From the NCBI GenBank assembly GCA_002457605.1, contig NTJT01000010.1:1-37633 (forward strand): DNA of 37,633 nucleotides, in the 5' to 3' direction. A model generated the notes under the pieces. The model had not been told where the DNA came from. It was given only the letters and a program-made list of their open reading frames with translations, and searched no databases. How positions within the stretch are numbered: the stretch's first letter is position 1; every line of letters starts with the position of its first letter. The stretch comes from Marine Group II euryarchaeote MED-G34. GTDB lineage: Archaea; Thermoplasmatota; Poseidoniia; Poseidoniales; Thalassarchaeaceae. Shown in pieces: positions 1-37,633 of the stretch. The position numbers and the translations under genes are program-made.

Positions 1-315
1 TCTCGACCTAGGATGCCATACTCGATCGGCCTTCTTCACAGCATACCTACGATAGAAGCTGGTTCTGAAAGAGCCGTGCTCCCAATCATCCCGGGGCAAG
101 TTCCGGATCCGAACTTGCACTTCGACGGATGCAGGTTCCACCCTAGATGCCCCTTCGCCGATGAGAAGTGCATCTCGACCCCTCCGCCGATGTTGGAGGT
201 GGAACCAGGGCACTTCGCTGCCTGCCACCACACAGATCGGACAAATAACGTCTCACAGGTGCAAACCGCATTCGATAGGTTCGCTGCTGAATACGAGTTG
301 GAAGGAGCTGTCTGA
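1..315 (+). CDS. Dipeptide/oligopeptide ABC transporter ATP-binding protein, C-terminal part (DppD-like)
   Basis: The frame is open from the first base, so this is the 3' end of a longer gene; the ATG at 13 is internal. What remains is the C-terminal oligopeptide-transporter signature region (oligo_HPY type): a G-Q-V-P-D-P stretch followed by the cysteine cluster CRFHPRCPFADEKC and a later AACHH. This region follows the nucleotide-binding domain in DppD/OppD ATPases. The next gene starts one base after the stop and encodes the partner ATPase, which is the usual D-F order. The pair would power import of short peptides at the cytoplasmic membrane. The Walker motifs lie upstream of the window, so the substrate class is inferred from family and context only. 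Confidence 0.85.
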   Translation, partial: SRPRMPYSIGLLHSIPTIEAGSERAVLPIIPGQVPDPNLHFDGCRFHPRCPFADEKCISTPPPMLEVEPGHFAACHHTDRTNNVSQVQTAFDRFAAEYELEGAV

Positions 316-316
316 G

Positions 317-1384
317 ATGACCGAGGAGAGCAGGGACGGGGAGATCCTCATTGAGGTCAAGGGCATGAAGAAGTGGTTCCCGATTAAGGGGGGCATGTTC
401 TCCGGCGTCAAGACCTATGTCAGGGCTGTAGATGGGGTTGACCTGCAAATCAAGCGAGGCGAAACGTTGGGGATCGTCGGCGAGTCGGGTTGCGGCAAGA
501 CTACGCTGGGCAGGGTTTTGCTAGGCTTGATACCGATTACTGATGGCTCAGTCCTCTATGGTGGCGAGGATATCAGGACAATTCCAGACAGGGAGCTCAG
601 GAGGAGGATGCAAATCGTCTTCCAAGACCCGGGAGGCTCGATGAACCCTAGGATGTCCGTCAGGTCCATCGTCGGAGAGCCACTACAGGTTAACAGATTG
701 GCTGAGGGCGCTGAACTGACTCAGAAGGTGGCTGACGTGCTTGACTCGGTGGGACTCAAGCGCGAGCACATGAATCGCTTCCCACACGAGTTCTCGGGCG
801 GACAGAAGCAGAGACTCGCATTGGCCAGATCACTCTCACTTGACCCCGAGTTCATCCTCCTGGATGAGCCAACCAGCGCCCTCGACGTCTCGGTGCAGGC
901 TCAAGTGCTAAACCTGCTAGAGGAGATTCAGGAGAAGCACGGCCTCACCTTCGTCTTCATCACCCACGCCTTGAACGTGGTGAATCACATCAGCGACAGG
1001 GTGGCTGTGATGTATCTGGGCAAGATCGTCGAGATCGCCAATACCGCAGACCTGTTCGACAAGCCAGCGCACCCCTACACCCATGCCCTAATGTCCGCGA
1101 TTCCGGAACCGTCCCTCGAGAAGGCCTCTAGAGAGAGGATTGTGCTGAGCGGCGATGTCCCGAGTCCAGCCGACCCTCCTCCTGGGTGTGGGTTCCACAC
1201 TCGCTGCCCGATTGCCGTGGAGGGGCTGTGCGATGTAGAGGAACCACCTCTAGAGATCACCGATTCCGATAGCCACAGGGTGGCCTGTCACTTCCCACTA
1301 GGCCCTGGGATGAAACTCCCGGTCCTAGAAGATACCAAGATTCGCCCTGAAGATGACGACGAGCCGGCCACAATCGTACTCTGA
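317..1384 (+). CDS. Dipeptide/oligopeptide ABC transporter ATP-binding protein (DppF/OppF-like)
   Basis: A 355-residue ATPase. The tracked ORF is longer, but the ATG at 317 has a GAAGGAG ribosome site at 301-307 and begins where family homology begins. Walker A is GESGCGKTT, the ABC signature is FSGGQKQR, and Walker B is ILLDEPTSALD followed by the switch histidine in FITHALN. The C-terminus repeats the oligo_HPY cysteine pattern (GCGFHTRCPIA). DppF/OppF proteins pair with DppD/OppD to drive peptide uptake. The start lies two bases after the stop of the upstream DppD-like gene, so the two are in one operon. The permease and binding-protein genes would lie to the left of the window. Confidence 0.93.
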   Translation: MTEESRDGEILIEVKGMKKWFPIKGGMFSGVKTYVRAVDGVDLQIKRGETLGIVGESGCGKTTLGRVLLGLIPITDGSVLYGGEDIRTIPDRELRRRMQIVFQDPGGSMNPRMSVRSIVGEPLQVNRLAEGAELTQKVADVLDSVGLKREHMNRFPHEFSGGQKQRLALARSLSLDPEFILLDEPTSALDVSVQAQVLNLLEEIQEKHGLTFVFITHALNVVNHISDRVAVMYLGKIVEIANTADLFDKPAHPYTHALMSAIPEPSLEKASRERIVLSGDVPSPADPPPGCGFHTRCPIAVEGLCDVEEPPLEITDSDSHRVACHFPLGPGMKLPVLEDTKIRPEDDDEPATIVL

Positions 1385-1393
1385 GGGATAATT

Positions 1394-1765
1394 ATGGAAG
1401 AGAACGAAGTTGAATCAGAACGACTCGAAAACCCTCCTCCTATGTTCGACAAGAAGGAGGAGGCCGAAGCTGCCTTCTGGAGGCTGAAGAAGGCCTCTGA
1501 TAAGAGCAGAGAGGAGAGGGTAAAGCGAGTTCTGGCTCAGGAGAGCGAGGGGATTCTGACTACGCTCGGCAGAGTGGTGTACATTTCGGCGTGCATATTG
1601 TTTGATGGCTTGGTGCTGATGGAAATCCCAGTTAGCATGGGCAAGACCCTAGTTGCTTGGACTCTCTATACTGTCCTGCTGGTAGTTGCAATCAAGTTAC
1701 AGTACAATCTCTATGAGAAGTGGTTCGACGTCGATATCAGTGAGATGGATTTTGATCAGCAGTGA
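1394..1765 (+). CDS. Small membrane protein of unknown function
   Basis: A 123-residue protein that I do not recognise. A charged N-terminal half, rich in Glu and Lys and probably helical or coiled (roughly residues 1-50), is followed by two hydrophobic segments near residues 57-75 and 85-103 and a short acidic tail ending in DFDQQ. It starts 9 bases after the ABC ATPase stop behind GAGGGA, so it is probably the last gene of the peptide-importer operon and may be an accessory membrane protein. Its last 29 bases overlap the 3' end of the convergent MFS gene. No catalytic motif is visible. Confidence 0.7.
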   Translation: MEENEVESERLENPPPMFDKKEEAEAAFWRLKKASDKSREERVKRVLAQESEGILTTLGRVVYISACILFDGLVLMEIPVSMGKTLVAWTLYTVLLVVAIKLQYNLYEKWFDVDISEMDFDQQ

Positions 1766-2987
1766 TTGGGAAGTGCTCAGTGTCTATCCTTTCGAACCGC
1801 CTGAATGAGGGAACAATCAGCCCAGCAGTTGTTGTCAGTACCATGAACGCCACTGCAATCGAGTAGGTCGTCAAGACGTTGGTTGCTTCAATCATCGCAC
1901 CCCCTAGAATAGGGGCAAATGGAATGAATATCAGTGAGCCTATGGCATCTAGGGAGTTCACCCTACCTCTGAGATGCTGGTCGACGCTGTCGGACATTGT
2001 AGTTCTCCAAATCACCCCCAAGGTCCCGCCCAGCACGCCTTCAAGTAAGACGAAGACAAGTATTGCCCAGAATGGAATCGGCATTGCCCACATCAGCATA
2101 CACCATGCTATTCCACCGATGAAAATGTAGAACACTTTACCTCTAATCTCCTTAGGTATGGGCCGGATTCCACCGAGAATGGATCCTATCATGGCTCCTA
2201 ATGCACCCACCGCGCCGAACAGCCCGTATTCATTAGCCCCGAGTCCCTTATTCTCGACGATGAACGGGACCCCTATCTCGATGGCAGAGTCTCCTATGTG
2301 CCATATCATGAACATCAGTATCCCTGCGAACAGCCACGGTTGAGTCTTGACGAAGGCCCATGCCTCGACCACTTCTTCCCGAAGGTCCCCGACTTCTTCC
2401 TCCCGAACCACCGGGACTTCTGATATCGTCCACAAAATCACTCCGCTAAACAAGAACGTGACGACATCTATCAGAAGACAGATCTCTATTCCCCATAGTC
2501 CCACGGTGAAGCCTCCTATTAGGGGCCCTAGCATCCACGCAGTAGTCATTGCAACTCCCCTCAAGGCGTTGGCCTGAGGGAGCAGATCCTCCTCGACGAG
2601 ATCGGGCACTAAGGCCCCTATTGCAGGTATGGAGAATGCCGTGGCTCCACCTGTGAGAAAGGTCACCACGAGCAATGTTTTGATTTCGTCGAAGCCGGCC
2701 AGAAGCGCAATTATGCCTAGGCTTACGAGTACTGCCTGTGACAGGTCCGCCATCAGGGCGACGGTCCTGCGAGGCATCCTGTCTACCACCATCCCGCCAT
2801 AGAGTAGGAGGGGCAGGTGGCCGAGGAAGTAGGCAGTCCAGATGAGCCCGAATGCCTTGGGTCCACCAATCTGAGCAACTGTCCAACTCATCCCGATGAT
2901 GAAGATTGAGCTGCCCATCATATTGACACCGTTACCGATGAGTAAACGGCGGAACTCGGGGATGCCCCATGCATCTCTCATACTCAT
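1737..2987 (-). CDS. Major facilitator superfamily transporter (MFS_3/EntS-like)
   Basis: A 416-residue protein with about 12 hydrophobic segments. The loop after the second segment carries the MFS motif-A-like stretch GGMVVDRMPRRTVALMAD, and a second internal half begins near residue 215. The charged central loop (EEEVGDLREEVVEAW) between segments 6 and 7 is typical of the MFS_3 group, which includes enterobactin exporter EntS and many drug exporters. The substrate cannot be told from sequence. The gene faces away from the glutamate synthase operon across a shared AT-rich promoter region and overlaps the convergent upstream gene by 29 bases. The second in-frame Met (residue 3) is an equally possible start. 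Confidence 0.88.
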   Translation of the reverse strand: MSMRDAWGIPEFRRLLIGNGVNMMGSSIFIIGMSWTVAQIGGPKAFGLIWTAYFLGHLPLLLYGGMVVDRMPRRTVALMADLSQAVLVSLGIIALLAGFDEIKTLLVVTFLTGGATAFSIPAIGALVPDLVEEDLLPQANALRGVAMTTAWMLGPLIGGFTVGLWGIEICLLIDVVTFLFSGVILWTISEVPVVREEEVGDLREEVVEAWAFVKTQPWLFAGILMFMIWHIGDSAIEIGVPFIVENKGLGANEYGLFGAVGALGAMIGSILGGIRPIPKEIRGKVFYIFIGGIAWCMLMWAMPIPFWAILVFVLLEGVLGGTLGVIWRTTMSDSVDQHLRGRVNSLDAIGSLIFIPFAPILGGAMIEATNVLTTYSIAVAFMVLTTTAGLIVPSFRRFERIDTEHFPITADQNPSH

Positions 2988-3246
2988 GAATCAATGGCAA
3001 GATTCAGGCCATTTCAACGTGCCTCAGGATGACTGGCAGATGGTGCAGATGAACGCTTGGACAAAGATGAACGAGACCACAAATCATAGATATTAAAATT
3101 TATCAATATATTGTAATATTTTGTTCATACGTTCAATAATTAAGTATTATTGTGGATATAAGCACAGGATTGCATCAAATGAATATACAAACGACCGAAT
3201 GATTATAGCACTCCCTCGCACACCTGCACGTATCCGGGGGAGCATT
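2988..3246. promoter_or_regulatory. Divergent AT-rich promoter region with paired inverted repeats
   Basis: This 259-base gap separates the MFS gene (-) from the glutamate synthase operon (+). Bases about 3080-3210 are strikingly AT-rich compared with the GC-richer flanks. Two symmetric elements share half-sites: CAATATATTG at 3104-3113 (perfect 10-base palindrome) and CAATAAT-TAAGT-ATTATTG at 3134-3152 (7-base arms). Both can be read as CAATA...TATTG. GATTATAG near 3199-3206 is a plausible TATA box for the operon, and GGGGGAG at 3236-3242 is the ribosome site for the start at 3247. No convincing gene lies here; the ORF upstream of 3247 in the same frame is AT-rich leader. Confidence 0.5.
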
Positions 3247-4770
3247 ATGTTAGAATCAGCGACGCATGTTGGTCTGCAAGCTACCGATGGCCCGCTGACA
3301 ATAGACCAGTTCGGTGCCGAATCGGCCCGGATAGGGAGGAGTATAGCCGATGAATATCACCGCTACCACATCGAGACCGAAGAGGTCGATGATGCCGACC
3401 CGCTGCCACACAGGTTCCTCGTAAAGGTCGGTAAGGTCGGGCTGGCTAAGCTCATTGGCAAGGAGGCCCTGAAGTACTTCGGACAGTTCGACGTTATCCT
3501 CGCTAGACCCTGCACCTACGGCGTGTTCTCGGGACCTGTGGGTGGCTTCGTCCCGAGACCAAAGTTGTGCGTTGGCTGTCTCAGGTGCGAAGTCCAGCAC
3601 CCCGAATTCGTGAAGGTTCTACCCAACCCGGATCTGCTCACACTGGGAGATTCCTACACGACTCCCGGTCATATCACGGCCATTGATGAGGAAGCTAAGA
3701 AGGGAATGGTTCCGGTGCGCGGGCAAGGGTACAGAGGACGCTTCGGTGGACCCGGTTTCGATGGCATGCTGACAGACATGTCAGAGATTGTGCGCCCTAG
3801 TAGGGACGGAATCCACGGGCGCGAGCTGATTGGCACAGCGGTGGATATCGGTAGCAAGCCGATGCACCTGTCTTTCGATTCCAATGGGAAACTATCTGGG
3901 AGCATACCTGAGATGTTCACAATTCAGGTCCCGTTTATTTTTGACCTCCCGCCGGGCGACCTCGGCACACCGCAGTTGGCTAGTGTGGTTGATTCAACCA
4001 GTAGGCGAATAGACACTCTGGCATGCTTAGATGCCCACACTGTGGCAAGATTGGGGCTGGACGCACCCAACATCGTCCCGGTACTCGACAACACTGAGGC
4101 ATCTCGGGTCTCAGAGTTTCCAAACGCGAGGCTGATTGAGCTGCGATCATCACCTGACCGACCGTGGGGCTGGGACGCTGCTGGTTTTGATATCGCCACC
4201 GAGGCCACCGACGCGATGATTGGAATCCGAATACACTTCGAAGAGGGCTGGCAGAATCGGATGACTCAGGCAGTCGAGTCCGGAGTCAAGGTGATTCACC
4301 TGCTCGCGGATCTGCACGGCCGCGGATCCGACGACACCTTCGTCACTGAACTGTTCAAGGAGGCCCACATGCTTCTCATTGAGCAGGGTCGCCGGGACAC
4401 CGTCACCCTATTTGGCGGCGGAGGTATTGTCGGAGCTGACCATGTCCCCAAGGCTATCATCAGTGGACTCGACGCAGTCACACTCGATCTGCCGGTGCTG
4501 TTCGCCCTACAGGGCCGCTCTAATGGCTCGCTCAGGCAGCGAAAACAGGTCGCTGGGACGCTGCCGAGGCATTTGGATCAGGATTGGGCGGAGCAGAGGC
4601 TCACCAACCTGTGTGGCTCATGGAGGGACCAACTGTTGGAGATACTCGGAGCGATGGGAATTCGCGAGGTTCGCAGACTGAGAGGAGAGTTTGGCCGCTC
4701 GATGATAGTCAAGCACCTAGAGGACGAGGCCTTCGAGGGAATCGCAGGCTATGTAGGAGGTGATTGCTGA
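3247..4770 (+). CDS. Glutamate synthase-like FMN-domain protein, divergent paralogue with a four-cysteine motif
   Basis: 507 residues from the ATG at 3247, chosen over the tracked start at 3121 because GGGGGAG lies 5 bases upstream and the extra N-terminus is AT-rich leader. The later half looks like a GltB/alpha-hydroxyacid-oxidase TIM barrel: RPSRDGIHGREL near residue 189, and LFGGGGIVGADH followed by AIISGLDAVTLDL near 395-420. Upstream are four cysteines, C89, C108, C111 and C114 (CVGCLRC), which could bind an Fe-S cluster. It is coupled to the next gene (ATG overlaps its stop), which encodes a second and more canonical FMN domain. I infer that it is a partner subunit or electron-entry protein of the same complex. 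FMN binding by this copy is uncertain because the usual glycine-rich loops are weak. Confidence 0.75.
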   Translation: MLESATHVGLQATDGPLTIDQFGAESARIGRSIADEYHRYHIETEEVDDADPLPHRFLVKVGKVGLAKLIGKEALKYFGQFDVILARPCTYGVFSGPVGGFVPRPKLCVGCLRCEVQHPEFVKVLPNPDLLTLGDSYTTPGHITAIDEEAKKGMVPVRGQGYRGRFGGPGFDGMLTDMSEIVRPSRDGIHGRELIGTAVDIGSKPMHLSFDSNGKLSGSIPEMFTIQVPFIFDLPPGDLGTPQLASVVDSTSRRIDTLACLDAHTVARLGLDAPNIVPVLDNTEASRVSEFPNARLIELRSSPDRPWGWDAAGFDIATEATDAMIGIRIHFEEGWQNRMTQAVESGVKVIHLLADLHGRGSDDTFVTELFKEAHMLLIEQGRRDTVTLFGGGGIVGADHVPKAIISGLDAVTLDLPVLFALQGRSNGSLRQRKQVAGTLPRHLDQDWAEQRLTNLCGSWRDQLLEILGAMGIREVRRLRGEFGRSMIVKHLEDEAFEGIAGYVGGDC

Positions 4771-6125
4771 TGGCCGTGCTCCAGGATATAGTCGACGCTT
4801 ACCAAGGTAAGATCGTGAAGCCCAGCGAGACTCTGATCCACAAGACCACCCACCTGCTGCAGGACGGGATGAACATGAGGGCGTTCGGCGAATACGAAAA
4901 GCCAAAGGCGCTCGGAGATGCTCGATGGACTGACGAACTTATCCTCTCGACCTGGTACATGGCTGAGACCGGGGAGGTTCCTGATAATCTGAACTTCAAG
5001 ACAGGAAAGAGCGACGGTGGTTTTGACAGACTCGATTTCCAGTTTCTGCCAGAGAGTGATTGGCTGGAACACTCAGAAGCCATTGACACCAAGTTGCCGC
5101 TGAACCGCCGTGGTGACGAGAAGAACAAGATTGAGATTGACATACCCTGGTATGGCGGGGGGATGTCGTATGGTTCTGTTTCAGTCAACGTGATGATGTC
5201 AAGGGCGAAGAACGCCAGACAATGGAATTCATTCATGTCTACGGGCGAGGGAGGATACCCGCCTGAGTTGTATGAGGTCAAGGAGAATGTCATCACTCAG
5301 GTAGCAACGGGATACTTTGGCGTTGAGGAGGAGACCATTCAAGCCGCCCCCATTATCGAATTCAAGTACGCGCAGGGCGCCAAACCGGGTCTCGGAGGAC
5401 ACCTGCTCGCAGCCAAGGCAGGAGAAGAGGTTGCAAAGTTACGCGGCTCGGTCCCATTTGTCAGCCTGTTCAGCCCATTTCCCTTCCACTCCACATATTC
5501 TGTCGAGGACCACTCAAAGCACCTCGATTGGATAGAGACAGTCAATCCGAAGGCAATACTCTCTGTCAAGGTCAGCACTCCTCATGATGTAGACATGGTC
5601 GCAGTCGGCTCGTACTACGCAGGTGCACACATAATTCACCTCGACGGTGGTTACGGCGGTACCGGGGCGGCACCTGAGATTGCCAAGAAGAATATCGCCA
5701 TGCCCATTGAATTGGCCATACCAAAAGTCCACAAGTTCCTACAGAAGGAAGGGGTCCGCGACAAGGTCACCATCATCGCGAGCGGAGGAGTCAGGACGGC
5801 TGACGACATCGCCAAGGCAATCGCTCTCGGTGCCGACGGCTGCGTATTGGGGACCACTGATCTGGTTGGCATGGGGTGCACCCGGTGCTCAAATTGTGAA
5901 GGTGGCCCGTCTGGACGCGGCTGCCCTTGGGGCCTCACCACCACTGATATCGAGTTGCAGGAGTGGGTGCAGCAGGACTGGGGCGCCAAGAGACTCGACA
6001 ACTTGTATACGGCAATGCAGTGGAGGCTGCGCGATATCCTTCGCAAGTTAGGCCTGAGTAACGTCCGCGAGTTGAGGGGCAGGACTGATTTGCTGAAGTA
6101 CATCGGCAAGGAGGCAGGTGAATGA
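4770..6125 (+). CDS. Glutamate synthase, FMN/Fe-S domain protein (GltB central-domain type)
   Basis: 451 residues starting at the ATG that overlaps the previous stop (TGATG), behind TAGGAGGTGA. It matches the synthase domain of glutamate synthase: GGGMSYGSVS near 125, STGEGGYPPE, the AQGAKPGLGG loop, the barrel phosphate/FMN loop LDGGYGGTGAAPE near 295, and ASGGVRTADDIAKAIALGAD. A cysteine cluster CTRCSNCEGGPSGRGCP near 371-387 fits the Fe-S site that follows the barrel in this family. The reaction expected is transfer of ammonia, released by the glutaminase subunit, onto 2-oxoglutarate to give glutamate. No NADPH-type small subunit (GltD) is encoded nearby, so ferredoxin is the likely donor. 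The N-methylglutamate synthase (MgsC) branch is an alternative that cannot be excluded. Confidence 0.9.
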   Translation: MAVLQDIVDAYQGKIVKPSETLIHKTTHLLQDGMNMRAFGEYEKPKALGDARWTDELILSTWYMAETGEVPDNLNFKTGKSDGGFDRLDFQFLPESDWLEHSEAIDTKLPLNRRGDEKNKIEIDIPWYGGGMSYGSVSVNVMMSRAKNARQWNSFMSTGEGGYPPELYEVKENVITQVATGYFGVEEETIQAAPIIEFKYAQGAKPGLGGHLLAAKAGEEVAKLRGSVPFVSLFSPFPFHSTYSVEDHSKHLDWIETVNPKAILSVKVSTPHDVDMVAVGSYYAGAHIIHLDGGYGGTGAAPEIAKKNIAMPIELAIPKVHKFLQKEGVRDKVTIIASGGVRTADDIAKAIALGADGCVLGTTDLVGMGCTRCSNCEGGPSGRGCPWGLTTTDIELQEWVQQDWGAKRLDNLYTAMQWRLRDILRKLGLSNVRELRGRTDLLKYIGKEAGE

Positions 6126-8701
6126 TTGATCCTTCAAAGATAATTCAGGCCCGCCGCGAGATGACGGCGAGTCACCCGAAATTCGAGCGCCGTGATGAGG
6201 ACGCCGCCGAGGGAGGATGCGGAGTCGTTGGACTGGCTTCGGAGATTCCTGTGGCGGGCCGCCATCTGTTTGACTCGCTTGAGCAGATGAGGAACCGAGG
6301 AAACGGTAAGGGCGGCGGAGTGGCCATGGTGGGGCTGGACCCTGAGCAGTTCGGAGTCACTGCATCGATTCTGGCCGACTCATACCTCTATGCTGTTGCC
6401 TACCTAGACTCCAGAGTTCGTGATGCAGTCGAAGAGACCTTCATCCATTCTAATTTCCATGTCGACCACATCCACGAGATGCCAGCCCTAGAGACATGGG
6501 AAAATGATCTCCCTGCGCTTGACACCCGTCCGCCCGACGTCGTGTGCTACTTTGTCAGGCCACGTGAGGACGTTCTCGACGAGTTCATCTCTGTCAATCT
6601 GCAAGACACTATCGACCCGAACGACAGGGAGGCCGCCTCCGAGGAATTTGTTTTCCACACCACCCATTCTCTAAACGTCGAGTTCTATGCTAAAGACGGA
6701 AGGACAGATGCCTTCGTGCTGAGTCATGGCAGGGATCTCCTGATCCTCAAAATAGTAGGTTACGCCGAAGATGTGATTCGCTTCTACTGCCTCGATGACG
6801 TGACCGCCCACGTCTGGATTGGACACCATCGTTATCCTACCCGAGGGAGGGTGACGCATCCTGGGGGGGCCCACCCGTTCGGACAGGGCATAGACTGCGC
6901 GCTGGTGCACAACGGTGACTTCTCGAATTACGTCTCTGTAAAGGACTACCTTGCACAGAGAGGGATGGAGCCGCTATTCTTCACAGACACCGAGGTTGGA
7001 GCACTGGCATTTGACCTACATCGCCGAGTCTACGGATACAGTATGGAGCACGTCATAGAGAGCCTAGCGCCCACAAGTGAGCTCGACTACGTGATGCTAC
7101 CGGAGGACAAGCAAGAGGTATACTCTGCCATTCAGAGGACGCATATTCACGGAAGTCCCGACGGCCCATGGTTCTTCATCATCGCACAGTCCGAAGGAAC
7201 TACTCACAGGCTGATTGGAATCACCGATACCAGCATGCTCAGGCCCCAGGTCTTCGCCTACCAGCGTGGCGAGGTCGGGATAGCATTCTGTGGCTCGGAA
7301 AAACAGGTCATAGACGCGGTGCTCGATAGCCTCGCCTCAGAGGATAAGAGGTTCTGGCGTCGCGCTGATGAGTACTGGAACGCTAGAGGCGGTTCCTATA
7401 CTGACGGCGGGGCTTTCCTATTCGATGTCAGACCGACCGAAGATGGCGGCAAGGAATTAGTCATGACGAACAAGTTCGGAGATGTGGTGGACACCCATCC
7501 ATCGGGTGGGCACGGAGTGGCAGATGCCGCTGAAGAGTCACCACTGGAAATCGACAAAATGGATTCGGAACTCGCTTACTTATCAGTTCTAGAGGCACTC
7601 CCTCACATGGGATGGCCAGAGGCTCTTGCGACCCTTGAAGCCATTGAGTCAAACGCTTTGTCAGCAGGACGCGAATGGGCTTGGAATCTCCTAAGCAAGC
7701 TTCTAGACAGGAGGTATGACACTGGTTCGTTGAGGCGAAGCCGATGGCTCGACTCAGTAGAGGCATCTCTTATCAGGACTATTTCGGCGGCGAGGCACCA
7801 GCCTTGCGACAGTTTCGTCGGACAGGTTACTCTCGGACATCATCCTACTCCAGTTTCAGATACTCAGAGGATTGTTGTCGATGCGAGACCATACCCTCCA
7901 GAGGGCACCGACTCTCTAGCACTCGAGCTAGTTGCCCTTCACAAGGCAGGATGGAAACGCTTCGTCCTGTTGCACTGTAGAGGCCATCGTTTCATCGGTA
8001 ATGGCTTCGGCCCAAGCACCTCAGACGTCGAGATAGATGTTCTGGGGGCTGTTGGTGACTATCTTGGCAGTGGCAGTGATGGAATGAGGATAACAATGCA
8101 CGGCAACGCACAGGATCAAGTCGCCCAGATTCACAAGTCAGGGGAACTTGTCGTCCACGGCGACGTTGGCCAGTGCTACGGTTACGGTTCCAAGGGAGGC
8201 AGACTGTTCGTCCTCGGTAACGCTGCTGGAAGGCCGATGATTAACGCCGTGGGTAGTCCCAAGGTTGTCATCAACGGCACGGCTCTAGACTATCTGGCTG
8301 AGTCTTTCATGGCAGGAGATCCGCTTGAAGGAGGGGGGTTTGTCATTATCAATGGGATGAGATTCGACCAGCGAGGGGAGATGTCAGCACTGGAGACTCC
8401 GTATCCTGGTGGAAACCTGTTCTCTCTGGCCAGTGGAGGGGCGATTTACATCCGCGACCCACATAAGCGACTCTCGGACTCACAACTCAATGGTGGTGCC
8501 TTCACCGAGATGAAAGATGAGGACTGGGTCGTCGTCGAACCTATGTTGCAGCGAAACGAGGAGCACTTTGGTATCCCTATGCAGAGACTGCTTACAGTCG
8601 AAGGCGAACTCGTCAGCCCGGCTGAGGTGTATCGAAAAATAATCCCTGTGAAGTCGAAGACTCTGCATGCTGAGGCAGCATGGGCAGGTCACGTCGACTG
8701 A
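6122..8701 (+). CDS. Glutamate synthase glutaminase subunit fused to GXGXG domain
   Basis: 859 residues; ATG overlaps the preceding stop (ATGA). The N-terminal class II glutamine amidotransferase has its catalytic cysteine at residue 33 (GGCGVVG), so about 32 residues must be removed to expose it, as in bacterial GltB and PurF. Other active-site parts are HHRYPTRG near 237 and HNGDFSN near 262. About residues 430-575 match nothing I know. From about 577 the protein becomes the beta-helix GXGXG domain (GQCYGYGSKGGRLFVLGNAAG near 690), normally the C-terminal part of bacterial GltB and separate in many archaea. The fusion joins the first and last GltB parts while the FMN part is encoded separately upstream. 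The end overlaps the convergent oxidase gene by 13 bases. Confidence 0.9.
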   Translation: MIDPSKIIQARREMTASHPKFERRDEDAAEGGCGVVGLASEIPVAGRHLFDSLEQMRNRGNGKGGGVAMVGLDPEQFGVTASILADSYLYAVAYLDSRVRDAVEETFIHSNFHVDHIHEMPALETWENDLPALDTRPPDVVCYFVRPREDVLDEFISVNLQDTIDPNDREAASEEFVFHTTHSLNVEFYAKDGRTDAFVLSHGRDLLILKIVGYAEDVIRFYCLDDVTAHVWIGHHRYPTRGRVTHPGGAHPFGQGIDCALVHNGDFSNYVSVKDYLAQRGMEPLFFTDTEVGALAFDLHRRVYGYSMEHVIESLAPTSELDYVMLPEDKQEVYSAIQRTHIHGSPDGPWFFIIAQSEGTTHRLIGITDTSMLRPQVFAYQRGEVGIAFCGSEKQVIDAVLDSLASEDKRFWRRADEYWNARGGSYTDGGAFLFDVRPTEDGGKELVMTNKFGDVVDTHPSGGHGVADAAEESPLEIDKMDSELAYLSVLEALPHMGWPEALATLEAIESNALSAGREWAWNLLSKLLDRRYDTGSLRRSRWLDSVEASLIRTISAARHQPCDSFVGQVTLGHHPTPVSDTQRIVVDARPYPPEGTDSLALELVALHKAGWKRFVLLHCRGHRFIGNGFGPSTSDVEIDVLGAVGDYLGSGSDGMRITMHGNAQDQVAQIHKSGELVVHGDVGQCYGYGSKGGRLFVLGNAAGRPMINAVGSPKVVINGTALDYLAESFMAGDPLEGGGFVIINGMRFDQRGEMSALETPYPGGNLFSLASGGAIYIRDPHKRLSDSQLNGGAFTEMKDEDWVVVEPMLQRNEEHFGIPMQRLLTVEGELVSPAEVYRKIIPVKSKTLHAEAAWAGHVD

Positions 8702-9624
8702 GAGACCAGTTCCACTACTTCTTCGGCGCATCCCCATGAGAGGGTTACTCCAGCACCGCCGTGACCGTAGTTATGGAACACCTTCCTCCCATCTATGGTC
8801 TCGACCTCCAGTCTGACTTCGCTACGAGACGGTCGCAGGCCGACCGCCCCACCAATTATCTTGGAGCGATCCAACTCTGGCCACAGTGCCTCCACCTTTT
8901 CTAGAATGAGGGCGTTGTCCTCAGACCTGATATCCATCCCCCAGTCGTCAACTTGAGCAGTCCCTCCGAGGACGGTGACGTCGCTACGAGGGATCGTGTA
9001 GGTCAGAGTCTCTGGCTGCTGATCAAAGTGCCCGATACCTGGATCTTGATCGAGGAAAATGACCTGCCCCCGTGCCGGCCTTACCTCGTTATCCTGGCAC
9101 AGCTTTCTAGCACCCAATCCCACGCAGTTGACCACCACTTCACCAGGAACCTTGCTGAGGTCTTCTACGAAGGACTGCCTGAATGTGCCTCCAAGGGATT
9201 CGACCCTAGAGCGTAGCCATGGCATGTACAGGTGCATCTCGATGACTGGCGCTCTGAACTGCCAACCGAAGACATACCCTTCGGGTATATCTCCTCGGTC
9301 CAAAATATCGAAGGCAGCTATGTTATTCCCCCATGCTGGCGGCTCGACCTCTTGCCTGAGATACTCTCTCCCATCTCTCATTCGAACTCCTGATTCAGGA
9401 TTCTCCGTGGCCAGCCTTTCTAGCTCCGCATAGGTCACTAGGCCCCACGTATCTGCTCTGTCAGCAGGGGCGGTAAGGAATGGATACCATATCGCCGCAG
9501 CAACATCTGAGACTGTATCGGGACTGAATCTATCGGAGACGACTTCCACATCATACCCTTCTTCAAGCAGTCTAACTGCACATGAGAGCCCAGACACGCC
9601 TGCCCCTACCACTGTGCAGTGCAT
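8689..9624 (-). CDS. FAD-dependent D-amino-acid oxidase family protein
   Basis: 311 residues from the ATG at 9624, which puts the FAD-binding GAGVSGLSCA motif at residues 6-15 as in the family; the GTG at 9645 would add seven residues. RPARGQVIF near 187 and the C-terminal HNYGHGGAGVTLSWGCA are signatures of D-amino-acid and D-aspartate oxidases. The family oxidises D-amino acids to 2-oxo acids with release of ammonia and, if oxygen is used, hydrogen peroxide. It converges on the glutamate synthase operon with a 13-base overlap of coding ends. Feeding released ammonia into glutamate synthesis is a plausible link but is inferred from position only. Glycine oxidase or another amine-oxidising relative is possible. 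Confidence 0.88.
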   Translation of the reverse strand: MHCTVVGAGVSGLSCAVRLLEEGYDVEVVSDRFSPDTVSDVAAAIWYPFLTAPADRADTWGLVTYAELERLATENPESGVRMRDGREYLRQEVEPPAWGNNIAAFDILDRGDIPEGYVFGWQFRAPVIEMHLYMPWLRSRVESLGGTFRQSFVEDLSKVPGEVVVNCVGLGARKLCQDNEVRPARGQVIFLDQDPGIGHFDQQPETLTYTIPRSDVTVLGGTAQVDDWGMDIRSEDNALILEKVEALWPELDRSKIIGGAVGLRPSRSEVRLEVETIDGRKVFHNYGHGGAGVTLSWGCAEEVVELVSQST

Positions 9625-9689
9625 GACTCGCGATAGCCGCACCACTCATGATAGCGTCGGCTAACATGTTCCCATCTCGGGGCAACCTC

Positions 9690-9911
9690 ATGAGCAGTAC
9701 CCTCTCTGGATCGCACGGTGATGCAGTGCCCAAGGTGAAGCGACCCAAGAAGGGCTGGTTCAAGCCTGACAAGAAGAAGCCTCGCAGGGGTCCACGTGTC
9801 AAGGCGAGCGAGAAGGGTTTGCCACCGTGTCCGGCGTGTGGTAAGTGGAGTATGCAGAGGGACAACACGAAGAGCGAGCTGTACTGTGGTGCATGCGGCG
9901 CAATCATGTGA
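9690..9911 (+). CDS. Small zinc-ribbon protein with a basic N-terminal arm
   Basis: 73 residues from the ATG at 9690; the tracked start at 9648 would add 14 residues and leave only 23 bases to the divergent oxidase start, so I favour the later one. Residues about 12-40 are strongly basic (KVKRPKKGWFKPDKKKPRRG), and the C-terminus has two knuckles, CPACG and CGACG, 19 residues apart, making a single zinc ribbon. This design suggests nucleic-acid or ribosome binding, but no specific family is recognised. It stands alone between oppositely oriented genes. Confidence 0.6.
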   Translation: MSSTLSGSHGDAVPKVKRPKKGWFKPDKKKPRRGPRVKASEKGLPPCPACGKWSMQRDNTKSELYCGACGAIM

Positions 9912-10013
9912 GCGACATTCCATACGCCGCCCCCTCCTCGACTACCTGCCGCAGTGATGAGGAACCGCACCGGGTGCTTCGGGCGCCGCGAGTGATGGGC
10001 GATCTGAGCGGCA

Positions 10014-10778
10014 CTACAAATAAGTCACAACTAGTGCAAGCATATTCCACATCATGTGACAAGCAATAGATGGCAACAGACTACCGGTTCTCATTCTAAT
10101 CCATCCGTATATGATTCCGCCCATGAAGGCCGAACCGATGACGAAAGGGTCGACATGAACTAAACCAAACAAAATAGAGCTCCATATTATAGATGTCCAA
10201 TCTCCATGTTTCCTGTTGATTGCATCAAGTAGATATCCACGGAAAAATAACTCCTCTGCAATCGGAGTTACAATTGCAACTGATAGAAACAAGAAAGCGA
10301 TGTCAATAGAATTTGATCCCCAATCAGTACCCAAGTCAGTATTGGGAGATGGCTCACCAAGAATCTCAATCCATACTACAGCGTAAATTAAATTTAGAAT
10401 AAAATCGATGATTGTGACCACGATTGGGATTGCCAATAATAGGGCCGCAACTCTCTTCACTGAACCGAATCTCAGCATCTCCTTAATCCGCTCCAAACTA
10501 CCATCGACATAGATGAATAGGAGTACGAGAGGAATCAGAATGATTTCTACCAATAGTGAGGATATTGAAAATGCCAAACCATCGGACAGACCTGCCCAAT
10601 AAAAGGCAAACCAAAGCGCCAAAGTACCAACAATTGTCAGTAGCCACCATACTATGAGAAATGTCATGATTATTAGCCACGAGACCCAGGTTTTATCACT
10701 GGCACCGACGGATTTTTGTTTGATAGATAAGTCAGTAGCAACTCCTTGAAATGAGCCATTATAGGACTCATCCTCCAT
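10014..10778 (-). CDS. CPBP family intramembrane metalloprotease (CAAX protease-like)
   Basis: 254 residues with about six to eight hydrophobic segments. The C-terminal half has the three CPBP motifs in order: EELFFRG near 185, the FGLVHVD histidine near 211, and the CHMMWN histidine/asparagine near 243. Motif one supplies the catalytic glutamates and the histidines bind metal. Family members process prenylated or bacteriocin-like substrates within the membrane; the substrate here is unknown. The gene is visibly richer in AT (ATA, ATT, AAT, AAA codons) than the genes on both sides, which hints at recent acquisition. It converges on the zinc-ribbon gene. Confidence 0.88.
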   Translation of the reverse strand: MEDESYNGSFQGVATDLSIKQKSVGASDKTWVSWLIIMTFLIVWWLLTIVGTLALWFAFYWAGLSDGLAFSISSLLVEIILIPLVLLFIYVDGSLERIKEMLRFGSVKRVAALLLAIPIVVTIIDFILNLIYAVVWIEILGEPSPNTDLGTDWGSNSIDIAFLFLSVAIVTPIAEELFFRGYLLDAINRKHGDWTSIIWSSILFGLVHVDPFVIGSAFMGGIIYGWIRMRTGSLLPSIACHMMWNMLALVVTYL

Positions 10779-10854
10779 ATAGTGGGGGAGTGGATTAGGA
10801 CCCTTGAATCTTCGTGGTAATACAATGATGTATGGCTCAGGTTTACTGAATACC

Positions 10855-10874
10855 TCCGTTCCGATAGGAACGGA
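10855..10874. other. Perfect 8-bp hairpin with GATA loop, intergenic
   Basis: TCCGTTCC-GATA-GGAACGGA lies in the 151-base gap between the divergent CPBP and DUF92 genes. It could be an operator or a leader hairpin for either transcript. Apart from this inverted repeat I see nothing firm in the gap. Confidence 0.45.
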
Positions 10875-10929
10875 CTTCTCACAAGGGAATCCTTCATGAC
10901 CGCCGCATAAGGCAGCATGAACGAGCAGA

Positions 10930-11679
10930 ATGGTGGATGTAGCGACCTATTTTTCCGACGACCAGATGATTTCCATCATTCTAGTCTCCACACTGCTGCT
11001 AGTATCCAAGCTTCGTGACATGCTCGACTTGAGCGGACTGCTCGCTGCCATGGTGGTCGGGCTCACCGTATCGCTGCTAGGGCACTGGACCTGGCTGGTA
11101 ATCCTCGTGCTCTTCCTCTTCGTCGGCTCCATGGCGACTAAGTGGCGCTTTGAGGAGAAGCGGGCATTAGCGATACAGGAGTCCAACGAGGGAGCAAGGG
11201 GTTGGCGTAATGTGATGGCGAATGGCGCGGCGGCCTCGTTGGTCGCGATTATGAGTTGGTTTGGAGAGGGAGATTGGTACTACCTAGCCGTAACATGCAG
11301 TGTCTCAGTGGCGCTGTCCGATACCCTAGCCTCGGAGATAGGCAGCCTCGATTTGAGGACTCGAAGTATCATCACCCTAGAAGCAGTTCCACCCGGAACC
11401 AATGGAGGAATGTCTCCGACAGGCACGGTGGCAGCGTTACTTGGAGCCCTGATTATCGCAGGAGGGGCAGTCTTGCTTGCTCCTGTCTTCGGCGAGTCCA
11501 TGAGCGCCATCAGCATCTTCGTCACAGTTACAATTGTAGGGTGGTTAGGTTGCCAAGTCGACTCGGTACTCGGAGAACTTCTCGAGAATAAGGGGTACAT
11601 TGGAAAGCACACAGTGAACTTCCTAGCAACTCTTTCAGGGGTTGCAATGGCCGTTGTTGTGGCTTTCAGGATTCTGTAA
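10930..11679 (+). CDS. DUF92 family membrane protein (VTE6-like, possible phytyl-phosphate kinase fold)
   Basis: 249 residues and about six membrane segments. Diagnostic DUF92 stretches are KWRFEEKRAL near 71, ARGWRNVMANG near 89-99, SDTLASEIGSL at 130-140, and GTNGGMSPTGT at 156-166. Plant and cyanobacterial members (VTE6) convert phytyl phosphate to phytyl diphosphate using CTP. In archaea a related job on isoprenoid alcohol phosphates is plausible but unproven. The gene stands alone, starting 151 bases from the divergent CPBP gene and ending 44 bases before the next gene. Confidence 0.9.
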   Translation: MVDVATYFSDDQMISIILVSTLLLVSKLRDMLDLSGLLAAMVVGLTVSLLGHWTWLVILVLFLFVGSMATKWRFEEKRALAIQESNEGARGWRNVMANGAAASLVAIMSWFGEGDWYYLAVTCSVSVALSDTLASEIGSLDLRTRSIITLEAVPPGTNGGMSPTGTVAALLGALIIAGGAVLLAPVFGESMSAISIFVTVTIVGWLGCQVDSVLGELLENKGYIGKHTVNFLATLSGVAMAVVVAFRIL

Positions 11680-11723
11680 CATCAAGACGTGGGGTTTCTA
11701 CTATACAGTATGGAGACAAGGCC

Positions 11724-14060
11724 ATGGGAGAAGGAGCAAACGCGTCTAGGACCGGTGTCCTAATTGCTCTGGCCCTGCTCCTAGTGATGACTTCTGCTGT
11801 ATCGATGGCGAATGCCCAGAATATCGAGGAGACTGAAGGGCCCGGAATTAACTGGGACCTCCCTGACAGTCACATGCTGTACCTGAAGGGAACCGAGGAA
11901 CAGCCGTTTCTAGATCGTAACTGGACCACGAACACTGGTCAGCCCTTGGGTAAGGCCGAGTTCACCAGAACCAGTTCCTCCCTTAACCCCAACCTCATCG
12001 ACATCCAATCCGCTCCTCTGGCAGAGTCGTTCAGGTTCGGAGGCAACATCACAGTGCGGCTGTTCGCATCTCTGGACTCGACCAATGACGGCTGCAGACT
12101 CACCAACGTGCTGCCTGGGGCTGCGGGTGCCGAGACCTCATTTTCTGTGACTTTGTCACTCGGTAGTAATGTGGTTCTAGATAACGTTCAGACCAATTCA
12201 CTGCCGATGGAGGAGTCATACCTCTCGGCCCACGAATTCACCGTACAAGCGTCCGATGTCAATGTCTCACTTTCATCGGGCGACCTCATCTCCTTGCAAG
12301 TTGACGTGCAGCACGACTGCTTGCAGCAGGGAGTGCTGTGGTGGGGAACCTATGACGCGACCTCGGGAATCATCTTCGATGGAGAGGTTATCGATCCGCA
12401 GCTGGACTACAGCATCGATTCTAACCGGATGGTAAGAGTCGAGTTCACACCGATATCACCCTGGGGCCCAGGGGACTTCGATGGCCAAGTACTCGAAATC
12501 GTCGGGCCACTAGACTGGGATGAGATGGTCCACGGCTTTGGAAAAGAGGATCAGCGGATGGAACATTTCGAGGCCCCTCATGGGACGAGGACTGGAGAGG
12601 CCAACAGGACGATTTTCACATGGTCTTCAGAGAAGCCACTCATCCCAGGGAGGTACATGATTGACGCCTGTTTCACAGTCACTGACCAAGATCCCGGGGA
12701 ATTGTGCGATGCAGTAGGTGTGCTGCGCTTTGAGGTCCCAGAAGATTCCAAGCCAATGTTGGCTTCGATGTGGGCTGCGGTTGTGGTTCCACTGGGCATA
12801 ATTGCATGGATTGGGGCCTCTATGAGAGAGGCTATGCTGCCTATACAGACCTATGCAATATTGCTTCTGCTCGCAATCACTGCACTCGGTCCCGCTATGT
12901 ACTTGCCCGACATCGATAGCAACGCTCCTAGGGAAGAGGGTGCGGCCCCCTCGTTTGCACTACTTTCTCATGATGGCGAATTGGTCAAACTTTCCGATTT
13001 GATATCAGGACACGACGCTGTCGTGGCTGGGCTGTTTCGAACCGGATCTCCCAATGCAATCAGGCAGTTTGATGATTTCAGAGGGGCGCAAATCATCAGT
13101 GACTCGGACATCGCCTTCATCCAGATTGCCACGGGAGAGGGGATTCAATCTGTCGATCTAGACACTTATTCATTGACTCTTAACGAGACATGGCCACTAC
13201 TGATGGACGAGGCCGATGCTGCAGTGGGCAAATCTTTCCCTAGCGGTGCTACCGACGCTGTTATTGTAATCGATTCAGCTGGTTTCGTCACAGATTGGCA
13301 GCCCGGTACTATGTCGGCGCTGGAGATAGACGAGGCCGTATCTTCGGCGTCTAGGGGCTCGGGGAACCACCCATTATCTCTGTTCTCAATCATAGTTGGT
13401 ACGGCATTGCTGCCAATGGTGGTTCTCGCTATGCCAAGGGACAGGAATCCCAAGGAGCCCGATGAACTACTATTCCCAGGTGCGGGTTCATTCATGACTG
13501 CAGTGGCCGCAGCCATCGGCTTCGGAATATGGGCACTTCCCGTGGCCTTGATGGCAGCATTCGGATTCGGAGCCTTCTGGATCTGGATTGAACTGCTGCT
13601 TGCATTGATTATGGTGTATCACGGCCTCTCCGTCCTCCTACGTGGTAGGATTCCTGAGGTTGAACATCTAGTCACAGTGGCGTACTTGCGGTTACCTGAT
13701 GGATTACGTGCATGGCGAGACCGAGCCAGTTTCGCCGAAGATGCCTATCTGGGCCTATGGCTAGCTTGGTTACTATGGCTACGAAACCCGGCATTGATTC
13801 CCCAAGGAGTGGGCGCTGTGGCCCGCTCGGACCTATTGGGCATCCCATTATCTGTCTTGGCCATGCTGGCCTTCCTCGTCGCGGCCGGTGTCATTGTCAA
13901 TCTCGCGCGCTTCATCGCCTTAGCACCCGGAAAACTCTCACGGGTGTTCGGCTGGCTGAGCGCGGGCATACGCCCGCGCGCGTGGGGGCTGGCGACAGCA
14001 ATCCTAGGGGCTTGGGTCGCACTCGCTCTTCTAGTGGGGCCAATTCTGGGCTCAATGTGA
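11724..14060 (+). CDS. Large membrane protein with extracytoplasmic region and cysteine-free redoxin-like domain
   Basis: 778 residues. A signal segment at about 8-30 (VLIALALLLVMTSAVSMANA) is followed by some 310 extracytoplasmic residues. Two membrane segments near 347-368 and 374-395 come next. Residues about 405-535 resemble a thioredoxin/AhpC-type fold (PSFALLSHDGELVKLSDL, later DAVIVIDSAGFVTDW). The site where CxxC would sit reads FRTGSPNAIRQ, so redox activity is unlikely. After about 550 there are further hydrophobic segments to the end. The overall family is not recognised; a scaffold, transport or sensor role is possible. The start is chosen because the signal peptide follows directly. 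Confidence 0.75.
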   Translation: MGEGANASRTGVLIALALLLVMTSAVSMANAQNIEETEGPGINWDLPDSHMLYLKGTEEQPFLDRNWTTNTGQPLGKAEFTRTSSSLNPNLIDIQSAPLAESFRFGGNITVRLFASLDSTNDGCRLTNVLPGAAGAETSFSVTLSLGSNVVLDNVQTNSLPMEESYLSAHEFTVQASDVNVSLSSGDLISLQVDVQHDCLQQGVLWWGTYDATSGIIFDGEVIDPQLDYSIDSNRMVRVEFTPISPWGPGDFDGQVLEIVGPLDWDEMVHGFGKEDQRMEHFEAPHGTRTGEANRTIFTWSSEKPLIPGRYMIDACFTVTDQDPGELCDAVGVLRFEVPEDSKPMLASMWAAVVVPLGIIAWIGASMREAMLPIQTYAILLLLAITALGPAMYLPDIDSNAPREEGAAPSFALLSHDGELVKLSDLISGHDAVVAGLFRTGSPNAIRQFDDFRGAQIISDSDIAFIQIATGEGIQSVDLDTYSLTLNETWPLLMDEADAAVGKSFPSGATDAVIVIDSAGFVTDWQPGTMSALEIDEAVSSASRGSGNHPLSLFSIIVGTALLPMVVLAMPRDRNPKEPDELLFPGAGSFMTAVAAAIGFGIWALPVALMAAFGFGAFWIWIELLLALIMVYHGLSVLLRGRIPEVEHLVTVAYLRLPDGLRAWRDRASFAEDAYLGLWLAWLLWLRNPALIPQGVGAVARSDLLGIPLSVLAMLAFLVAAGVIVNLARFIALAPGKLSRVFGWLSAGIRPRAWGLATAILGAWVALALLVGPILGSM

Positions 14061-14199
14061 GTCTCTAATGATTCGTCAACTCACTAGAGAGTGCCTTCCA
14101 CATGGTTATCCAACTACCGAGATTATCATAAGAGCGAGGCCCTAGGACGATGCACTCCTTAGGGGGTATAGTATAACCTGGTAGTACCGCGGGCTCCAG

Positions 14200-14312
14200 T
14201 TGCACGGGAATGACGACAAGTGGTTTTTCTGATGGCTTTGATGACCAACTGGAGCACCGACCTGTCGCAACCCGAGAGCGTGCGCTTTCCGGGTGCACGC
14301 TAGGCGGAAGAC
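14200..14312 (+). other. tRNA-Trp intron (bulge-helix-bulge type)
   Basis: The intron interrupts the anticodon loop between positions 37 and 38. A bulge-helix-bulge can be drawn with three-base bulges AGT (14198-14200) and ACA (14311-14313). The four-pair helix between CTCC (14194-14197) and GAAG (14307-14310) contains one C-A mismatch, and the inner helix TGC/GCG follows. The splice points are therefore predicted, not certain to the base. Besides the box C/D element, the 3' part folds a 7-bp hairpin AGCGTGC/GCACGCT at 14277-14283 and 14295-14301. Confidence 0.75.
14204..14265 (+). ncRNA. Intron-encoded box C/D guide RNA targeting C34 of its own tRNA-Trp
   Basis: The boxes are C ATGACGA (14210-14216, one change from consensus), D' CTGA (14229-14232), C' TTGATGA (14238-14244) and D CCGA (14257-14260, one change). 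Both guide stretches are 12 bases and the D'-C' spacer is 5, the normal archaeal geometry. The terminal stem ACGGG/CCTGT (14204-14208, 14261-14265) holds boxes C and D together. The D guide contains CAACTGGAG (14246-14254), a perfect 9-base complement of CTCCAGTTG (14194-14202) across the exon 1-intron junction. The base paired to the fifth nucleotide upstream of box D is C14196, which is C34. Tryptophan pre-tRNA introns of Haloferax and Pyrococcus carry such guides. The D' target was not identified. Confidence 0.85.
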
Positions 14313-14409
14313 ACCCGCTGATCTGGGTTCAAATCCCAGTGCCCCCACCATTTCGGCATCTGCGTACAGCATTTCGAGCAACTCTGGCATAGGTTGGGTT
14401 GAAGGACTT

Positions 14410-14422
14410 CGCGTATTACGCG
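14410..14422. other. 13-base palindrome between tRNA-Trp and subtilase gene
   Basis: CGCGTATTACGCG is symmetric about its central T and ends 7 bases before the subtilase start codon. It could be an operator or a short 5' leader hairpin (CGCGT-ATT-ACGCG). The rest of the 79 bases between tRNA and gene shows nothing else definite. Confidence 0.35.
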
Positions 14423-14429
14423 TGACCCG

Positions 14430-16565
14430 ATGGACACCAAGGCACTCAACGCCGTCCTATGCGCTTTCTTACTGGTCCCACTAGCCGGGAGCGTAGCCCC
14501 TCCTCCTCTGTCCGAAATAGACAGCGAGGGGCTGCAACTGATGGGGCAAGGTCAGCAGACTACGGTTCCTGAACAAGTTGCCGTCAGTTGGGCCAACCCC
14601 GGGCCGTGGTGGGAATGGACTTCACTAGACATCGACAGGAATGGGATTCATGACTCCCTTCAAGAAAAATCTGGCATGGTGTGGGTTGGACTTTCATATT
14701 CCCGAGAAGTCACTATGTCTGATCATGAGGTGTTGAAATCCATGGGTTTCGAGGTTAAGATGGAGGCACACTCGGTTGACGCTGTTCTTCTAGGGCAAGT
14801 GAAATCTTCAGATTTGACAATTCTATCTCAGGTCGAAGGCGTCGTAATGGTCGAAGGATATGGTACAATCGAACTTTTCGGAGATATTCAGACTCCAGCG
14901 GTCAAGGCTAGAAATTCTACACTATACCCCGGAGCCTGGGACTTAGGAGTTACCGGCAGAGGAGTCAACATAGCCTTGACAGACACCGGAGTTGACAATG
15001 AGCATCCGGGCCTAGTTGGCAAATTTGTAGCTGGATACGACGCTGTTTGCTACAACCCAACCGACCCAAATTGCGTACTCGCAGGTTTTGGATTCAGGCC
15101 CACTGACGGTACTTTCGACCCAGACGATGGAAATCAGCACGGAACTGCATGCATGGGCATGGCTAGCGCAACCGGAATCGAGCCCGACGGAAGTCAATCT
15201 AACTTCACAGGCTCAGCACCAGATGCCAAACTAGTGGATGTACGTATAGGGACTGACTTAGGGGCGGGACCATTCGAAAACTACCTCCTAGAACAGGAAT
15301 TTTATGAATCGGCTATGAACGGTATTCAATGGATAATAGATCACAAGGACGATGCTTGGCAGGGCGCTTCGGAGGAGGATTATGGCATAGACATTATTTC
15401 TCTCTCATGGGGGATAACTAGTCACGAAACAGGAGGATCCGATGGTACCGATATGCATAGCAGGATTCTCGATGAGGCCATGGAGGAAGGAGTCACTGTT
15501 TCGGTTGCAGCAGGTAACTCCGGACCAGATAATGATGGACTAAGTGGAATGGGTTCTTCTTCGCTTTCAGTTACAGTCGGGGCTACTGATGATATGAACA
15601 CAATTGACCGTTCAGATGACACGGTTGCCAGCTATTCCAGTAGAGGCCCTAGGAGGGACAATGGCGATGGAAACCCTCTGGATGAGCTAAAGCCAGAAAT
15701 CAGCGCCCCAGGCACCAATATCATACAAGCCGAGGGTTGTGTGACAAGCGACGGGTGTAACAACTTCATCGGGGGCGACGCGTCTCAGAACACCTACACC
15801 GGCCGCGGCAGCGGAACCTCCTACGCTACTCCGGCGGTTTCTGGAGTCATCGCTTTAGTCATCGAGGCCAATGGCAATCTCACCCCTCTGCAGATTAAGG
15901 AAGTACTCAAGCAGACCGCGGAGCGCAGGGGTGAGCCCAGTGCCCCAGAAGTCGATCCCTACTGGAATCGCGACTTCGGATGGGGAATGGTCGACGCACG
16001 TGCAGCTGTCTCCCTCGCCCTTCATCTCGATGAGACCGGGCAGACCGAAGCAGTGGATGCCAGTCTCCAGAACCATCTGCTGAATCTAATCGATTCGAAT
16101 GGAACAATCAACGTCACCGGACACGCTTGGGGCCAACTCGGCAGCATTGAGGGAGTAGAGTTCAGAATCGACGGAGGAGAATGGCAGGATGCAACGTACT
16201 CCGCTGTTCCCGGAGAGATTGGCGCTCTTACACCTTTCATGTGGCATGTGATTCTAAATCCGACCAAACTCAGCGAGGGCAGCCATCAGATTGAGGTCAG
16301 AGCGATGGCTGAAGGCGCCTTCTCACTCCCTGTCCTAGTGACAGTGCACGGCACCGCTGGCAGCGCCACCGACTTCTCAGTTCCACCCATCGTCATTGTC
16401 GGCATCCTCGTCGTATTCGTGATTTGGGTAGCCTCTCTGGCTTTAGTTCGACTTCGCTCGGATGGCGAGATTGACAGCCTAATCTCAAGATTGAGGAAGG
16501 AGGATGATTCAGTCGTTGATGAAGTACTCGAAGCTGAATTAATCCCCGAACAGGGGCCTGAATAG
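14430..16565 (+). CDS. Secreted, membrane-anchored subtilisin-like serine protease (S8 family)
   Basis: 711 residues. A signal peptide (residues 1-22, ending around GSVAPPP) is followed by a propeptide-like region to about 160. The peptidase domain has its catalytic Asp in LTDTGVDNEHPG near 184, His in DGNQHGTACMG near 236, and Ser in GSGTSYATPAVSG near 460. The oxyanion Asn is in VAAGNSGPDN near 360. After about 530 comes a beta-rich region, and the C-terminus has one membrane anchor (PPIVIVGILVVFVIWVASLA) followed by a charged cytoplasmic tail. The mature enzyme therefore probably acts on protein outside the cell while tethered. Together with the peptide ABC importer at the left edge it supports growth on protein. 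Confidence 0.93.
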   Translation: MDTKALNAVLCAFLLVPLAGSVAPPPLSEIDSEGLQLMGQGQQTTVPEQVAVSWANPGPWWEWTSLDIDRNGIHDSLQEKSGMVWVGLSYSREVTMSDHEVLKSMGFEVKMEAHSVDAVLLGQVKSSDLTILSQVEGVVMVEGYGTIELFGDIQTPAVKARNSTLYPGAWDLGVTGRGVNIALTDTGVDNEHPGLVGKFVAGYDAVCYNPTDPNCVLAGFGFRPTDGTFDPDDGNQHGTACMGMASATGIEPDGSQSNFTGSAPDAKLVDVRIGTDLGAGPFENYLLEQEFYESAMNGIQWIIDHKDDAWQGASEEDYGIDIISLSWGITSHETGGSDGTDMHSRILDEAMEEGVTVSVAAGNSGPDNDGLSGMGSSSLSVTVGATDDMNTIDRSDDTVASYSSRGPRRDNGDGNPLDELKPEISAPGTNIIQAEGCVTSDGCNNFIGGDASQNTYTGRGSGTSYATPAVSGVIALVIEANGNLTPLQIKEVLKQTAERRGEPSAPEVDPYWNRDFGWGMVDARAAVSLALHLDETGQTEAVDASLQNHLLNLIDSNGTINVTGHAWGQLGSIEGVEFRIDGGEWQDATYSAVPGEIGALTPFMWHVILNPTKLSEGSHQIEVRAMAEGAFSLPVLVTVHGTAGSATDFSVPPIVIVGILVVFVIWVASLALVRLRSDGEIDSLISRLRKEDDSVVDEVLEAELIPEQGPE

Positions 16566-16582
16566 CGAATCCGTAGGATTCG
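16566..16582. other. Intergenic hairpin with GTA triloop
   Basis: CGAATCC-GTA-GGATTCG is a perfect 7-bp stem with a three-base loop, starting at the base after the subtilase stop codon. On the minus strand the loop reads TAC. It belongs to a set of four similar intergenic hairpins in this window and may help end or process the subtilase transcript. Confidence 0.55.
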
Positions 16583-16622
16583 AAGCGCCTTGTTCAAAGC
16601 CTAGAACTCTCGTCCGCAGGCC

Positions 16623-17771
16623 ATGGTGAGGTTCTCCGAGCGTGCGAATAGCATCCGTCCGACAGGAGTTCGCAGGATGTTTGACATGGCAGGGGATGAT
16701 GCCATTCAGTTCGGCTTGGGCGAACCCGACTTCCAACCTCCTCCGATTGCTATTGAGGCTTTTACCAAGGCGATGGAAGATGGTAGGAACAAGTACACCA
16801 CTACTGCCGGACTACCAGATTTGAGGGCGAAAATAGCCGAGATGTGGCATCACCTCGTCCCCAGTTTGGACGAATCCAACGTCTGTATCACGATGAGCGG
16901 AACCAATGGTCTCCTCGACATCTTCCTAGCTCTGGTCCAGCCAGGGGACAATGTACTCTTGCCAGAGCCATACTTCCCACTGTATCCTCCAGATGTAGTA
17001 ATCTGCGGTGGTGAGCCCAATCTGTATCCTTGCACCTTTGAGAACGGCTTCGTGCCAACCATAGAGGATCTGCAGAGCAGAGTCGACGAGAACACCGTAG
17101 CCATACTGTACAACTTCCCGAGTAATCCAACTGGGGGTAACGTCAATGAGTCACAGAGGGATGAACTGGTCACCTTCGCTATGGAGAACGACCTCTGGAT
17201 AATCACCGATGAAGTCTACGATCGTATCGTATACGACGGACCCCACGTCTCATTCCTTGGAGCGGGTTATGACAAGGTGATTATGGTACAGTCATTCTCC
17301 AAGACTTTCGCTATGACTGGATGGAGAATTGGATATCTGTTGTCTCCCGATGCTCAAGCAATGTCGCAACTGACTAAGATGCAATACTACGTAACTGCGT
17401 GCAGTAACGATGCAATGCAACACGCTGTCCTTGAGGCCCTCGTGAATGCTCCGGATTACCCGGAGGAGATGTGCTCAGAGTTCAAGGATAGGCGCGACTT
17501 GGTATGCGAACGACTCAATGCGATGCCCGGCGTCTCCTGCCACGTCCCCACCGGAGCGTTCTACGTGTTCCCCAAGGTGGATATCCCAGGGATGAACAGT
17601 GAGGAGATTTCAATGGCGCTGCTTGAGGGAGGAGTGCTATGCTCACCAGGTACGGCCTTCGGTGAGCTGGGCGAGGGCCACCTCCGTTTCGCCTACACTA
17701 TCTGTAGGGAAGATATCGACAAGGGCATGGATCGGGTCGAAGCAGTGTTGGCTGAGCTGAGGGGAGATTGA
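16623..17771 (+). CDS. Class I/II pyridoxal-phosphate aminotransferase
   Basis: 382 residues of the aspartate aminotransferase fold I family. The N-terminus has FGLGEPDF; NFPSNPTGG near 163 contains the family Asn-Pro-x-Gly element; ITDEVYDRIVYD near 197 holds the cofactor Asp and Tyr; and SFSKTFAMTGWRIGY near 224-238 carries the Schiff-base lysine and the phosphate-binding region. GHLRFAYT near the end includes the substrate carboxylate-binding Arg. The amino donor is not determined by sequence; glutamate, aspartate, alanine or aromatic acids are all possible. It starts 57 bases after the subtilase, behind the hairpin at 16566, so it may have its own promoter. GTG and downstream ATG alternatives are less likely. 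Confidence 0.93.
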   Translation: MVRFSERANSIRPTGVRRMFDMAGDDAIQFGLGEPDFQPPPIAIEAFTKAMEDGRNKYTTTAGLPDLRAKIAEMWHHLVPSLDESNVCITMSGTNGLLDIFLALVQPGDNVLLPEPYFPLYPPDVVICGGEPNLYPCTFENGFVPTIEDLQSRVDENTVAILYNFPSNPTGGNVNESQRDELVTFAMENDLWIITDEVYDRIVYDGPHVSFLGAGYDKVIMVQSFSKTFAMTGWRIGYLLSPDAQAMSQLTKMQYYVTACSNDAMQHAVLEALVNAPDYPEEMCSEFKDRRDLVCERLNAMPGVSCHVPTGAFYVFPKVDIPGMNSEEISMALLEGGVLCSPGTAFGELGEGHLRFAYTICREDIDKGMDRVEAVLAELRGD

Positions 17772-17776
17772 TTCCA

Positions 17777-17995
17777 ATGACTCCCCTCGCATCCTTTGCA
17801 CTCTTCCTCACATCATTATTTATCGGGAGCGAGGCTTCTAGGATAGAGCCTAGAATATATCCACCAGCCATTTTGTTCACCTCTCTCGCTTCCTTGTCTC
17901 TGCTTGGCCCCACATCAATAGGATTCGGACTGTGTATGGGCTCGGGATGGGTGCTGTTGAACCAAGTTGCAGACCGATCTTTCCCTCTGCAGTAA
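17777..17995 (+). CDS. Putative small hydrophobic membrane protein (72 aa)
   Basis: A 72-residue ORF with two hydrophobic stretches (about residues 4-18 and 29-60) separated by a short polar segment with SRIEPR. The ATG at 17777 has GGGGAG 10 bases upstream inside the end of the aminotransferase gene, suggesting coupling; the tracked TTG at 17768 is less likely. It fills exactly the space up to the convergent gene, ending one base before that gene's stop. No family is recognised. It could be spurious, but the opposite-strand ORF here is polar and looks like a shadow. Confidence 0.45.
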   Translation: MTPLASFALFLTSLFIGSEASRIEPRIYPPAILFTSLASLSLLGPTSIGFGLCMGSGWVLLNQVADRSFPLQ

Positions 17996-19078
17996 TCAGT
18001 CATCGAAGAGTCTGAATGGCAAGTCAATCATTCTACTCTCCTCCTCGTCCCCCTCTGCCTCTCCCTCGGACTCATCCGGTATCGGGGCATCATATATCGG
18101 AGAGACTTCGGTTTCTTCGTCTTCATCAGGTGCCTCCAGTAGGTCCATCTGTAGATTCTCAAGCTCACTTCCCTGACCCTTCATCCAATTTGGCATGTCG
18201 TGAGTCCCCCCTAGTACGGACAGGGTAGTGAAGGTCGCCATTGGTAGCACTGATATCGCCACTAGGAAGTCAATGACTGCAGTCTCTGGAACTACCGCAT
18301 CAGGAACTACCGCATGCAGAAGAACAGTTTCCAACTGAACCTCGTTCCACTGTGTTACATCGACGTCCAGCCAGCCTAGGGAAGCAGCTAGAAAAGTCCT
18401 AGCGATAATCCAGAAGAGCAGTATAGGGAGTACCCATGAGAACCGCGAGATTTTCCACAACACGCTCCTAAACATCGCTGCGTAAGATACGAGTCCACTG
18501 GACACAACCGGCTGAATCCTTACTGCCATCCACAGCGCTATCATGTACCCCGCCATGCCCAATTCGAATGCCCGATCTGGCTTGACTATCTCTTCGGGCA
18601 CGCCCTCCATGATTAACAGAGGGATGGCAATCAGCAGGACCTGCATCGGGACAGCCAGCAACTGCAACCCTCCGTGAACCGCTATCAAATCCTGTCCCTC
18701 TCCGTTTGTCTTCTCGTGGACGAGTCTCGCCATCCTTCCGTAAGGGCTCGCCTGGAGGGCTAGCCTCGCCCGATCTATGAGCTCTGGATCACCGGCTCTT
18801 CTACTGAGGCCTAGGATTGGCACCCAGCCTCCTTTGTCAGCGACTGAAGCTGGCCTGTAACCACCGAAGAACAGAGCTAGGAGGAGTGACAAGAATCCGT
18901 ACAGCAGTCCTGCGACGACAATCCAGTAGACCAGTTCGGTGCGAACGGCGATTGAGAAGTTACCCTGATCTACCTCAAGCAGATAGGTCAAGGAGAACCC
19001 CACGATAGGAACCAGAGTGACTTGCAACACGACCACTATGTAGAGGACGAACCTCTGATACAGATCCTCTACGGCCAC
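17996..19078 (-). CDS. Polytopic membrane protein of unknown function
   Basis: 360 residues with about six hydrophobic segments, near residues 10-32, 48-70, 133-150, 170-188, 213-235 and 266-288. A polar soluble loop of about 60 residues (RRAGDPELIDRARLALQASP) sits between segments two and three. The C-terminal 65 residues are highly acidic (EAPDEDEETEV, EGEAEGDEEESR) and probably cytoplasmic. I do not recognise a family and see no catalytic motif. It converges on the small ORF at 17777 and diverges from the large surface-protein gene, with the hairpin at 19179 in the shared upstream region. Confidence 0.75.
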   Translation of the reverse strand: MAVEDLYQRFVLYIVVVLQVTLVPIVGFSLTYLLEVDQGNFSIAVRTELVYWIVVAGLLYGFLSLLLALFFGGYRPASVADKGGWVPILGLSRRAGDPELIDRARLALQASPYGRMARLVHEKTNGEGQDLIAVHGGLQLLAVPMQVLLIAIPLLIMEGVPEEIVKPDRAFELGMAGYMIALWMAVRIQPVVSSGLVSYAAMFRSVLWKISRFSWVLPILLFWIIARTFLAASLGWLDVDVTQWNEVQLETVLLHAVVPDAVVPETAVIDFLVAISVLPMATFTTLSVLGGTHDMPNWMKGQGSELENLQMDLLEAPDEDEETEVSPIYDAPIPDESEGEAEGDEEESRMIDLPFRLFDD

Positions 19079-19178
19079 ACCCTACACGCCTCACCAAGTC
19101 ACCATAAGCCCTTCATTGGGGTCGAACCATCTTCGGGCGGTTAGAGAGGCGTCTGAGAGTCACCATTCCTCTACGCAT

Positions 19179-19193
19179 CCGCCCTACGGGCGG
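19179..19193. other. Intergenic hairpin with TAC triloop
   Basis: CCGCCC-TAC-GGGCGG, a perfect 6-bp stem, lies in the 168-base divergent region between the membrane protein (-) and the 1168-residue surface protein (+). It ends 53 bases before the latter's ATG. It is the second of four related hairpins. The rest of the gap shows no gene; a promoter for each side must lie here but I cannot place a clear TATA box. Confidence 0.5.
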
Positions 19194-19246
19194 CGAACGT
19201 TGCTAGCGAACCTTCATACACGTATGTAGAACCGAAGATTCGTCAC

Positions 19247-22200
19247 ATGCGTAGCCTGCCTCCCTTCTTTCTGGTGTCTTTACTGCTCGTCATGAGCATG
19301 GCCCCTTTGGCTGCAAACTCAGTGATGCTTCCAACTGCCGAGGAACGTGCAGCCACTCCAAAGGCACTGATTGACTTCGAAGTCACCTCTATCGAGCTCG
19401 GCGACTCTCTGACTGCATCCCTGCAGTGGGACCAGCCGGACAACTCCACACTAGAATACGTCCTCCGGGACGAGTCCGTTTTGGTGAGTATCACATTCAC
19501 TCAGGCTGGCACATCAAGCCAGCCTGCCTACGCCGAGGGTTGGATGCAGGTCTGGCATCCCGTCGGATTCCTGATGGAGGAACACTATGTCAACATGACA
19601 CTGTCTGGCCTGCAGTCTACCACCGAGACATTCTACTGGACTCCGAGCGCTGCTCACAGTGCTATTGATGAAGAGGGTAATCTCTACGGCGGAATCATAC
19701 TGCGTGGCACCATTGATGGTGGACTCGCTGATGACAATGAGGACAACAACGAGTTCGATAGAGAAGTACCGGTGGCAGTCTGGAAGGACCCTATGGACAA
19801 TGGATTCTGTGGGGATGTGGACGGCGATCAGGTCGTCGACTGCACCAACCAACTCAGCGCCAACGAACCGACATGGGTCGGAGCCGGATATGATTCGGAC
19901 GGAACTCTTTCATCGGACCCTGACTACTACGGGCACTGGAGGATGGAGAATGCCTCCAGCGACGAGGGCGAGATGCACTGGAGGGTATCGGCACCGGGCT
20001 CAGACTACGCCAGCAACAGACATGACCGGCTCTGGTGGGGCTGGTTCACTCCGTTCGACAACTGCGACGATCCAGGACATGGGCTCAAGTACGGGACTCT
20101 AGACTCAGCAGTCTCGGCACTGTACGGCAACAATTTCTGCAAGATTAGAGTACGGTCGTTCGATTTCATATCAATGCACTTGGTGACTGCCGCATGGGGG
20201 GAGATGGCTGCCGGCGACACCATCAGAATAGAGGCCGACGCCGGAGGATCTTTGGAGCATTACAACTACTCTGCACAAAACCTCTCGAAGAACCACGGCG
20301 ACTGGTCACGATTGGTCTGGAACATGACCGACATACATCCCAACGCCGACTACACTCTCGCCTTCAGATTTGATTCTGACAGCTCCTTAGCGAACCAGGG
20401 CATCCATCTGGACTCTTTCTTGATGTTCGGATTTGAGAAGGTTGCAGAGTACACCCTCGACGTCGATTGCGACGATCCGTTGCCCAACGCCTACATGGTG
20501 GTGCCCGACGATTCTAGGCCACCTTCTCTATTCTGCAAAATCAAGAACAATGGGTACGTCGACATCACTCTCCGCTTGTACACTGAAGTCTCCAATCAGA
20601 CTTGGATGAATGGTTACCCCCTAAGGATTGACTCCAACAACAGGTTCGACCACGACAACTACGTTGTCTCTGAGGTCATCAGCGCCCTCGATACAATGAA
20701 CACGTGGTTCAATCTCAGTATTCCCGAGGGCGCCAGTGTCGAGGAGTTGGACTGGTTTGTCTGGATTAACGATGGGACCACTAATCTCTCCAAGGTGTAC
20801 ATCGAACTACCCGTATCGGTCATTGCCGCGTACTCGATCTCCCTAGATCAGAAGGCCCTTGCAAATCCAGCTGCGGTGCTGTATCCAGGGACTACTGGGG
20901 ATGTGGCGATGGTGATGAAGAACACCGGGAACCAGATAGCGACCTGGAATCTAGGCGCTACCTTCGGTGATAGCCGTTGGGGCGATGAGAACTTGATTTG
21001 GCACGATGCCAACGGTTCGGTGGTGACCAGCCTCGCGATGAACATCACCGATGAGTTCGAACTCACAGCAACTGTCATCGTACCCGATGAGATATCACCG
21101 GGCACCTATGCGATAACTCTGCTTGCAAGCGGCAGACCTCCTGCCAATTTCGTAGCCGACTGGACGATATACATCGAGGTCCCGGTATTCCACGACCTAG
21201 TGCTCGAGCCAGAGACCACAGAGATGATGGCCTCTGCCGACGGCTTCCTAAGGCTAATCGAGGTCAGGATGGTTAACAATGGGAACTCAGAGGAGGCATT
21301 CGATCTATCTCTACTGTCGGACTGGAAACTTGGCGTTTCTCTAAATGCGGAGCAGAGCCTTGGGATAGATCCATTCGGGGGGGACAGCACCGTTTTACTG
21401 CTGCTGCCGATGCCTTATGGGATTACCAATGAGACCTATGAGATATGGATAATCGCAGCCAGTCAGGATGACTCGGGCTACCAATCGAGCGTAAGGATTC
21501 TGCTCACAGTCCCTGTTACCAATCTGGTCGAAGTCGAAGACCTTGATATGACAGAGGAGGTGTTCAGGGGAGGGGACGATGCTAGGACTGTTAACTGGGA
21601 AATCTGGAACAACGGCAACGTCAACGACGCTTTCACTATCGATTTTGATACCAGTCACCCAGACGTCTGGGTTCAGGCGACTGGACTAACCAATGGGAGG
21701 ACTCCGTATATTCCAGCAGGTTCGTCACTAAACCTCACCGTGCGCTATTCGTTCGACTTTTCCGCCTCTGGGGAGCGCGACATCACCCTAACCGCATCCA
21801 GCGTTGAGGCTGCTAGTGATGGACTCACAGTAAGTGGTAGTGGAAATGCCGAGTTCATTGTTGGCACACAAGGCTTCTTCCAGATTCTAGCGCCCACACC
21901 ACTGGAGATAGTGGAGAGCGGGGATGACTACGCTCTTGTTTACACAGTGGTCAACCTATATCCCGATGACCAACTCCTGAGGGCCGACATTGACAGGAAC
22001 TCTGACATCTTCTTCAACATCTTCGATGCTCGCGTGGATACGGGCGACAGGGACTTTGTACTACTCGCCAATGAGTCTAGGACCATCACCGTCTGGCTTA
22101 CGGTGACCGATGACAACCTAGAGAATCTCCTAGAGAACGAAATGACCTTCGGAATAGTACTCGAGGTCGACGGTGACAGGGACAAGGTCTCGATGAACGG

Positions 22201-22753
22201 GTCTGTAATCATGTACAAGCTGAATCCCATTGAAACTGGAGTCGACGTCGAGGAGACAGCTTGGTGGGCCGGTAATATCCTGTTCCTCCTCATCGGACTG
22301 GGAGTCGTGGTCGCGGTTCTAGTGGCCTCGCTCAGGATATTCAAGAGTGCGACCGCTCCAATGGAGGAGATCTCTACCCTAGATACCTACGAAATGACCG
22401 TAGATGGTAGCGGCTGGGGAGATCAAGACGGAATCCCAAACGCTCCAGAACTTCCTGCAGACGACGAGGTGGCTAATTCAATGTACGGAGGTGCAAAGGA
22501 AATCTTTGAACAGCCTCCGGAGATGCCCCCTCCTCCTTCCGTAGAGCCTGAACCCGAGCCTGAGCCTGAACCCGAGCCCGAGCCTGAACCCGAGCCCGAG
22601 CCTGAGCCTGAACCCGAGCCTGAACCCGAGCCTTCGTTTGAACTTCCTCCAGGAGTGCCACCGATTCCAGAGAATGGCCTTCCTGAGGGATGGTCACAAG
22701 AGCAGTGGATTCACTACGGTCAGCGCTGGTTAGATCAACAGAACAGCGAATAA
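19247..22753 (+). CDS. Large surface protein: signal peptide, beta-sandwich repeats, membrane anchor, (EP)15 cytoplasmic tail
   Basis: 1168 residues. The signal peptide occupies about 1-23 (LPPFFLVSLLLVMSMAPLAA). Residues about 120-400 look like a jelly-roll region with several aspartate-rich turns (DVDGDQVVDC). Residues about 400-1000 contain successive immunoglobulin-like blocks with recurrent elements such as NNGNSEEAFDLSL and NNGNVNDAFTIDF, a CARDB/NEW3-type pattern typical of archaeal exoproteins. A single anchor lies near 1007-1030 (GNILFLLIGLGVVVAVLVAS). The cytoplasmic tail has 15 Glu-Pro repeats, then ELPPGVPPIPENGLPEGW and EQWIHYGQRWL at the end. Ligand binding or adhesion is inferred from architecture only. 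No enzyme motif is seen. Confidence 0.85.
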   Translation: MRSLPPFFLVSLLLVMSMAPLAANSVMLPTAEERAATPKALIDFEVTSIELGDSLTASLQWDQPDNSTLEYVLRDESVLVSITFTQAGTSSQPAYAEGWMQVWHPVGFLMEEHYVNMTLSGLQSTTETFYWTPSAAHSAIDEEGNLYGGIILRGTIDGGLADDNEDNNEFDREVPVAVWKDPMDNGFCGDVDGDQVVDCTNQLSANEPTWVGAGYDSDGTLSSDPDYYGHWRMENASSDEGEMHWRVSAPGSDYASNRHDRLWWGWFTPFDNCDDPGHGLKYGTLDSAVSALYGNNFCKIRVRSFDFISMHLVTAAWGEMAAGDTIRIEADAGGSLEHYNYSAQNLSKNHGDWSRLVWNMTDIHPNADYTLAFRFDSDSSLANQGIHLDSFLMFGFEKVAEYTLDVDCDDPLPNAYMVVPDDSRPPSLFCKIKNNGYVDITLRLYTEVSNQTWMNGYPLRIDSNNRFDHDNYVVSEVISALDTMNTWFNLSIPEGASVEELDWFVWINDGTTNLSKVYIELPVSVIAAYSISLDQKALANPAAVLYPGTTGDVAMVMKNTGNQIATWNLGATFGDSRWGDENLIWHDANGSVVTSLAMNITDEFELTATVIVPDEISPGTYAITLLASGRPPANFVADWTIYIEVPVFHDLVLEPETTEMMASADGFLRLIEVRMVNNGNSEEAFDLSLLSDWKLGVSLNAEQSLGIDPFGGDSTVLLLLPMPYGITNETYEIWIIAASQDDSGYQSSVRILLTVPVTNLVEVEDLDMTEEVFRGGDDARTVNWEIWNNGNVNDAFTIDFDTSHPDVWVQATGLTNGRTPYIPAGSSLNLTVRYSFDFSASGERDITLTASSVEAASDGLTVSGSGNAEFIVGTQGFFQILAPTPLEIVESGDDYALVYTVVNLYPDDQLLRADIDRNSDIFFNIFDARVDTGDRDFVLLANESRTITVWLTVTDDNLENLLENEMTFGIVLEVDGDRDKVSMNGSVIMYKLNPIETGVDVEETAWWAGNILFLLIGLGVVVAVLVASLRIFKSATAPMEEISTLDTYEMTVDGSGWGDQDGIPNAPELPADDEVANSMYGGAKEIFEQPPEMPPPPSVEPEPEPEPEPEPEPEPEPEPEPEPEPEPEPSFELPPGVPPIPENGLPEGWSQEQWIHYGQRWLDQQNSE
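22544..22633 (+). repeat. Tandem Glu-Pro codon repeat (15 units)
   Basis: Ninety bases of GAR-CCY hexamers encode (EP)15 in the cytoplasmic tail of the surface protein. The units alternate between GAGCCT, GAACCC and GAGCCC, so they form higher-order 12- and 18-base repeats. Such runs are prone to length change by slippage in steps of two residues, and short-read assembly may misjudge the number. Confidence 0.9.
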
Positions 22754-22836
22754 GTGTCCTGACACACACCCGCACACGCCCGTGCGAGGCCTTATGACCC
22801 CCCTATTGGTCGCCGGATTCCGGAGTGTGATTTCCT

Positions 22837-24453
22837 ATGTACAGCGGTCAACAACCTATTTTCATCCTTAAGGAAGGCACAGAGCGTACCAGTGGGCGCT
22901 CGGCGCAGAGTAACAACATCGCTGCTGCCAAGGCAGTGGCAGACTCAGTGCGTTCTACTCTAGGTCCGAAGGGCATGGATAAGATGCTAGTAGACAGCAT
23001 GGGTGACGTAGTCATCACCAATGACGGTGCTACCATTCTCAAGGAGATGGATATAGAGCACCCTGCGGCGAAGATGATCATAGAAATCGCCAAGACTCAG
23101 GAGCAGCACTGCTACGATGGCACCACAAGTGCTGTTGTAATCGCAGGAGAGCTGCTGAAGCGCAGCGAGGATTTAGTCGAGCAGAATGTCCATCCAACAG
23201 TAATCTGTGAGGGCTTCAGACTCGCCTCCGACAAGGCTTCAGAACTCATCGAGGCTCATTCCATCGCTGTAAATCAAGATATGCTGGAAGAGGTGGCTAA
23301 GACTGCACTCACGGGCAAGAGTGCAGGCGCAGTCAAGGAGTTCCTCGCAGATATTTCGGTCAGAGCAGTCCTCTCTGTAGCCCAAGATGCAGACGGCGAG
23401 ATAGTGGTTGACCTCGATGACATCAAGGTGCAGAAGAAGCAGGGTGGATCGATTAAGGATAGCTCTCTAGTTGATGGCATCATCCTCGATAAGGAACGTG
23501 TCCATAGTGGCATGCCGCGCAGCGTGACTGATGCAAAGGTCGCCCTAATCAACTCGGCCATCGAGGTCAAGAAAACTGAGGTAGACGCTAAGATTCAGAT
23601 TACCGACCCGAGCATGCTCTCACAGTTCCTTGATGAGGAGGAGCAATACCTCAAGTCCCTAGTGGAGAAGATCCAGGCCTCTGGAGCCAGTGTAATCATA
23701 TGTCAGAAGGGCATTGATGACATGGCCCAGCACTACATGGCAAAGGCTGGATTGTTCGCCATTCGCCGAGCCAAGAAGAGCGATATGGAGGCCCTTTCAA
23801 AGGCCACTGGAGGTAGGATTGTGACCAACATAGACGATCTGTCATCCGATGATTTAGGTAACGCTTCGAAGGTCGAGGAGCGCAAGATAGGCGAGTCAGA
23901 TATGGTCTTCGTCACTGGTTGCCCCGACGCTAAGAGCGTCTCGGTACTACTCAGAGGTGGAACCGAGCACGTGGTCGATGAAGTTCGCCGAGCCTTCGAT
24001 GATGCTGTTGGCGTAGTCGCTGTGGCTCACGAGGACGGAGTAGTCCTGACCGGAGGTGGCTCGGTCGCCGCCGCGATAAGCCGTGACCTACGTTCTTACG
24101 CCGAGGGAATCGGAGGAAGAGAGCAGATGGCTATCGAGGCATTTTCAGGGGCCCTTGAGGTAATTCCTCGGACTCTCGCTGAGAACGCTGGACTTGATCC
24201 AGTCAACACCATCATTGACCTCAGGAAGGCACACTCGGAGGGCAAGTCGCACTTCGGGGTCAATGTCTACGAAGGCGGAGTTGTCGACATGAGTGAGGCA
24301 CAAGTCTTCGAGCCCAGCAGAGTCGTGGAGCAGGCTATCCAAAGCGCCTCTGAAACCGCAGTTATGATTCTGAGAATCGACGACGTGATATCTAGCCGAG
24401 CAGGCTCCCCTATGCCAGAAGGTGGCGAGTTCGACGGCATGGGTATGATGTGA
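22837..24453 (+). CDS. Thermosome subunit (group II chaperonin, HSP60/TCP-1 family)
   Basis: 538 residues, the normal length. It shows [16 protein letters not shown] near 37, the ATP-site NDGATIL near 61, YDGTTSAVV near 91 (the GDGTT element, with Tyr for the first Gly) and [15 protein letters not shown] near 406. The C-terminus is short and ends GMGMM, resembling the Gly-Met tails that project into the folding chamber. It folds cytosolic proteins in a double-ring ATP-dependent cage with a built-in lid. The start is preceded by GGAGTGTGA, and CTTATG near 22791 could be the TATA box. A GTGTCCTGACAC palindrome sits just after the previous gene at 22754. Confidence 0.97.
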
Positions 24454-24467
24454 GGCCTAGGGTAGAA

Positions 24468-24484
24468 TACGGCCTACGGCCGTA
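24468..24484. other. Intergenic hairpin with TAC triloop
   Basis: TACGGCC-TAC-GGCCGTA, a perfect 7-bp stem, starts 15 bases after the thermosome stop. The overlapping CTACGGCCGTAG is also a perfect 12-base palindrome, so either a terminator-like RNA hairpin or a protein site is possible. It is the third of four related hairpins. The rest of the roughly 100-base gap includes GTGCC...GGCAC arms at about 24521-24543 and no gene. Confidence 0.5.
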
Positions 24485-24554
24485 GACCTCGGTTGCACTA
24501 GATTCAATAATCGTGTCAGGGTGCCCAGACTGCCGATAGGCACGAGTGGACTTC

Positions 24555-26525
24555 ATGACGATATTCAGCGTCTTCATCGATGATGGCTGCATCGTCTGCG
24601 ATGCCTGCGAGGAAGCGGCTCCAGACATCTTCGAGGTCACCGAAGACACCTGCTTCATCAAGCCCAATGTTAGACTCGATGGTGGCTACGACCGCAACGT
24701 TACCAAATCTGGACTCAAGCCGGATGTAGTATCTTCTCTCTCAGACGATATCTTCGATGCCGCAGACGCCTGCCCGGTCGATGTCATCATCGTAGTTGAG
24801 GGCACTGGAGAGGAAGTACCCGAGGTAGAGGATGAAGCAGTTTCTCAGCCAGAGGCGGAGATAGTCTCCGAGGAGCCCGTGGAGATAACAGGTGACGACC
24901 TTGAGTCCCTTCTGACTATGGGGGACCGGACGATGAGCATCCTATTCGGCTCGCAGTCAGGAAACTCCGAGGAACTGGCTGCCAAATTCGCGAAGCGGGC
25001 CACCGACTACGGTCTCGACGCAACTGTGCACGATATGGATGGATTCGACCTGTCCTCTCTGCCGGGGATGAAGAGAGTCCTAATCATCTGCTCGACTTGG
25101 GGCGAGGGCGAAATGCCCGACAACGCCGAAGAACTGTGGCTGCAAGCAAGTGCAGACTCAGCACCCAATCTGTCGAATGTTAACTTCTCAATCCTTGCTC
25201 TCGGCGATACCAGCTACGAGTTCTACTGCCAGTCTGGTATGGACTGGGACGACCGACTGCAGCAATTGGGAGCGACTCGCCTACTCGACCGCGTTGACTG
25301 TGATGTGGATTACGACTCTTCTGCTGAAGCTTGGGCCATCGATGCACTTGCAGTGATGGCCGCAGTCGACGGTACCGGCCAGTTCCATGAAGATCAGTTA
25401 GACGCAATCAAGGATCGAGTCAGCGGCGCAGCAGCAGCGGGAGCGGCCGGTGAAGACGGCTTCACCGTTCCTGAGACTGCTGCAGAAGTCATTCAAGCTG
25501 AGATTAGCATATTCAGGTACGATCCTGTCAGTGCCACCGCGGGCAAGGACACCTGGGTCTGTGCCTTGCCCGGTCACATGTCAGTGCTCGAGTCATTGAG
25601 GGCGCTGAAGGAGACTCATGATGGCACCCTTACTTTCAGAGACGGCCCCAGCGATGACCCAGCCACTGCGATATCAGTCAATGGTAGGTTGATTCTACCC
25701 GGTAGTGTCAGACTTGATTCAGTAGCCCCTATCCGAGACGGTGGACTGAGGTTGCGCATAGAGCCCCTGCCATCTTTCGATGTCGTCCGAGACTTAGTTG
25801 TGGATCACTGGTCTCTCGAGAGAGGCAGAGAGTTCTCCAAGCCGTGGATGGTGGCAGCCACTAGGGAAGGTGCCGATACAGCTCAGGGTGTATTGGGGAC
25901 CATGGACCCATCGACTGCAGACATGCTGCATTCGATTACCGACTTTTGCAGCGCTCCACTGCTGCATTCTTGCTCTGATGCCACCCCTCATTCAGAGGAA
26001 TATCTCGGCCCCGCAGTCCTAGCACGAATCTGGGCACGCATTAACGACCCACGCTCTTCAGAATCTAGCATAACTGCGATGCAAGATATATTGGATTCTA
26101 ATGGGGGGATAAAGGCCGAGACCGACCTCGCTTCGATTCGCCGACAGAATGGCTCGGCGAGAATCATTGCTGACGCACTCCTCGACGCGCGGACCTCGAC
26201 TTTGAGCAGAGGTTCATTCAACGGCCGCCATGGCAAGCATGTCTGGTGGTACAGCTGGTCTGTGAAGAGCAGCGGTAGAGTAAATGACACCGTAATCTAC
26301 AGACAGGTTCTCGGTCCTATGGGGCTGCTCGGAAACTTGTTCTCAGGGGTGACTGCCCGCATGGTGTTCGGATTCACCAGGACCGGTGGCAATGTATTCA
26401 ACGGCATGTTGGGAATGTTGGCCCCACCTGCCGGTATCGGAAAGATGCCGAAGCAGTTCAATTCCTCTGTTGACGACCACCACGAGGTCGTCGCGATATT
26501 CAACGAAGTGGATGGTAGGTTCTGA
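24555..26525 (+). CDS. Ferredoxin-flavodoxin-SdhB-like fusion protein with degenerate Fe-S sites
   Basis: 656 residues from the ATG at 24555 (a GTG at 24546 is the tracked start). Residues 5-80 form a single [4Fe-4S] ferredoxin with C12, C15, C18 and C73 (CPVDVI). An acidic linker leads to a flavodoxin/CPR-type FMN domain at about 125-275: LFGSQSGNSEE phosphate loop, STWGEGEMPDN, and LGDTSYEFYC. From about 315 the sequence follows SdhB/FrdB: FRYDPVSATAGKDTW, LESLRALK, TLTFR, VNGRLI, PLPSFDVVRDLVVDHW, later EEYLGPAVLARIWARINDPR. However, the [2Fe-2S] cysteines are gone (FRDGPSDDPATA), and the later cluster motifs keep only scattered cysteines. It is coupled to the next gene. An electron-transfer role through the ferredoxin and FMN parts is inferred. 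Confidence 0.8.
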   Translation: MTIFSVFIDDGCIVCDACEEAAPDIFEVTEDTCFIKPNVRLDGGYDRNVTKSGLKPDVVSSLSDDIFDAADACPVDVIIVVEGTGEEVPEVEDEAVSQPEAEIVSEEPVEITGDDLESLLTMGDRTMSILFGSQSGNSEELAAKFAKRATDYGLDATVHDMDGFDLSSLPGMKRVLIICSTWGEGEMPDNAEELWLQASADSAPNLSNVNFSILALGDTSYEFYCQSGMDWDDRLQQLGATRLLDRVDCDVDYDSSAEAWAIDALAVMAAVDGTGQFHEDQLDAIKDRVSGAAAAGAAGEDGFTVPETAAEVIQAEISIFRYDPVSATAGKDTWVCALPGHMSVLESLRALKETHDGTLTFRDGPSDDPATAISVNGRLILPGSVRLDSVAPIRDGGLRLRIEPLPSFDVVRDLVVDHWSLERGREFSKPWMVAATREGADTAQGVLGTMDPSTADMLHSITDFCSAPLLHSCSDATPHSEEYLGPAVLARIWARINDPRSSESSITAMQDILDSNGGIKAETDLASIRRQNGSARIIADALLDARTSTLSRGSFNGRHGKHVWWYSWSVKSSGRVNDTVIYRQVLGPMGLLGNLFSGVTARMVFGFTRTGGNVFNGMLGMLAPPAGIGKMPKQFNSSVDDHHEVVAIFNEVDGRF

Positions 26526-27385
26526 TGCCACTGAAGTACGCTTATCATCCTGGTAATGTGGCCCACAGCAGCGCTACTGAGGTGGCTGAGACGATGGAAC
26601 CAGTCGCCCAATCACTGGGCATTGAACTGGTCCCGATGAGTGGTGCTACCAGTTGTGGAGCCGGGATAATCAGACAGGCCAGCAGGCGTTTGCAGTTGAC
26701 CCTCAATGCTCGCACCTTTGCAATGGCAGAGGAAATCGGTCTCGATATCATCACACCGTGTGCAGCCACAGCTGGGAACCTGCATGAGGATCTCTCCGCT
26801 CTCAAACAGAATCCCAATCTTCTTGGAGAGGTGAACGAGGTCCTTGAGAGGACCTGCGGCAGGAGATTCTCAGGGGGAGTCGAGGTCCACCATCTCCTAC
26901 ACGTGATAGTGGATGAGGTCGGCCTTGAGAAACTCGAGGCCGCGATACTGAATCCCATCGACTTCGATGTCGCTGCATTCTACGGTCCGAACATACAGCA
27001 GGCCGGAGCCTGTGGGGGCGATGACGTCCACGATCCGGACTACCTCGAACAGGTCATCGATGCCATTGGGGGGAAGCCGGTACAGTGGGAGGGGCGCACA
27101 CAGAGCGTAGGAGTTCCAGGGCTGTTATCTGAAGAGCCGACGGTGCTGCGGCAGGCTGCTGCAGTGCTCCATGAGGCCAAATCTGAGGGAGCAGAACTCA
27201 TTGTAAGTGCTTGTAATCTCTCGCACAGCGTCCTCGATATCTACCAGGGCAAGGCTTCGAGGTCGACCGGACTTGCTACCAATATACCAGTTATCCATCT
27301 AACAGAGATGCTTTCTTTCTCCATGGGCCATCACAACACTAGGCTGGCACAGCTGAGGACTAGGATTGCAGTCATCGGCGACTGA
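26525..27385 (+). CDS. CCG-domain protein (HdrB/SdhE-like) lacking most cluster cysteines
   Basis: 286 residues; the ATG overlaps the preceding stop (TGATG), so the two are translated together. Two CCG-type repeats can be traced. Repeat one: YHPGN (Asn11 for Cys), ATSCG (Ser43 for the first Cys of CC), TPCAAT (Thr82 for the second Cys of CxxC). Repeat two: FYGPN (Pro156 for Cys), QSVG for CCG, and SACNLS (Ser234 for Cys). Spacing and surrounding residues are otherwise typical (LGIELVPMSG, DPDYLEQVIDAIGG). In HdrB and SdhE/TfrB these cysteines bind noncubane [4Fe-4S] clusters, so this protein probably cannot. The pairing with an SdhB-like partner mirrors SdhB-SdhE of archaeal succinate dehydrogenases. 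Confidence 0.8.
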   Translation: MPLKYAYHPGNVAHSSATEVAETMEPVAQSLGIELVPMSGATSCGAGIIRQASRRLQLTLNARTFAMAEEIGLDIITPCAATAGNLHEDLSALKQNPNLLGEVNEVLERTCGRRFSGGVEVHHLLHVIVDEVGLEKLEAAILNPIDFDVAAFYGPNIQQAGACGGDDVHDPDYLEQVIDAIGGKPVQWEGRTQSVGVPGLLSEEPTVLRQAAAVLHEAKSEGAELIVSACNLSHSVLDIYQGKASRSTGLATNIPVIHLTEMLSFSMGHHNTRLAQLRTRIAVIGD

Positions 27386-29176
27386 CTAAGTATCCTGCTC
27401 AAGGCCATTTTCGGGGTCGATGACGGACTCAACTCCAAACTGTTCCAACCCGGCCTGTCCCTTTGCCCTGAATGTGTCCGGAGGGAGTGTAGGAGGTTCA
27501 CTACTTTCCTGTACTGTGGTGACGTCCGACTCGGTAATTTCTATCCGATGTATCTGGCGTTGACCGGAGACGAATTCCGAGGCAGATATGGTACCGTCAC
27601 CTGAATCAATCTGGAATCTATCTAGGTTGGAGAGATCCGTGTGAGGGCTACGGTGGAGTTTCCTGCGAACCCTGTGCACGGCTCGCTGCATGAATTCCTC
27701 CCTCCTTTCGGAGGACGCCATAGCTCCCTCGTCGCGCGTGTCCTCGGCTATCAGAACAACAACCTCTCCCTCTCGGTGCCTACCGGTCCTACCACGCCTC
27801 TGTATGGTGCGTATTTCACTGGACACCGGTTCGTAGAATATCACTAGGTCGGCGCTAGGGATGTCGAGCCCTTCCTCGCCTACCGAAGTCGCGACCAATA
27901 CATTCGCAGAACCCGATCTAAACTTATCCAGCCTCTCGATCTGCTGCTTGGGAGTCAGTCCTTCTCTGCCCGCACGGCTGGATTGGCCGACAAACTGTAT
28001 GGGACGGGCTCCATCCAACTTGTCTAGGGATTTCTCGACGGCTGCGACAGTATCTCTGAAGGTGGCGAACACTATGATGCGCGAATCTGAGTTCCTGCGA
28101 AGCCTCTCAGAGACGAGTCTTCGGACCGCGCTGACCTTGGTATGGATTTCCCCCATCTCGGTTAGACTCTTGCGTAGGCTCGAAACCCGTCCGTCCCTCA
28201 GGAAGTTTCGAGTTGATTTGTTCTGAGACTGTTCACTCCTTGAGAGCCGCTCAAGGAACTCGCTTGAGGCGGCGACGCCCTGACACAACAGGTGGTTGAT
28301 TAGGTGGTGCAGACGCATCGCTGTGGCAATTCTAGAAACCGATTGGTAGGCGCTGGATTCACCCCTAGAAATTGCCTGCTGGGCACGCTCCATTGCATTG
28401 GACAGCCCAGCATGGCTGATTGCACCGGGCATGACGTACCTGCCTAGTCTCCTCTCTCGGTCGACGATGCCGCTCTGCCACATGACTAGGGGCTCTGCGA
28501 GCTCTCTAATCTGATTTGGGACCCTGACCTTTACCTCTTGGATTTCCAATCCTGCTAGGTGCTGTGCCACCATCGCGTCGGCACCTGTCTTTAGATGGAT
28601 TCTACCTATCCCCAATCGGCTGCAGACTTCCTCGACCTGATTGGTCTTGGAACCCGGGCTCGCTGTAGTGGCTAGGACGAGCGGTTCGGTTGACTGTGAA
28701 AGATACAAGTCCCCGACTTGAGCCATCGCGTGATCTCCCGTCGAGTGATGCGCCTCATCGACAATGAGGAGAGAGCAGTCAGAGAGGTCCAAGACTCCTC
28801 GGGAGACATCGTTCCTGACAACCTGCGGGGTCGCTACTATGAGTCTGGACGAGCCCCAAAGAGCAGATCGCTTCGCGACCGGGTTCTGACCTGTCACGGA
28901 TATCGGATTGACTGAAGCATTGCTTGACAGCACGGACTCAATTCCACGCAGGTGCTGTTCTACTAGAGCGACGGTCGGAGCAATCATCAGGATCCAGCCG
29001 TCACTGCTCTCTAATCGGTCGGCGATTACCATCCATGCGACCACCGTCTTACCAGCAGCGGTTGGCAGAACGAGCATCATCGATCCGGAAAGTGCCTCAT
29101 CTGTAGCCTCGAGCTGGTAAGCACGGGCCTCAATTAGCCCCGGCGTGAGGCTCGGATGAAGAATTCCGTGCTGCAT
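27386..29176 (-). CDS. Hef-type superfamily 2 DNA helicase without nuclease domain
   Basis: 596 residues. Motif I is LPTAAGKT at 37-44, motif Ia APTVALVEQH, motif II DEAHH at 140-144, motif III TTASPGS at 170-176; late motifs are ATSVGEEGLDIP and QRRGRTGRHREGEV. The DEAH-TASPGS combination and the helical insert between the RecA folds match Hef/FANCM/Mph1 helicases that process stalled forks and branched DNA. Archaeal Hef usually continues into an ERCC4 nuclease; here the protein ends about 75 residues after motif VI with a polar tail, so only the helicase half is present. It ends one base from the convergent CCG gene and starts opposite the ribosomal operon leader. Confidence 0.9.
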   Translation of the reverse strand: MQHGILHPSLTPGLIEARAYQLEATDEALSGSMMLVLPTAAGKTVVAWMVIADRLESSDGWILMIAPTVALVEQHLRGIESVLSSNASVNPISVTGQNPVAKRSALWGSSRLIVATPQVVRNDVSRGVLDLSDCSLLIVDEAHHSTGDHAMAQVGDLYLSQSTEPLVLATTASPGSKTNQVEEVCSRLGIGRIHLKTGADAMVAQHLAGLEIQEVKVRVPNQIRELAEPLVMWQSGIVDRERRLGRYVMPGAISHAGLSNAMERAQQAISRGESSAYQSVSRIATAMRLHHLINHLLCQGVAASSEFLERLSRSEQSQNKSTRNFLRDGRVSSLRKSLTEMGEIHTKVSAVRRLVSERLRRNSDSRIIVFATFRDTVAAVEKSLDKLDGARPIQFVGQSSRAGREGLTPKQQIERLDKFRSGSANVLVATSVGEEGLDIPSADLVIFYEPVSSEIRTIQRRGRTGRHREGEVVVLIAEDTRDEGAMASSERREEFMQRAVHRVRRKLHRSPHTDLSNLDRFQIDSGDGTISASEFVSGQRQIHRIEITESDVTTVQESSEPPTLPPDTFRAKGQAGLEQFGVESVIDPENGLEQDT

Positions 29177-29235
29177 GGACCCGCATCTTGGAAGTCAGGG
29201 TTCAAAATCGTTGCACAATCCTAGGATTATCCTTA

Positions 29236-29250
29236 CACCCCGTAGGGGTG
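29236..29250. other. Intergenic hairpin with GTA triloop
   Basis: CACCCC-GTA-GGGGTG, a perfect 6-bp stem (loop TAC on the minus strand), lies between the divergent Hef helicase and uL3 genes, 60 bases from the helicase start and probably upstream of the operon promoter. It is the fourth member of the triloop set. Confidence 0.5.
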
Positions 29251-29269
29251 GTGCATCTTCTTCCCCGAT

Positions 29270-29467
29270 TTGTTCAAATAGGGTATGTTAGTCGCAAGGC
29301 CGCTCACTACGTGAGGAACCAGACACCAAAAGGCACTGCTGAAGCACCCTACATGCCCGACCCGCACTCGCGACTCGGGCTCGGTGTCACGGTTCCTCCT
29401 TGACGAAGTGGGCCCGGCAGACGGCCGCTAAGCGGTCTGATGACGGTAAACACTTGGAGGAATTGAA
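29270..29467 (+). promoter_or_regulatory. Promoter and structured leader of the uL3 ribosomal operon
   Basis: TTCAAATA at 29273-29280 is a modest TATA candidate. Downstream, GAGGAACC (29313-29320) pairs with GGTTCCTC (29391-29398), and GACACC (29322-29327) pairs with GGTGTC (29383-29388). Together these form a long closing stem around a GCCCGA/TCGGGC hairpin (29355-29360, 29375-29380). A second hairpin, GGCCGC-TAA-GCGGTC, sits at 29423-29437, followed by the ribosome site TTGGAGGAA at 29453-29461. This looks like a folded mRNA leader or a small separate RNA. The 71-codon ORF over this stretch (29188-29403) has no family features and is ignored. Confidence 0.5.
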
Positions 29468-30544
29468 ATGGCCGACCGCAGCAAACCCCGCCGTGGTAGC
29501 ATGGGCTATAGCCCTCGTAAGAGGGCAAATCGCCAGTATGGCAGAATCAGTTCTTGGCCTGAGTCAGACTCTTCTGAAATTAGGGTACAGGGATTTGCCG
29601 GCTGGAAGGCCGGTATGACCCACCTCTTAGTTCGTGACAACAATCCTAACTCTCCATCGGCCCGACAAGAGGTCCGCAAGGCCGTGACAGTCATCGAGGC
29701 GCCTCCAATGAGCGTGCTGGCTGTCCGGGGTTACAGAATGACTCCCTACGGCATGCAGACTGCTGGTGAGGCCTGGTCCAATTCGGACAATGGTCCAGAG
29801 GGCCTGTCTCCCCGCTTGGCTAACCAGAGCCGCGGTGAGCGTGACGCCGAAGAGGGCCGCAAACCCTCCAAGCGTGCTGGACGTATTCCATCTAGGGGAG
29901 AAGGCTCGCCGGATGCAGCTCTTGAGGCCTTGCGCGAGGCCGACCTCTGCGAAGTCAGACTCATCGTTTCTACACAGCCCGCTCTGGTCAAGAGTGTGTC
30001 CACCAAGACTCCTGAGATCATGGAGGTCGCTCTAGCAGGCGGAGATAACTCATCCAAACTGGACTGGGCAGAGGAGAGGCTAGGAGGTACAATATCTCTG
30101 GATGACGTTTACGAGACAGGTCAAGAAATCGATGTGGTCGGCGTCACCAAGGGCAAGGGTTGGCAGGGCTCAATCAAGAGATGGGGAATCAAACTACTCT
30201 CGCACAAGAACAGCAAGCGCAGGCGGCAGGGCGGCAATATGGGAGACTTCGGTACCCGGTATGTTCGCAAGACCATACGTCAGGCGGGTCAAGTCGGCTA
30301 CCACAACCGTACAGAATTGAACAAGCGTATCCTGAGGGTCTCAAACCCGGAGGAGTCCGATATCACTCCTGCTGGTGGTTTCCTCAAATATGGTGAGGTC
30401 ACCAACCCGTACATGATTATTCAGGGCAGTCTACCCGGGCCTTCCAAGCGAATGCTGAGGTTCCGAGATGCCATTCGTCCAAGGCCGGCTAAGCCCGAGG
30501 TCGACATCACTTACGTGAGCACTTCGAGCAAGCAGGGAGCGTGA
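29468..30544 (+). CDS. rpl3: Large-subunit ribosomal protein uL3 (L3p)
   Basis: 358 residues with archaeal/eukaryotic uL3 landmarks: the N-terminal RSKPRRGSMGYSPRKRA, FAGWKAGMTHLLV near 42, VVGVTKGKGWQGSIKRWG near 220 and RKTIRQAGQVGYHNRTELNK near 270. uL3 binds 23S rRNA near the peptidyl-transferase centre and starts large-subunit assembly. A hydrophilic stretch near 115-145 (SRGERDAEEGRKPSKRAGR) is an insertion-like region typical of longer archaeal forms. First gene of the operon, with a strong GGAGGAATTG upstream and a structured leader. The next gene begins 4 bases after its stop. Confidence 0.97.
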   Translation: MADRSKPRRGSMGYSPRKRANRQYGRISSWPESDSSEIRVQGFAGWKAGMTHLLVRDNNPNSPSARQEVRKAVTVIEAPPMSVLAVRGYRMTPYGMQTAGEAWSNSDNGPEGLSPRLANQSRGERDAEEGRKPSKRAGRIPSRGEGSPDAALEALREADLCEVRLIVSTQPALVKSVSTKTPEIMEVALAGGDNSSKLDWAEERLGGTISLDDVYETGQEIDVVGVTKGKGWQGSIKRWGIKLLSHKNSKRRRQGGNMGDFGTRYVRKTIRQAGQVGYHNRTELNKRILRVSNPEESDITPAGGFLKYGEVTNPYMIIQGSLPGPSKRMLRFRDAIRPRPAKPEVDITYVSTSSKQGA

Positions 30545-30548
30545 TACC

Positions 30549-31427
30549 ATGAAGATGAAGGCATACAATCTGGTCAATTCCGTAGAGCAGGAAGAGCTCG
30601 ATGCCGGACTTCTGGCTGAGTACTATTCCGTAGAAGCCAACGATGGCAAGAGCATAACTCTGCCCTCGGCATTCTCTTCCGATGTTCGTGAGGATCTCAT
30701 CCGCTCGACCGTACTAGCTTCTCGGGCTAATCGCCGACAGCCGTATGGTCACCGTGAGCACGATGGCAAGAGGGCTCCGCAGCCCGGTATGAAACACTCA
30801 GTAGAGTGGTGGGGCAAGGGGCGCGGCGTATCGAGAATCATGCGCAAGACAGGTCAGCGTACAGGAGCCCAGAACCCTCACACTCGTGGCGGCCGAAGGG
30901 CACATGGTCCGCTGGTGGCAAAGGATTGGTCTCAGAAGATTAACTCGAAGCAGCGCCGAATGGCCCGTGACTCCGCCATCGCTGCTACTGCTGATGCCGA
31001 ATCAGTAGCCGCGCGCGGTCATAGATTCGACGACGGTGTGCGCTTCCCGGTAATCATCGACGGATACGTCGAGTCACGCAACGACTCGGAGGAGAAGTAC
31101 GAGATTGAATCCATCCCTCTGCAATACTCGACACGCAAGTTCGTAGCCATGATGGAAGGACTCGGCCTAGGAGCTGACCTTGAGAGGGCAAAGAGTGGTA
31201 GGAACATTCGTGCTGGAAAGGGCAAGATGAGGGGTCGACGGTACAGAACTCCCAAGAGCATACTACTCGTAGTTTCCAATCGGGACGGCCTCCACAAGGC
31301 GGCCCGAAATGTCCCTGGTGTGGATGCAGTATCTACCAAGGATTTGTCCGCCGAGGACTTAGCTCCCGGTGGTGATGCCGGACGTCTGACTGTGTGGACG
31401 AAGGCTGCGATAGAGGAACTGGAGTGA
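30549..31427 (+). CDS. rpl4: Large-subunit ribosomal protein uL4 (L4e/L1e)
   Basis: 292 residues. Archaeal uL4 features are the basic loop that enters the exit tunnel (GAQNPHTRGGRRAHGPLVAKDW near 112-133), VEWWGKGRGVSRIMRKTG just before it, and the C-terminal domain RYRTPKSILLV. uL4 lines the peptide exit tunnel and in bacteria can repress its own operon; whether it acts on the structured leader here is only a hypothesis. It starts 4 bases after uL3; a second in-frame ATG two codons on is also possible. Confidence 0.96.
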   Translation: MKMKAYNLVNSVEQEELDAGLLAEYYSVEANDGKSITLPSAFSSDVREDLIRSTVLASRANRRQPYGHREHDGKRAPQPGMKHSVEWWGKGRGVSRIMRKTGQRTGAQNPHTRGGRRAHGPLVAKDWSQKINSKQRRMARDSAIAATADAESVAARGHRFDDGVRFPVIIDGYVESRNDSEEKYEIESIPLQYSTRKFVAMMEGLGLGADLERAKSGRNIRAGKGKMRGRRYRTPKSILLVVSNRDGLHKAARNVPGVDAVSTKDLSAEDLAPGGDAGRLTVWTKAAIEELE

Positions 31428-31431
31428 TTCG

Positions 31432-31722
31432 ATGACTGACCCGTATGATATCATCATCATGCCCTGGATTACCGAGAAGACGCTCGAGGCACGCCGCGTT
31501 GCAGACGAGGAGAGCGGCTACAAGGAGAACAACAACAGGATCGAGTTCATTGTGCATAAGGACGCAACGAAGAAACAGATTCGAGAAGCCGTCGAGCAGA
31601 TGTTCGATGTCAAGGTTCGTAAGGTGAACACCAGATTTACGATGACCGGCAAGCACGCCAGTGTGCGCCTTGCCGAAGGTTACGATGCAGAGGAGGCCGC
31701 GCTCAAACTGGGCGCGTTCTGA
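31432..31722 (+). CDS. rpl23: Large-subunit ribosomal protein uL23 (L23p)
   Basis: 96 residues, about the family norm. PWITEKT near 11, NNRIEFIVHKDATKKQIREAVEQMF near 34-58, and VRKVNTRFTMTGKH near 61 form the characteristic alpha/beta fold. uL23 sits at the tunnel exit and helps dock the signal recognition particle. It starts 4 bases after uL4 and is followed after 13 bases by uL2. Confidence 0.96.
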   Translation: MTDPYDIIIMPWITEKTLEARRVADEESGYKENNNRIEFIVHKDATKKQIREAVEQMFDVKVRKVNTRFTMTGKHASVRLAEGYDAEEAALKLGAF

Positions 31723-31735
31723 ACGAGGTGAAGAT

Positions 31736-32461
31736 ATGGGTAAGCGCACACGTTCACAACGCCGCGGTTCGAGCCCCAAGAACAAGGTCTCGAGCCACCG
31801 CTTCCCCGCGTCCAACAGAATTCCTCGTGTCAACGATGAGATTGGTGAGGTGGTGGATTTGGTTCATAGTCCCGCTCACACCGCTCCTTTGGCCAAGATT
31901 AAGTTCGCTGACGGAAGTATTGGTCACATCGCTGCGCCTGAGGGCATCTCAGTGGGACAGAACCTATCATTTGGAGACAACGTGTCTCTGAGGCCGGGCA
32001 ATGTTACCAAGCTCTCTCAGATTCCCGAGGGAACTCCGATATGCAACATCGAAGCCCGTCCTGGGGACGGCGGCAAGTTCGCTCGCTCGGGGGGCAATTC
32101 TGCTACTCTCGAGGCGAGGATAGATGAAAGGGTCCGCGTACGTCTACCGAGCGGACGCGTCAAGGATTTGCCAGCAAACTGCCGTGCTACCATCGGTGTT
32201 TTGTCGGGCCATGGAAGGACTGAGAAGCCGCTGATGAAGGCTGGCGCTGCTCACTACCGCGCCAAGGCGCGCGGTAAACTCTACCCGACTGTAAGCGGAG
32301 TGGCGATGAACCCAGTCGATCACCCTCATGGCGGTGGCAACCACCAGGCCGTGCACGGCCCGAGTTCGGTGAGCCGGAATGCCCCTCCGGGCAAGAAGGT
32401 CGGAAACATCGCACCGCGTCGGACTGGACGCGGAAGAGTAAGGGAACAGGAGACTGATTAG
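31736..32461 (+). CDS. rpl2: Large-subunit ribosomal protein uL2 (L2p)
   Basis: 241 residues from the ATG at 31736; the tracked ORF starts at 31661 inside uL23, but GAGGTGAAG directly precedes 31736. Conserved elements are ARPGDGGKFARSGGN near 117-131 and MNPVDHPHGGGNHQ near 195-208, which includes the histidine near the peptidyl-transferase centre. uL2 is a core 23S-binding protein needed for subunit joining. The C-terminus PRRTGRGRVREQE is basic as expected. Confidence 0.97.
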   Translation: MGKRTRSQRRGSSPKNKVSSHRFPASNRIPRVNDEIGEVVDLVHSPAHTAPLAKIKFADGSIGHIAAPEGISVGQNLSFGDNVSLRPGNVTKLSQIPEGTPICNIEARPGDGGKFARSGGNSATLEARIDERVRVRLPSGRVKDLPANCRATIGVLSGHGRTEKPLMKAGAAHYRAKARGKLYPTVSGVAMNPVDHPHGGGNHQAVHGPSSVSRNAPPGKKVGNIAPRRTGRGRVREQETD

Positions 32462-32462
32462 A

Positions 32463-32963
32463 ATGGCTCGCCGCAGGTCGAAGAAAGTATTCCGCTCGCC
32501 CAAGTTGGCGAGGCGTCAGGCTCGTAAGCGACGTTCGATGATTTCCGAGCGCCGCAAGAAGGAGTTCCTCTGGCGTGGTTACAACATGGAACAACTCCTT
32601 GAGTTACCTCTGTACCCTCCTGAGGATGATATGGAAGCTATTTGCATAGCCACTCTGATGCCCTCACGCGCAAAGCGTTCACTCTCGCGCGGACTCAATC
32701 TGGAGTGCCAGAATCTACTCGAGAGCATCCGCTCCAATGACGGCAAGGTCGTCAGAACTCACTGCCGCGGCATGTACATCCTTCCCGAGATGGTCGGGAC
32801 GACAGTCGGAATCCACAACGGCAAGGACTTCGTCAGAGTCGAGATAGTTCCAGAGATGATCGGTCACGCGCTGGGCGAGTTCGCCCATACGCGCAAGTCG
32901 GTCACGCACACCGGCCCTGGTGTCGGAGCAACCCGTTCGTCACAGCACGTGGCACTGAAGTGA
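32463..32963 (+). CDS. rps19: Small-subunit ribosomal protein uS19 (S19p)
   Basis: 166 residues, somewhat longer than most archaeal uS19 because of a basic arm at 1-37 (MARRRSKKVFRSPKLARRQA). The core begins at EFLWRGYNMEQLLELP. Later IRTH-type element VVRTHCRGMYILPEMVG, HNGKDFVRVEI and the rRNA-binding HALGEFAHTRKSVTHTGPGVGATRSS match the family. uS19 lies at the head of the small subunit near the A site. It starts one base after the uL2 stop. Confidence 0.96.
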   Translation: MARRRSKKVFRSPKLARRQARKRRSMISERRKKEFLWRGYNMEQLLELPLYPPEDDMEAICIATLMPSRAKRSLSRGLNLECQNLLESIRSNDGKVVRTHCRGMYILPEMVGTTVGIHNGKDFVRVEIVPEMIGHALGEFAHTRKSVTHTGPGVGATRSSQHVALK

Positions 32964-32970
32964 GGTGAGA

Positions 32971-33498
32971 ATGATGAGCAGGAGAGCAGGTCAACCACAG
33001 TCCGGATACACCCAGTTGCTAGAGGGTTCCAACCTAGTCTCCGCTCGCGCAGTCAACGTAGACTGCCACCACAAGCACTGCTACCACATCGCAAAGGCAA
33101 TTCGCGGCATGAATGCCGCAGACGCAGTAGGGTACCTTGAGGATGTCATCGCTAAGAAGCGAGCCATTCCCTACACCCGTCGCTCCCGCAGGGGTCGCGG
33201 CGGCAATACGATGGCAGGGCATCGAAAGGGCAAGATGGGTCCTGGAAAGTATCCGAACAAGGCATCGAAGGTGTTCATCAAGCTCATCAACAGCGCCATG
33301 GACAACGCGCGTCAGCGCTTCGACACTCTCGATGCTGAGGACATGATGATTACGCACGTAGCTGCACACCGCGGCCAAGTTGCTACCAACTGGCGCCCTC
33401 GAGCAATGGGGCGCGCCACACCCAGCAACCACTACCAAGTCAATCTCGAGATTTTCCTCGAGCATTTCGGTGCTGGAGAGGGAGAGGACGTATTCTGA
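32971..33498 (+). CDS. rpl22: Large-subunit ribosomal protein uL22 (L22p)
   Basis: 175 residues from the ATG at 32971; the tracked GTG at 32965 lies inside the GAGGTGA ribosome site, so it is unlikely (ATG at 32974 is possible). The family hallmarks are SARAVNVDCHHKHCYHIAKAIRGM near 26-50, the extended loop RRSRRGRGGNTMAGHRKGKMGPGKYP and the C-terminal AHRGQVATNWRPRAMGRAT. The long loop contributes to the exit tunnel wall. Confidence 0.95.
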   Translation: MMSRRAGQPQSGYTQLLEGSNLVSARAVNVDCHHKHCYHIAKAIRGMNAADAVGYLEDVIAKKRAIPYTRRSRRGRGGNTMAGHRKGKMGPGKYPNKASKVFIKLINSAMDNARQRFDTLDAEDMMITHVAAHRGQVATNWRPRAMGRATPSNHYQVNLEIFLEHFGAGEGEDVF

Positions 33499-33507
33499 GG
33501 TGATTAT

Positions 33508-34284
33508 GTGAAGCAGCAGAGTACCATAAGGACCCTCATCGGCCGCAATGTCGAGCGACAGCTCGTCCGCGAGTTCTTGCTGAGGGAGACCGAGCGTGCT
33601 GGTTTTGGCGGCCTGACTTTCAACCGCACTCCAGATGGTACTAAGATTAGTCTACGGGCAGAACAGGTCGGTCGCGTAATTGGTCGCCGAGGTAAGGTCA
33701 TCCACGAACTTGGCAACCGCTTGAAGAACGACTTCTTCCTAGACCGTCCTCACCTTGACGTCGAAGAGGTCACTGAACCCCGCCTCAATGCTCAGATAAT
33801 GGCCAGTCGTATGTCTAGCTCCCTTGAGCGTGGTTGGTTCTTCCGCCGCGCTGGACATGGCACTGCTCAGCAGATAATGGATGCAGGCGCGCGTGGATGT
33901 CTAGTCATCCTCAGTGGTAAAATCACAGGTGCCCGCCACCGAGTCGAGAAGTTCCAGCAGGGACACATCAAATTCTGCGGTGAGACCGCCCTTGAGTTCA
34001 TGGACACCGGTTTTTCGACCGCTGTCAAGAAGTTGGGTACGATTGGCTGCACAGTCAAGATAATGCGACCTGATGCCAAACTACCGCACGAGATAATCAT
34101 CACCGAGCGCGCCGATTCAGGCCTACCACCTCTGGCCGAGGTTGCTATCTTCGAAGTCTCCGACGAGGAGGCCGACGAGGAACTGTCTGCCACTATCGAG
34201 GAGCCCAAGGCCGACGCCGAGGGTGTGGTCGATTCGGTTGTCGACATGATGGCTGGAATTGAGCAGACGAAGGAGGAGGAGTAA
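33508..34284 (+). CDS. rps3: Small-subunit ribosomal protein uS3 (S3p), GTG start
   Basis: 258 residues. The start is GTG at 33508, supported by GAGGTGA at 33498-33504 and by homology from the first residues. The KH domain has VGRVIGRRGKVIHELGNRL near 52, and the C-terminal domain has IMASRMSSSLERGWFFRRAGHGTAQQIMDAGARG and GCTVKIM. An acidic tail of about 45 residues (EEADEELSATIEEPKADAEG) extends the normal end, as in many archaeal forms. uS3 forms part of the mRNA entry channel. Confidence 0.96.
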   Translation: MKQQSTIRTLIGRNVERQLVREFLLRETERAGFGGLTFNRTPDGTKISLRAEQVGRVIGRRGKVIHELGNRLKNDFFLDRPHLDVEEVTEPRLNAQIMASRMSSSLERGWFFRRAGHGTAQQIMDAGARGCLVILSGKITGARHRVEKFQQGHIKFCGETALEFMDTGFSTAVKKLGTIGCTVKIMRPDAKLPHEIIITERADSGLPPLAEVAIFEVSDEEADEELSATIEEPKADAEGVVDSVVDMMAGIEQTKEEE

Positions 34285-34485
34285 ATGTCGCATATCAGAT
34301 CAAGGGACATCGAGACGATGAGTCCGGAGAAGCGAGAGGAAATGCTGGAGGAACTCCGCGAGGAATTACTGCAGCTCCGCGCTCAACTAGCTCTGGGAGG
34401 CTCAGTATCAAACTCAGGAGCATACAAGCAGACGCGTAGGAGCATAGCGCGGATGCTGACTCGTATCAATCAGAAGCAGGAGTAG
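34285..34485 (+). CDS. rpl29: Large-subunit ribosomal protein uL29 (L29p)
   Basis: 66 residues forming the expected two-helix hairpin: RSRDIETMSPEKREEMLEEL, then LQLRAQLALGG and KQTRRSIARMLTRINQK. It starts at the base after the uS3 stop behind GGAGGAG. uL29 sits by the tunnel exit beside uL23. Confidence 0.93.
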   Translation: MSHIRSRDIETMSPEKREEMLEELREELLQLRAQLALGGSVSNSGAYKQTRRSIARMLTRINQKQE

Positions 34486-34490
34486 GGTAG

Positions 34491-34790
34491 ATGGCTGGGA
34501 TATGCAACTTATGTGGACTACCGGATGAACTGTGCATATGCCAAGAAATAGCGAAGGAACAGCAGAAGGCGACAATTTCAGTAGTAAGGAGGAGGTACGG
34601 AAAAATGGTCACAATCGTCGAGGGAATAGAGGACACTGCCATCGATCTGGGGCAACTCGCCAAGATTCTCAAGGGCGCGTGCGCGAGCGGCGGCACCGTC
34701 AAAGGACGAACCATAGAACTGCAAGGAGATCACAAGAAGAGGGCTGCCAAGGTGCTCGAGCAGAATGGATACCAGGTGGAGGTGCGCTAG
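34491..34790 (+). CDS. Translation initiation factor aIF1 (SUI1 family)
   Basis: 99 residues. An N-terminal zinc-binding stretch, CNLCGLPDELCIC at 5-17, precedes the SUI1 fold with RRYGKMVTIVEGIE near 34, LGQLAKILKGACASGGTVKG near 53-72 and IELQGDHKKRAAKVLEQNGY. aIF1 binds the small subunit near the P site and checks start-codon pairing. Its place between uL29 and Rpp29 is the standard euryarchaeal arrangement. The start is 5 bases after the uL29 stop. Confidence 0.94.
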   Translation: MAGICNLCGLPDELCICQEIAKEQQKATISVVRRRYGKMVTIVEGIEDTAIDLGQLAKILKGACASGGTVKGRTIELQGDHKKRAAKVLEQNGYQVEVR

Positions 34791-35048
34791 ATGGGAGATT
34801 TGATGCACATGCCATGGTTGTCCCGCACCATTACGGTGGTTGGTTCGCCGGACCCTTCTCTGGTCGGCCTCAGAGGTACCGTATTAGACGAGACTCGCAG
34901 AACCATACGCGTCCTTACCGAGAACGGACGCGTCCGACTCGCGAAGGATGTCATCACATTCACTATCGATTCAGGGAGGGTTATCGACGGCTCAGCCGTG
35001 ACACAACGCCCCGAGGATCGAATCAACCGCAGGTACAGGGGGCACTGA
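34791..35048 (+). CDS. rnp1: RNase P protein component 1 (Rpp29/Pop4)
   Basis: 85 residues, short for the family but complete. The Sm-like barrel is recognisable in GLRGTVLDETRRTIRVLTENG near 27-47 and RVRLAKDVITFTID. Rpp29 pairs with Rpp21 on the specificity domain of RNase P RNA and helps 5' maturation of tRNA. The start codon follows the aIF1 stop with no gap (GCGC TAG ATG). The N-terminal helix seen in longer homologues is almost absent. Confidence 0.92.
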   Translation: MGDLMHMPWLSRTITVVGSPDPSLVGLRGTVLDETRRTIRVLTENGRVRLAKDVITFTIDSGRVIDGSAVTQRPEDRINRRYRGH

Positions 35049-35049
35049 G

Positions 35050-35382
35050 ATGAGGGATATCGGTGTAGACGTCAGAACCCCTGAGGGAGAGTGGGACGGC
35101 AGTGATAACTGCCCCTTCTTTGGCAGCCTGAGGGTGCGCGGTCAGATTATCGAGTGCACCGTGTCTGCATTGGGGATGACCGATTCCATCGTAGTTGAGA
35201 GGGAGACCTCGCGCTACATGAAGAAGTACGAGCGCTATGAGAAGCGCACCCGACGCTACGCCGCCCATTTGCCTACTTGCATAGGCGGCGTTAGTAGGGG
35301 CGACAGGGTCCGCATCATGGAGTGCAGACCACTGTCGAAGACCGTCAAGTTCTGCGTCATCGAGAAGGAGGCGTCTGAATGA
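35050..35382 (+). CDS. rps17: Small-subunit ribosomal protein uS17 (S17p)
   Basis: 110 residues. The archaeal OB-fold signature is seen in CPFFGSLRVRGQIIECTV near 21, YMKKYERYEKRTRRYAAHLPTC near 57-78 and GDRVRIMECRPLSKTVKFCVIE near 85-106. uS17 binds 16S rRNA in the body of the small subunit. It starts one base after the Rpp29 stop and its 3' end overlaps the uL14 start by 4 bases (ATGA). Confidence 0.95.
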   Translation: MRDIGVDVRTPEGEWDGSDNCPFFGSLRVRGQIIECTVSALGMTDSIVVERETSRYMKKYERYEKRTRRYAAHLPTCIGGVSRGDRVRIMECRPLSKTVKFCVIEKEASE

Positions 35383-35777
35383 GAGGAATAGCCGGACGCG
35401 TCACATCGGGCCTGCCCACGCAGGCACGCCTAGACTGCGTGGACAACACTGGCGCGAAGGTCGTGCAACTGATTACCGTCCTGAAGAAGGGCGGCGTGGC
35501 ACGCCGCTACCCTGCCGCTGGAGTGGGCGACATGATTCGCGTCACCGTAAGGCGCGGTACTCCGGAAACACGTCGCCAGATATTCGATGCCGTCATCGTT
35601 CGACAGGCACGCCCATTCAGGCGTGTCGACGGAACTTGGGTCCAGTTCGAGGACAATGCATGCGTGATTACGAATAGACGCGGTGAGGTGCAGGGCTCCG
35701 ATATCAAAGGCCCTGTAAGTCGAGAGGCGGCCGAGCGGTGGCCGCGAATAGCTGCCACTGCGAAGCAGATAGTGTGA
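35379..35777 (+). CDS. rpl14: Large-subunit ribosomal protein uL14 (L14p)
   Basis: 132 residues, normal length. It shows LDCVDNTGAKVVQLITV near 19-35, GVGDMIRVTVRRGTPETRRQI and DNACVITNRRGEVQGSDIKGPVSREAAERWPRIA towards the end. uL14 forms part of the subunit interface with eL24 and is a binding site for anti-association factors. The ATG overlaps the uS17 stop, so the two are translationally coupled. Confidence 0.96.
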   Translation: MRGIAGRVTSGLPTQARLDCVDNTGAKVVQLITVLKKGGVARRYPAAGVGDMIRVTVRRGTPETRRQIFDAVIVRQARPFRRVDGTWVQFEDNACVITNRRGEVQGSDIKGPVSREAAERWPRIAATAKQIV

Positions 35778-35787
35778 GGTGAGAAGA

Positions 35788-36225
35788 ATGGTGAGCAAGA
35801 ATCCCGGAAAGCAGCGTCGAACAAGCAGCAAGGCTGCCTTGCATGTCCAGCGCAAGCGACTACGAGCTCGCCTGTTGACTGATGATCCAGAACTGCAGGC
35901 CATCCGAACCGTCACTGTGCGAGTGGGAGACGAGGTCGAGGTATTACGCGGCGACTTCGGCAATCCAAACAGTGTCAAGCCGGACTCAAGCGGCAAGCGC
36001 CTAGGTCAATCTAGGGGCCGCGCCGGAACCAAGGCCAAGGTGGCCGGTGTGGATACCGAGAGGGGAATGGTATTCGTTGACGGAATCACCTCCTCCACTG
36101 CTGACGGCAAGGAAGAGGGCATTCCAATCAGGCCCTCAAACCTTGTAGTAACCTCTCTGTTTGAGGGCGATCCGTTGAGAATCAAGAGACTGATGGAGAG
36201 GTCAGGAGGTGACATCGATGAGTAG
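35788..36225 (+). CDS. rpl24: Large-subunit ribosomal protein uL24 (L24p) with a KOW-loop insertion
   Basis: 145 residues from the ATG at 35788; the tracked GTG at 35779 lies within the TGAGGTGAG ribosome site. The N-terminus has the archaeal RRTSSKAALHVQRKRLRARL, then the KOW motif VRVGDEVEVLRGDFG near 48-62. After that about 18 residues (NPNSVKPDSSGKRLGQSR) intervene before GRAGTKAKVAGVDTERG; in most uL24 proteins the two parts join directly. The end overlaps the eS4 start by 8 bases. Confidence 0.93.
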   Translation: MVSKNPGKQRRTSSKAALHVQRKRLRARLLTDDPELQAIRTVTVRVGDEVEVLRGDFGNPNSVKPDSSGKRLGQSRGRAGTKAKVAGVDTERGMVFVDGITSSTADGKEEGIPIRPSNLVVTSLFEGDPLRIKRLMERSGGDIDE

Positions 36226-36913
36226 GAGCCACATCAAGCGCCTGGTCATGCCACGCAGTTGGCCTCTGCCTCGCAAGTCCTCCATTTGGGTGCAGAAGCC
36301 CAACCCCGGAGGTCACTCCATCGAGAACTGCATGCCACTAGCTCTCGTCCTGCGCGACGTCCTTGGTGTTGCACACACCCGACGCGAGGCCAAGCGTATC
36401 CTGCATTCTCGCCAAGTCATGGTAGATGGTCGCATCGAGACCGACGATGGCCGAGGAGTTGGTTTGATGGACGTTCTATCGGTAGGCGAGAAGAACTTCC
36501 GCTGTGTACTTGACACCAACGGCAAGCTGCGATACCGCCCTATTCCAAAGAATACGGTCGGCAGCAAGATCTGCCGTGTAACTGGCAAGACTACTATTCG
36601 AGGTGCGAAGACACAGTTGCACCTGCACGACGGCAGGAACCTGCTGATGGACGACGCTTCGGCCTACAAGAGCGGCGACAGCGTCGTCATCTCCCTTCCG
36701 GACCAACAGATTACCTCTCACCTTCCTTTCACTGAAGGTGCTCAGTCATACCTGACGGGTGGCAGCCACATTGGCGAGATTGCTACAGTTCGTGGACACG
36801 ATGTCAAACGCTCTTCCAAGGCGAACGAGGTCCAGTTCGACGATTTCCTGACCATTGCAGACTATGTCTTCATCATCGGCTCTGAGTCAGACATTCCGGG
36901 GGCTGAATCATGA
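36218..36913 (+). CDS. rps4e: Small-subunit ribosomal protein eS4 (S4e)
   Basis: 231 residues from the ATG at 36218, preceded by AGGAGGTGA; the tracked GTG at 36209 is inside that site. HIKRLVMPRSWPLPRK near 4, the S4-type RNA-binding element REAKRILHSRQVMVDGRI near 60-77, and a C-terminal KOW-like GGSHIGEIATVRGHD near 186 are typical. eS4 is specific to archaea and eukaryotes and binds the small-subunit body. It overlaps uL24 (8 bases) and uL5 (4 bases). Confidence 0.95.
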   Translation: MSRSHIKRLVMPRSWPLPRKSSIWVQKPNPGGHSIENCMPLALVLRDVLGVAHTRREAKRILHSRQVMVDGRIETDDGRGVGLMDVLSVGEKNFRCVLDTNGKLRYRPIPKNTVGSKICRVTGKTTIRGAKTQLHLHDGRNLLMDDASAYKSGDSVVISLPDQQITSHLPFTEGAQSYLTGGSHIGEIATVRGHDVKRSSKANEVQFDDFLTIADYVFIIGSESDIPGAES

Positions 36914-37633
36914 GTGAGGAGGCCAATGTGATGCTGGCTCCTTCCATCATCAAGGTAACCATCAACATCGGTGTCGGCGAGGGCGGCCAGAGGCTACAAC
37001 TCGCCGAAAGGGTCCTCGAGGTCCTCACTGGCATGAAACCCGTGCGCACCTTGGCTACTCAGACCAACCGCGACCTCGGCACACGCAGAGGTTCTCCAAT
37101 AGGATGCAAGGTCACCATCCGTGGCGAAGAGGAAATCAAGAAGTTCCTCAAAGACGCATTTTGGGTCCGCCAAAACACACTTCCTTCTTACAACTTTGAC
37201 TCTTCGGGAAACTTGTCCTTTGGAATTTCCGACTACACAGACTTCCCAGGTCAGAAATATGATCCAGACATAGGAATTTTTGGAATGGACGTCAATGTAG
37301 TCCTGGAAAGGCCCGGTCACAGAGTCTCCAGAAGGAGGCAGCAGTCAAGAAAAGTTTCTGCCAGCCATCGTGTTGGTCCAGAAGAATCCAGAGCATGGTT
37401 CTCGAAAATCTACAATTTGAAGATAGTCGGAGATGGGGAGGAAGAGGAAGATGAAGATGACGAAATTGATGTCCCCGTTGATGAACTTCCAGATATCATC
37501 AAGCAAGCCGTTGAAGCTGCTGTACCTGGCGGCGATATAACAGAAGCCGAACTTGAGATGGAAGATGGCCAGCAAGTCTACGAGGTAACCGTCGAAAAAG
37601 ACGGCCAGGAGTTTGAGGTTGAAGTTTCCAAGG
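36910..37633 (+). CDS. rpl5: Large-subunit ribosomal protein uL5 (L5p) with acidic linker and PepSY-like C-terminal extension, truncated by window end
   Basis: At least 241 residues, open to the window edge; the ORF track misses it because no stop is reached. Residues about 10-175 are ordinary archaeal uL5: KVTINIGVGEGG, AFWVRQNTLPSYNFD, GISDYTDFPGQKYDPDIGIFGMDV. Instead of ending near 175, the frame continues through EEEEDEDDEID into DIIKQAVEAAVPGGDITEAELE and YEVTVEKDGQEFEVEV, the pattern of a PepSY domain. uL5 contacts 5S rRNA and the P-site tRNA. The tail's role is unknown. My hand count of third-position G+C is about 70% for the first 77 codons and about 46% for the remaining 164. ATG overlaps the eS4 stop. 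Confidence 0.88.
   Translation, partial: MSEEANVMLAPSIIKVTINIGVGEGGQRLQLAERVLEVLTGMKPVRTLATQTNRDLGTRRGSPIGCKVTIRGEEEIKKFLKDAFWVRQNTLPSYNFDSSGNLSFGISDYTDFPGQKYDPDIGIFGMDVNVVLERPGHRVSRRRQQSRKVSASHRVGPEESRAWFSKIYNLKIVGDGEEEEDEDDEIDVPVDELPDIIKQAVEAAVPGGDITEAELEMEDGQQVYEVTVEKDGQEFEVEVSK

Follow-up and report, generated by a model that had tools for sequence, protein, structure and literature searches.

The window analysed here, a stretch of 37,633 nucleotides, belongs to a 1.03-Mb MAG that is 66% complete. ARAGORN, run with introns allowed, placed a tRNA-Trp(cca) gene exactly at 14162-14350; its intron, 113 nt long, lies between positions 37 and 38, and the spliced product takes the standard 76-nt cloverleaf fold. 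Because of the long intron and the non-consensus boxes, the gene went undetected by default scans, both those without intron handling and those of Rfam at gathering thresholds. Boxes C, D′, C′ and D follow one another within the intron just as the earlier note had described them, with two 12-nt guides and a closing stem (Table 1), and this is the arrangement by which an archaeal tRNA-Trp intron guide is recognized: a gene with a 37/38 intron and boxes in order at standard spacing. Directly downstream lie a subtilisin-like (S8) serine protease gene and then an aminotransferase gene (window 14430-16565), and the order of these two genes next to tRNA-Trp is kept in the Poseidoniales genomes checked. 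The encoded 3′ CCA (14348-14350) of the window gene is missing in many relatives (e.g., L075 and L096), being variable within the order.

Table 1. Features of the intron-containing tRNA-Trp gene; positions are those of the window.
Feature	Position	Strand	Basis
5′ exon of tRNA-Trp(CCA), positions 1-37	14162-14199	+	ARAGORN with introns; spliced cloverleaf
Target of the D guide, GCUCCAG/UUG: G31 to G37 plus the first three intron bases	14193-14202	+	Ten contiguous Watson-Crick pairs; C34 opposite D+5
Anticodon C34-C35-A36	14196-14198	+	Within the 5′ exon
G37	14199	+	Last base of the 5′ exon
113-nt intron, canonical position 37/38	14200-14312	+	ARAGORN; borders fixed by length-variable and intronless homologues
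C/D closing stem, 5′ strand (partner 14261-14265)	14203-14207	+	Sequence; changes in relatives
Box C, AUGACGA (consensus RUGAUGA; 3b, fourth base of UGAUGA, is C)	14210-14216	+	Sequence
D′ guide spacer, 12 nt, CAAGUGGUUUUU	14217-14228	+	In register with C39; mismatches at +3 and +5
Box D′, CUGA	14229-14232	+	Sequence
Box C′, UGAUGA, canonical	14239-14244	+	Sequence
D guide spacer, 12 nt, CCAACUGGAGCA; 14246-14255 pair with 14193-14202	14245-14256	+	Pairing
Box D, CCGA (consensus CUGA; second base, 3n, is C)	14257-14260	+	Sequence; pair analysis
C/D closing stem, 3′ strand	14261-14265	+	Sequence
Hairpin outside the C/D module, AGCGUGC (14277-14283) / GCACGCU (14295-14301)	14277-14301	+	Variants in relatives
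3′ exon of tRNA-Trp, positions 38-73 plus encoded CCA	14313-14350	+	ARAGORN

Matches to the gene came from 92 of 98 relatives and, at a loose threshold at which not every match is a tRNA-Trp, from 278 of 295 genomes across the phylum. The C′-guide-D pattern was found on 118 contigs of the genome collection, and among the matches listed the titles name Thalassarchaeum, Thalassarchaeaceae, Poseidoniaceae, Poseidonia, Poseidoniales, Marine Group II and unplaced Euryarchaeota or Thermoplasmatota MAGs; the tRNA-Trp sequence of JADHRW010000002.1 (Ca. Thalassarchaeum sp.) is that of G022, from the window's own family (L061, L114). These matches place the window in the Poseidoniales (Marine Group II), probably in the Thalassarchaeaceae. 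From the Poseidoniia, 107 unique precursor sequences were extracted, and the comparison with related genomes that the earlier note had proposed found the same intron, boxes and register in 96 of them, boxes or intron being missing in some of the others. Overall, the comparison shows a guide that was handed down throughout the phylum, closely fits its target and was lost several times. Many MAG contigs end within the tRNA-Trp gene (L299, L301, L303 and others), a hint, through partial copies at contig ends, that the gene might be an integration site, which was rejected because each case checked proved to be a contig that breaks off within the conserved gene.

Outside boxes and guides, the closing stem varies among relatives from CGG/CCG to CAG/CUG, the window holding the G·U intermediate, and the outer hairpin occurs as AGCACGC/GCGUGCU and AGUGUGC/GCACACU in L062 and L064. 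A pseudoknot of ACCCG with CGGGU within the intron hairpin was considered and rejected, since it is absent from L018 and L029. The intron of genus g20 (L174, L251 and L252) has an extra stretch before box C with a repeated GGGA-like stem, CACGGGAUUCGAACGGGAAUGAAGA.

As had been noticed before, boxes C and D of the window are each one base off consensus (UGACGA and CCGA). When K-turn positions are named after PMC4382518, with an assignment to the boxes that is our own, the two deviations are the two partners of a single K-turn pair, 3b·3n, changed from U·U to C·C, and hence not independent. Archaeal box C/D RNAs are strongly U:U at 3b:3n (PMC5689011). By published rules, a C at 3b promotes ion-induced folding (PMC4382518), and G:C at -1b:-1n and 4b:4n works against it (PMC5689011). 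Nearly all Poseidoniales have UGACGA as box C, and their 3b·3n pair is mostly C·C, with U·U in some members of genus g15 (which have close kin with C·C) and C·U or A·C elsewhere; the pair is A-U in genus g20 (L174, L251, L252), and across the phylum C-G, G-C, U-A and A-U also occur (loci L279-L298). The neighbouring pair 4b·4n alternates between G-C, U-A and A-U across Thermoplasmatota and is Watson-Crick in 13 of the 15 distinct box combinations (permutation p = 0.00015, uncorrected for relatedness), and the sheared G·A pairs of the C/D K-turn are retained in nearly all homologues. The C/D boxes are thus predicted to be able to form a K-turn, which appears to be retained as a structure while its sequence drifts. 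Other Thermoplasmatota carry boxes that are far from consensus yet compensated (UGACUG/AGGA in L281, UGAUAG/UAGA in L290, UGAGUU/ACGA in L298), and standard C/D finders would probably miss them.

The D guide forms ten contiguous Watson-Crick pairs with the anticodon loop and the start of the intron, its position +5 standing opposite C34; the complementarity had been recognized earlier as a run of nine bases, which is in fact one of ten (14193-14202). In 3000 dinucleotide shuffles of the intron, scored in register next to a CYGA box, a run of ten never occurred and a run of nine occurred once. The D+5 rule falls on C34 here, as proposed, and likewise in all 96 distinct C/D-bearing homologues, each with at least eight contiguous pairs, box D having been placed in these by its spacing from C′ and not by complementarity. 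At position 37 and guide position 8, 62 haplotypes have G/C, five have A/T and none is mixed, so that base and guide partner were switched jointly in at least three lineages: the A/T state is found in Poseidoniaceae g14 (L084, L086, L157), independently in Thalassarchaeaceae L115, and it separates the sister-order genera g22 and g23. This co-switch is compensatory change between guide and target, and no other observation speaks as strongly for a guide in use. Together with the conserved register it strongly supports, on comparative grounds, the core of the earlier note, an intron-encoded box C/D guide directed at C34 of its own tRNA; taken as a whole, that note was partly supported.

The D′ guide presents a different picture. 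In the window it lies in register with position 39 and pairs at eight of ten positions, with mismatches at D′+3 and D′+5, so the claim that the guide has ceased to point to position 39 is right as to the pairing, this species having lost the pair at the target base, and wrong as to the register, which is kept. C39 had been taken as a departure from U39, which it is not: C39 (sometimes U39) faces the D′ guide throughout the phylum. Distant Thermoplasmatota commonly have a D′ guide CGGGUUU that, read by eye, pairs with AAACCCG across the 3′ splice site and places D′+5 on C39; the D′ guide of L062 and L063 forms nine pairs. Over the whole set this register still holds: a mean of 5.05 of 7 positions are paired in it, whereas permuting guides and targets gave 4.65 (at most 4.93 over 2000 permutations) and sliding the register gave 2.0-4.0. 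The window, like its nearest kin (L001-L004, L006), has a T at D′+5 opposite C39, whereas the congeners L007, L008 and L010, and L005 of genus g7, have a G that makes a G:C pair, which suggests that the D′ guide is being lost within the window's genus. The complementarity search for another D′ target, which the earlier note had called for, covered 30 tRNA loci of the same genome and LSU and SSU rRNAs of relatives (the assembly itself is without rRNA) and gave chance-level matches only, mostly in flanks. Singh and colleagues reportedly found, in 2004, that methylation of U39 follows that of C34, and that the target base should preferably, though not of strict necessity, be in a Watson-Crick pair.

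Several Poseidoniia have given the module up. Introns of 40-41 nt without a C/D module occur in L091-L093, decayed modules in L094, L095 and L254, and intronless tRNA-Trp genes in genera g3 and g24, in G036 of g5 and in parts of g4 and g12. Relatives that are spliced without the boxes had been named beforehand as the observation that would speak against a guide; they do exist, as scattered losses and not as the rule of the family. Since these relatives are box-less or intronless, C34 modification would not be indispensable. Genus g8 includes both states, a full C/D intron with G37 (L064, G056) and a box-less mini-intron of 40-41 nt with A37 (L091-L093; G019, G029, G047). Loss by way of a second tRNA gene elsewhere was rejected for G060, G014, G035 and the mini-intron genome G019, in which the gene has the same S8 protease and aminotransferase neighbours as in the window; the locus being the same, the intron was changed in place. 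Fibrillarin and Nop5 are still present in intronless genomes. A search for a stand-alone replacement guide with the pattern TGANGAN{2,9}TYTGGAGNNCYGA, which guides with weaker boxes would escape, gave one lone match over 33 intronless, mini-intron or decayed genomes (G014, L231), and this was taken as chance, as it is missing from congeners.

Position 37 is A in five of about seven loss lineages and in three of about 20 guide-keeping ones (Fisher p = 0.011, from a hand count uncorrected for phylogeny). As an intact guide allows the change from G37 to A37 only with a matching change in the guide, and five of the seven loss lineages have A37, the guide may act as a brake on position 37. We tentatively propose, as a reading that is possible but still somewhat improbable, that about seven Poseidoniia lineages saw the guide shrink, decay or vanish at its original locus with no replacement detected, that it brakes change at position 37, that the lineages without it are natural knock-outs of tRNA-Trp Cm34, and that the K-turn left the U·U rule (for C·C, C-G, G-C, U-A and A-U) under pair-wise compensation.

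Could the complementarity of 14193-14202 and 14246-14255 be a structural splicing stem of the pre-tRNA, with C/D-like boxes that are coincidental? Both stretches could form a hairpin in naked RNA; however, four boxes at standard spacings, covariation in the K-turn and similarity to Rfam sR3 would then all have to be accidents, a stem would tolerate shifts relative to box D that the invariant +5 register does not display, and the mini-introns of L091-L093 keep their splice-site sequences without any such stem, all of which makes this the least credible of the readings weighed, one we give almost no weight. A module that is a fossil here, kept in an intron that persists only through splicing and with neither guide in use, seems very unlikely as well, if slightly less so. 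The unpaired target base of the D′ guide, the off-consensus boxes C and D and the viable kin with decayed or lost introns would agree with it, but the guide and the boxes hardly vary, unlike the D′ guide and the remainder of the intron. The box departures also fall on paired K-turn partners, position 37 changes together with its guide base, and introns in genuine decay (L094, L095, L254) bear little resemblance to this one.

A third question is whether the guide acts on the same pre-tRNA molecule that carries it. Guide and target do sit in one transcript, and PMC7994747 uses the wording 'trans-acting or intramolecular' and elsewhere has the methylation in cis. The Haloferax guide, however, is described as acting in trans in the reviews PMC4090602 and PMC11408192, and in the window, judging from the coordinates, the target ends at 14202 against a closing stem that starts at 14203, which would leave a cis complex whose stem stays closed with a linker of zero length over a ten-pair duplex. 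For these two reasons we prefer action in trans; the term 'cis-acting' of the earlier note finds no support, and a guide working in cis seems unlikely, with a better chance than either of the readings above.

The explanation that we hold to be very probable is therefore that of an intron serving as box C/D guide RNA for Cm34 of pre-tRNA-Trp, pairing over the splice junction, probably in trans and with a D′ guide in decay. It builds on the observed anatomy, register, conservation and covariation and on proteins present in the same genome or genus. L7Ae (G000:C31) and the splicing endonuclease (G000:C6) are encoded in the window's own genome; fibrillarin and Nop5 were not found in this 66%-complete assembly, and adjacent genes for both occur in 29 of 32 relatives, including the congener G002, which matches the window exactly over the tRNA-Trp locus. 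L7Ae would bind the C/D K-turn and the C′/D′ motif, to be joined by Nop5 and fibrillarin; the D guide, coming most likely from another pre-tRNA or from an excised intron, would pair with the anticodon loop and the 5′ splice junction, and fibrillarin would 2′-O-methylate C34. The D′ guide, reaching across the 3′ splice junction, may once have served to methylate position 39, and would now be decaying in the genus. By inspection, the splice site may be a bulge-helix-bulge of the relaxed type, with C32, U33 and C35 taken up in its central helix; guide pairing and splicing would then be mutually exclusive. Since the guide duplex lies over the splice junction and occupies anticodon-loop bases that the bulge-helix-bulge requires as well, methylation most likely comes earlier than cutting by the splicing endonuclease. 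That methylation must precede splicing, as was claimed, is thus plausible at the level of inference: of the ten bases in the duplex, three belong to the intron, and the D′ pairing spans the 3′ splice site. Cm34 itself, which the register predicts for the window, is a recorded modification of tRNA-Trp in Haloferax, Thermococcus and Sulfolobus (PMC7668247).

By every feature tested, the window element is homologous to the known archaeal tRNA-Trp intron guide and would work in the same manner, short of the formal Rfam threshold. In a below-threshold scan the closest Rfam family was sR3 (RF01133), with E = 2.5e-4 and 24.2 bits against a gathering cut-off of 41, which the sister-order homologue L247 exceeds with 43.4 bits. 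The family has the same C/D layout, and in our reading of its alignment the consensus D guide, CCGUUGGAGCA-CUGA, reads the anticodon-loop UGCUCCAA, and the D′ guide CGGGUCU reads AGACCCG. Reviews bear out the earlier statement that the device is already known from Haloferax and Pyrococcus, and extend it to other Euryarchaeota. According to PMC4090602, PMC11408192 and PMC7994747, Haloferax volcanii has the same tRNA-Trp(CCA) with a 37/38 intron that forms one C/D RNA with two guides, to positions 34 and 39; the window differs in box C (UGACGA), box D (CCGA), C39 and the lost D′+5 pair, and action in trans is presented as shown there, whereas we infer it for the window. The Pyrococcus intron sRNA (sR50 in PMC7994747) shares the host gene and has predicted C34 and C39 targets in P. 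furiosus (PMC7668247); it comes from a hyperthermophile, and the likeness is one of description, not of direct sequence comparison.

The intron guide has so far been described mainly in halophiles and hyperthermophiles, and we found no account of it for the Poseidoniales in the open literature, subscription papers being outside the scope of the search. In Haloferax, the tRNA-Trp intron can be deleted without loss of viability, according to PMC4090602. In the clade studied here, many close relatives form natural pairs that share the locus and differ in whether it carries the guide; guide and target also show matched changes, and through such pairs the cost of losing Cm34 would become testable by comparing UGG and UGA decoding in sister species.
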